64,000 nt of DNA from the NCBI GenBank assembly GCA_025526915.1, contig JAHLKH010000038.1:62001-126000 (forward strand), in the 5' to 3' direction. The notes under the pieces are model-generated. The model saw only the letters and a program-made list of their open reading frames with translations, had not been told where the DNA came from and did not search any database. Shown piece after piece: positions 1 to 64,000 of this stretch. The DNA comes from Entophlyctis helioformis (taxonomy: Eukaryota > Chytridiomycota > Chytridiomycetes > Chytridiales > Chytriomycetaceae). The translations under genes and the position numbers were made by a program. Position 1 is the first letter of the stretch, and each line of letters starts with the position of its first letter.

Positions 1-48
1 CTGCTTCCGTCGCTCCGTTCGACGCTGTCGCCTGCACCAACGAGTGCC

Positions 49-1147
49 ATGGCCAAGCCGCTCTGGCCACACACGGCCGCCTCTGTTTCTGCGTGCGCCT
101 TGGCGTCGGCACGCATGGCGGCAGAGTCTCGCCGCTGCCTCTCCACCCAAAAGGCACCCAAGTCGGGCACGACGTCCGAGGACATGCGGGTAGGTCGCCA
201 CTCGACACGCCGACCAAGCCGAAGCACGCCGAAGCGTCAGGACTAACTGCAGGATCAATGACGCCAATGCACACACGGCAACCCACATGCTGCGGATCGC
301 GCTGCCATGCATAGGCACTGACGATCAAGAGCATGGCTGCTCTGCTCGTCAGCGGCCTGGCCCTCCTTGCATACTTCCAGAGCGAGCGCAGCAAGGTCGA
401 GGAGCTGCGCGAAAAGTCAAAGAACGAGGCCGTGGGCAAGCCCAAGCTCGGCGGCTCGTTCACGCTCGTCGACCACGACGGCCGGCCTGTCACGGATCTG
501 GACTTTCGTGGCAAGTTTATGCTCCTGTACTTTGGGTACACGTTCTGTCCGGATGTGTGTCCCGAGGAGCTGGAGAAGATGGCAGTCATTGTCGATGGGC
601 TCAGTAAGTGGCGCTGGCAATGGGCTGGCGTTGGCGATGGGCTGGCATTGGATGGTTCAGGGAACTGACGGCCCATGGCAGACCACAATGCGGGATACTC
701 TGAGGACACGATCGTGCCCATCTTCATCTCGTGCGATCCCAAGCGCGACTCGGTCGAGTCGATCCGCGAGTATCTCAAGGGTAAGTGGGCTGCATGGATC
801 CCATGTGCGGCATGCATCTGTGCTGTTAACACGAGCTTCGTTGCACAGACTTCCATCCCAAGTTTGTGGGCATGACGGGCACATACAACCAGATCCGTCG
901 CATCGCCAAGGCATACCGCCTCTACTTTAGTGCACCACCACGCGCCGTCGACGACGATGACACCGACTACCTCGTCGACCACTCCATCTTCTTCTACCTG
1001 GTGGACCCTGACGGGCAGTACGTGGCGCACTTTGGCAAGAACGAGACGGCCGAGCAGGTGACGGCCAAGATCGTTGACCAGATCAAGCAGCGCGAGGCTG
1101 CGGGCAAGAGCCGCTTCGGCTTGGCCCCTCGTCCCGCCACTGCATGA
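49..1147 (+). CDS. SCO1: SCO1-like mitochondrial copper chaperone for cytochrome c oxidase
   Basis: Four exons (49-189, 315-603, 682-780, 849-1147) join in frame to about 275 residues. The N-terminus is basic and Ser/Ala-rich like a mitochondrial presequence, followed by one membrane span (MAALLVSGLALLAYF). The thioredoxin-like domain carries the copper-binding CPDVC motif (YFGYTFCPDVCPEEL) and the conserved distal histidine in LVDHSIFFYL. SCO proteins sit in the inner membrane and deliver copper to the CuA site of COX2. The start at 49 is the first ATG giving a presequence, and the total length fits the family. Introns are GT-AG. The family call is firm; SCO1 and SCO2 cannot be separated here. 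Confidence 0.93.
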
Positions 1148-1220
1148 GCGGAGATCTGGCGATGTGTCTGTACACGTTCATGGACAAGCGCACAAATACA
1201 GACTGTTGTGACCAGTGGAT

Positions 1221-2254
1221 TTATGCAGAAGCACTTGGCGCAAGCTCGGACACGGGAGACGGCGATGCAGAAGCAGAAGCAGAAGCAGAAGCAGAAGCAG
1301 CCGTCTCTGCATTCGACAGCGCAGCAGCCTCGACCACCTCGGGCGGCGCAGGGATCAGCCCAAGCTCCCTGCGCACGTGGTCAATGTCCATCTCCAGCAT
1401 ATCCTCGTACATGACATTCATCAGGAACCTGCAGTTCCCTGCCGACTGCACCACCCATGGCACAAACACCGACAGCAGCCGCTCGCGTTCGGCCGGCGAC
1501 AGACGCACGGGGCCGACAAACGCGCTCAGGAGAGCGACGGGCAGGCCGGTCTGGACAAACTCGAACCACTTGACGGCGATCTCTGCCTCGACCGAGATGG
1601 GCATGTCCAGCAGCGTGTGCCAAAAGTCGTGCACTTGGCGGTAGCGCAGCATGACATAGGCCAGCTCGTCGTCGTCAATGTACTTGACCTGTCCACCCGT
1701 CCGTCCGCCCATCGTGTGCCAGCCAGCCAGTGAGTCAGTCCAGTCAGTCAGTCGGTCAGTGGGCAGCAGCGATGGGTTGCACGGTGCACGAACCTCGTCG
1801 CGCGAGTCTGGCGTGACGTGGTGTGTGTCAAGGAACCGCGCATAGGCCGCGCCAAACGTCGAGGCAGGCAGCGAGCGCAGCCGCTCAATGTCGAGCGTCG
1901 CACTGCTGATGACGGGCCGCTCGCGCAGGATGCGGCGGCCGCTGCGATCCAGCAGCATCTTGTCGCGGATCGACCGCAGCACCACGGGCCGGTCGTTTCG
2001 CCAAGGGCCGCCACCATGTCTGCCCGTGTCGGGTCTCGCAGCGCTGTGAATGCGGCCGACGTTGCCGTGAAGAGGCTGGACAGCGGGCCCAGCGGCGTGC
2101 GCGCAGTCTGTGCAGTCTGTGCGGCCAGCGATGTCGTGGCCAGTTGGCGTGCGAGTGGCCGTACGCTGGACACTGCTCTTGCTGCTACTCTTGCTGCAGC
2201 ACTTGAGGCTGCCCTTGAGGCTGCTCCAGCCAGACGATCTGCTCTTTGAAGCAT
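1221..2254 (-). CDS. COQ4: COQ4, ubiquinone biosynthesis protein (reading frame interrupted by one base)
   Basis: Two exons (2254-1794 and 1688-1221) encode an Ala/Ser/Arg-rich presequence and then a typical COQ4 core: DPTRADMVAALGETTG, ERPVISS, the metal-binding HDxxH motif as HDFWHTLLD, and a GLPVALLSAFVGP helix. COQ4 organises the coenzyme Q synthome on the mitochondrial inner membrane. At about 1986-1990 the frame changes: GETTGP must be followed by VVLRSIRDKM, which needs one extra base, and the coding total (929 nt) is one short of a multiple of three. This is either a one-base assembly error or a real frameshift. The C-terminus is a low-complexity Ala-Ser tail encoded by a (GCAGAA)n repeat at about 1265-1300. 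It is convergent with SCO1. Confidence 0.88.
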
Positions 2255-2552
2255 TGGCTTAGGATGGCCAGCAAGGGAGTGCAGCGCATCATGGCATCAC
2301 CATCAAAGGTCAGCAGCCAGCATGCACGACGCCCGTCTGCGCGCATGCAGCTTACACGACGGCGGCTGTCGAGTCGATCGGGAGGACAGTTAATGTTGCA
2401 AGTTGTTGCATGGCACACGGATCACGTGCCTGCACGTGACTGGACTGCTGGACCAATCAGCGGCGCACGCTCACGCCCGCGATCCAGCCAATGGGCGGCC
2501 ACTCGCCAAGCGATCGCTTGCAGCAGCTCAGAAAACTCTCGAAGAAGAGATC

Positions 2553-4122
2553 ATGTTCGCCGCTGCAGCCAGCCGACAGGCAGGCCGTCGGGCCGTGAGC
2601 GCCATGCCGCAGCTGTCCATGCTGCGGCCTCTGTCCTCGTCCGCGTCAGTCCCATCGTCGCTCCCTCCCGCCGCTTCTCTCGCCGCAGCGTCATCGTCGT
2701 CCCTGTCTCAGCGTCGGTCGCCATTCAAGCCGTCGTCGCTGTTTGCTCGCCAGCTGTCGTCGTCGTCGCCGGTTGCTGCCGCCGCTGCGGCCACCAGTGC
2801 CGATGCCAGTGTGGATGCCGATGCCGAGGAAGACGACTCGGCCGGTGCTGCCGCGGGCCCTCACTTTGACGAGGCTGATCTTGTGCGTTGTCTTGCTTTC
2901 CGCCCGCAGTGTCTGGAGCAGCGCATCCACACTTGCATTCACCGTGCACCCGCTGACCACAGCCTCTTGCTCGCATCGCAGGGCCGTCTGACGCACCTGC
3001 GCAACATTGGTATCTCTGCCCACATCGACTCGGGCAAGACCACCCTCACCGAGCGCATCCTCTTCTACACGGGCCGCATCGACGAGATCCACGAAGTCCG
3101 CGGCAAGGACAATGTCGGCGCCAAGATGGACTCGATGGAGCTCGAGCGTGAAAAGGGCATCACCATCCAGTCGGCCGCCACTTACACAAAGTGGAAGGAC
3201 ACGGCCATTAACATTATTGACACTCCAGGTCCGTTGCCCCACTGTCTGGCATGCGTGATCCAGATGGCCGTGGACAAGCACTGACAGTCTTCTGCCGCCA
3301 CGCTCATTGCATCCAGGCCACGTTGACTTTACGATCGAGGTCGAGCGTGCTCTCCGCGTGCTGGACGGTGCTGTGCTCGTTCTCTGCGCCGTCGGCGGTG
3401 TCCAGAGTCAGACCATGACGGTCGACCGCCAGATGAAGCGCTACTCTGTGCCTCGCATCTGCTTCATCAACAAGATGGACAGAGCCGGCGCCAACCCCTA
3501 CCGCGTCATTGACCAGCTGCGCACCAAGCTGCACCTCAACGCTGCTGCCGTCCAGATCCCCATTGGCGCCGAGACCGAGCTCAAGGGCAGCGTCGATCTT
3601 GTCCGTATGAAGGCCTACTACAACGAGGGCGAGAAGGGCGAGACGATTGTCGTCAAGGATGTTCCCGAGGATCTGCGCGAAAAGGCCGAGGCCATGCGCC
3701 ACGAGCTCATTGAGAACCTTGCCAACGTCGACGAGACGATTGGCGAGATCTACCTCAACGAGGAGCAGCCCACCAACGAGCAGCTCGTGCAGGCCATCCG
3801 CCGTGTCACGCTTGCCCGCACGTTTGTGCCCGTCTTTATGGGATCGGCCTACCACAACCGCGGTGTGCAGCCCATGCTCGACGGTGTGGTGGACTACCTG
3901 CCGTCTCCTCACGAGGTCGAGAACCGTGCTCTGGACACGACCAAGAAGGAGAAGGAGATTGTGCTCACGTCTGCCTCGAGCGCGTCGCTTGTGTCGCTCG
4001 CGTTCAAGCTCGAAGAAGGCCGCTTTGGCCAGCTCACGTACCTCCGCGTGTACCAGGGCACGCTCCGTCGCGGCGACTTTATCATCAACGTGCGCACGGG
4101 CAAGCGTGTCAAGGTGCCGCGC

Positions 4123-4155
<33 letters not shown>

Positions 4156-5281
4156 GTGGAGGAGGTTGGCTCTGGCGAGATCTGTGCGCTCTTTGGCGTC
4201 GACTGTGCCTCTGGTGACACCTTCACGGACGGCACGGTCAGCTTCAGTTTGACGTCCATGTTTGTGCCCAAGCCCGTCATCTCGCTCTCGATTGCCCCCA
4301 AGAGCAAGGAGACGGCCAACTTCTCCAAGGCGCTCAGCCGCTTCCAGCGCGAGGACCCGACGTTCCGCGTGCACGTGGACACGGAGAGCAAGCAGACGAT
4401 CATCTCTGGCATGGGCGAGCTGCACCTGGAGATTTACGTTGAGCGCATGAAGCGCGAGTACAATGTCGAGTGCATTACCGGCAAGCCGCAGGTCGCTTTC
4501 CGCGAGACGATCACGAGCATGGCCAAGTTCGACTACACCCACAAGAAGCAGTCGGGCGGTGCTGGCCAGTTTGGTCGCGTCGTGGGCTACATTGAGCCCA
4601 TCCCCGAGGAGGAGGTTGACGAGGACGCGTCGGTCGAGTTTGAGAACCGAACCGTCGGCATGAACATTCCCTTCCAGTACATCCCTGCCATTGAGAAGGT
4701 ATGTGCAAGGACCTGCGTTGGCATGGATCTGATGGATGATGTCTGATGGATGATGTCTGATGGCTGATGGCTGACTGGAATGATCGGCATGATCGGCCTG
4801 ACTGGTACAGGGCTTCTACGAGGGCTGTGACAAGGGCTACCTTATTGGCCACCCGATCAACGGCGTGCGCATGATTCTCGAGGACGGTGCCGCACACTCG
4901 GTCGACTCGAGCGAACTTGCGTTCCGCATTGCGGCCATCAATGCGTTCCGCGAGGCGTTCTTCAAGGCCAAGCCCATTGTGCTGCAGCCGATCATGGAGG
5001 TGTCCGTGACGTCCCCGGCCGAGTACCAAGGCCCGTGCATTGCGCTGCTCAACCGACGCAAGGGCACGATTCTCAACTCGGAGGTGCGCGACGACTACCT
5101 CGAGGTGCAGGCCGAGGTGCCGCTCAACGACATGTTTGGCTTCTCGACCGACCTGCGCTCGATCACGCAGGGCAAGGGCGAGTTTGCCATGGTGTACAAG
5201 AAGCACGAGCCCGTGCTGCCGCACATGCAGGAGACCCTTGTGCGCGAATTCAAGGAGAAGGAGGCTGCCCGCAACAAGTAA
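2553..5281 (+). CDS. MEF1: Mitochondrial translation elongation factor G1
   Basis: Four exons (2553-2882, 2982-3228, 3317-4698, 4811-5281) give about 809 residues. A long Ser/Ala presequence precedes the GTPase domain, which shows G1 AHIDSGKTT, switch [11 protein letters not shown]3 DTPGHVDF (split by intron 2) and G4 NKMDR. Domain II, domain IV ([15 protein letters not shown]) and domain V ([13 protein letters not shown]) follow. EF-G1 translocates the mitochondrial ribosome. AHIDSGKTT and the full-length domain IV fit mtEF-G1 better than the recycling factor EF-G2. A polyadenylation hexamer AATAAA overlaps the stop codon (5280-5285). Confidence 0.95.
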
Positions 5282-5706
5282 TAAACGACCGTTCATGCCC
5301 AAGGAGCTGTCTTCTTGGTGGTTCCACGTGTATATGCCGCGTGTATGTGCCGCGTGGCGCGGAGGAACGTGTCGGCTGTCGCGGTCGGGGTTGGCCAGCG
5401 TGGCACTGTCTGGCGAAGCGGCCTCTGCCAAGCGGAATTGCACCTCGGGCATTGTGGCGGCGGCCTTGGTGGCATGACAGTGGCATTCTCCGCCCTCGCA
5501 CAGACCCGCACAGACCCACACGGACCCGCACGGATCCGCAGGGACATTCTTGTCGGCCGTGCTGCGTGGCGGCCCAAGAAGCCTGCGATCCGCCCGCCTG
5601 CCCGGCTTCCCGCTGTTCTCGCAAACGCTCGCTCCAGTCGCACGACTACACGCACGCCACGCATTCACGCACACACACACACACCACTGCCCATCCGAGC
5701 TTCACC
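5282..5706. other. Intergenic spacer between MEF1 and the SDR gene
   Basis: I see no convincing coding exon. The segment holds the likely MEF1 3' end (AATAAA at its edge), a degenerate tandem of the decamer CAGACCCGCA around 5501-5542, and a CA-dinucleotide tract at about 5670-5690 ending 16 nt before the next start codon. It is probably the promoter and leader of the downstream gene. Confidence 0.5.
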
Positions 5707-7333
5707 ATGACCGCCATGCGTGCCCCCGAGTCTCTGGACATCTATCTGCGCTGGCTGGCCCACCACGCCTTCCTCAACGTGTACATTGCGCCGGTGCTGT
5801 GGTTCTCGCTCTCGCTGGCGCTGCTGCCTCTGTCGCCCCTCATCGTGTGGCTGCTCTGCGTGGGCATCGGCTCCATCTCGCTGGTCCGCATGTGGCTCCG
5901 GCCCTCAGACACGGCCCGCGCCGTCAAAGACTGGTCGCGTGAGGTCGTCGTGGTGACGGGCGGTGCGTGACGGGCATTCTGCATGTCTGCGATGCCTGCG
6001 ATGCCTGCGATGCCTGCTCTGACCTCGCGTTTGTCCAACCCGTCGTCTGTCCGCCCGCCCGACGGTCTCAGGCTCGCACGGTGTCGGAGATCACATCGCC
6101 ACCACGCTTGCTCGCACGCTCGAGGCCAAAGCTGTCATAGTGCTTGACATCAACCCTCCGCTCATCCAGAATGGCAAGTCCCTTGCTGCGCATGTCCTGT
6201 GGAGAGATCCCTGGATCTGACGCTCATCCAACCCCTATGCTCACGCTCATGCTCATGCTCGCGCTCATGCATGCGCACAACAACGCACAACAACGAATGC
6301 CGACGAAGCAGCCAATGTCTTCTACTTCAAGTGCGACGTGTCCAACAAGACGGCGGTCAGGGAAGTCGCCGCAAAGATCATCCGCACTCACGGCCATCCC
6401 ACGATGCTCGTCAACAATGCTGGCATCGTTCGCGGAAAGACGCTGCTGGATCTGACTGAAGAGGACATTGAGCGGTGAGCGCTGTCCGTGGCAGTCGCAC
6501 GCGCTGGCGTGCTTGTGCACCAGAAGACTCACCAGCCGCTTGCATGCTCAGCACGGTCGGTGTCAATCTGCTCGCACAGTTCTTCCTCGTCAAGGCCTTC
6601 CTTCCTGGCTTCATCGATGCCAACCGTGGTCACATTGTGAGTGCATACGCGGATGTGTTGTGTTGTCCTGGCTTTCAGACATCCTCACTGACACGGTCCC
6701 AAGGTCAACATCGCCTCTGTGATGGGCATGGTCGGCGTCAACAAAATGAGCAAGTCTACATCTGCCTCTCATTGCACCATGATGATAGCGAGCTGCTGAC
6801 ACTGATGCCAAACATGAACAGCCGACTACTGTGCCTCCAAGTTTGGCGCGGTTGGCTTCACCGAGGCACTGCGCCAAGAGCTCGTTGGAACGTAAGTGCA
6901 CGCGACACTTGATCCTGCGCAACGGTTCAGAGTGACTGACGGCCAGCATCCGCACGCCTGCAGCAACGTTGCCGTTTCGTGCATCTACCCCGGCCTGATT
7001 GAAACCGGCATGTTCCATGGCGTGCAGCAGAACCTTCCGTGGGTGACGCCGCCGCTGTCCATCGAGACAGTCGCCAACACTGTCATTGCCGCGCTCAAGT
7101 CTGGCCAGGACCAAGAGATCAAGCTGCCGCTCTACGGCACCCTGCTCCCCATTCTCCGCGTTCTGCCGTCCGAGATCTCTGACTTGGTCAAATACGTAAG
7201 CAGCCTTGCCAACAGAGCCTCTGCGTCACGCCACTGACTGTGCGACCTGTAAAATGCCCATTGTTTACAGGTGACTGGTGCCAACAATGGCATGAACACC
7301 TTTTCTGGATCGCATGCCAAGACAGCACATTGA
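5707..7333 (+). CDS. Membrane-anchored short-chain dehydrogenase/reductase (RDH10/DHRS3-like)
   Basis: Eight exons (5707-5962, 6072-6173, 6309-6474, 6552-6636, 6704-6749, 6822-6891, 6964-7195, 7271-7333) join in frame to about 339 residues. Two hydrophobic stretches near the N-terminus suggest an ER or lipid-droplet anchor. The classical SDR features follow: cofactor motif TGGSHGVG (split by intron 1), LVNNAGI, the catalytic serine strand NIASVMG, and YCASKFGAVGF containing the YxxxK pair, then SCIYPGLIETGMF. Such enzymes oxidise or reduce retinoids, sterols or fatty alcohols with NAD(P); the substrate cannot be told. Introns after 6173 and 6749 have GC instead of GT donors (GCAAGT). Confidence 0.88.
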
Positions 7334-7676
7334 ACATGACGTTTGACTCACTTGCATGCTCTCTATTGGGCAACGGGAGGGTCGGCAGCCAGCATGGATG
7401 GCCAGTAAATGAAATCTAGTGTTGATTCCAGCATCATGTCTTGGAACAGAGAAAGCCCTCCCGATCGACCTAACGGGTCGCCTTGTTGTTGGTAACTTGC
7501 CTGCAGACGCGCATCTTCTGCCGGTTGCCCATGCTGGCTGCTCGAACTGGAAAGGGTATGGTATGCATGCCCAGCAGCAACGATGCCATGGGTTGCTTTT
7601 CTTTGCTTTGAATTTGAGGCGAATCTACCTCTACGACACGAACCAGCTCACAGAATCAGTTACGATTTACACGGCC
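7334..7676. other. Intergenic spacer carrying the upstream copy of the 23-bp repeat
   Basis: No coding exon is visible. The spacer holds the SDR 3' region, the 23-bp repeat copy at 7457-7479, and the probable promoter of the phosphatase gene, with an AT-richer patch at about 7595-7625. Some loosely matching sequence follows both repeat copies (CATGCTGGCTGCT here against CATGCTTGTTGCT at 21751-21763). Confidence 0.5.
7457..7479 (+). repeat. 23-bp direct repeat, upstream copy
   Basis: Identical over 23 bp to 21667-21689; the core is CCCGATCGACCTAACGGGTC. It contains a short hairpin, CGACC-TAACG-GGTCG, in this copy. Neither copy matches the flanking genes. It could be an element end, an integration footprint or a conserved structured RNA. 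The exact match was read directly; the function is unknown. Confidence 0.8.
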
Positions 7677-10600
7677 ATGGCTACCTCTGCCCCAGCTACC
7701 CATCCAGCGAGCCGGCTGATGCCTGCCGGCGACGGACCAGACAGTGCAGCACATGCTGATCAGTCACAGCCGCGCCATGCAGCTCAGCTTGACGGCCTCT
7801 TGCAGGAGCAACACCAACAGCAGCAGCAGCAGCCGCCACAGTTTACAAAAGGAAACGACAGCCCCAAACCGAGTCTGGCTGCGCTGGCAGATCAATCGGG
7901 CCATACACAGCAGCCTCCAGCTTCACTTCCGCCGTCTGCATCGACCCCATTTGCTGCAATCATGCTGTCGGCCAACAGCGGATCAGACGACGACGGAGTG
8001 AGTGTCTCGATGCCCGCTGAAATAGCACTCTTGCAGCCGGCAATGCGTCTGCAATGATACTACCCCTTGATGCACCATCTGACGCATTGTTTACACGCTT
8101 TGCTCGCGATCCCAACATTGCGGTTCCAACTGCTGTCCACGCACTCGCAAACAGATGTTTGGTCGCCCGTCTCTTGTCGGGAAAACAATGGCCGAACCGG
8201 ACTCGGACGACGATGTGCTGTCGCCGCGGCTGACCAAGTCCATGAATGCCGCCGCCATCCGATCGCACTACACCGCGTCGCATCTGCCTGCTGGACAATC
8301 CGCCGCTGAATCTGCGCATGCCGCTGGACTATCAGACCAGGCAGCCTCTCTGTCGGGACAGAACAGCGCCATAGCCAAGCGGTCACCGTGGAATGCGTCT
8401 GCCTCTGCATTGAAGGGGTTTCTGTCACCGCCGTCGATTCGCGGACTGGATGGATCAGGCAGTGGCAGAAGCAGCCGCAGCTCGAGTCGCAGTGGAAGCT
8501 TCTCGGCATCAGCTTCGGCGTCGGGTCGGGCATCAGAGGCCGGCGGTGTGTCGGCAGCCAGCATGGGACCTGGAGAATCGCGGCCAGACCATGCATCGTC
8601 TCTGTCGCCGCAATCATCGCCGTTGGACGTTTCGCCAGGCTCTGGTGCACAGGGCCGCAGCAGCATCGTCAACCGCCTCTCCAACATTCTCGGCAAGACT
8701 GCCATGGGTCGGCGCATGTCGACGGGTGCATCTGGTGCAGGCACGCCTGTCCTGACTGAAACGTCCGGCGTGATGATTGCCGAAGAAGGACCCGACGGGA
8801 GTAGCGGCAATCCGCGTCTGTCAGACGCGTCTGCGCCATCGCCGCACCGCCGCTCGACCCTGTTTGGCACCAACATGCCATCAGGCGATCAGCCCACGAG
8901 CAATAGCTCCACCCCAGACGGCACAGGCATGTCTCGTGGCGCGCGGAACAGCATCGTCGATTCAAGCCCAAGCCGTCGCTCGTCGGTGCAGCGTCGGCGG
9001 TCGTCCATCTTTGGCAAGTTGGCCAGCGTGGAGCTTGGCTACGACGAGCAGGACGGTCGGCCGGACCCCGACGTCGACGATCTGCACATGCGGCTGATTC
9101 TTGCCGAGCGCGATGACGTGTCGGGATCGTTCTGTCTGGACGCGCGCGAAGTGGCGTTCCTGTGCCGCAAGGCCAAAGAAAAGGTCATGCAGCAGCCGGT
9201 GCTCCTCCACCTCCCCGCGCCGATCATGATCGTGGGCGACCTGCATGGCCAGTACGACGACCTGCTGCGGATTCTGGCCATGTGCGGCAAGCCGTACAAG
9301 ACGCGGTACCTGTTCCTCGGCGACTATGTCGACCGCGGTCCGCGCAGCCTGGAGACCATGCTGCTGCTCATGTGCTACAAGATCCAGCACACGGACACGT
9401 TCTTTCTGTTGCGTGGCAACCATGAGTGTGCAGAGATCAACAAGAGTGGGTCGAATGGATGCGCTGTCGAGCGGTTGGTCCTTGGCAGCATGCACGCACT
9501 GACGCATTTGCATGTGCATGCAGCTCATGGGTTCTTTGAAGAGTGCCGTAAACGCATGTCTGTCCGTATTTGGCGAGAGTTTGTCGACTTTTTCGACTGT
9601 CTGCCCATTGCAGCGATTGTCCAAGGTTCGCCACTGTCTGATCGTTGGATGCCCATGATCTGCTATTCACTGATACTTGTCAATGGTTGCTGGTTGATGG
9701 GATGCGTGGATTGGTAAACACAGAAAAGGCAAGCCCAGTCGGTGTCGAACATCCAATGCATGCGCATGCGACTGACCAGACGACGCGGTGCACATACAGA
9801 TCTTTTGCATTCACGCGGGACTATCGCCCAGCTTGAACACGTAAGCGTGTAGTCTATGCAAAGCCATCAAAGCACAACCGCTGACCACGTGGCTGCATGC
9901 AGACTGGATGATATTGCTGGATTGCAACGACCACTTCAGATCCCCGAGTCTGGACTTGTCACCGATCTGCTGTGGTCTGATCCTGGTGATGTACGTCGAC
10001 TGCTTGACAAAGAAAAGCGATCATACGGGACTCACCTGTGGAGATGACAGAATGACGAGATCACGTGGCAGGACAGCAATCGCGGCATCAGCTACAGCAA
10101 GTCACTGCAATACCATGGCTGCCAACGACTGAAGACTGACTGCTCCATATGACGACAGACTTTAACATGTCGGTGCTGGAGACATTTATGCGCGACAACC
10201 AGTTTGATGTGGTACGTAGTGTTGGCGGCATTCGGCAGTCTTCCAGGGGGGCTAACCTCGCCCTCACCAGTTTGTGCGGTCGCATTCCGTCGTGTATGAA
10301 GGATACCAGTTCTGGGGCAATCATCAGCTTGTGACCATATTTTCTGCCACCAACTATTGCGACATGTACAACAACTCTGGGTGCGTGTGGCCTGTGCAAT
10401 GATGCCATTGAATCGCGCGTTGTTGGGCTAACCGTGGCAACTGTTCTGAATGGGTTGGCAGCGCTGTTCTGGAAGGTATGGCGCCGAGTGTCGCAAATGT
10501 TTGCAGATGATGGTCGCTGACTGGCTGCCAATGGACGCGTGTAGTTGAGGACGACCTGACATGCTCATTTTCTGTCATCAAACCCACACGCCTTACGCCC

Positions 10601-10678
10601 AATCCGATGCCGATCAACAAGCGTGTGCCGTCGCCGCCTCCCGAGTCGCGGACGTCTTTGCAGCATCCGTCTCAATAA
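7677..10678 (+). CDS. PP1-like serine/threonine phosphatase with long disordered N-terminus (PPZ-like architecture)
   Basis: Eleven exons give about 734 residues: 7677-7997, 8155-9445, 9524-9625, 9724-9728, 9800-9840, 9903-9990, 10051-10096, 10159-10211, 10271-10380, 10462-10475, 10545-10678. The first ~400 residues are Ser/Gly/Gln-rich and low complexity. The catalytic domain has the PPP metal motifs [17 protein letters not shown] and RGNHE, then [24 protein letters not shown], a substrate-site [10 protein letters not shown], and [14 protein letters not shown]. The C-terminal CSFSVIKP matches PP1. A 5-nt exon (AAAAG) is needed to rebuild the VDEK-like sequence VQEKIF. Two donors are GC (9729, 10097). 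AATAAA overlaps the stop. PPZ-type enzymes act in salt tolerance and cell integrity; the exact subfamily is uncertain. Confidence 0.9.
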
Positions 10679-10765
10679 AGCTGTGTGTGATCAACGGAAG
10701 TCATGGATGCCCAGTCTATGTATTCCATACCCACACAAGCCAGTGGCGATGCAGCATGCCCCCAT

Positions 10766-11752
10766 CTACCACGGCTTGCTTGCACTGACGAGCGTGTCCT
10801 CGTCCACAAACGGAATGTCTGGCGTCAAATGCCCCAAAAAGTGCTGCGCTGCCTTGAGGAACCACGTCTCGTCCTTGAGTCTGTGAATGAGGATCGTGTT
10901 GGCCGTGTACGGATGTGCCCAGTCCTGCTTTGAAAACGGCTCGTCGTAGAACGTCTCCTTGGTGTCCGTGACCCAGTTCTTCATCAGCCCCGACGACTTT
11001 AACCAGCCGGCGAGCACCGCGTCCTCCTGGCCCTCAGAGTGCTTGGCGGGCAGGGGGTCGTGCGCGATCCAGTGCACCAGGTCCCACGACATGCCGTAGC
11101 CCATGCCGGCCATGAACCACTTGTCGCCGACCTCGCGGCCAAAGAACGTCCCCTGACGCGGCATGGCATCCACCCACACGAACAGATTGGGCAGATGCAG
11201 CCACACGTCGTCGTCCGTCTTCATGACATAGTCGTACGTGCCGTTGGCAATGGTCGACCCGGCATGGCTGAAAAAGGCATACGTCTTGCCATTGTCCATG
11301 TTCTCGGTGCAGTTGACCACCATGATGTCCTTGTGCAGGCTGGACTCGAGCGCCATCATCGTGGCTTGCTCCTTGGACGCCGGCTTGCCGAAAACGAACA
11401 CAACGTCGACAGCGTCGGTGGGACGCAGACGCATGTAGGTGTTGCGGATAAGCGAGCGGCGCTGGAGCTTCTGTACGGTGGTGAAGATGGCCACGAGCAG
11501 GCGCTTGCCTGCGGGCTTGCCGGCGGGCTTGTTCTGGCTGTTCTTGGTCGCAGCTGCACCGCCGCCAAGGATGGCGCTGCTGGACGCCTTCTGTTCGCCG
11601 GTGGCCAGTGGGTTGGACAGAGGGACCGAGGCATCTGCCTGTGTGGGGATCGGGCTGCTGTCGAGGAGGCCGCTGTTGAGAAGGAGGAGGAAGATGGCGG
11701 CGGCAGCCAGCAGCGTAAACAGCAGCGACACAGTCTTTCTTGGCCGGATCAT
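10766..11752 (-). CDS. Golgi glycosyltransferase, beta-1,3-galactosyltransferase-like (GT31 type)
   Basis: A single exon encodes about 328 residues. The start at 11752 places a signal anchor (VSLLFTLLAAAAIFLLLL) right after a basic MIRPRK, as in type II Golgi proteins; an upstream in-frame ATG would add 17 residues. A Pro/Ala/Lys stem is followed by RRSLIRNTYMR, VVFVFGKPAS, and the metal-binding DxD strand in YVMKTDDDVWLHL, then GREVGDKWFMAGMGYGMSWDL and EGQEDAVLAGW. This order matches GT31 galactosyl- or N-acetylglucosaminyltransferases, which extend protein or lipid glycans in the Golgi lumen. The sugar donor cannot be assigned. Introns are absent, unlike most neighbours. It ends 87 bp from the phosphatase stop (convergent). 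Confidence 0.85.
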   Translation of the reverse strand: MIRPRKTVSLLFTLLAAAAIFLLLLNSGLLDSSPIPTQADASVPLSNPLATGEQKASSSAILGGGAAATKNSQNKPAGKPAGKRLLVAIFTTVQKLQRRSLIRNTYMRLRPTDAVDVVFVFGKPASKEQATMMALESSLHKDIMVVNCTENMDNGKTYAFFSHAGSTIANGTYDYVMKTDDDVWLHLPNLFVWVDAMPRQGTFFGREVGDKWFMAGMGYGMSWDLVHWIAHDPLPAKHSEGQEDAVLAGWLKSSGLMKNWVTDTKETFYDEPFSKQDWAHPYTANTILIHRLKDETWFLKAAQHFLGHLTPDIPFVDEDTLVSASKPW

Positions 11753-12770
11753 GGTGGCGAGCGTTGACGATGTTGAGGGAAACCAGAAGGGCCAGTTGAT
11801 CACTATAAGAGGCAGGCATTCATTGTGCTGGCAATGGGCCGTGGATCAGGGCAGCGCACGAGGGGGGGGGGGTAATTGATTTCGTTCCCATAGAGCACCG
11901 TGCGCCGGCACCTGATTGGTCGGTTGGTTTGCCTCGAATTTTGTTCAATTTGGCATCCAATTTCCAATCGTTTTGAATCCAATTTCATATTCTTGTCCGA
12001 ATTCCCAGTCACTCTGAGCAGCCTGCAGCCGATGCCTTCTCAAGTCGTCGTCGCTTTGACGCTGGCTTGTGGTCTGCTGAGCCTGTCCAAGGGGCAGCAG
12101 TTGGTTGCGTGTTGGTAATGACACCAAGAACTGTCCTGCCACTGCCTGTTGCGGCTGTTGGCCTTCTGCGTCCAGTCGGCGCACTTGTGTGTGCTGTTGG
12201 GGCTGCCTGCTGCAATGTCCGAACGACCGACGTCACAGGCGACACAGACGCACTGGCATCTGCTGCTGCTGCTGGTATCTTCCGCTTGCTTGTCGATCTT
12301 TGGCGGCTGGCCGTTGGCGTGGCAGCTACAGCAACGGCTGGCTGTCCATGCTCGCCTGCAAGGTACTTGTCGTTGTCGAGACTGTCAAGGCACACAGTGT
12401 CAACAGAGTCGCAACTGTTGACAGCCATCGCACAACAGGCAGACGAGCTCACCAACAAGGACATGGATGGATCACTCGGCGCATCGTTGAGCTGCTGCGT
12501 ATCGTTGAGCTGCTGTAAGGCCTCGCGCTTGGATTGGTCTGACTTTGAGAACTGTCGAGGCGATACACACAGAATGCCTGCAGCAATTCTGCTCACTCAT
12601 GTCAACCTCTGTCCTGGCTGCCTTTTGTGTACACAGCATACTCTCTCTGGACGGGATCGCTGATGGATCCCCATACAAAGATGTTGTATGATCTGTCGTA
12701 GGATGGGTATGTGCTGTTTGTGCAGTTAGTCTGCTGTGCGATCAGTGCATACACATCCTATGAGAACATT
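11753..12770. other. Long intergenic region with an AT-rich patch and one doubtful reading frame
   Basis: The 5' side holds the probable promoter of the minus-strand glycosyltransferase, including a run of ten G at about 11862-11871 and an unusually AT-rich stretch at 11935-12005 with repeated CCAATTT-like words. The rest contains one minus-strand open frame listed separately. No exon could be confirmed by homology. Confidence 0.4.
12009..12596 (-). CDS. Doubtful open reading frame, no recognised domain
   Basis: An uninterrupted minus-strand frame of 195 codons starts with ATG at 12596. The product is Ser/Ala/Gln-rich with basic clusters (RQRSTSKRKIP, KPASKRRRLEK), which would suit a disordered nuclear protein. 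No catalytic or structural motif is seen. The opposite strand is also open over much of the interval, and no clear donor or acceptor sites flank it. It may be a real short gene between the glycosyltransferase and the next minus-strand gene, or chance. Confidence 0.25.
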   Translation of the reverse strand: MSRIAAGILCVSPRQFSKSDQSKREALQQLNDTQQLNDAPSDPSMSLLVSSSACCAMAVNSCDSVDTVCLDSLDNDKYLAGEHGQPAVAVAATPTASRQRSTSKRKIPAAAADASASVSPVTSVVRTLQQAAPTAHTSAPTGRRRPTAATGSGRTVLGVITNTQPTAAPWTGSADHKPASKRRRLEKASAAGCSE

Positions 12771-13769
12771 CTACCGGCATTTGAATGATGGCTCAACAAG
12801 GAATCCGCGCTGATCAACATCCATCGACCTGATCTTGAAGATGAGTTGCATCTGTCGCGCGGCTGACATGAACTCTTCCAGGTCTGACTTGTCATTCCGG
12901 CCCTTTCCAGTCCGTCGTAAACTGTCTCGCCACGCGTTAAACAGCTGTGTTGCATGCAATGGTTAGTGCTGATCGTCAAGGATAGTGTGTCGCCTACATG
13001 CTTGTAGACTCACCTGCTCTACGGGATAGGACGTAAGCGCGCGACCATACAGGTGCGTAAAGGTCGCTCCTTCTGGGACTGCAAACTCTGCATCTGGATC
13101 AAGTGTCACAAGCATGCCCAGATTCTGGTTGTTGGCTGCTGCAAAGACGCTCGTCTCGGCAAACTGCCGTGTGAGGTTTGGAAGTCAGTGAGCGATTGCA
13201 CTGCTTATTCTGTGTTGTGGGTGATCAGACTTACCTTGTGATGCTCGTGGTGCTTTGCATAGTGCTCAAGGAGTTGGAGGACGCTGCTCTTGAACGAGGG
13301 ATCAGGATGCAATGCCATGCATCACGATGTCAGGATTGCTGGAATCTATGAGGCACGGGAGCTTGACGAGAAGCTTGTCGATGCTGTCAAGAGGCACCAC
13401 CTATACTTCACGGCCGCCAAGTTCCATCTTGATGGCAAGAGCAGGGACGTTGTTGTCAAGTCGTCTTGGCATGAAGCTTGTCAGAACCAAGGGGAGGCGA
13501 GACACTTGGACGCATATGACGCCTTTACGCGGGCCATCTGTGAGCTTGACGAGCGGCAGCAGCGAATGTATTTGGTTCTTCTTGTCCACCAGTGTCATGC
13601 TTTCGAATGAACCATTGTCGCGGTGTAAGCACAAGCTGTTGTCCAGAAGCTTTCCTGTTGGGTCGATGGCCTGCGGGTCTGCTTGACTGGGAGCTGGCTC
13701 TGTGGTGGTGGCTGCGTCCGTGTAGTCCTGCTGGTGCTCAGCGGCATGTGGTGGCTGTTGCTCGTCCAT
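12771..13769 (-). CDS. Uncharacterised four-exon protein
   Basis: Exons 13769-13407, 13288-13235, 13163-13014 and 12944-12771 join in frame to about 246 residues; the last two introns have good GTAAGT and GTGAGT donors, while the first junction (GTATAG donor, CAAG acceptor) is my best guess. The N-terminus is acidic and Gln/Pro/Thr-rich. A central part has short hydrophobic strands (GVICVQVSRLPLVLTSF), then a His-rich helix LLEHYAKHHEHHK, LGMLVTLDPDAEFAVPEGA and a basic C-terminus. I do not recognise a family. It lies head-to-head with the Fanzor gene, 840 bp away, and inside the repeat-bracketed segment, so it could be element cargo or simply a neighbour. Confidence 0.6.
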
Positions 13770-14609
13770 TACAAACTCTGTCGCCAGAGCGCCACTGCCA
13801 CTGGTGGTGGGATCGCTGTGATTGGTCGAGCCCAGATCTGGTCGCGGCACTTGCCCAAATGCGCGCCATCAACAGCGAGCACAACACGGGCGACAACACA
13901 GCGGCAGCTGACAGGCGGATGGTTCCGATGGGCACAAGAGTGCCGTGCACATGGGCTGCCACATGACCAGTGCCTCGCAAGCCTTCACAAGCCTGCCGCA
14001 CCATCAACCACTCGGGCTTCCCAAGTCGACACACAACCATCCCCAACAGCCACTGCGGCACGCCCCTTCACTGCGAGGCGGCATCCGTCAAGTCTTGCAG
14101 CCTTCGAGTGGTGCGTACATGCCGCTCATTGCCCAGTGGAGCCAGTCGACTGCCAACCACGGCAGCTGCCGCACTGTTGGAGCAGTGGCGAGCTGACTCT
14201 CGACCGTGCCTTGCTCCACCTCCTGCCCACCGACCAACCGACCGCCCCATCCCGTCCAGCCCACGACGCTGTCCAACCCCCTCTTGCTCTCGCAGCCACA
14301 CGCAGTCGCTCGGCCCGCAGACGGCAGGTTGGTGTGCTCCTGTCCATCCATCTACAGACCCAACGGCGTACTCTGACTGGCACTGACGCTCGCACTTGCC
14401 GCCTTTGCTCTGTCCTCTCTCGCTCTTGCCGCCTCACTGTCCATGTCTGGCTGGCCCAGCTCTCAACGCACGCCGCCCCCTCACCCGCCAACGCCTCCTT
14501 GCCCGCCAACGCCCCCTCGCCCACCAACTCGTCCAGCAAGCACGTGCTTGCACACTGACACCACCGCCACCGCCACCGCCACCGCCACTCGCTCTGACAC
14601 TCGCGCAGC
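13770..14609. other. Divergent intergenic region upstream of the Fanzor gene
   Basis: This is the presumed shared promoter region of the unrecognised minus-strand gene and the Fanzor gene. The last 130 bp before the ATG hold a C-rich tandem of CGCCAACGCC-like units (about 14472-14540) and a (CCGCCA)n tract at about 14562-14585. I could not identify a left element end, terminal inverted repeat or upstream exon with confidence. Confidence 0.4.
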
Positions 14610-17600
14610 ATGGGCATTCCAAGAGTGATCCCAAAAGTCATCAAGGGGCAAGGTGGCAAGGCACTACCTTTCGGGACGACGCTGTCTGCTGGACTGGATC
14701 TGGTGCTTGAAGACACCACGCAACACAGCATCAGCAGCATTTACAACAGCGCGACCACTCGACCCCATCTTCTGCCACCACCATTGATGCTGCGCCTGCT
14801 TCAAAGGAAACCACCACCGCCACAGCTGCAACCGCACATGCTCGTATCCGGAATTGTCCACGTCGATGCTTTGAGCATCTTCTACGGAACGCTCCGTAAA
14901 CTGGCTGCCTCCCACCTGCCATCATCAGTCAGTGGGTGGTTGGCAATTCTTGCACCTGTCCTCGACGGCTTCCTCAAGTCGGTCGGCAACGGCCGGATCG
15001 TCGTCTTCCATGTTGATGGCAGGCTTGCCGAGACTGGAATCAAGCAGCAGGCGCATGCCAGCCGCACCTTGGACGTCTTGCGCGCAGCAGCAACAGCTCA
15101 ACAGTTGTGTGCCAAACGCAAACACCGTCACCGATGTGGGACATTAGAAAAGTAAGGTCACTTGTTTGTGCAGCATCAAGATGATTCTAACTAACAGTCA
15201 TTGTTGCAGGAAAGAGGAGCAGGCACTGATGCGCTGCTTCACTCTCACGCAAGGCGACAAGAAGCATATCAAGGAAGCGATTGAGGCGTTTCTCGACCCG
15301 CTGTCGTACCATGCTGTATGCTGGTGCGAACACGAAGCCGATGTTTGCATCGCACGCGACGCTGCCGAGTATGCAAGCCAGCCAAGGTACAGATCGGCAT
15401 GACATCTGTCTGTTATGATTGATGGCTGACAACCTGCATCCTGCAGCAATGTCCTGCCATTAGCGGTCATCACTGGCGATTCGGATCTTGTATTCCATTG
15501 TGCTGGCCGTTGCGGTGTCCTGATGACACGCATGCACAGCGGGCATGCCACCAACATCCGCACGTTCAATCACCAGGGCGTTGCGACCATTGCAGCTGCC
15601 CTTGGACTGCGTGTTTTCCCTGGTGTATGTCAGCTGTTTGCTGCCATAGCAAACAATGACTATCACAGTTGCCATGGTTGCGGTATGTCCATTGCTTGAC
15701 TCTGTGCTTGTGTTTGTCATCCATGTTGCGATGTTGACTAACTTGTGTTGCCATTCACATTGCCTGGCAGGCAATGCTGCTGCCGTCAAGTTCATCAACG
15801 ACCAGTTTGACGCCGCGGCCAAGGAGCGCCGCTTCAACAACCCGGCCGACTTCTGTGCGCTGCTTCACGATCCTATGGAGGCAGATGCATTTGCCAATCG
15901 CGTTAAGAATGCATATGTTGCTGACCTGCTGTCGCTGGATGGTGGTGTGGCTCTTGCCAAGAGCTTCCTCAACGCCTTTGGCGTTTTCGTCTACCATGAC
16001 GAGTCAGGGACTTTTGCCAACACGGTCACATTCCCAACCAGCGACAGCAGTCAATCTGGCAATGTGCCAAAGAAGAGGCAAGTCCTTGCATGACTGGTCA
16101 TGGCATGGTGGCATAGATCCGTTTGCATGCATGGCACTCAACTGACCGTCTCTCACCACATGGCAACGACAACAGCGTGGCTGTTGACGCGACCACCACG
16201 CATCAAGCAAAGTATGTATGCATGCATGTGATCTCTTGGTGTGTCCTGCATGACTGACTCTGTGCTTCTGTCTTTGATGCAACCACTGGATCGCGATGCA
16301 GGTGCCAGCTACATGACGGCTGCCTTGTGATCCATCCCAAGGCGCAGCAAGGCAAGCAAAACCCCAACATCATCCATCTCACGCAGGACGACATCAGGCC
16401 ACTTGTCAGGAACATTGTCAAGGAACAGCAGCTCAGTCTTACGCTGGACAAGGTCAAGAACTGCCCCGCCGCACTCGACTGCGTCCTCCGACATGCGGCC
16501 GATCGCATCACTCGCATCACCAACGGGGTCAAAGGCCGCAACATTCTCGCAAAGATCAGCAGGTCGGCAAGTGTGCAACTGTTGGAGATTGTCCGCAAGC
16601 AGGCTCGTGAAGTGGAAGAGCGGGCAAAGCTTGGCCCGAAGGATCGGGCTATTTGGGATGGACATGTAAGTTGCTGCATGTCTCTGATGCATGTGCATTC
16701 TCACTTTGAAGTGTCTAACCCAATCCACTGTGCATTGTACAGGGTGCTGCTTTGAGGATGAAGAAGCAGTTGGGCAAGATTGTCAATCGTCCATGCAAAC
16801 CACACCGCCACCTATCGACACCGAGTATGTGTTGCTTGCATTGGGATCATGCCAACTCGTGTACTGACAGCAGCTTCTTTGCTGAACGGTGCTATTCCAG
16901 AAACAGATGCGCAGAAAGACTCACAGCAAGGCACGCAGCAAGACACACAGCCAGCCACGCAGCCAGCCACGCAGCAAGTCAAGTACCAAGGCAAGGCCAT
17001 CACCCGAGGCGGTTCCCCATTGACCGCTGCCGGCATCCGCGACAAGGCGATCAAGAGGCGGGGGGCCTTGAAAGACCTCAAGAATTGCCGATTAGTGACA
17101 CGCCACGAGCAGCTGAAAGAGGTCATTGACTTGCTTACGTCGATCATCAAGCAAGCCACGGTACGTCTCCATCTTCACTGGCTGTGTGTGCATGCAATGA
17201 CTTGGCACGATTGCTCATTGTTCCACTTGACAGGAGGCTCAACTGCCCAAGCTGCCCGAGCAAGAACTGCCATCCGCCGACGGCCAGGCTGGTCAAGCAG
17301 ACCGCAAGATCTTGTATCTCAATCAAGATGCAGACATCCGGACGACGGTCAGTTCTGGTGTTCCATTGGTGCTTGCGTGTGCATTGTGTGCACTTGGAAT
17401 GCATTGCTGATCGTGCATCCAACCTCCACAGGCGCGACGCCAAATCACCAAGCAACAGGAGGCTGCGAACAAGCAGAAGTGCGAAAAGCAAGCTGCCAAG
17501 GCCGCGGCAGACAAGGCCATCGACAGGAACAAGGAGAGTGCACGCCGGCAAGACCGCCACACCCAACCAGTGGACCCGAAGCAGACGTGAGTGTTGTACA

Positions 17601-20600
17601 CTGTGCCATGTGCCTTGGGCATGCTTGCTGACATGTGTGGGCTTTGCAGACGCAAAGGTGGAGCACGAGTGACACAAGGTCGGGTTGACAGAAAGGGGGG
17701 ACGCCTCACGTCAGGGGCACCCATGACGCTCCCTGCGGCCATTGGCGGCAACAATCAACAAGCTGCTGTGCACGCGCCCGGTCAACCTGCTGTCGACACG
17801 CCTAGTCAAGCCGCCACGGACGCAACCGATCAAGCCGCCGCTGATACACCCGATCAACCTGGAGAGGATGCATCTGATCATTGTCATATGAGAGTGCTGC
17901 TGGAGGTATGATTTAGGATAGCCATTCTGCCTGCATGCATGGCTTTGAATGTACTGACTCAGAGGTTGGCTTGCATGGTGCTCAGGACATGTTGTCAGGC
18001 GGCCCGCAGAGCGCCCCGATCTTTGGCGTTCATGCCATCAGGTCATCAACAAGTTGGACACGCCGCCAACTTATTGAGGACATTGTCGCGAGGATTCAAT
18101 CGTTCACGGTCGGCATGCGGCATGCCGGCCTTGTCGTCATCGGTGCCGTCGTCGAGGAACTTCTCGAGCTTGACCAGGACGCGCCTCTGCCACCGTCGTA
18201 CCATGTCTACAAATGGCCCGATGGCAAGGCGACTCGGTATTGTTTCCTGGACGCTGATCTCAAGGACCTCGATGACCTCGGCGACAAGGACGTCATCAAG
18301 GGCCTCGGCGCTGTCACGAAAGCGGAGCTCTTGTCCGGTCAGTTCACGCTTCGCGAGGACATTGCCGCGCGGACCATGTACGGCGCGAGTCAGTATAATG
18401 GCAGCAGCAAGCACCCTCGCTTCGGCCATCGCGTGCGACTGGTCAAGGGAACAAGACTCGAGCGCGTCATGTTCGAGAAGGTCGAGACGCGCAAGTTGCC
18501 CAACGGCCAGCCACCAGCACCAGCAGCACCAGCAGTGCCGTCGCCCAATGAGCTGCTTGCGATGCTTGTCGCCAGTGAGTCGGGTGGCCAGACATCCGCG
18601 GCCTGCATCCTGCGGCACCTCTCGTTTGTCCTAACGGGCGAGCAGATGGTCAAGCCGATGTCCATCATGCTCACGCTCAATGCGTGGCTTGTCACGGTTG
18701 TCCAGCTGCTGATCCATCGCAGCTGGACACCTGGCAGCATGACCGACCAAGCTGCACCACCAGCCGACACGATCAAGGCCGACATGGACACTGGCAATGC
18801 GCAGCAGGCAGGCGCGCTGCGGACCACCGTGCGGATGGCCGAGATGAAGGTAGGCGCGCGTCGACCGGCCAAGAAGCAGCAGACTCGTGGGCGGCATCCA
18901 GACATGTGGTGGTCGAGCTTGCACCCAGCTGATGCACAGCAGGCCGACACACAGCAGGCAGTGGTGCCTTATCGGCTTGTCAACACCTTGTGCGCGCGTG
19001 CGACCAAGCAGATCTTCGAAAACCTGGCGAGGGAGGTGAGCGCCACACTCGCCAAGCACTTCATCGAGAACCGGTCAAAGCTGGCATTGGTCGCAGCCCA
19101 GAGAGCAATGCCTGCTGCGACTTCTGAGCAGATTGCAGCGTGGGTCGATGCCATATTCAAGCCACTCAAGACCACCAAGGTTGCCAGGCATGCCGCTGCT
19201 CAAGACGCCGTTCAGGACGCCGCTCAGGACACTGCTCAAGACGCCCCATTGCCGGCCATCGAGGACGACGCCATGGACGACGCCATGGACGCCACTCAGG
19301 ATGTCGCTCCTCCCGCCCCAACTCTCAAGCGGACCGCGTCACAGCTTCTGCTGGCCACCGATGGCAGCACATCCAAGAGGCAAAGGGACGAGACTACTGC
19401 CCCTGTCGCCACAGATGCCATGCAAGACACACCACCAGCCACACAGGACGGGGACGCCATCGAGATCCCACAAGAGCTGAATCCAATTCAGGCAATTGTG
19501 CGCAGCATGTCAACATCGGACATTGGACGGTTCTACCAACTCCTCAAGCTCGCTGGCACTTCAGTGATGAAGCTATGCCCGCAGCCAGCAAGCCGTGACC
19601 CGTTCATCCTCGTCACTGAGGCCACGCTCTTTTGGGCGGTGGTGGGGCTGCAAAGCGATCGCATTGGCAATGAGCACGATCCTGTCCTCCAAGCATTGCG
19701 AAAGGAGCTCCTGGCCGCAGTTGGTAAGTTGCATGTGTCTATGCCACGTCAATGCTATTTGATGCTGACACTCCACTTTTATCCAAAACTGCAAAGATGC
19801 CAAGTTGGAGCTTGGGACTGACGACAAGGTCATCCAAAGGGCTTTCAGCAATAGCAAGGAGCTGGCCATCCTCGACATCCTCCTGCCCGGCCTCCGCCCC
19901 AAGAATCGACGCCGTCCAACACAGGCCGAGGGTGATGAGGCTGCGGTTGATTCTCAGCCTCTGGTGGCTTCAAAGCAAGTGATCAGACAAGGCAGCATCA
20001 TGACAGATGGATACACGGTCTATCAGCTGGCACTGGACTGCCGCACAGACCGTCCAGAGTCGCCTCGCAGTATGTGCCGCGCTTGGATGCTTTGGTGCAC
20101 GCATTGATTCTGACTGCCGCCTTGATCTGCAGGTCCCAACGCGGCGTCTCCAGCCCAGCAGCCCAGTCTTGCTGATGCTGCTGTTGGCATCCTTAATGCC
20201 TTGAATGGTCAATTTATTGAGCCTGACCACATGGACGTCACATGTGAGTTGCTGTACCAATCCAGACGGGCACTTGTTGTCCACACCAACTGACATGCCA
20301 TCCACAGCCGCCGATCCAGCCGACCCATCAGCCACCAAGCCAAAAGCAACCAACCCTGTAAGCCACTTGCATGCTAACCTCGCGCATTGGTGCACATGCA
20401 TTGCACATTCCTCACTCATGCCATGGCATGGCAGGCCCAGCGCAACTTTAATGCATCGCAGCGACTGCCCAATGTTGCTGATGCCAACAAGCTGCTCGCC
20501 GACAAGGGCTATGAGACTGTTTGTGTTGTCAGCTTTGATTGGGGCGAGCGGTACCTGTATGGCGCGTCCAGCATGCTGGTCAATGTCGAGGACAAGACAT

Positions 20601-21628
20601 ACACCATGGAGTCCAACTACGTGCTCTCCTCTGGCATGGCACGAGCTGAGGGCATCTTTCAGCGGTGGTATGCATGCAATGACTCTGCCACGCGCACTCT
20701 TGACCAGATCAACTCACAGTGCCTGCCTCCTGTGCCAGGCTCAACAATCGATATGCCAAGGCTGCGGACGTCCACGAGGCCATTGCATTCAAGACAGCAA
20801 AGCATGCTGATCCAAACGCCACAGCAGGCGAGAGAGCCTTTTGGGATCTGCGCTGCCATGCATACTGCACGCCATTCCTGAATGCACGGGTACGTTTTCT
20901 CTGGTTCTGGATGCCCATTGCCATGACCGCCATGCTTCTTGATCGCCATGCTGATTGCACTGGATGGCATGGCATGGCATGGCATTCCACAGAAGGTCAA
21001 GGCCAAGCGGTTCACCAAGCGCAGCAACAGCACGTCTGATCGCGGAAACGCTCTTGAGGGCATCATGAAGCTGGCAGGATCGAAGACTGGAGAGCGCGCA
21101 TCTCGTGCATCTCAAGGCCTCCCTGTCGACCGAACAAAGTCGACAGAGGACAACATTCCCGTTGTCTGGGCATTTGGCATCGACTTTACAGGCCAAGGTG
21201 GCCGGCACGCTGTGTTTGAGGACTTTCTCATCAGGCATCTGCGGTCGTCTGGATATGCCTACGTGCGTCTGATGCCACGCTGTCCATCCATCCATCTGTG
21301 CACCAACTGACACACGATCATGCACACACACATACATACATACACACAGATCTACCGCTGCAACGAGAACCTGACCAGCCAGATGTGCCCGCAGTGCAAG
21401 CAGCGGATCCCAGACAAGAACCGCACCAACCTGCGACGCTACGAGTGCACAGACTGCAAGACTGTCTACCACCGCGATGTGCTTGGAGCCACCAACATCG
21501 GAATGGTCGCACTGGGGCATCTGTTCCATGGACAACGGCCGCTCTACTTGACGCACACGCCAGCCGGTCAGCCTGTCAACAGCATCGCAGCAGTGTCCTC
21601 CACAGACACAGCAAGTCACTCCATGTGA
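14610..21628 (+). CDS. FEN1/XPG-like nuclease fused to Fanzor (TnpB-like RuvC) RNA-guided nuclease
   Basis: Nineteen exons (14610-15151, 15210-15386, 15447-15682, 15771-16077, 16176-16211, 16302-16665, 16743-16824, 16901-17160, 17234-17347, 17432-17586, 17650-17905, 17986-19723, 19797-20069, 20133-20243, 20308-20357, 20435-20667, 20739-20889, 20993-21262, 21350-21628) join in frame to about 1,877 residues. Residues 1-330 resemble FEN1: MGIPRVIPK start, VDAL (D86), HVDGR (D136), EHEAD (E221, E223), GDSD (D251, D253), NNDY (D311) and the helix-hairpin HGCGNAAAVKFI. A long low-complexity and coiled-coil linker follows. The C-terminal part has a TDG strand (~1492), RuvC-I SFDWGERYLYGA (D1602), NENLTSQMCPQC (E1791 and first zinc pair), YECTDC, and RuvC-III YHRDVLGATNI (D1828). 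Fanzors cut DNA guided by an element-encoded RNA. Two adjacent genes instead of one fusion remain possible. The intron after 16077 has a GC donor. Confidence 0.85.
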
Positions 21629-21720
21629 CTTGCAGCACCACCACCAGCACAATATGAATCGGGGAACCTCCCGATCGACCTAACGGGTCACTTTTTCTTA
21701 CGAGAAAGGTAAGCACTTCG
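21629..21720 (+). ncRNA. Candidate Fanzor right end / guide-RNA scaffold
   Basis: TnpB and Fanzor guide RNAs are normally transcribed from the 3' end of the nuclease gene and the adjacent element end. Directly behind this stop codon lie the 23-bp repeat copy (21667-21689), whose GACC and GGTC arms can pair, and a second perfect hairpin TTTCT-TACG-AGAAA at 21694-21707. The start, end and strand of any RNA are not determined by the sequence; the placement is inference from the family. Confidence 0.35.
21667..21689 (+). repeat. 23-bp direct repeat, downstream copy
   Basis: Exact copy of 7457-7479, 39 bp after the Fanzor stop codon; the other copy lies 124 bp after the SDR stop codon. Both copies have the same orientation and bracket 14.2 kb. 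Flanking bases differ on both sides, so the conserved unit is sharply bounded. Confidence 0.8.
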
Positions 21721-21892
21721 TCAGATGTGCCTCGCCCGCTTGTCGTCGCATGCTTGTTGCTGACTCGAACCTTCCATCGTGTGATGTGCGGGCTTGCATT
21801 CGACGCTTCTCGGGTCGAATCCAATTCCAAAACGCTTGGCAATTGTTTGAATGTCGGGCCATTTGCCCGCGGTTTGCCGGCATTCCCTCGCC

Positions 21893-22601
21893 CTATTGCC
21901 CACCCCTCGGCAGCGCACTCTCCACGATCCTGCGAAACGTGAGCGACACACGCCGCCCACGCTCAATGACCACATCGCCGGCCGTCTCGACCGTTTCTTT
22001 GGAGATGCAGTGGGTCATGCCGTATCTCGCATGGCCCTGCATGACAAGCAGCGACCGCGGCGGCAGGTGCACAGGCACCGACTCTGCCGTTGCCGTGTCG
22101 GTGAATGTCATGATGCAGGGCGTGAGCAGCGACAGGGACGTGACGACCGGCCCAAAGGCCATCGAGTCGACATGCGGCATGATGCTTTGTGGTTGTTGCA
22201 GACATGAATGCCGCATGCATGCCATTGCAGACGGGATCAGCCATCGGTCCGTGCCAGCGAGGCCGTGTCCATTGCGCATTGCCCACGGCTCACCCTTGGC
22301 CCAGATCGTACTCATTGACAAGCATGTGGTTGGGCGGGCCATCGCCAAAGATGCCATGTGCACGCAGCCGGTCCGAGACGGCCGACACAAAGTCGGGCAG
22401 ATCGCCCAGCCGCTGCTCAACCAGCCGGCTTCTGAAGGAGAAGAGGAAGCCGTACTGCTGCGTGCGCCGCCTCAGCTCTGGGTTGGGCGGGCGGCCGTGG
22501 CCGGACCACGGCTGTGCATCGATTGCGTGCACCAGCTGCTGCTCTTCGAGCGGACTCACAAAGTCGAGCAGCAGCTCGAGTCCCTGAGGCAGCAGCTGCA
22601 T
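21893..22601 (-). CDS. AlkB-like Fe(II)/2-oxoglutarate dioxygenase
   Basis: Two exons (22601-22294, 22184-21893) give about 199 residues. The double-stranded beta-helix core shows the substrate-lid region NHMLVNEYDLGQG, the iron ligands HxD in IMPHVDS, a distal histidine in GMTHCISK, and the 2-oxoglutarate-binding arginines in RRVSLTFRRI. VPVHLPPRSLLVMQG is typical of the ALKBH6/ALKBH8 branch. It lacks the methyltransferase domain of animal ALKBH8. Such enzymes demethylate or hydroxylate nucleic acids; the substrate is unknown. Its 3' end faces the Fanzor 3' end. Confidence 0.85.
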
Positions 22602-22750
22602 GTCTGGCGGTCGCTGAACTGAGGGGCAGCGAGGGCGTATGAGGGGTGGGCAATAGGGCGAGAGTGTCACGTGACTATGATGGCACAAACTCGAAGCCGC
22701 CTGCGTGGCCGCTTGCCGAACCAACCGACAACCACACAACCACACACACC

Positions 22751-23478
22751 ATGCTCATCAAGGTCAAGGTCAGCAAGCAGCGGCTGTCTGTCTGTTGGCC
22801 TGTTGGCCTGCCTGCTTGCCTGCCTGGCACTGTTGCGCTAACCGACTGCTGCTCAAACTGCCGTTCGCCGCACTCCGCTCCAGACGTTGACGGGAAAGGA
22901 GGTGCGTTCGTGATCACCAGCAGCAACCCTGGCCACAGCGCCAAGCGCCGAGTTCAGCCGCAGTGCCGCTCTCTGGGCCATGCACGACCCCTGCGCTAAC
23001 TGCTGCCCGTCTGCCACCCACCCACGGACTGCCGATGCCGTGCGGATGCCAACAGATTGAGATTGACATTGAGCCCAACGACAAGGTGGAGTCTCTGTGC
23101 CGACGAAGCCTTGGCTGATATGATGATGTCTGGGCTGCCAGAACTGACGAGGAGGCCCGCGCTGCAGGTTACTCGCATCAAGGAGCGTGTCGAGGAGAAG
23201 GAGGGCATTCCGCCTGCGCAGCAGCGGTGCGTCTGGCCACACTTGCGACTGCGATCTGTGCCGTGGCCGTTGAACTGACCTGGATGAATGCACACCAGTC
23301 TCATCTTTGGCGGCAAGCAAATGTAAGCGGCTGTTGTGTCGAATGCCGCTCTGCAGGCTTGGCACTGCGACTGACACGGCTGCTGTGGTCCAGGGTTGAC
23401 GACAAGACTGCGGCCGACTACGGCATCGAGGCCGGCACGGTGCTGCACCTTGTGCTTGCCCTGCGTGGCGGATTCTGA
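22751..23478 (+). CDS. RUB1: NEDD8 / RUB1 ubiquitin-like modifier
   Basis: Six short exons (22751-22768, 22884-22901, 23056-23085, 23168-23226, 23299-23322, 23394-23478) encode 77 residues: MLIKVK, TLTGKE, IEIDIEPNDK, VTRIKERVEEKEGIPPAQQR, LIFGGKQM, and a C-terminus LALRGG followed by one Phe. The pattern is NEDD8 rather than ubiquitin (MLIKVKTLTGKEIEIDIEP). The final Phe must be trimmed to expose the Gly-Gly for conjugation to cullins. Exons 1 and 2 are only 18 nt each. The start codon is preceded directly by a CA-rich leader (CCACACACACC). Confidence 0.96.
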
Positions 23479-23649
23479 AGCGTGCCCTGAATGAACAGAC
23501 ACGATGCTGGCACCCATAAAAGCCTCCGTCATTTCAGCCGTCTCAAGCTATCAGGTCGTGTCGCGACGGCCAAAGGGGTTGAATGTGGAACGATCACGGA
23601 TCAAGTGGTGGAATGTGTCTTCAGTACAAGTGGAAGAAGCACGGCGTGT

Positions 23650-24809
23650 TTACGAACGGGGCTTCTCCTTCTTCTCCTTCCAGAGAGCGAGGAGAGCGAC
23701 ACCAGAGACCTTGACAACCTTGAAGCGGATACCGGGAAGATCACCAACGGCCTTGCCCTTGCGACCGAAACCGGCAATGAGAACCTCGTCCTATTTGCGT
23801 GCAGGCCATGTCAGTCTCGATATGCATGCTCGCGCCATACATGCGCGATCGGCAGCAACACTTACGTTCTCCTCAATGAAGTTGAGACAACCGTCGTTGG
23901 GGACAAAGGCAGACACCTTCTTGGCGTTCTTGATGAGCTGGGCACGGATACACTTACGAATAGCAGAGTTGGGCTGCTTAGATTCGACACCGCTGTGGAC
24001 AAGAGGAGCACATGTCAGTCAGCGGTCTCGTCGTCGTCGTCAATAGAGGCGATTGGGATTCACAGAGCGGACCGGTTGAACATCCAGCAGCCGTTTGCAC
24101 AGATATGCTCCTGGCCATTTGTCCTGGTCCGGTCCCCAAGCGTCCACCTCCCCACATGCCAGCCGCAGCAACGTACATCTTCTCGAGAACGATACCCTTG
24201 GCGTGCGAAGAGCCACCAAAGGGAGAGTACTTGTACGAGGTGCCAAGGGCAGCCTTGTTGTAGGCCTTGTCGGCCCAGCGCTGCTCGCGACGGTGGGTGC
24301 GGAGCTTACGCGCGGCTTGGAGTCCTCTCGGCTTGCACCTAGCAGAGGTTGAACAGCCAGCACGAAGCGGTCGACGGTGAGTATCATCAGGCCATTGGTG
24401 GACGTTGCAGACAGCACCGACAGCAAAGCCGGCTTGCGGCAGACGGGCGGACAGGGAGCGCCGGGGCAGTCGGCCATGTGCTCGTGCTGCTGTTGGCGCC
24501 AACTGCTGCTGCTGCTGTTGTGTCGCTGTTGTGTTGTGTTGCTGCTGCTGCTGGCTGGAGAATCGACTCGATTCAGCATCGTCCAAGCCAGGAGCCAGCC
24601 AGGTCATCCCATCCCATCCCATCCCATCCATCCAGTCCGTGGATGATGTTGGCGACGGCCGGTGTGCATGTGGATGCGTCTGTGTGTCCTTGTGGATGCC
24701 ATCTGCGCCCGTGTCGATGCTCCCCACGCCCGCCTGCCCAAGTCCTTGCCATCCGTCTGCCTGTTCGTTGTCGTTGGCACGCAGACGCATTTGGTACGTA
24801 CTTGCCCAT
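23650..24809 (-). CDS. RPS23: 40S ribosomal protein S23 (uS12)
   Basis: Four exons (24809-24802, 24338-24177, 23992-23866, 23790-23650) give 145 residues, the family length. The start is MGK from an 8-nt first exon, followed by [35 protein letters not shown], the decoding-centre loop [24 protein letters not shown] and the terminal KEKKEKPRS. uS12 monitors decoding on the small subunit. A first exon that codes only ATG and a fragment of codon 3 before a long intron is common in ribosomal protein genes. Intron 1 (463 nt) holds CTG/CAG and CATCC repeats. Confidence 0.97.
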
Positions 24810-24972
24810 TTTTCTGATGTGAGTGTAAGGTGAAGCCGCAAATCCAAAATCTGGTGTTGGTCAAACGAAATTTCATTTTTCGCCATTCAAACTTTGTGCG
24901 AGACGGAGCGGCACAGCGACGCCAAATCTCGACAGCGATCGCAGAGCAGACCAGGGCAGAGATCGCAGAGCA

Positions 24973-26902
24973 TCACTTGCCCTCGTCCTTCTTCTTCTTG
25001 GCTTCCTCCTCCTCCTCTGCACTCTTGCTGCCGCCCTGCAGCGCAGACTGGATCCGCGGGTCGTTGGGGTTGACGCCAGGAAGCGAGTTGAGCACCGAGC
25101 TCATAAAGTTGGGGTCAATGCCGCCAGATGCACCGCCCGTCGCGTCGCCCATCGACATGGCTATTGCGCGCGCCATCGCCTCGTCCTCGTCAAGCATCTC
25201 GACATCCTCCGACTGCCATTGCACGTTGATCCGATGCATCATCCAGCCAAGCAATTTGTCAGCCCAAAGCACTCGGCTCACAGCCATGCGGCAACAAGTC
25301 CGAAACTTACAGCGGCAGGAGCAGGAGCAGCTCGGTCGCCCATGGACATGGCAAGTGCCTGTGCAAGCATGTCGTCTTCGATCGTGCCACCACCTGCGGC
25401 AGCGCCTGACGACGAGCCGCCCGCAGGTGCAGCTGCATCGCCTGGACCGGCCGTCTTCTCTTGTCTTGCACGCTCCTCCTCCATCGAGATGCGGAGAGCC
25501 TGCCACGTGCAAACACGAGCCACTTTGCATCAGCTGTGCATACACGCAATCCCTGGCAGCAAAGATTGCAAGCAGTCGCTCACCAGGGCAAGCTCCGGGT
25601 CCAGGTTGGGATCAACGCCAAACTCGAATCCAGAGCCGCTCGAGATGCCTGGAGGAGGGCCGTCCTCGCCAGAGATGATGGGCGAAGAGATCAGAATGTC
25701 GCTGATAATGTGCGGGCCAGGCGGGATCGTGACGAGGTGGCTGCATCCGACAGTCCGCCGCCCAGCAAGGGCCATGACATCCGGTCCAAGGCAGACACTC
25801 GCCGCCGCGCACAGCCAGCCACGGCATCGTCCACACATCGCGCACCTGTTGTCGCTGTTGTTGACATCCGCAATGAACGCCTCAAGCTTGGCCGTGTTCT
25901 CTGCCTCTTCGCCAAAGTTGACAATATCCACGGCAATGTTGTTCTTTTTCAGCTTCTTGGCAAGCTTGGACAGCTCCTCGTCGTCCTCAAAGATGGGGCT
26001 GCCAACAAAAGCAATGATACGCTGGCGTTGGTTCTTGTTTTGGCGGTGCTTGAGCACGAGCTGTTGATGGCAGGCAGAAGGCAGCGCGCCACCCAGTGCC
26101 ACGAGAGTGAGTGAGTGTGCAGTCATTCAACGAGAGCAGGCCACCAGCATGAACATCCTACCTGTGCGATCTGAAGACCAGTGCCCAGGTTGATCTTGCC
26201 TGAAATGTTGATGCCGTGCAGGGCAGACAGGATCTTGCCAATGTCCTGAGTGGGTGTCACAAGGACGGTGGGACTGAGCACCAGGAGGCAGGAATCACGC
26301 CGATCCAAGACCAGCACAGCAGGATGATGAACGTGTGTCAGCAGGCAAGCAGTGTTTCGAACGCACACAAGGGCCAAAGCAGTCCAAGTCCAACTGCTGA
26401 ACGTACGATTTTCCAGCCATGGTGAGCAGGCCGACCGTGTTCTCGGGGTTGCTCTGGGTCTTTGCGTTGAAGAGCAGCGGCACAGCGTCGTTCTGGGCCT
26501 CAATGCGGGTTGGCGTGTAGTCGCCATTGCGCATCCACTCTGAGTTGTCGACGCTGGCTCGGTTTGCCAGCCAGCCAGTCAATCAACCAGTTATACAGAC
26601 AGCGGGCAGACAGACAGCGGGCCGACAGACGTGGGCCAGGGGCACGGCGAACGCGACGTCGCCAGATGTTGAGGCGGGCAGGCAAGCGAGCCAGGGTCGA
26701 CAAGGGCAGGGCGTGGCGGGGCAGGTGCGCCATGGCATGCCGTCGGGGGAAGAGGAAGGTGCAGGGGCAGGTGCAGGTGCAGGCGCAGGCGTCAGTAGTC
26801 ATGGCGCACAGCCAGCCGGGCAGGCGTGTCCGGCAGCCTTGGCACGCAGACCGCCAGCCACAGGCAGCCGACTCACACAACCACGGTCGCTTCGAGCACC
26901 AT
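24973..26902 (-). CDS. RPN10: 26S proteasome regulatory subunit RPN10 (PSMD4)
   Basis: Seven exons (26902-26877, 26553-26407, 26273-26162, 26060-25846, 25740-25584, 25499-25311, 25212-24973) give 361 residues. An N-terminal von Willebrand A domain begins [20 protein letters not shown] and includes [19 protein letters not shown] and [19 protein letters not shown]. Two ubiquitin-interacting motifs follow ([14 protein letters not shown] and [14 protein letters not shown]), then a Lys/Glu tail. RPN10 is a ubiquitin receptor at the proteasome base-lid junction. Length and domain order are normal. Confidence 0.96.
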
Positions 26903-26979
26903 TTGTCGATTGCGATTCGGCCGGCAACCTCAAATTTCGACTTTGAGGCTCCAACTTTGACTTCCACTGGCGGCATTCA

Positions 26980-29276
26980 ATGGGCATCGGCGGCCTCACC
27001 ACGTTCATCAGCACCAACCATCCCCGTGTGGGCGAGGATGTGCCGCTGGACACTCCGCAGGCATTCATCATCGACGGCAACTCGCTGGTCCACCATCTGG
27101 CCCTCTGCTTCGACTGGAGCCTGGGAGGTACTCGTGGGCTGGGCACTGTTTGGCACCTCGTGGTCTCAACGGCGCATCCGACTCACACTCTCTCGCCATG
27201 CGAGCAGCGCATTATGGCCAGCTCGCCTGGCTGCTGCAGGACAAGAGCCGCCAGCTGGCTTGCGCCCGCGGATCGCAGCACTCGCTAACGTTCGTCTTTG
27301 ACGGCCCGCTGCCCGCCTACAAGGTGTCTGAGCGCTTGAAGCGCAACGCACAAAAGGTCGAGCGGCTGCAGCTGGTCGTTCAGGCTGCGCTCAGCGGCAC
27401 CGTGGCTGGCGCCTGGTCGACGTTTGCTGTTAGCAACCTGCTCGCCTCGGCTGCATCCATCTTGCCGCCCATGACCATGAATCTGGCTGTCCACTCTCTC
27501 AAGGAGGCCGGATACAACGTGGTCGTCTCGGAGATCGACGAGGCCGACGCACACATCGCTCGGCTGGCTCGCGAGTCCAACGGCATCGTCTTGAGCCGCG
27601 ACTCGGACTTTTACGTCCTCGACGTCCCGTACTTTGTGCCCATCGACGTCGTCTTTCCGATCGTCATTGGGCAGCTGTCTCGGCCACCGTCCTCAGAGCT
27701 GTCAATCGCAGACGCTGCAGTCCAGGGAGCAGCCGATCTCACAAGCCGCACGGTCCTGAGAGCAGTCAACCGCAGCCATCTGGCAGACGCCATGCGGATC
27801 CATCCCGACCATCTCCCACTTCTGGCCGTGCTGGCTGGATACGATCTCGGCACCGATCCCAGCCTAGAGACCCTTTTTGCATCCCTGCAGCTCCACATCA
27901 ACCGCAAGAAATGGCCAGTGATCCTGTCCCTTCTGCGGCCGCTGTCGTGCATCCCGGTCGAGTCTGCCATCTCGTCGCTCTCCAAGCGCATGGCTTCATC
28001 TGCTCGGCTCCAGGGAAAGCTGACTGCCGCGTTCGAGGCGGCCGTCCTGCACTTTGGCAAGCATCCCGACACCAATCTGACGCAGATTAGCGATGCAGCT
28101 GCGTCGGCCGACCCTGTGCCCACATCCCCTGTCTCGGTCGATCCATTCCTTGCAACACTCAAGACGCTCGCGTCCAATGGATCAGTGCATTCGCGGCTTA
28201 TTGAGGTCTACCGCGATCATGTCTTTTGGGGGCCTCCGTCCCTGGAGGACGACTACAAGGACAGTGCCTGGAAGGTGTCGCTGCCCATCCGCCAACTTGC
28301 GTATGTCATTCTGGGATGCGAGCCAGAAACCCCCATCACAGAGCACTGGCGAAAGGGCGACAGCATGGGGTCCTCGGCCGTGCTCCCCGAGACACTCCCG
28401 GCACATTTGAACCTGGCATCCATCACGACGCATGCGAGCTGGAAGCATGCCTTTGCAACTCTCCTGCCAGGCTCCTTTGCAGAGTCGTGCAGCAGCCTCG
28501 ACAGCATGTACTGGCCGCTTGTCCTCGCACTTCGTTACATCATTGATGTGCGGTACAAGGCTGGCCAGAGCGTTGGAAACCACGAGTTGAATGCATGGGT
28601 GTGTGCTGGCACGCTCGCTCTGCACCGCAATCTGGCCCATGCCAGTTTGGCATCCGCACACAAACCTGTTTTCGCGTCCAAGGCAACACCCCCAGTCACA
28701 CGAGCATCGCTGCACGACTTTGCGCAACTCGAGTCCACGCTTAACTCGATGCTCCTGCTCTTCCAGGCTGGCCTTGCTCGCTGTGCTCTGGATACCCCAC
28801 AGCAGCCTCCTCGATCGAAGCGGCATCAAGACCTGGGCTTGTCACAGCACACATTTTGGGCGTGTCTGGACGGACCTGAATTCCATCTGTGCATGGACAT
28901 GGCGCGCAAGGGTGCAGCTCCTGACCAGATCGTGGCTGCACGCGAGCTCTCGACCTCGCCCTCATCCGCTGATCTTGCTTCGGTGGTCCAGCAGGTTTTG
29001 TCTGCCTGTGCCGACGATCAGGACAACGAGAACTCCAAGATTGAGATTGTTGTCGACTACACATCAACGACATCTGCGGCCAAGACCAGGACAAAGAAGC
29101 CACGAGTGAAAACGCCGAAATCCAAGGCGTTGGGCAGCGACAGCAGCACTAACGGCAGCACAAGCAAAGATAGTGGCAGTTGCGACGTCAATTCTAACAA
29201 ACCGACAAGCAGCAGTCGTACGCTTACAGACACGAACGCCGAGAGCGTGCACGTTGCAAAAGACACTGAACAATAG
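26980..29276 (+). CDS. Asteroid-like (ASTE1) XPG-family protein
   Basis: Two exons (26980-27127 and 27205 or 27208-29276) give about 739 residues. The start MGIGGLTTFIS and FIIDGNSLVHHL are the XPG N-region, LTFVFDGPLP is the second acidic site, and SEIDEADAHIARLA with VLSRDSDFYVLDVPYFVPID is the internal region as in Asteroid proteins. A large helical domain and a Ser/Thr/Lys-rich tail follow. Asteroid homologues are PIN-fold proteins; some are structure-specific DNA nucleases in break repair. It diverges from RPN10 with only 77 bp between start codons. It shares ancestry with the N-terminal domain of the Fanzor gene but is clearly a different subfamily. Confidence 0.85.
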
Positions 29277-30044
29277 GCCTGTAGAATGAATGCCCGTGAC
29301 TTTCTTGTCTGTGCACCAGGCGTCCAGATGTGCACACGTGTGCAGTCACATTGCTCGTGACGCAGCACAAACCCTCTCGCATCCCTCAACGGCACCTTTA
29401 CATGTGCATGTGTGCTTGTTGCGCCACTCTTGCTTATCAGCTGGCACGATGAGCCGATACTTTCAGGCCCACTCTCTACCGAATCACGCGACAGACGCCC
29501 TTGGCCTCGTGAACTCATAAACTCCGCCAACACGGCCAAGAGCATCCGTCTCAAAAGCCAACGTCAACGACTCCGACCCAGGCCCGATCCAGCATCGCCC
29601 CTTGTTCACACCAGCCAACCCGCGAAGTCTTACAAGCTACCGCCCAACCCTCCACGCAAGCACGCCTCGACCCGGCCACTCTCAAGCATCAGCGAGCCAC
29701 CGGCCGTCGTCTTTGTTCCACAAGCTTTCACGACTCTGCTGGACACCCAGACTCTCAGCAGCCGCCAACGAGCCATCCGACTCGTGCCCCTTGCCCATTG
29801 TGAGTGCTGTGACGTGCGGTCATGTCCACAAAGCCACACGGCACTTTAAGCTTTCTTACGACTCATCTGGCCTGCATTTATAGTTCTTTCTGGCAACCAT
29901 CCTGTCCAGGACCCAGCAGACGACAAGCAACCAGCAGCCTGCACTCAGGCACACTCCCGACCATCGCTCTCCCGCTGCCCGTATCCACAAGCCGTCTGCC
30001 CTCGCTCTGTGTGTGTGTGCGACCTGTGACGATTCCAACACCCA
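29277..30044. other. Intergenic region between the Asteroid-like and RBR genes
   Basis: The segment contains the 3' end of the upstream gene and the leader of the RBR gene. A plus-strand frame is open from about 29412 to 29849, Pro/Ser/Arg-rich with a possible donor (GTGAGTGC) near 29800, but no domain or comparable protein is recognised. I see no other feature. Confidence 0.35.
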
Positions 30045-33000
30045 ATGACAAGAACGCTCACACGGCAACATCACGCACATCCACCAAGAGACCCGCCACC
30101 AGCGACATCCAATCGTACCACTGCAGCGGCCAGCAGCTCCCCCTCAATCTCAAGCAGCATCCGCAGCATCCTCCCTCGCAGCGTCGCCCAGCGCTGGCTC
30201 TTGCTATCCGCCACTGAGAGCGACACCGGCAGCGACACCGACACCGACACGCTCGCCCTCGACCAGGAGCAGCACCCTCTCGTTCACAATCCTCCATTCG
30301 TGTCTGGCACGGCCGACGACAGCAGCTCGGGTGCCGACAGCGACAGCGACAGCAGCCAGCTCGAAAGCCGTCTCTCCAAACAGCAGGGCAGCAGCACCCT
30401 GAACACGATCCGCCCCTTGGCCGATCCAGCAGACGATCCGTCCGTCCAGGCCATCAAATCTCTGGTTCGCCGCCTGGTTTATCTTCATCTCGTAAGTCGA
30501 CTGTGCGTTTGTTCGTGGTGTCCAACCCATGTGTCCACCGACCAGCCAGCCAGCCATCCATCCATCCAGCCATTTCATATCCCGTGTGGTCTGCCGTGTG
30601 TTGTGGTTGTTTGCACAGCTCCCATCTGGCACATTGGTGTGCCTTGGTGGTGCCTTGCGCTCGTCTCCTTCACCGCCTCCAGCCCCCCGGCCCCCTATCT
30701 GCCCACCCCTGGCTTTGGGCCGCCGTGCATGGCAGCTCCTCGATGGGGCGTGGCTGGCCGCTGGCTGGGACGGCGCCGCTCTGATGGCATCGCATCCAAT
30801 CGCCTGCGCACAGACTTACACACGCACTTGCATTTCATCCATCTGTCGCGCGCGTGCTTATCGCGTGCTGCTTGCTCCGCCATTGCGAATTCCGGCATGG
30901 CCTCACCATCTGGCTCTTCTCCATCTGGCTCTTCTCCATCTGGCCCATCTGGCGGTGCCCTGTCGCCAACCCACATGGGCACTGCGCTGGCCTGTCTGCC
31001 ACCTGGTCTCTCTCGGCTCTCTGTGCTGCTCTCTGACCATGCCGCCACGCCTTGGTCTCATGGCCACGCCTTGGCGTCCACTCATCATCGGGCGTCCACC
31101 TGGCCGCGGGTCTCGGCCGCAGTTCTTTCCGCTTTTTCTGTCGTACCGAATCCTCTTCATCCCCTACACGTTCATCGTCCTCGTCATCTGCATCCAGATT
31201 CTGCTGGCCGTCGACATTCCGCTTCCCAACTCGTCCAGCACAAGAGCCAACATCAACGACATGAACTGTGAGTCTTTCGCCGTCGCCATGCTGGCATGCA
31301 ATGCCATACCATGACGTGCCATACCATGCCGTGCCGTGCTATGACGTGCCATGCTGTGCATCGTCAACCTGCATGCTCCCCCGTGCCTGTCCATGCACGG
31401 GCACGGGCATTGCGATCTGGCCGCAACGTCTGTGTCTCTCGTCATGTGCTGCCTGACGTGCCTGACTCATGCTCTGCCATCCACTCGCCCATCCACCCAT
31501 TCATCGATCCACCCGCCCGCCATCTCGCCCATCATCGTCGCTGCATTTCACACGCCGTCCGCCTCATCAACTCACCGCCCAATCTGTCATCCTGTCATTC
31601 AACACTGCGTTGTCACCGCAACGACGCTCTCTCGCTCTCTCGCCTGCTCTCGCCCGCCCTCTGCACGCCCTTGGACACGCCCATCATGGCCCTGTGGACA
31701 GCAGACCTGGACATGGAGCGTCTGCTGACGAGATGCAGCATCTGCTTTGACGCCTCGCACGACTTTTGCCTCAAGAGCTGCAAGGACCAGTTCTGCCGCA
31801 ACTGCTTCCAGCGCTATGTCGCCCAGCTGGTCCGCAACTCGTGGGGCCTGTCCGTCCTGCCCGTCACCTGCCCTGTCTGCCAAGACCCCCTCGACCAGTG
31901 CGAGTGGCAGAATGTAAGCTTCCCCGTGGCACTGCCACATTGCTGGTCTCGTCCGCTCTGTGATCTGGCCGCTTCGCGTCCGAAATCTGGCTGACGCAAG
32001 TTTGCCATGCCATGCCATGTGACTTTGCTGGTGCCATTTGCGTCGGGTTGCAATCAACGACAACCAGTACGTCGAGGCCGAAACCGTCAAGCTCTACAAC
32101 AAGTACAATCGGCCCTACCGTCCCATGACCCGTGCATGCGGTGTCTGCTGCAGCGACATTGTCTGTGCACCTGCACCCATTTTTGAACACCACATCCGCG
32201 AGAGGTAACGCTCGCAATCCCATTCCACTCGATGATGTGTGCAAGTGTGTGCACCACCTCTGACTGACTCGTTTTCTGCGGCGGTGTACTCGCTGTGTGC
32301 ACAACTTGTGCATGCCCTTGTTTCTTCGGAATGGCTGCTTGGTTGCTCACCGTCAGACGCTTTGAAGAGATCCATTCCATCCTTGAAGACCTGCTGACCG
32401 TTGACGGCCACATCAACTTCTTCTCGTTCAACACCCTCGCCAAGTACCAGGCAGACGTCAGCAGCCACATGAAGGGCGGCAAGACTGGCGTTGCCGAGAT
32501 CTACACGTACATTATGCGTGATGTGCGCGACAGCTTGGAGCACAGGTATGCATGCCCAACTCTGGCTCTCCATGTCGAAGAGCTCGCTGCTGACCGATAC
32601 CGCCAATGCATTCACTCTCCATCGCAGACCCCAATCCATGACGCGTAACATTGACGAGATGATGGCATCCCTGTCACACATCTCGCAGCTCTTTCTCTCG
32701 CTCGAGCACCGCCCCGGGAAATGGAAGGAGCTCCAGTTCCAGCATGTCAACATGTTTCCTCAGGCAGTTTGGTAAGCACGCCAGTCCAGAGACTCGCCGT
32801 AAGCGGTTTGTGCACCTGGCTGACACTTTCCAACCGTTCTGTTCGCCCGCCGCAGCCTGACATGCCACAGCTCCGTGTGTTTCTCATGCGGCGCGACGCC
32901 ATACCATACGGGGCAGTCGTGCACAGAGAGCATTCAGCAGACCATCTCGCTTGGCGGCTCATCGGACGCGATTGCAAGCTTGCGATGGAAGCTTATGAAC

Positions 33001-33258
33001 GGCAAGCGATGCCCCAACTGCTCAATCTTGATTAATCGCGAAGAAGGATGCAACAAGGTCGACTGCCTGTTCTGCGGGCACAAGTTCTGCTGGCAGTGCC
33101 TTGGCAAGTTTGATAATGGCGGATGCGGCTTCTATCGATGCCAGCTCGGGGGCGTGACGGACGACACCGCCACAGGGCACTCCAAAGGCAGCGACGATTC
33201 GCCAGAGCTTGGCGTGCCCAACATGATGGACATCCAGGCCAAGTGGCAAAAGGGATAG
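30045..33258 (+). CDS. RBR-type E3 ubiquitin ligase with N-terminal membrane segment
   Basis: Seven exons (30045-30491, 31123-31267, 31702-31913, 32068-32204, 32357-32545, 32628-32771, 32856-33258) give about 558 residues. A Ser/Asp-rich disordered N-terminus leads into a hydrophobic segment split by intron 1 (VYLHL then FFPLFLSYR and FIVLVICIQILLAVDI), probably one or two membrane spans. RING1 is CSICFD...CRNCFQRY...CPVC, the IBR is CLTCHSSVCFSC...HTGQSC, and RING2 is CPNCSILINREEGCNKVDC with the candidate catalytic cysteine in the GCNKVDC stretch, then CGHKFCWQC. RBR ligases form a ubiquitin thioester on RING2. The target is unknown. Intron 1 is about 630 nt, long for this locus. Confidence 0.88.
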
Positions 33259-33700
33259 ATGCGCGTGTGGCATCTGTCCAGCCGCGTCCAGCCGCCCGCA
33301 CTCTTCTTGCACAGCACTCTGACATTGCCACTTTGCTCGTTTCGACACACGCCTCCTCTCGCCGCTCTACGGCCTCCTCCTCTCGCGTTTGACTATTCCT
33401 CGCAGCCCGACAGCTCCGCCTGGTTCTGCCTTTCTTGCCCCATGAGCGTAGCAGCCCGATATTCCCACAAGATCGCCACCAGCCAGCAGCACCAGACAAT
33501 AATCGGCGGAACAGCTTCTTGCGACATCACTCCCCGCAGCCCCGGATCTGACCCTGGACCTTTTCCTCCTCCATGCCCTTCTTTCTCCTCTGTCGTCTCC
33601 ACTGTACTTTGGGACACCTTTTGCTTCTTGAACAAACTTCCATCTCATCAACCGTCTGCTCAGTTGTCGTCTTGACCTTGAACCGCGTTTTGGTGACGAG
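33259..33700. other. Intergenic region upstream of the bromodomain gene
   Basis: Pyrimidine-rich promoter or leader sequence with no convincing exon. CT-rich stretches at 33350-33400 and 33560-33600 precede the CAG run that opens the next gene. Confidence 0.4.
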
Positions 33701-33702
33701 AT

Positions 33703-33746
<44 letters not shown>

Positions 33747-36700
33747 CGCAGCCTGCGGCTTCAACAGGCGGTGCGCACCCTGCGGCCAATGCAGCCAATG
33801 CGGCGCAGGCAGCTCAGGCAGCCGCACAGCAGCAGGCCCGTGCTGCAGATGCCGCCGGCCCGCCCCTCAAGCGTCCAAAGCTGACGCTGTCGTTCAAGCT
33901 CTCTCGTCCGCCTTCCACCGCTGCGTCGCCAGCTCCAGCCGCTCCACCTGCACCTGTTGCAGCTCCGCCTGTGCAGCAGTCGCAACCACCACCACCACAA
34001 CCACAACAGCCACAGCAACCACAGCCTGCGCCTCCTGTACATCTCATTCTGCGGCCGCCCGCACCTCCACCCTCGTACGCTCCAGCTCCAGCTCCGGCTG
34101 CACCAACACCAGCCATTCCAACAATCCGGTTGGCAGTGCCAACACCAACAGCGGCAGCAAGAGCAGCAGCAGCAGCACCAGCTCAAACAAGCCATGGTGC
34201 CAGACCGAACGCACAGCCTGTCGAGCAGCCTGACCGCCAACCTCCATACCCACCTGTCGCCCAGGGAAGAGCGCCAAGCGAACTGGCTGTGGGCATCAGC
34301 CATGGCTCCGGTTCCCATCACACAGGCAACGCAGCTGGAACCAGCACAGATCTGCATCGACGTGCCAATCACCAAGTCGACGACCAGGACGACGACGACG
34401 ACGACGACGAAGAGGACGAAGATCAGGACGATGACGATGACGACGATCAGGACGATGAAGAGGACGACGAGGACGAGGCCGACGACGACGATGAGAACAA
34501 GATTGACATTGTCGGCGACATGGACGAGAGTGCGCGCATGCCCCACCAACAGCAGCGCCAACAGCAAACACGCGCCCCCAACTCGGGGAGATCTGCAGCC
34601 GGCACCATGTCCAGATCAGAGAGCTCTGCGTTTACGGCAACTTCAACGCCAGTGCCATCAACACCGCCTGGACGTGGACAAGGGCCGAAACGCGGTCGTC
34701 CACCAAGCCGCAGCGGACAGCGCGCGTCGACAGGATCCATCCCGCCACACCACACGGATCTTTCGCACGCCAGGAACCTTGGCGGCACGCGGCTGTCGTC
34801 GCGCCGAGCCCAGCAGGAAGAGCAGCAGAAGCAGCAGCAGCAGCAACACGAGCAGCTTCTGTTGGAGTCGCAGGGGCAGGATGATGTGGATTCAGGCGAC
34901 CCGGCGTCACGACGACGGTCGGCGCCGTCGTTTGAGGGCATGTTCAAGCGCACGTACAAGAAACGCAAGTTTCCGCTGCAGGTCGTTCTCGTCAAAGTCA
35001 TTGAGCAAATCCGGCTGTATGTAGCCTTGACATGGCTGGTGTGGTGCGCATGCAACTGACACGATCCTATCCGATCCGATCCGGCCGACAGAAAGGACAC
35101 GTATGCGTTTTTTGGCGAGCCGGTCGACACGTCGGCAGTGACAGACTACCTGACGGTCATTCGCGAGCCCATGGACCTTGGTGCGTAACTCGCTGCCAGC
35201 GTCCACCTACAGCCGGCACACTCACTCATGCTCGACATGCATGTTGCACGCAGGTACCATGACGAGCAAGGTCCACAAGAACGCGTACCGCTCGCTTGAG
35301 GATTTTCAGCGGGACTTTGAGCTGATTGTCAACAACGCCAAGACGTACAATGCCAAGCAGACAGTGTATTACAAAGAGGCTGACAAGCTGGGCCGGGTAG
35401 GACGGCGTATCATCGAGCGAGAGTCTGTGCGGATAGCGGTGCCCGAGGACGACGACGATGGGTCGGGCGGCAGTTCTGGCGACGACGGCGGAAAGGTAGG
35501 CTGCTTTCCCCCTGCATGCTCTTGCGTATGGCGTGCTTACGCATGGATCGCCAGGCACCTGGCAAGGAGGGACGGAAAAAGTACCAGAAGCGTATTCCAC
35601 ACATTAATGATCTCGAGGAGGCGATGTGGGTGCATCTGTATCCAGACGGCACATACATTGATGGTCAGTGTGTGTCTGCTGTGTTTTCAGGCATCCTATG
35701 TGCTGGATGGATGCGTGCATGAACATGATCGACTGATCACTGGCTCTGGACAGATGACGAGCCATGGCAGCTCAAGCCGCGCAAAACCAAGGCGTTTATC
35801 CCGTCCTTGCCGCCATACCCGCCACCCATGGTTCCGGACCTGAGTCTGTTTGAGCGCTTTTTCATGTCACACAGCTCCACATTCCGATTCAGCCTCGACT
35901 CGCCGGACGCATCCAGGCTGCACAGTAGGTGGCATCAGACTTGCTGACTGTCTGGCTGTGTGCTGACGCTTGTCGCGCGTCTGGAAACAGGACTGCCATG
36001 GCTGATTCCCAACGATCCGACGATCATGTCCGTGCACCGCGTCAAGTCCAACCAGCTCGAGCCGTGGGCGTTCATGACGCACGGCAACAGCAAGTACAAG
36101 ACGTACACCAGCAGCATGACTCGATTTGCAGAGGGGCTCAGCGAGCAGACGCGCCGGCGGGTTGACCAGCTCGCCAACAAGCTGACCGGCGGCGCACACG
36201 GCATTCATGAGGCGGTGCATGAGGTCCTTGCACCCAACGGATCGCTTTCCGGTGCACAGTCGCACATGATCCAGACGGAGCTGGGCGACATGGACATTGT
36301 TGCCATGATCAACACGGCGTTGCGGGATACCGAGGAGCAGATGCAGAAGGCGTGGCTGGCGGCCGAGATGGAAGAGTATCCCGACATTGCGATGCTCCAG
36401 CACAATGCGGCGGGCGGCAACGTGCAAGAAGCGCAAGTGCTCGAGATGTTCAGCGGCATGTCCGTGCCCGAGCTGCTGGCCAAGAACGTGGCGGATCTGC
36501 GGACGTTTCTCGACAAGCAGCGCATGCGGAAAGAGGCCAACTTGTCCCAGCCGACGGATATGGAGAAGGCACTGTACCAGGCCATACGGTTGCGGACCCT
36601 GTATCTGTCCAAGCAGGCACCGCCGCGGACATTCTCGCTGAATGGCAAACTGATCGAGCCTCCGGGTGCTGGTGCGGCGTCCAATGCGACTGCGACTGCG

Positions 36701-36996
36701 ACTGCGGCGGCGACTGCAGCAGCGGCAGCAGCAGCAGCTATCAAGCCCAAGCAGCCAAGTGGTGCGTCTGGACAGGCGGCACCGACCGGACAATGGCAGC
36801 CACCGGCACAGCAGACGCAGCAAGGCGTCTCTGTCCGGCCGTTGCAGCCACAGCCAGATGGTGCGTCGCGTCCATTTCCCCAGCAGCAGCCGGCATCGAT
36901 GAATCCAGGACTGCCAGCAGGATTCAACGCGGCTGCTGCGCGACTTGCTGCTGGACTGAATCCCGGCCAGATGCAAGTCCTCGGCAGGCATCCCGG

Positions 36997-37053
<57 letters not shown>

Positions 37054-37734
37054 GCAATTCGCGGCACTCTTTAACAACTTTCTGGCACTCGCTCAGCAGA
37101 ACGCGTCTGTGCGGCCCAACGGCCCTGCAGCTCTGCAGGGCCTTCAAGGCACTGTCTCGTCGCCGGCACAGGCTGCCGGCCAGAAACCGTTGCAGGCCCG
37201 ACCGATCGCGGCGGCAGGCTCGCCTGCTGGGCATCCAGCGCAAGGGAGGATGCCGGGACAGCAGCAACAACAGCAACAGACGCCACAGCAGACACAGTTG
37301 CTACAGATGCAGCAGCTTCAGCAACAGCGGATGCTACAGATGATGTTAAATGCAGGGAATATGCAGCAGCAGCAACAGGTACGCCAAGTTCAGCAGCAGC
37401 AACAACAACAGATGCCGAATCGGCAACCGCCTGCTGGAAATGCAGGTGCTGCAGCCGGAGGCACTGGAATGCGGCCTTGCTACCTTTGCAAAGTGCCAGT
37501 GGTATGTCCGTTCATGTACTGTTTGGTTGTTCCTTGGGCACGACTGACGTTTAGGCATGTGGCAACAGCCGATCGATCCAGCGCACGCTGTCTCGTTTTG
37601 TCCCAGTAAGTGATGCTGGCCGTGCTGTGGCAAGCGCAGGATCTGACATGCGTTGCGGCGGGGTGTCTACAGAATGCGCGTTCCAAGTCGTGTCTCAACA
37701 GGGCCAGGGACGGCCCAAGGGCGGCCCGTCGTAA
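33701..37734 (+). CDS. Bromodomain protein, BRD7/BRD9-like, with polyglutamine tracts
   Basis: Seven exons (33701-35016, 35092-35180, 35254-35495, 35555-35663, 35754-35924, 35991-37501, 37555-37734) give about 1,205 residues. The protein opens with about 14 Gln and a Pro/Gln/Ala-rich segment, then an Asp/Glu block (~34386-34495). The bromodomain spans IEQIRLKDTYAFFGEPVD, IREPMDLGTMTSKV and the acetyl-lysine asparagine in NNAKTYNAKQTVYYKEA. A conserved region DLSLFERFFMSHSSTF and a Gln-rich C-terminus follow; the last exon ends SQQGQGRPKGGPS. BRD7/9 proteins belong to SWI/SNF-class remodellers. The downstream CYLC...C cluster may bind zinc. The start is the ATG immediately before the CAG run. 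Confidence 0.88.
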
Positions 37735-37819
37735 GATGCGCAGCCTGCACAAAATGAAACAGTGTCGGACGCATCCCGTCTCAACGTTGCTTCATTGGCA
37801 TGGACAGGATGTGCAAAAG

Positions 37820-39163
37820 TTAGTCATCGCCACTTGTCTGCGCCAACAGGATCTCGCGCTGGAACTTGCTGGCGAACTCGGAGATGGACGCTCCGTCCGA
37901 CAGGTCAAACACCTCCTTGGGCAGCCGGTTGTGAGCAAACGCAGGCGCCGCGCCGCCCTGTGCTTCTGCCAACGACTCGATGATGCGCAGCTCCACGCGG
38001 GGAACAGCCTCGACGTCCGCGTCCAGGCCAGCAGCGCCATCATCCAGGATCTCGTCCCATGTGAACAGCATCGTGTCCGTCGACGGACCCCACGGATTGA
38101 AATCCAGCAGCCACACACGCCGTGTGCGCGCATTCATGTACACGTCAAACACATCTGGCAGTCATGCACAGCCGCCCGTGAGTGCCACACACGCGCATGC
38201 CCAGCATACACGCATGCCCCGGCTCAGTGACTCACAGCAGGGATCCGGAAACTTGCCGCTGATCTTGGTGTCAAAGAAGCGCACGACATCCGCACAGATA
38301 TCGTCACGGTTGAGCCGCAAAAACTCGTAGTAGTTGGCCGTGTCGCGCTGCGAGATGGCGACCAGCACGCCGTGCCGCACAAAGCACCTGAACAGCATCG
38401 ACGGCGCCAGATCGTACCACTCGCGGAGCACCAGATCGACGGTCGCCGGCTGGTGGCGGTCGTGGCCGGCCGGGACGTTGGCCATGTCGACGCAGCCCTC
38501 GTACGCGTGCGACAGGTCGTGTGCGACAAAGTCGCTGGCTTTGAGCAGGAGGAAGATGTCGGCCGGTGTGGTGCACTTGAGCGTGTTGGCAAACGTGATC
38601 CACACGGCGTCTTGCGGGGAGCTCCAGTTGAGCTTGGGGAACACGGCGCCGCCCAGTCGGGCGATCGCGGCTGTGATGCGGGACTCGAGCTCTGGAAAGG
38701 ACGGTGCATCGGCCTCGGCGTCATTGCCGTCATTGCCGTCATCATCGTCAGCAGCGTTGGTGTCGCTGTCCGAGTCGGAATCGACGTCGTACTCGCCCGA
38801 GGTGTTCCTGTTGGACGAACGGCCGGACGGCCAGTCAGTCAGTCAGCCAGCCAGCCAGAGAGAGGGTCGGCAAACAGCAACACTGGCGCTTGTGCATGCC
38901 GTTCAGACGTACACCTCGTTGGGCAGAAAGATGCCGTCTGCATGCAAGTACGCAACAAAGTCGTCGGGCAACGGACTGATGATGTGCGACTTGAGTGTGA
39001 CTGCCGAAAACGATGGGTACCACGACGAGAAGGCGCAGTTGTCAACGTGCTGCACTGTGAAGCCGGGAAACCTGTGGCTGCCGGTCTCTGGCGCTGCTGC
39101 CTCGACGGCATCGTCGATGGATGCACTGGACAGCAAAGCGCTGATTTCGTCGACTGCCGGCAT
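37820..39163 (-). CDS. CDC123: CDC123, eIF2 assembly factor
   Basis: Three exons (39163-38913, 38807-38236, 38154-37820) give 385 residues. Landmarks of the D123 family are CAFSSWYP near the N-terminus, [51 protein letters not shown] and the ATP-grasp metal-site strand [21 protein letters not shown]123 is an ATP-binding chaperone that joins the eIF2 gamma and alpha subunits. Intron 1 has a GTACGT donor that makes the frame continuous. It converges with the bromodomain gene, with 85 bp between stops. Confidence 0.94.
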
Positions 39164-39250
39164 TGAATGTGGGGGAGTCTGAAGCGAAAAATGCCGAAAA
39201 ATGTCTTGTATTGATGACGATGGTGACGATGGTGACAATGAGTGCTCTCT

Positions 39251-42200
39251 CTAGCTTGAAAAGAGGTCCACAACACGTTCAAACCTGCCGCGGTTCTCAA
39301 AGTACCCGCCCTTGTATTGCCACGACTTGCCGCCCTCGCTGTGTCGGTCTTCGCGCAGCTCGAACCACTGCGGCTTCCAGCTCTTGCCCTCGGTCTCCAA
39401 GCGCTTGCGGAAATCGCGCTGCTTCTGCTCCAGCCGCTGCTTCTCAGCCTCTGCCTCGGTCGCCAGTCCCTGCAATATCGTCGTTGCATGGCAGGCAACG
39501 GTCAGATGGATGCAAGTGGACGGCACAGCCGCCTGGCGGACAGACTTGCCTTTTCATACATGCGCTGGTCGGTGCGGAACCGCGTGTCCGTGTTGGCAGC
39601 ATGCCCTCGAGATCCGGCGTGAGCTCTGTGCAGTCGTCAGTCGCGTCGTCGGCATCCTCTGCATGCAGTCCCAGAAAGCATGCGCACCGTTGAGCTCCAC
39701 AGCAAACTGCGTGAAACCGTAGTTGTCTGCCTGGTTGGGCGGGAAAGGCATGGCGCGCCAAAGGACCTCCAGGTTGTTGGGGGCAGAGTCCATAAACTTG
39801 TTGAACGAGTGATCCCATCGTCCACTGTACAAGAGAGCGCGGCGAGAAGGTAATGGGATGGTCAGAAGCCGCAGAGTGATGAATGGATGGAGGAAGGCAC
39901 AAACGAACCTGAGCGACGAGACCTTTTGGCCGCCGGGCGTAAAGACGCTTCCGACAATCTCGTTGTTGGCAGACGTAAAGTAGCCCGACTCCTTGAACAC
40001 GAGCTCGCAGTAGTGGCCTGCACACAAGCTGGTCAGCAGCACGATCTTGCTCGGTTGTCTCGATGCTCAGCAAGCAAAGCGAGCCAATGTCCCACCTGTC
40101 TTGGTGCTGACGATCTTCATGGTGCCGTGGTGCTCGAGGTACCGGCTCGGTGCAAACAGGTTGCGCATCGACGTCGTGACCTTGTTCCAGACGTAGTGCT
40201 CGCCGATTTCAGGAAACTCGAGATGCACCGTGCCAATGTTGTTGAGCTCCATAGATTTGCTGTTACGTCCCAGTCACAAGTGCCGTTAGCAAGCAAGCAA
40301 GCAAGCAAGCAGTCCACAGGCAGCCTCGCTGCAACCGAGACAGTGTGCATACCCCCAGAACTTGGTCTTGAGCAAAGAGTCTTGGTAGAATCTAAACTTG
40401 CTGGACTCGGCATAGCACGCCATGATCGGCGGGTGGTGGCTGACCTTTTCGGAAATGTACTTGAAGCCCTTGTCGTCACGAATGAACTCGAACGTCTCGC
40501 CGAGCAGCGGGTTGAATGGCTTGCGTGCGGCGCGGTACACGGTCGATGAGTATCCAGAAACGACAAAGCTGGCAATCAGCGCCAGGCGGTGGACGGGATC
40601 GGTGATGGACGACGCCAGGTCCAGCAGATCAGAATACTCGAGCTCTTCGCAGAGCTTTTGCAGCAAGTTGATGGGTTCGTTGAGGGCGATGGGCATGGCG
40701 ACTGTCGAGAGATCCTTTCCAACCTGTCATGCCAACGTCGCCATCACAGCGGTTGTCAGTGCCAGACACATTCACGCAAGGCACCACAAGGTGACGGCGG
40801 CACGGACATTGTTTCGCAAGATGGACATGACGCTGATGTTCTCCATCGAGTACGTGGGTGCGGGGAGGTTGGTGCGGCGGACGACCTGCATGGGTTTCTT
40901 GGTTTCCTCAACGGCGACAGAAGAAGTCGTGTAGTTGGGCGGCAGATCGGTGAACGCCGTTGCAAACGACGCAGCAGAAGCAGCCGAGTCGGGCATGCGC
41001 GGGCTCGAGGATGTGGACGATAGCGAGCCATTGGCGTCGCCAGACGAGAACTTGAGGGCAGCCACGCGTCCGTTGAGGTTGGGGTGCGACGCAGATGGGT
41101 CGCTGTCGTCCTCCTCAATGACAATCTCGGGCTCCTTGTCCTGGGCATTGTCGGACGAGTCCGATTCCTGGTCGTCGTCATCCGACTCGCCCTCTTCAGC
41201 GTCAAAGAAGACTTCTTCCCGGTGGGTCGATGTCATGGATCCCATGCGGTCGCGATCGTTGGTCATGAACACGCCGCCGCTGGGCAAAAAGTTGGCGACG
41301 CTGACCGTCTCGAGGCCGTACTTTTTGCGGATGCGGTTGTTGTCGTTGAGACAGGCAAAGAAGGCAGACTCTGCCTGCTGGATGGCAAACAGAGCACGCT
41401 CCTTTTGGGAGCGGATTCTGTTGTGGAACGACGAGAGCTGGTTCTCGGTCGTGGCGGCGTTGGTGATCAGGCCGGCCGTAACATCCGAGATGGAGCCAAG
41501 AATGAGAGTAAAGTCTATCAGAAGCACGCATGTCAGAACAAGACGAGTCGCACAAAGCAAGCCATCGCCAAGCGGCATGGCGAGCCCAAGGGCCGATGCC
41601 CACCTTTCCACTGGCTCTTGCTGTCGATGCGTCCCTTTGACGTGTCGATGACCTCCTTCATGCGGCCCAGCTCCTTCTTGAGGGTCGAGACCATCTGCTC
41701 CACCTGCATCTGGACATTCTCCAGCTCCGGATCGACAGGCAAGAGCATGTTGCTCTGGGAAGCAGCGCTGTTGCTGATCATGGAAGCACGAGCCATGATG
41801 TTCTCGGAGAACGAGCCTTGCTCCTCCTGTAGCTGCATCATCGACTTGGAGGCCGCAAACTTTTCAATGGCACTGATCCAGCGCTCAAACTCTTGCGCGG
41901 TCTCGACCTTGAAGTGGTACGTGTTCTGGCCCGAGTCTGTGCATCACGGTCAGATGGATTCGCAGCGTGGCATGGCATGGCGTGGCGTGGCATGGCATGG
42001 CATGGCGTGCATACCAATATCGATGAGAAGATGATCTGGAGATGTATGAGCATTGAGTGAGTTGGTGAGTGATAAAGTACGTGCGTAAATAGGCAGCAAC
42101 GGCGCAGGCAAGACGAGCCGTACCGTGGTCCAGGCGAATGGCGGCAATGGGCAGATTGACGGTGCCGCGGCTTGGCCTGTCCGACGAGAGCGGCGACGGC

Positions 42201-43491
42201 GTCAGTCTGCGTTGCGTGCTGGCTGCACCGGCAACGACACGATCAGGCCAACGCAAGCAGCCGCCACTCACGTGCCGGGGCTCTTGAAGTACGTCAGCGT
42301 GCCGTTCGAGTCGATCTCGACCCAGCGACGCTGGAAGCCCTGCATGGCGCGGTTGCCCTTCTTGAGCATCCAGCCCTCGACCTCCTTCTTGACGATCGAG
42401 GCCGACGGCTCGACGTCTCTGAGCGCCACAAAGAAGAAGAGCTTCTTGGCCGTGTTGACCGAGAAGCGGTTGTCAAAGACGAGCACACTGCGGGGCAGCG
42501 ATTGACAGCGCAGACAGCGCAGGCAGTGTCAGCATGTCGGCTGGCTGTCCTCTGCTGTCCATGGCAGGCAGGGCGGCGCGGCGTTTTGAGCAAGGCCGCT
42601 CGACCATTGATGCGCGACGGATCTGCCTGTGCGCCTGCCACCTGGCCTGTTGATGGCCGCTGGCCAGCTCGGGTCACCCACAGGCCGCACCGCATGTGGC
42701 ACACAGCACCACGACGGCCCCAAGGCGGCACTACGACGGCAGCGACAGGACAGGACAGGCTGGCAGATGGACACACACAACAGACAGAGCGACACACACA
42801 ACAGACAGACGGCGACGTACTAGGTGCCTGGCTCCTGCACAAAGAAGGAGCCCTTGATGGTGACCTTGGACGACTCGTAGTGGGCGATCTGGATAATCTC
42901 CTGCAGCTCTGGATCGTCGAGGCGGGGACGCTGGCCCTGCTTCTTGCTGCCGCCGCCGCCACCGGCACTGCCGCCGACGGTGTTGCTGTTGGCGTAGCCG
43001 TAGTCGAGCGACTGCAGCGACGACGAGCTGCCGTCCTTGGCCACAAACGACGGTGGCGTGCCTGGAGCGCTGCCGCCGCCGCCTCCTCCACCGGCAGCGG
43101 CCATGCCGTTGAGTCCATCTGCGTTGTAGCCGCTGAGCATGTAGCCGCCCGCCGCACCACCGCCGGCAGCGACCACAATCGAGCGCCGCATGCCGTCCTG
43201 CGATTGGGCTGCGGCCAGGGCAGCGAGGCCGGTGGCAGATGCGGAGCCAGGCATGCCACCCGGCTGTGTGGGCAGCAGCGTGTAGTTGCGGCCGACCTCC
43301 TGCGCGGTGCCGCTCGCGAGAACGAGCTTGGACAGCTCGGGCGACGAGCCCGGGCGGGGCAGGACCCGGAACAGGCCAAACGAGATGTTCTTGCGGCGGG
43401 TGCAGAAGTTCCAGCAGAGCTCCTTGCCGGGCTGGTCGACGACGACCGGGTGCTTGAACACGGACCGCGGACGCACCGACACTTCTTGCAT
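39251..43491 (-). CDS. Oxysterol-binding protein homologue, Osh3-like (GOLD, PH, ORD domains)
   Basis: A multi-exon gene; coding blocks are clear at about 43491-42831, 42486-42275, 41940-41612, 41515-40792, 40720-40357, and four or more down to 39251. The N-terminus is a GOLD-type domain (FKHPVVVDQPGKELCWNF, HYESSKVTIKGSFFVQEPG). A PH domain follows (VEGWMLKKGNRAMQGFQRRWVEI, FKVETAQEFERWISAIEKF), then an acidic FFAT-like stretch near EEVFFDAEE, and the sterol-binding ORD with FNPLLGETFEF and the signature EKVSHHPP. This order matches yeast Osh3, a lipid-transfer protein at ER contact sites. The start is the first ATG of the open exon; an upstream exon is possible. Confidence 0.88.
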
Positions 43492-43816
43492 GTTCGAGGG
43501 GGTGCGCTTGCGTGTGTTGGGCGATTGCGCGGAAACGTTTGTGGCCGTGCGCGATTGCGCGTCTTGGCGTGTTGTGGCTGGCCGTCTGGCGATCACACCC
43601 GCGCAGGACGTGCAGGACATGCAGGACCTGCCAGACGTGCAAGACCTGCTGCTACACGTTCAGAATGTGCTCGAGTGTAGGATTCATTGTGTAGGTTGGG
43701 TGCGCCGGCTCGTCGAGCAACGGCACTAAAGGGCAAAGTGAAAAGGTGGCAGCAGCATGCGGATGCGCCACGGAAAGGAATGGATACAGGTAGTAGTGCT
43801 ACTGGAACAAAACAGT
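43492..43816. other. Spacer between Osh3-like start and Kch1-like stop
   Basis: Presumed promoter of the minus-strand Osh3-like gene and 3' region of the Kch1-like gene. A short open minus-strand piece at about 43652-43681 (MNPTLEHILN, then GTGTAG) might be a leader exon, but the phase does not join the next ATG convincingly. Nothing else is seen. Confidence 0.35.
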
Positions 43817-45318
43817 CTAAAGCTTCATGCGGCATCTGTTGGTCGACTGGATCTCCATGTCGATGAGAAGCGTCTCGATTCTGTGGCGAGGGCGGCGCAG
43901 GCATGGGTGTCAGTCGACGCGAGCAGGCAGGGCAGTGCAGGGCAGGGCAGGGCAGCGAGTGGGTGCACACGGCGCGTGCTTACCTCTCGTCGATCCTGCT
44001 GATGACAAACGAGCGCAGGCTGGGCATATGCACAAACGCGAGGGTGAACGGGTAGACGAGCATCGAGAGAACGAGGAGCACGACTTGCACGAGCCAGATC
44101 AGGATGAGGAACAGGCACGAGATGAACACAAACTGCTGCAGGTGCGTTGCGCTCGTGAAGAACTCGCGCGAGGCCGACTTGAGGCCCGAGCCAAAGTCTG
44201 CGCTGGGGGCGTCTTTCTGTCCGCCCGAGATATTGCTGCCGTCCATGGCAAAGTACCAGATGAAGAGGGCGTAGAGCCATTGGCGGGGGGTTTGCGCAAC
44301 GACGTGGTGCCAGTCTGTGCGTGCGGGCAGGTGCGGGCAGGTCAGCGTTAGTCACTCGTGACCGCTGCGAGTGCGTCCGGCTGAAATAATCGGCAGGCGG
44401 CGCAAAGCTTCAGCAGCAGCACAGCCAAGTCTGGCCTCGCCTGCCCAGCGGCGTGATGCCGTGCCAGACGCTGGTGGCAGCAGGGCCAGTGGGCCAAAAG
44501 GCGAGGCAGGCGGGCGATCGGCGGCATGCCCGCTGCCTCCAGCGAGCTCCTCGTTCCTCCGACGCATGGCAGCTGACCAACGTCCCCGCCGACACAGCAG
44601 CTGATGTGCAGAGGAGGAGCGGAGGAGCAGCGCTGGAGCAGCGTGGAGGAGCATGGACAGGACATGTGACCAAAGTCGACAAGCCCAAGCCAGCGCTCGT
44701 GCGGCACAACAAAAACGCAGCAGCGTGACAGTGGCAGAGTGACAGTGGCAGAATGATGGTAGCAGAGGGCGACAGACAGACAGCAACACACACACCTTGC
44801 AGGCGATAGTAGATGAAAAAGGCAATCGAGTCGCCGGGCCGCTTCCAGGGGTTGCGGATCTTGGTCAGGAAGGCGTAGATGCGGGTGTCTCTGGCCGACT
44901 CGTAAAAGTACGCCAGGCGGTTGAGCGCAGCGCCGGCAATCGAGCTCGCGGCGACAATCTTTCGGGCATTGTGGAACTCAAAGGCCACGAGGATGATGGA
45001 CGTGGCCAGCGACACCGCAAGCAGGCCGAGGAACGAGGCCGGCAAGTAGCCCTCGAGCTGCACGTTGTTCTGTGCCCGCAGCGTGCGGAAGAGCACGGCA
45101 AAGACAAAGAGCTCGAGGCCGTACAGGAGCGGGATCATGCACACGGAGAAGATGAGCAGGCCCCGCCCGATGCGGCTGCGCAGCGACGGCTGCAGGTGCG
45201 TCTTGAAGTCGATGCAGTCGAGCGGCGGGACGAGCGATGCGTTGGGATCCATGTCGGTGCTGGACGGCATGGGCACGACCGACGCAGACGAGTGCACTGA
45301 TGCTGAGGAGGAGTGCAT
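43817..45318 (-). CDS. Kch1/Prm6-like fungal membrane protein
   Basis: Three exons (45318-44796, 44314-43984, 43880-43817) give about 305 residues with four likely membrane spans (GLLIFSVCMIPLLYGLELFVF; a second near ASFLGLLAVSLATSIILVAF; WLYALFIWYFAM; FVFISCLFLILIWLVQVVLLVL). The cytosolic loop NPWKRPGDSIAFFIYYRLQ and WHHVVAQTPRQWLYALF resemble the fungal Kch1/Prm6 family, implicated in potassium influx at the plasma membrane in yeast. The assignment rests on remembered motifs and topology. A (CA)n tract abuts the start codon. Intron 1 is 481 nt. Confidence 0.65.

Positions 45319-45358
<40 letters not shown>
45319..45358. repeat. (TG)n/(CA)n dinucleotide microsatellite
   Basis: About twenty TG units on the plus strand, read as (CA)n immediately before the ATG of the minus-strand Kch1-like gene. 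It would form part of that gene's 5' leader or core promoter. Confidence 0.95.
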
Positions 45359-45359
<1 letters not shown>

Positions 45360-46075
45360 TGTGGGATGAGTGTGCTGCCTTGTGTGCGCCTGCCGCTTGC
45401 GACAATTAAGGGAGAGGGTCGTGCAAGGGAGGCTGAAAGCAAGCGAGGGTGGGTTGTGCCGCAGAGACTGTGTGTGTGTGTGCACCAAAGCTTCTGCTGC
45501 TGCTGTTGCTTCTGATGTTGCTGCTGTTGCTGTTGCTCCAACTGTGGGAGAGTGCTAGCTGCTGTTGGTCGGTGGGTTGGAAGGCGGCGAGCGGCGGCGG
45601 CGGCAACGGTGGGAGAGTGCTGGCTGTTGGTGGCGGGCTGTGCCGTCTTTTGGGTCAACTTGAAATGCGTATTTTGGACCCAGCACCACTTTGAAACAAA
45701 TGCAAATTTTGTTGCACGGGTGGCGTTTGGACCGGCGGCGTTCATTGCGGCTGGATGGCTGCATTGGCCCCTAGCGATGGCTTTTGGCGATGGTGATGGC
45801 TATGGCCTACTGAAGTGCGCCACTCGCACAGCTCACGATGATCAAGTATTCACATCCACACACCAATTTGACTCGCAAAAATGCCAGCACTGTGTGCAGC
45901 CTCATCCAATGGATCCGCCACGATCTCTTTCTTGGACAAGAAGAAGAATGTCGCAGACTGTGCAGAGCTGGACTGCAAAGAGAGCTGTGCGCTGGAAGCC
46001 TGTAAGAACGGCAAAAGAAACAGTGACTTACGGCTGATCGCTGCCACAGGCGAACGAGCAAAAAAGAAAAAGGTG
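45359..46075. other. Intergenic region between the Kch1-like gene and tRNA-Gly
   Basis: Contains a CTG/TTG-rich tract at about 45493-45540 and an AT-richer stretch at 45660-45720, probably promoter sequence of the minus-strand gene. A plus-strand frame at 45881-46135 runs through the tRNA terminator and is not accepted as a gene. The T-run terminator of the tRNA (minus strand) lies at about 46058-46072. Confidence 0.4.
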
Positions 46076-46146
46076 TGCGCCAGCCCGGAATTGAACCGGG
46101 GGCTCATCGATGGCAACGATGAATTTTACCACTAAACCACTGGCGC
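46076..46146 (-). tRNA. tRNA-Gly (anticodon GCC)
   Basis: On the minus strand a 71-nt cloverleaf folds with a 7-bp acceptor stem GCGCCAG/CTGGCGC, a D-arm GGTTTAGTGGTAAAATTC, an anticodon stem CATCG/CGATG closing the loop TTGCCAT, and a T-arm CCCGG-TTCAATT-CCGGG; the discriminator base is A. No intron. A T-rich RNA polymerase III terminator (CTTTTTCTTTTTT) follows within 10 nt. Confidence 0.95.
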
Positions 46147-46665
46147 TGCACTTTTGGTGACCGAAAATCGGCCGCAAACAATATGACCTGTTACATGACT
46201 TGATGCTGTTTCACGTTGAATTTGGCTCATTTGGCGCGGAACCACTTGAACGCAGCGCGTTTAAGCAGAGTGCTGCCTTGCAGATCCTCGCCGCACATGA
46301 TGCCGCATGAGCAGGGACCAAGCCGGTGGTCTGCGTCGAGCAGGATGGATCTGATGGCACAGCGGGCCGTGCAGATGCCGCGTCTGATGCGCCCACGAGT
46401 GCATCTGGAACGCAGTGTAGATGGCCACCGTGCCGCGCTTGCTGGCAGACTTGGGCGTGACTGTCAAGCCGCGTACCTTGAGCCGGGGCTTGCTGGCGAG
46501 TGTGTATCGCTGGACCGCCACGCAGGCCAACAAGCGCAACGCGATCGCGGCCGCCAGCTTTCCTCGAGCTTCGAAAAGTGAGTGCGCGCAGCCAAGCGAC
46601 GGCCGTGCAGCCGCGTGCCCGGCACTGACGCTTGCGATGGCTCCGACGACAGAGACCCGACCGCA
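46147..46665. other. Unresolved region between tRNA-Gly and MIX17
   Basis: Both strands have open frames. The plus-strand frame from ATG 46421 (MATVPRLLADLGVTVKPRTL) reaches a good donor (AAAAGTGAGT) at 46580 but no matching downstream exon is obvious. On the minus strand a frame ends near 46232 with LLKRAAFKWFRAK. I could not decide whether either is coding. A small spliced gene may be hidden here. Confidence 0.3.
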
Positions 46666-47563
46666 ATGGCCCGCACCCAGAGACGCACGTCTGCCCCCGC
46701 CCGCGCTGCCCCCGCTGCCTCCCCCGCTGCTGCCCCCAGCCGTCCCGCTGCCGCCCCGGTGCAGGCTGCCCCGGCCCCTGCTGCTGCCCACCCGCCCGCG
46801 CCGGTCCCGCAGGCCGCCGTCGGTGCTCCCATGTCTGCCGCCCCGCAGCAGCCCGTAAGTGTCCCGTGGCTGCCTGTCCGTGTGCCGCCGTGCTGGCGTG
46901 CATGTCTCTCGCCCGCCCGCCCCGCCCCGCCCACCTGCCGTCTGTGGCAGCACAGGCTGGCCCCTGCCGGCACCCTTGTCGCTGCGCTCGCCGCACGGGC
47001 CTGTTCGGAACCGCACAGAAAAACGGCCGGCGGGCAGCGGCCGAGCATCGCACGATGCAGCCTGGACTGCCTGGACTGCCTGCCTGGACTGGACTGCCTG
47101 CCTGCCTGCCTGACTGACTGACTGACGTGCGCTCGCAACTCCCCTGCCGCTGCCGCCGCTGCATCCCGACAGAGCATGCTCGCCAACATTGCCACGACCG
47201 CCGCCGGTGTCGCCATTGGCAGCACCGTCAGCCACGGCCTCACCAGCATGCTCTTTGGCGGCTCCAGCTCGTCGCAGCCGCAGCAGGTGCAGCAGCCCGT
47301 CGCCCCGCAGCAGTCGCAGCCCCAGTACGGCGCCATCTGCGAGGCCGACCAGCGTGCCTTTAACCGCTGCCTCGAGACGTCGTCCAACGACATCAACGCC
47401 TGGTGGGTTCCTTGCGGCCGCCGTCTGCTCCTCGATCTGGACTAACATTTACTCCCTGTCTGGCCTGTCTGGCCTGCCTGCCTGTCTCTGTCTGCTGCAC
47501 AACAGCCAGTTCTACTTTGACATGCTCAAGCAGTGCCGCACCGCCGCCGGCGCTTCCCTGTAA
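46666..47563 (+). CDS. MIX17: MIX17/CHCHD2-like twin CX9C protein
   Basis: Three exons (46666-46854, 47173-47402, 47506-47563) give 158 residues. A basic Ala/Pro/Arg-rich N-terminus suits mitochondrial import. A Gly/Ala-rich hydrophobic segment (AGVAIGSTVSHGLTSMLFGG) and Gln-rich spacer are followed by twin CX9C motifs, CEADQRAFNRC and CQFYFDMLKQC, which form disulfides through the MIA40 pathway. CHCHD2/10 homologues act at cristae and in respiratory-chain regulation. Cysteine spacing is canonical; the second motif is split by intron 2. AATAAA lies at 47610-47615. Confidence 0.93.
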
Positions 47564-47726
47564 TCCGGTCTGTCGGCCGCTTCTCGTTTCTATTCCTCAG
47601 CATGGACCCAATAAAGGCATCGACTCATGGGACGCATCTCCCGCCACAAGAGTGAACTGATCCTTGTTGCGGGATACGGCCAGAGGCAGGGGAGAGACCA
47701 CAAGGACAGCAGGAGAGGACGGCAGA

Positions 47727-50700
47727 TCATGGCTTGGACAGGAGCGTCTTGCCCAGCGCGAGCTGTGCCAGCGCAGACTTGCGGATGGCGCGCAGGAACA
47801 CGCCCAGCTTGCCTGATCGCTTAAACTCGGCATACAGCGACGACTCTTCCACGCCTGCAACGCGGATCGCGAGCTCCAGACTCTTGTCCAGGTACCTGTC
47901 GTCCGCGCGCGTGTCAGTCCACAAGCACTGGTGCAGCATATGGCAGCATATGCAGCAGACACTGCGCCAATGAGTCACTAACGTCGGCACATGCGGGTGC
48001 ATCTCGTAGTAGATCTGGTGGAGCCACAGGATGATTTCGGGCAGGTAGATGTTTCCGATAATGTCCAGCTCGAGGCCGCGTTGGTAGGCAATGTGTGTCT
48101 CGTGCACAAGCCCGCCGTCGGGCACATGGCTGAATCCGTTTCCTTCGAGGAGTTTGGACAGGTTGTCAATGGCGCGATCTGCGTAGCTCTGCATACCATG
48201 TGCGGCAAGACGCGTGGCGTGAGACATGCTGTCAAGTGTTGAGTGGCTGGCACGCTGCGTATCTTACCTTGGCTTTGATCAGCCAGTTCTGCACCTCGTG
48301 CGGCTTCTCACTGCCCACGTGCGTCAAGACGGTCAGTCCCAGCACGCCTCCGCCAGCAAAGCCAAGCAAACACACTCGACGCGACTCACGATGCTGGTCT
48401 GCCCATGAAAAACACCTTGGTCCACTCGGTGTAGTTCACAAACGCCTCGATAAACCCGCGGTCGGCGCTAAACTCTTGCGCAAGCGACTTGCCGCGCAGA
48501 TCGGAGCAGCTCACCACGTAGTCCATGATCCGCTTGTCAGCAAACACGCCCTGGTACTCTTCAATGACTCGTGTGGCCGAGTTCAAGTGGCCCAGGACTG
48601 CACCACACGGCCAGAATGCCGTGCAAGGCCGTCAGTCCGGTTTGGCGACATGAGCAAGAAGTGGGACAGGTGAACAAGACGTACTGAGAAAGTGGCGCAA
48701 GAGAAGGTTGACGTGCTCAAAGAGATCAAACGCCTGGCTCTCGTCGACAGCCAGCCAGCCCAGAGCATGAATCTGCACCTCGTCGGCCATGGGCACAGGG
48801 TCGCGCGCACCCGACAGCGTCACGGCAGGAACCTCGTCAAACCGCGCGTCCTAGGGTCGTGTCATGTGGGCCACAGTCAGTGCATCTCGCGCCACCAAGC
48901 GACCAAGGACGCGCACAACAAGACCACTGCAAGGACGGCAAACTCACAAGGAGACCGCCGGCGCTGAACAGTCTGTGGACCGTCGCAAGACAGATGCCCG
49001 GCATGTCCAGAGAATAGTCACGGCCCGTGCCCACATACTCTGCCATTCGCGCCTGATCGACACCATCCAGCCCTGTTGCGAAGCAGGCATCAGTCCCATG
49101 CGGCCGGCTACCTCCGCGACCGCCAGCCCCCTCCCCTCTGTGATCGCACAGTCAACTTACTGGCAAGCACGTCAGAGTACGACTCGACCTGCTGGTCGGC
49201 CGGAAGGTACTGCACGTACATGGGCACCAGGTCATACTACCACGCCCGCACAACAGACCAGTGTTAGCATCTACCGCCCATGCACACCACGCGCGCCGCC
49301 AGAGGAAGGGGACCAAGGGCACGGCAGCTCACCTTGCCAGCCAGCGCCAAGAGGTCAATGTACTCGCACAGAATCTGGTTCGCGCTCTCCGAGGCAGCCG
49401 GCTCCTCCACCAACCGGAGAAACAGGATCAGATGCGTCACAAAGCGGAGCACCTGCGGCAGTCCCGGGATATCCGGCGCGTTCGCATTGGTGCGGATGGC
49501 CGTCAGGTGCGACGCCAGGTTGTCGAACATGACTTGGAACATGTTGACGATCGTGTGTGCCTGGATGATATGGAACGGCTCGGCTGCCTCGGCTCTGGAT
49601 GGGCCCGTTGTACCGTCACACGTGAGTGGACATGGAAGCGGACGTCGGCATATACGTGGACATGGCGGGAAAGTCAAGAGGCACTCACTTGATCTTGGGG
49701 TCCTCGCTCTGGATGAGCAGGTCAAAGATGCCAGACGCCTCGAGATCAAAGTGCGGCAGCGGGAGACTCAGCTCCTGCAGCGCAGGGAACGTCTGGCTGT
49801 GCTTGCCCAGCGCCTTGCGCACGAGCGAGTCCTCGAGTGCATTGTACCGCAGCCAGACATGGTCCTCCCACGTCTGGCACGCCGGAAGCGCCTGTCCAAC
49901 CAAAGAGCAGGACACATGGATGCATTAGTGACCAGCCGCCCCAGACAACGCACACGACATGCCACGACACGCCACGCCACGCCACGCATAAACTTGCATT
50001 CTTGACATCGCCGGCAAGCACAGCATAGAGAGCGCGCTCATACGGATCCGCCCGCTCGTCCATGGCAATCTGGTAGCAGGTCGCCTTCCACAGCATCACG
50101 TTCTCGTTGCCCGTGATAAGCTCATTGTCCTCGTTGACCACGCCGTCGACAAACTTGTCTTCGCGCGTGATGCCGCCGAGCAGCGTTGCAGCGCGCCATG
50201 GCTGATCGCAGTCCTGGCACAGTGCGACAGCATCCAGCAGACGGCCACGTCGCACGTCTTCGTACATGGTGCGGAACATTTGCGCCTCGTAATTCTGCGC
50301 CACATGGACAGTTGCAACAGGTGAGCACAATGCCAGGGACTGCCTTGGCATCAAGCATGCCGGCGGGTACCTGATCGTGTGGGGCAAGCTGGCGGTTCTG
50401 GCGAGTCGGCGCATCGGGATCCAGCTCAGTCACAATCTGGTCGTTGGACACAGACCCCATGTTGGTCCCTTCCAGCCGCTTCTTGTTGCGGATCTGTGCA
50501 AGCGTGTCGTGGTAGTATCCCTTGTGGACCTGGACACGGTTAAAGTCTGGCGCGGTGCGTTCAAGCCACTGCTTGACAACCTGCGCACATGCTCATGGCA
50601 TGTCAGTACCCTGCCAATGGATGCCGATTCAGCCGTGACTGCCAACACCCTACCGAATGCTCCTGCGCGTCCTTGCCGTTCAGGACCTTGTTGGCAATGT

Positions 50701-51297
50701 ATCTGTCGCTCTGGAAAATGTTCCTGTTTGGGCGGGACCCAACCGGCACTTCAACGTCGTCTTCGTCGGCTCCCACCATCTGGTCCTGCGCAGACTGCCG
50801 TGCACTGGCGATTGGCTTGCGTTAGCGGCTGCCGGGCTATCAGGCTGCCATGCTGTCGGGCCGGCGTGCCACTCACATGAGCAGCTCAAGAACAAGACTC
50901 CATGTGTTGGCTTCCTGGATCCAGTAGCGATCGTTGCCGTCGTTCTTGTCGGCCCTGCACATGCCAGTCAGCCCCAGCGTGCGTACAAGCATGCATGCAT
51001 CGTCGCGTCCAGACACTTGCATCGTCAGACAGTACTCCTGGCACTTGACAAGCACGCTCGACTCGTGGTCGAGGAGCGACTCGGGATCCGCTTCGCCAAA
51101 CAGCTGGGCAAACGTCTCAAAGTCGTGGCCAGAGAGCGCATGCAGCCTGTCTGTGGACGCACACATCGGCACCGTCAGCACGCCGGTCCAGCCAGCCAGT
51201 CAGCCAGCCAGCCGGTCAGCCAGACAGCCCGCTCACCTCCCGCATCCTCAATGTAGGTGTTCTGGATGTGCTGGATGTGCTGGGGACGAGCCGCCAT
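47727..51297 (-). CDS. NUP84: Nucleoporin NUP84 / NUP107
   Basis: A multi-exon minus-strand gene of the outer-ring Y complex. Recognisable stretches in order are FETFAQLFGEADPESLLDH, DRYWIQEANTWSLVLELL, RNIFQSDRYIANKVL, DPDAPTRQNRQLAPHDQ, then the family-typical LLDAVALCQDCDQPWRAAT, LWKATCYQIAMD, ALYAVLAGD, TWEDHVWLRYNALEDSLV and the C-terminal helical repeats ending LALGKTLLSKP. The protein is an all-helical scaffold subunit of the nuclear pore. The start at 51297 (MAARPQHIQ) is the best in-phase ATG; an open stretch at about 51425-51510 may be an additional 5' exon, but its phase does not join simply. Confidence 0.87.
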
Positions 51298-51731
51298 GCG
51301 AGCGTCGATGGATGGCAGATGGTCGGCTGCGGGTCAGCGAGCGAGTGTCGGCATGCGGGCAGAGCAACACACACACACTCGCACACACGCACCTCGGCAG
51401 CCTGGGGCTCTTCGGCGAGGTACCGAGTGCGACGTTTGCTGGGGCTGCCTGCCGCGCTGGTGCCTGTGCCGGTGCCGGTGCCTGCTCTGCCGGGTGTTCG
51501 GTACTGCGGCAAGGCGTCAGTCGGGTGTCTATCTGCGTGTCTGTCTGCGAGGCGCCTGCACCGGCCGTGTAACATGCCAGCCGGTCGGCCAGCCAGCCAG
51601 CCAGCCAGCAGCAGCAGGCACCTCGCTCGTCTGGCGATCTTCGCGGCTGCACGCTCACCATGCCGCAATTGCCGTTACGCGACGAACGGGCAAGCCAGAC
51701 GCAGCGTGCACACTTGCAGATCTCTCTTCAA

Positions 51732-52805
51732 TCAGTCAAAGTCCAGATCAAGCAGCGACTCGGCGGTCAGGGCCGCTCCAGGTGCACCACCAGCTTCTGC
51801 ACCCAGCCCGCCACCCGGTGCCGCGCCGCCGCCCACGAGGAGATCCAGCTCCATCGCACTCGCCAGATCCGTCTCGGCCCCCGCGAGCCCGCCAAGCAGA
51901 TCGCCGCCGGCTCCCACTCCCACTCCCGGCACACCGCTGCCGCCGAGGCCGTCTGCAGCACCAGGCGCGCGTTGCAGACCACCGGCCGCAGTAGCGAGCA
52001 CCGTGCCCTGTCTGAACAGCAGCGACATGCGCATGTGGTTGTCTTGCGGGATCGGCGGCTCGACCACCCACGTGTTGGCATTCACGGGCGACATGGTGTG
52101 TTTGGACACGCGTTGTGCGTACGACAGCAGCTCCTTGTACTCGATCGATCCTGATGGCCGAGTCAGTCAGTCATCCAGCCAGTCGGCCAGCCAGCCAGTC
52201 AGTTGGCCAGTTCCATTCTTGCATCTGCAACAAGATGCACCTTGGTTGGCCTGGCGCATGGTGCGCAGGCGATCGTGTGCGTCCGACAGCACCGACTCGA
52301 GCGAGTCCTGCGCACGGTAGAGTGCCTTGACGTGCGAGAGCAGGCTGCGGTTCTGGTGGTTGAGTTGGTCGCGCACTTGCTGGACTTGCTGCACGAGGCT
52401 CTGGTGGGATCGCACTGCTTGAACGCGCCGTTTGGGTCAGCGTGTGTGCATGCTACGGCTGGCAGACTGGTAGACCGGCAGACCAGCAGACAGAAAGACA
52501 GACAGACCTCTGCCCTCTAGTGCCTGCAGCTGTGTATCGACGGCCATGAGACGCTGCAGAGTAAGCACCGGCTCGTGCTGCAAGTGCTCCTGCTGCGGCT
52601 GTTGGTCCTGCCGTTGGTCGACATCCTGCTGTTGCTGTGTGGATGGCTGTTGCGGTGCAGAAGACCCAGACACAGGCGCAGACGCACGGCCGTCCTCGTC
52701 TCGCGGCACCAGCGCCTCGAGCGACTCGAGCAGCGACGTCAGCAGCGACAGATACGCCGGATACAGCTCGCGGGCCGTCTGCGCCGGAGAGGACTCGCCG
52801 GCCAT
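51732..52805 (-). CDS. MED4: Mediator complex subunit 4
   Basis: Three exons (52805-52508, 52414-52241, 52150-51732) give 296 residues. An N-terminal helical part (ELYPAYLSLLTSLLESLEAL) and a Gln-rich insert lead to a coiled coil (VQQVQQVRDQLNHQNRSLL) and the Med4 hallmark YKELLSYAQRVSKHTMSP with PPIPQDNHMRMSLLF. A Gly/Ala-rich C-terminus follows. MED4 is a middle-module subunit linking activators with RNA polymerase II. It diverges from SUB1 with only 30 bp between start codons. Confidence 0.9.
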
Positions 52806-52835
52806 CAAGGCACTTGTCCAACAAATCGCAAACGC
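52806..52835. promoter_or_regulatory. Very short bidirectional start-to-start interval MED4/SUB1
   Basis: Only 30 bp separate the two divergent start codons, so the 5' leaders and core promoters must overlap the opposite gene's transcript or first exon. Both genes encode RNA polymerase II transcription cofactors. Confidence 0.5.
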
Positions 52836-53401
52836 ATGACCAAGCGCACCAAGGCAGAGCCTGTCGACGACATCGAGAGCCAGCAGGCGCAGGACCAGGA
52901 GGCCGACGATGCCGACATTGAGAACGGCGATCAGGGCACCGATGCGGCTGCTACTTCTGCGGGGCATGCGGCCAAGAAGCCCAAGACGGCTGCGTCAGCA
53001 AGCAAGGGTCCAGCGAACGCAGCGTCTGGAGCGCCTGGATCGAGCGCAACCGAAGCCGATGGCTCGTTCACGCTGCATGTTGCGCCAATGAAGCGGCTGT
53101 CCGTGTCGACGTTCAAGGGCAAGAAGCTCATCCACATCCGCGAGTGTGCGTGCCTGCGTGCCCGTCTGCCTTGCTCTGTCTGTCTGTCTGCCTGCCACTC
53201 GTCCGAAGCTTTCTGTCCGGACGAGCCGTGCACGGCCACACATCCAACACTGATCTGACACGGCGTCACACAGACTACAAGGACAAGAGCGACGGCATCG
53301 AGAAGCCTGGCAAGAAGGGCATCACGCTCTCGCCCGAGGCCTGGAAGATCATTGTCGACAACAAGGCCGCCATCGATGCCGCCATTGCCAAGATCAAGTA
53401 G
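52836..53401 (+). CDS. SUB1: Transcriptional coactivator SUB1 / PC4
   Basis: Two exons (52836-53145, 53274-53401) give 145 residues. An acidic, Ala/Lys-rich N-terminus is followed by the PC4 ssDNA-binding fold: LSVSTFKGKKLIHIREYY, KPGKKGITLSPEAWKII and a C-terminal helix. PC4 binds single-stranded DNA and couples activators to the pre-initiation complex. The GTGCGT donor at 53146 gives a phase that rebuilds REYYKDK exactly. Confidence 0.95.
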
Positions 53402-53525
53402 CCCGCTGGCCGCACCACTGTCATCGTCTGTCACCGTCTGTTGCAGCATGTTGCACCCAATGAACCAGTTTAATGCGATGCCAGACACCGGCCACCGGCC
53501 ACACATGTCGCCCACTCATGGCAGA

Positions 53526-53580
53526 GATGGAGAGAGAGAGAGAGAGAGCGAGTGGTGTGTGTGTGTGTGTGTGTGTGTGA
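53526..53580. repeat. (GA)n-(GT)n compound microsatellite
   Basis: About eleven GA units (53527-53548) followed by about thirteen GT units (53554-53579), in the 3'-to-3' space between SUB1 and the MAP4K gene. No coding content is seen in 53402-53680. Confidence 0.9.
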
Positions 53581-53680
53581 GAGGGAGTGAGAGAGCGAGA
53601 TACGATACACGGATCCACACACAGATCGACAAAGAGTCTAGAGAGTCCCAGACACACAGCCATGACCACGACGACCAGCA

Positions 53681-57655
<3,975 letters not shown>

Positions 57656-58222
57656 GGCTGCCGGGATATGCCTGCGTGCCAATGTGCGTGCGGGGTGTGC
57701 GGGGTGTGCGGGTGTGGGCGGCGGCCGTGGGTCCTGGTGAAATGCCCGCCGATGCCCTTGTCGAATGGCTGGCAAGATGAGTGCGCCGTGTCGGAGAAGC
57801 AGCCGTGAATGGGCAAACCTCCGCTCCGGCGTGCCAGGCGGATCGTGCCTCTTCTGACTCGCTCCGCTCCGCTCCTCAACGACAACGACAACGACCACCA
57901 CCGCAACCACAACCCCAGCCACGGTCGCTCTCTCATTCTCGATCGCTCCCGGTCCGCAGTCTCCGCCCACATCTCGCACATCACATCCCGTCCCGTCCCA
58001 TCCCAGCAGAGCCAAGGAAGACGCAGAGTGCAACGCGCATTCAGAATTCACATGCACGCACGCATCTTCCAGCCATGGCACATCTGCACCGCTCTGTGCA
58101 ACATCTGACCAGCAAGCTAGCTTGACGAGACTCTTCATTGCGAGATTGAACAAGAGCCCATATGGCTGGCAGACACTGTAAAAGAAGGAACAGAGAGATC
58201 GAGGCGGGGCAAGGATCCATGA
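57656..58222. other. Spacer between MAP4K start and beta-tubulin stop
   Basis: Promoter and leader sequence of the minus-strand kinase gene and the 3' end of beta-tubulin. It contains CACCACCGC-rich and GCTCCGCTCC-type patches at 57860-57920. No exon is supported. Confidence 0.4.
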
Positions 58223-60644
<2,422 letters not shown>

Positions 60645-60836
60645 GTTGTCTGGGGGTGGTGGGCGGGTGTGCGGGTGTGGACGCGAGCAAGATTCTGGGG
60701 CAAGATCGTCGCGCGTTTGTTTGTCTCTTGGCTGGCGTGCGTGCGGGCTGTCCTTGGCGGGCTCTCAAACGAGACACACGACAATCAGAGAGGCAGGCGG
60801 ACAGAGAGATCTCCACACACACATATACAAGTGACA

Positions 60837-62660
60837 TCACCCTCCCATTGTCCTGCCAGGCAGCGAGTCTGTAAAAAGCTTCATTCGCGTCGTGACGCAT
60901 ACAGCGCATCGACCAGCGCGTCCCTGAGCTGCCCGTGCTCGTCCGTCCCAGACACCGCGGGCCGCTCTTGGCTGCCGCAGACAGCGGCTGGCCTCGCTCA
61001 GCACATCCTCGACAAAGGCGTCGGGATCGCTGGCAGACGACGCTGGCAGCGCCTCGATCTGCGCTGGCCGGAACACTCGGGTGCGTCCCGTCTCGAGTTG
61101 CGCCACATGGAACGCACGCAGCGATCCCGTCGTTGCTGCGAACCCTGCCACATACGTGCGGCGCCTGCACGCAATAGACGGTGAGCCGGCTGATTTGATG
61201 GCGGGCGGGAGGCGGGCGGGCGGGGCTGGCGAGCCTGCTTACCCTGAACAGATGGCTTCAGACGTCATGGTCGTCGAGTCTGCGAGCACAACAATGTCAC
61301 TCGCGTACGCGAGCATGGCGTCGTAGGGGTTCGGCTGCCGCTCGTCCCAGATGTATACGCGTTCCTTGAGCGTCAGTCTGGCGTGCCATGCCGCAAACTT
61401 GGCCTTGACCTGTTTGTTGGTCCGCCAAGGGTCAGCATGCCGCCAACATGCCAGCAGATCAGCAGGATCGAGCTCCAACAGGGCACGCACCGCAGCAGGA
61501 GTGCGGTCGGTAAATGTCAAGAGAACCTTGACTGGATGCACAACAATCATGCGGCTCAGTTGCCGGATAAACCGGTCGCAGTGCTCGCCGTACCACGCAA
61601 ACTCTCTACCGTCCATGTCTGTCAGTTCATCCACCCATGGCCAGCACACGCTCTTTCCACATGCACCAAGACCCACGCTGAAGGCTCGCCAGATACGAGC
61701 ACCGTCACGACCCGATCAGCCGGCAGGTCGCGAAAGGACTGCGGAATGCATTCAAGCGACGTGCTGCCCAGTCGCGCCGGCGTCACTGAATTGAGCGTCA
61801 GATCCGTGCGCACAACGCGGCCACTCGGCGCGCCTTTCCCTGAATCTGCCATGCCATGCCATGCCGTGCTAAGTCGTTAGCGGTCCACCATCTTCACCCG
61901 TGGCTGCGAGTCTCGCAACAAAGGGCAGCGCGACTCACCGCGAGCGTCGGCCACAGATACCGTGGCAGCACACACACGTCAAAGTTCTGCACGTCCACGA
62001 GAGGTTGCAGGAGGTGCACGGCTTTTGTGGACGATGGAAACATGCGCTTGACGGTGAGCGCGGGCAGCGTGGTGTCGGCACATGAGCTGATGACAACGGC
62101 CGGTGGCTGGTCGGCCGTCAGCCGATCGCCGCTGGGCGATGTAAGAAACCATGGCAGTGCCTGTGCATCTTGTTGTTGTTGCTTGCTGTCTGTGGAGGGC
62201 CTTGCAGACGCTGCTTGCTGTGTGGAGGATGAGTCGCTGGCAACGACCTGGTCGAGGAACTTGAGCTGGAAGACGGGGTACATCCACTTGATGGCTGCAG
62301 GCAGGCAGGCAGGCAGGATGGGCGGAGGCATCAGTGGCCTGTCGGTGCTTGGGCAGGCAGCCAGCCAGGCAGGCAGACGGCGCTGAGCTACACTGGGCCA
62401 GCGGGAGAGCGCACGGCCAGCGGCTTACCGGGCGACGGCACGACATGCCTGATCTTTGGCGTCAGGCCGAGCACGGCGGCGAGTGCAACGGCCTGCTTGT
62501 CGCGGCCGACGTTGCCGGCAGACATGATCCAAGCCTCGCTACTCCCAGTGCCATTACTACTGTTACTGCTGCTGCTGTTCCTACTCCAACTGCGGCTATC
62601 CAGCGCCAGTCGCCGCCCTGCAGCCAAGCGCAAATGTCTCGCACGAGCCAAGTGAAGCAT
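60837..62660 (-). CDS. ELM1/DUF1022-family protein (glycosyltransferase-like fold)
   Basis: Exon 1 (62660-62429) starts with a basic, mitochondrial-like MLHLARARHLRLAAGRR and contains MSAGNVGRDKQAVALAAVLG, the family opening. Exon 2 (62294-61939) has KWMYPVFQLKFLDQ and VCVLPRYLWPTL. Later exons hold VVRTDLTLNSVTPARL, VLVSGEPSAW, REFAWYGEHCDRFIRQL and the conserved ERVYIWDERQPNPYDAMLAY-ASDIVVLADSTTMTSEAI. Plant ELM1 acts in mitochondrial fission; bacterial and fungal relatives are uncharacterised. The exon 2-3 junction is out by one base with any GT-AG pair I found (61939/61845), so an indel, an odd splice site or two genes must be considered. Confidence 0.75.
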
Positions 62661-63116
62661 GATGCGAGCAGGGCAAAGTACAGGCTGTATTGTGCATGTC
62701 AAAACCGGGGGCGAAAGTACGGCCGCATGACATGATCGGGCGGTGCCTGCTGCTGTGCCTGCTGTATCTGCTGTGCCTGCTGCTGTGCTTGCTGTGCCTG
62801 CTGTATCTGCTGTGCTGGTCTGCGAGAGGTGCCTGTGGCCAAGTAGGGCCGGGTGCACACACGCTGCTTGCTGCAACGGATGCTGCTGCAACGGATGCTG
62901 CTGCTGCGCCGGTGGCACGGTGGGCTGCACCGTCACCAGCGTGTAAAAGGCCGGATGCATGCGTGCGCTGTCAAAGGCCGCTCCTGCTGCTGTTGTTGTG
63001 GGCATCTGTGCGATCTGCCGCTTGCCTGCCTGGTGTCTGTCTGCCTGGCTGTCTGTCCGTGTGATGGCAACTTCTGTATGCAGACTCTCGCAGCAAACAA
63101 GCTTTGGTTGCCGTCG
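62661..63116. other. Divergent promoter region ELM1 / gankyrin with CTG-type repeats
   Basis: Holds an imperfect tandem of TGCTGTGCCTGCTGTATC-like units at about 62747-62820 and (GGATGCTGCTGCAAC) repeats at 62873-62905. No exon is supported. An in-frame ATG at 63078 could extend the downstream protein by 13 residues. Confidence 0.5.
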
Positions 63117-64000
63117 ATGATCTCCAACTCGAGCGCCAAGCCGTCCACGTCGACCGTCTTCACGGCGGCCTTTGAGGGTGCGCTTGAGACCGTGCGCACG
63201 CTCGTGGACAACTCGGCGTCGCTGGTGGCTGCTGTCGACGAGGACGGCCGCAGTAAGCCTGCGCTCTTGCTTGGCTGGCTCTGGCTGGCTTTGTGACTGA
63301 CTGGCTGGTGTCCGACAGCCGCGCTGCACTGGGCCGTCAGTGGCAAGCACATGCCCATCGTCGAGTACCTCTTGGACGTACGTCGCCATGCATGGCAGCC
63401 ACGGCATGCACGCTTGCACACACGCCCACTCACAGCAGACGCATGCATCCATGTGTGCACAGAAGGGCAGCAAGGTCGACGTCGAAGACGAGGCGGGATG
63501 GACGCCGCTGACCATTGCCGTCAACGTGGACCAGGAGGCCATGGTCCGTCGGCTCATTGCGTGCGGCGCCAACATCAACGCTGCAACGTCTACAAAGGTC
63601 ACGCCGCTGCACTATGCCGCGTCTCGCAACCGCTACGAGGTATGCACGCATCCTCTCTCTCATACTCGCATGCGTATATGTATGGCTGACAAGAGTGTGC
63701 TGGCTGCGACACTGCAGATCGGCCAAGTGCTGATTGGCATGGGTGCGGACGTCTCGGCCATCGACAAGCTGGGGCAGACACCCATGCACCGTGCCGCATC
63801 GGTCGGCAACGTGCGGTTTGCAAAGATGCTGCTGGAGGCAGGTGCCAAGGTCAATGTGCGCGACGTGGCACGCGACACGCCGCTCCATCTTGCAGCCGAG
63901 CATGGCCATGTAAGGACTGCCTGCGTATTGTGCGGATGGACGAGTGGATGCAACTGACACGCAGCGACGGGCAGGGCGATATGGCCGTGTTCCTGATCGA
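63117..64000 (+). CDS. NAS6: Gankyrin-like ankyrin-repeat protein (PSMD10/Nas6), 3' end outside window
   Basis: Exons at 63117-63253, 63318-63376 and three more, the last beginning near 63965, encode successive ankyrin repeats: VFTAAFEGALETVRTLVD, TALHWAVSGKHMPIVEYLLD, GWTPLTIAVNVDQEAMVRRL, TPLHYAASRNRYE, TPMHRAASVGNVRFAKMLLE, TPLHLAAEHGH. Repeat number and the TALHWA signature match gankyrin/Nas6, an assembly chaperone of the proteasome base ATPase Rpt3. The gene runs off the window while still open. The start at 63117 is preferred over the in-frame ATG at 63078. Confidence 0.82.

Follow-up and report, generated by a model that had tools for sequence, protein, structure and literature searches.

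Does the gene at 14610-21628 (+ strand) of the window, i.e. the whole stretch of 64,000 nucleotides of the chytrid Entophlyctis helioformis that was analysed, encode one protein joining two nucleases, and what could such a protein do for the element that carries it? The reading that we hold moderately probable is that the locus is a DNA transposon of ~10 kb whose one recognisable gene gives a single protein, which has an XPG/PIN-like 5' nuclease at its N-terminus and a RuvC nuclease of the TnpB/Fanzor superfamily at its C-terminus, and would work in an RNA-guided scheme. In the literature we found no description of one gene joining an XPG-like nuclease to a TnpB/Fanzor-like nuclease.

The curated gene model has 19 exons and encodes 1877 aa in a single frame with no internal stop. 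Its 18 introns measure 58-103 nt and 17 of them are GT-AG. The initial annotation, which reported 19 exons in one frame with ordinary splice sites, is thus correct except at intron 4 (16078-16175, +), a GC-AG intron with the donor AG/GCAAGT, which connects the XPG-like part with the remainder. The N-terminal domain (residues 77-421; 14838-16077, +) takes up some of exon 1 and continues to exon 4. It is followed by a linker region (exons 5-11, residues 421-843; 16176-17905, +), by exon 12 (residues 844-1423; 17986-19723, +), which lies at the position expected for WED/REC and gave no convincing match in a Pfam scan, and by the RuvC and zinc-ribbon part (exons 16-19; 20435-21628, +). Diverged copies splice mostly at the same sites, their introns lying mostly at the same residues.

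Five codons inside intron 4 there is an in-frame stop that is conserved among relatives: 13 of 14 copies have RQV[LF]A before it, 8/8 further loci (spliced by script) have RQ[VD][IF][AV] and others (read by eye) have RYVYS. The public gene model P0001 terminates at KKRQVLA, i.e. at this conserved stop. Both observations would suit two products: intron 4 would often or always stay in the transcript, so that an XPG-like protein of ~430 aa is made on its own, and the RuvC protein would need either a transcript of its own further downstream or exclusively the spliced form. But this seems unlikely because P0001 derives from contig C240, a copy that diverges from the window sequence immediately past the KKRQVLA point, and because 24 of the 26 relatives read have a donor-like sequence after the N-domain (GC in 14, GT in 10; in the other two the fetched stretch ends first). 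These donors were placed by script in 8 relatives and by eye in 16, those of the GT group being read without frame. In addition, exons 5-6, just past the junction, keep their frame, with a dN/dS between subfamilies of 0.35-0.54 (seven copies).

The fusion of an XPG-like and a RuvC part, as first proposed, is supported by these recurring junctions, by the recurring pairing of the two parts and by a between-subfamily dN/dS that stays below 1 before the junction as well as after it. The genome contains at least 150 zinc-ribbon loci above the PF07282 cut-off. An N-domain lies upstream, on the same strand and less than 15 kb away, at no fewer than 72 of these 150 loci, at 4-8 kb in 59 cases; the N-domain loci entering the count are the matches listed, which makes 72/150 a lower bound. 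This count supersedes an earlier one made from the N-domain side (33/73 loci, control 1). Among the matches listed, none of the 150 loci has an N-domain downstream on the same strand, the other strand gives 5 and 1, and 78 loci have no nearby N-domain, 20 of these 78 being plus-strand loci near a contig start. The same arrangement in many divergent copies is beyond chance. In homology searches the N-domain profile matched 5 proteins among 8,000 candidates scored and the RuvC part 9 among 873, all of them from E. helioformis. With the whole protein none of 7,999 candidates reached E<=1, a weak null because the search is word-based and the protein has low-complexity stretches. A search of viral contigs returned no relatives.

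Between subfamilies (seven copies), the dN/dS of the N-domain is 0.21-0.28 at a dS of 1.05-1.19. Against the other subfamily, represented by four full-length copies, the values are 0.44-0.54 for residues 421-560, 0.65-0.82 for residues 561-843 and 0.37-0.41 for exon 12. Within the window's own subfamily the segment just past the junction gives 0.50-1.38, at low dS (0.03-0.25). For the RuvC part the dN/dS is 0.44-0.82 against four copies from the other subfamily and 0.51-0.73 against four copies of its own subfamily; this is a weak sign of constraint, and the unreliable automatic splicing of exons 17-19 may inflate these values.

The C-terminal part is identified by its motifs as a TnpB/Fanzor-superfamily RuvC with an alternative glutamate and a zinc ribbon. 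It carries D1602 in a DWG, E1791, a C4 zinc ribbon and D1828, and matches PF07282 (zinc-ribbon/TNB domain) above the Pfam cut-off (2.4e-10). The Fanzor motif D-X(125,275)-[TS][TS]-X-X-C4-X(5,50)-RD, as given in PMC3627910, is found with D1602, T1794-S1795, C1798/C1801 and R1827-D1828. The alternative RuvC-II glutamate (E1791, some six residues N-terminal of the zinc ribbon) is present in 26 of 28 loci and RuvC-I reads DWG in 26 of 28, the remaining two being unmatched by the pattern in each case. According to PMC10711439, DPG in RuvC-I is nearly exclusive to Fanzors. Calling this part a Fanzor was therefore nearly right: the motif, the zinc ribbon and the alternative glutamate agree with the name, whereas DWG in place of DPG does not. 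That a eukaryotic protein combines DWG and the alternative glutamate calls into question DPG as the mark of all eukaryotic TnpB relatives.

The N-terminal domain fits the XPG/PIN 5'-nuclease pattern, as judged from its residues, but is not demonstrably FEN1. Seven acids with FEN1-like spacing (D86, D136, E223, D225, D251, D253 and D311) are kept throughout 24 rows that represent 22 different copies, the exceptions being gaps, two of them at D86 and one at D136; 8 fetched loci stand outside this set, and copies C312, C121 and C130 deviate at one or two places. The acidic set listed initially (D86, D136, E221, E223, D251, D253, D311) is present in full, but the relatives do not keep E221 and the conserved pair is E223/D225. 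EXO1 has such an E-x-D pair as well. An E-A-D is also present at an XPG_I locus (L002) of the same genome.

Profile searches give a weaker signal. No N-domain matched the Pfam families XPG_N, XPG_I or XPG_I_2 above cut-off. The commonest weak match was XPG_I_2, seen in 6 of 8 scanned members at 1.9e-4 to 0.038 and always under the cut-off (best score 21.5 bits for a cut-off of 24.2); 5_3_exonuc_N matched in 3 of 8, and unrelated families were equally weak in single members (alpha-kinase, 0.0067; SlyX, 0.012). With hhalign the FEN1 profile scored 13.9, below a reversed decoy (14.3) and below at least 10 of 40 shuffled decoys; FEN1 is not supported as the specific parent, and the name FEN1 was too specific. 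N-domain profiles run against the PDB found no XPG protein, and scans of NCBIfam and PHROGs gave nothing useful. One alignment (A4) led in the PDB to coat proteins; it contains frame-broken public models and was discarded. The structure prediction suggested for the N-terminal part was run and produced no usable model (pLDDT 42.7 and 39.6): in fold comparisons one of these poor models had three FEN1/EXO1 chains, non-significant, among the 50 listed, and the other had none among 50.

An improbable reading is that the domain resembles XPG in appearance only, being a PIN-like or unrelated fold that serves in binding or structure and not in cutting; the missing above-threshold Pfam match, the unmatched FEN1 profile and the poor structure models would fit this. 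We give this reading slightly less credence than that of two products. It is opposed by the seven acids kept at FEN1-like spacing, by the weak matches falling most often on XPG_I_2 and also on 5_3_exonuc_N, and by K145 (K in 22 and R in 2 of 24 rows) and R152 (R in 23, H in one), which occupy the positions of the gateway pair in FEN1.

The element that hosts the gene belongs to a large transposon family and extends from 11860 to 21908. A 10-bp target duplication, GGCAGCGCAC, flanks it at 11850-11859 and 21909-21918 and occurs exactly twice in the window, once at each element end. The 5' end (11860-11885, +), located by comparison with other copies, reads GAGGGG(G)n and then TAATTGATTTC; the match starts at window 11840-11874 in 28 of the 39 other copies listed, and several of the 20 fetched copies compared begin later or differ. 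The 3' end, CTCGCCCTATTGCCCACCCCTC (21887-21908, +), mirrors the 5' end as a short inverted repeat. Copy C3 has a duplication matching at 9 of 10 bp and copy C7 one of 11 bp, none being seen in C1, C125 and C141; the length of 9-11 bp is that of the MuDR/MULE type. The 5' leader (11886-14609) contains no recognised protein domain: the 10 scanned of its 25 listed ORFs (>=75 aa) gave no Pfam match at E<=1 and no MULE transposase. An exon-by-exon search of the genome for the MULE transposase (PF10551) gave 0 matches.

The fused protein could be the element's own transposase, its two nuclease centres cutting strands at the ends and at the target, with or without RNA. Consistent with this, the scan of the element, which took in 10 of the 25 leader ORFs, showed no other domain, the exon-by-exon search of the genome found no MULE transposase domain despite the 9-11 bp duplications, and the gene family is found between two kinds of element ends. 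But strand joining is not a known activity of the RuvC of TnpB and Fanzor, and the transposase search addressed the MULE family, while a transposase encoded at another place in the genome may act in trans; we regard this role as improbable. A broader proposal, equally doubtful, is a self-sufficient class of eukaryotic transposons whose sole protein, a fused XPG-like and RNA-guided RuvC nuclease, would make guided cuts, trim ends and replace a conventional transposase; this class may have its origin in a TnpB lineage of the DPhiG/alternative-glutamate type, separate from the Fanzors known so far.

The RNA-guided reading that we favour draws on a conserved non-coding block 3' of the gene (21655-21860, +), a candidate guide-RNA (omegaRNA) scaffold on the basis of its identity, fold and core copies. 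In 27 copies the mean identity to the window is 96.5% for 21655-21692 and 87.3% for 21711-21860; intron 18 stands at 85.8%, so that most of the block is barely better conserved than an intron. The block bears hairpins (fold z = -3.4 for 21580-21908), and RNAalifold found changes on both sides in only 1/43 pairs, covariation being nearly absent. Rfam gave no match above threshold. A 23-nt core has 142 exact copies; among the 100 listed, 81 follow a same-strand RuvC/zinc-ribbon match at a distance of up to 3 kb (307-951 nt in 80 cases) and 0 are on the wrong side or strand.

In the mechanism proposed, the block would be transcribed as a scaffold with a guide read from the flank, and the RuvC module would cut a matching empty or homologous site. 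The XPG-like module would then trim the displaced 5' strand or flap, so that repair would place a copy of the element in the cut site or restore it there. For RNA guidance this scheme draws on the known behaviour of TnpB and Fanzor, and we infer the role in repair. If the two centres cooperate, nature would here have given an RNA-guided cutter its own 5' end processor and maintained the combination over many copies; it would bear on how TnpB/Fanzor genes aid the survival of their transposons, and would suggest an architecture for editing enzymes coupling a guided break to end trimming.

With Fanzor1 the protein shares the alternative RuvC glutamate in E-x-x-T-S-x-x-C, the C4 zinc ribbon and the RD, as well as a DNA transposon carrier with inverted repeats and target duplication and a conserved region 3' of the gene. 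It differs by DWG instead of DPG, by the XPG-like domain, by its 19 exons and by its length, 1877 aa versus 600-700 aa for most Fz1 according to PMC11423790. PpFz1 of Parasitella parasitica is also a fungal Fanzor carrying an extra domain (FRI), but FRI is an insertion of ~100 aa within RuvC that binds cyclophilin, not an N-terminal nuclease. On the PGv-1 Mariner element a second nuclease (GIY-YIG) likewise accompanies a Fanzor, although, according to PMC3627910, as a separate protein of another nuclease fold and with a Mariner transposase present. Finally, the N-domain falls under every Pfam cut-off and leaves the FEN1 profile unmatched, but it shares with the XPG/FEN1/EXO1 5' nucleases and the Asteroid-type XPG_I_2 proteins the seven acids, in the same order and at similar spacing.

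The window is C38:62001-126000 of an assembly of 29.57 Mb in 482 contigs. The fusion gene was rebuilt as 19 exons on the plus strand, from 14610 to 21628, encoding 1877 aa in a single frame with no internal stop, as the initial annotation had read it. Its description of the splice sites as ordinary holds for the 17 introns with GT-AG ends and fails for intron 4 (16078-16175), a GC-AG intron with a strong donor (AG/GCAAGT) that joins the XPG-like part to the remainder.

Four lines of evidence favour one gene over two. First, in spliced alignments of the window protein with other copies (56-72% identity over the aligned part) the intron places are mostly shared: residues 180, 239, 318, 419/420, 432, 558 and so on. 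Second, in at least 72 of 150 zinc-ribbon loci an N-domain (the XPG/PIN-like part, residues 77-421) of the same strand precedes the ribbon by no more than 15 kb, with a median of 6.5 kb and 59 loci at 4-8 kb; this is a lower bound that counts N-domain matches as listed. Among these matches none of the 150 has an N-domain downstream on the same strand, and the other strand gives 5 and 1. The loci lacking a listed N-domain number 78, including 20 plus-strand loci near a contig start (plus strand alone checked). Third, the donor AG/GCAAGTC(C/T) follows the N-domain in 13 of 14 copies; the copy on contig C130 also has GCAAGT, though the script picked another donor. After the N-domain of 26 further loci we find a GC donor-like sequence in 14, a GT donor-like one (GTATGT, GTAGGT or GTAAGT) in 10 and a cut-off sequence in 2; eight of these donors were placed by script and 16 by eye, the GT group being called by sequence with the frame unchecked. 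Fourth, comparison of the window's subfamily with the other gives a dN/dS of 0.21-0.28 for the N-domain (dS 1.05-1.19) and 0.35-0.54 for residues 421-560 in the same seven copies; in four full-length copies it is 0.65-0.82 for residues 561-843 and 0.37-0.41 for exon 12. The proposed fusion of two nuclease parts is supported on these grounds, and a dual-nuclease architecture widespread in the E. helioformis genome is well supported by the sequences; RNA guidance of the encoded protein and joint action of its two nuclease parts are inference.

An XPG-only protein, made by retention of intron 4, may exist beside the fusion. An in-frame stop lies five codons into this intron and is conserved (RQV(L/F)A, then stop) in 13 of 14 copies, and at the same place in all eight script-spliced further loci. 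The public gene model P0001 terminates at it, but this model sits on contig C240, whose copy and the window diverge at 16189. Among copies of the subfamily to which the window belongs, dN/dS of residues 421-560 is 0.50-1.38 (five copies, dS 0.03-0.25). The conserved stop, the end of P0001 and these ratios therefore make such a second product possible; the main reading is still that of one fused gene.

The acidic residues D86, D136, E223, D225, D251, D253 and D311 are kept in 24 aligned rows, which represent 22 different copies because L101 and L110 each appear twice; the exceptions are gaps, two of them at D86 and a single one at D136. Position 221 varies (E, A, D, K or N) in the same rows: the pair E221/E223 of the initial annotation should be E223/D225, which we take to be the E-x-D form of EXO1. 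The XPG_I locus L002, in the same genome, likewise has E-A-D. The rows omit eight of the 26 N-domain loci fetched. By eye, L098, L099, L114 and L115 keep all seven acids, L092, L094 and L112 lose the E-A-D stretch in the script's reading (L112 losing more), and stops interrupt L103. Fourteen copies were read separately: position 223 is K and position 86 S in both C312 and C121, where an insertion makes the reading of the N-domain start unreliable, and position 311 is T in C130. The acids are spaced 50, 87, 2, 26, 2 and 58, those of human FEN1 52, 72, 2, 19, 2 and 52. When eight acids were placed at random 200,000 times, no such pattern arose, with tolerances set after seeing the data. Position 145 is K in 22 rows and R in 2, position 152 R in 23 and H in 1; their spacing is presumably that of the FEN1 gateway pair.

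Of 8 N-domain members, profile searches matched 6 to XPG_I_2, at 1.9e-4 to 0.038 and short of the family cut-off, and 3 to 5_3_exonuc_N. In the N-domain set A2 these two families are found in 2 of 9 and 1 of 9, with unrelated families similarly strong. XPG_N and XPG_I matched no N-domain member. When the family was compared with a FEN1 profile built from four sequences, the score was 13.9; a reversed decoy reached 14.3, and no fewer than 10 of 40 shuffled decoys also exceeded the FEN1 score (best 18.9). Two structure predictions are poor (pLDDT 42.7 and 39.6) and fold searches with both gave nothing significant. The top TM-scores of one (0.19-0.21) belong to one EXO1 and two FEN1 chains, among 50 of 62 non-significant matches; for the other, no EXO1 or FEN1 chain appears among 50 of 257. 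Judged by sequence, homology to XPG nucleases is remote. What stands of the FEN1 assignment is the seven acids and their FEN1-like order; with the FEN1 profile below decoys, we call the domain XPG/PIN-like. A host-like XPG gene lies about 5 kb from the element, at 27150-29273 (+): an open frame with an XPG_I_2 match of 6.6e-10, presumably Asteroid-type.

The fusion gene is carried by a transposon of about 10 kb (11860-21908). The match to the window begins at 11840-11874 in 28 of the 39 other copies listed and at 11887 in 6; within the window's subfamily, the majority of copies read at the 3' side end at 21908. GGCAGCGCAC stands on both flanks and nowhere else in the window; its position, not its count, is the evidence, because about one chance match is expected. 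By eye, the two flanks of copy C3 agree at 9 of 10 bases in that position, those of C121 and C13 partially, those of C1 and C125 not at all. Many copies of other subfamilies cease matching at TCGGGCC (21860), followed by unrelated flanks. The 5' side was fetched for three of these: the duplication is of 11 bp in C7 (ATAAAGTCAGT), none is seen in C141, and C172 showed no shared 5' end. A second type of element end, with 5' CCGGTTCTCATACC and 3' TCGGGCC, occurs in L051, L057, L058 and others, with the same gene family aboard. The 5' leader (11886-14609) gave no Pfam match in the 10 ORFs scanned of the 25 listed, and an exon-by-exon search of the genome for the MULE transposase (PF10551) gave 0 matches. 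About 730 bp downstream, at 22641-22662 (+), the final 22 nt of the element (21887-21908) recur in inverted orientation without a mismatch, and nothing else of the element accompanies them. A ubiquitin/NEDD8-like gene with short introns, recognised by eye, directly follows the element (22751-23478, +).

Between subfamilies, identity is 89-94% in the fetched 5' leader, 88-91% at the RuvC end and 77% in the middle, falling to 73-74% in three partial copies; the N-domain has a dS of about 1.1, RuvC one of 0.13-0.22. The copies on C38, C1, C50, C53 and C125 have a middle, with the XPG module, about 23% different and ends about 6-12% different, parts of different ages. It seems from these divergences that the XPG module was exchanged between elements, or that the ends were homogenised.

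Downstream of the gene, identity to the window in 27 copies is 96.5% over 21655-21692 and 87.3% over 21711-21860, the rest of a conserved non-coding 3' block. It is 93.2% for exon 18 (26 copies), 92.3% for exon 19 and 85.8% for intron 18 (27 copies). The region 21580-21908 folds with z -3.4 versus shuffles. A hairpin adjoining the block has nine forms, eight of which (26 of 27 sequences) form the stem. Both sides change in 1 of 43 predicted pairs; the strongest stem of the block tests nothing because it never varies. A 23-nt core has 142 copies in the genome (reversed control, 0). Among 100 listed copies, 81 follow a listed RuvC/zinc-ribbon match of the same orientation at a distance of no more than 3 kb downstream (307-951 nt in 80, 2653 nt in the other), none is on the wrong side or strand, and 19 have no RuvC nearby among the matches listed. 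An exact copy of the core, extending to 28 nt at 93%, stands at 7457-7479 (+); none of the listed RuvC matches is near it. These features fit a candidate guide-RNA scaffold at the 3' end of the element.

Among the PubMed Central papers searched, none pairs Fanzor with XPG or with a PIN domain; those found for Fanzor with flap endonuclease, and for TnpB with XPG and transposon, are off the point, judged from the listing. The one paper found there on Fanzor and chytrids is PMC10432273, and those on OrfB_Zn_ribbon and fungal transposable elements are PMC3627910 and PMC10711439. According to PMC11423790, most Fz1 proteins have 600-700 aa.

The C-part (RuvC and zinc ribbon) matches PF07282 at 2.4e-10 and has the long Fanzor/TnpB motif that Bao and Jurka describe (PMC3627910). 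PMC10711439 sets Fanzors apart by DPG together with an alternative glutamate. The glutamate is found in 26 of 28 loci, and RuvC-I is DWG in 26 of 28; in each case the remaining two were unmatched by the search pattern. The name Fanzor is thus borne out by the motif, the glutamate and PF07282, and not by RuvC-I. By its sequence we class the C-part as a TnpB-superfamily protein resembling Fanzor, atypical by that fingerprint because DWG replaces DPG, despite the shared alternative glutamate.
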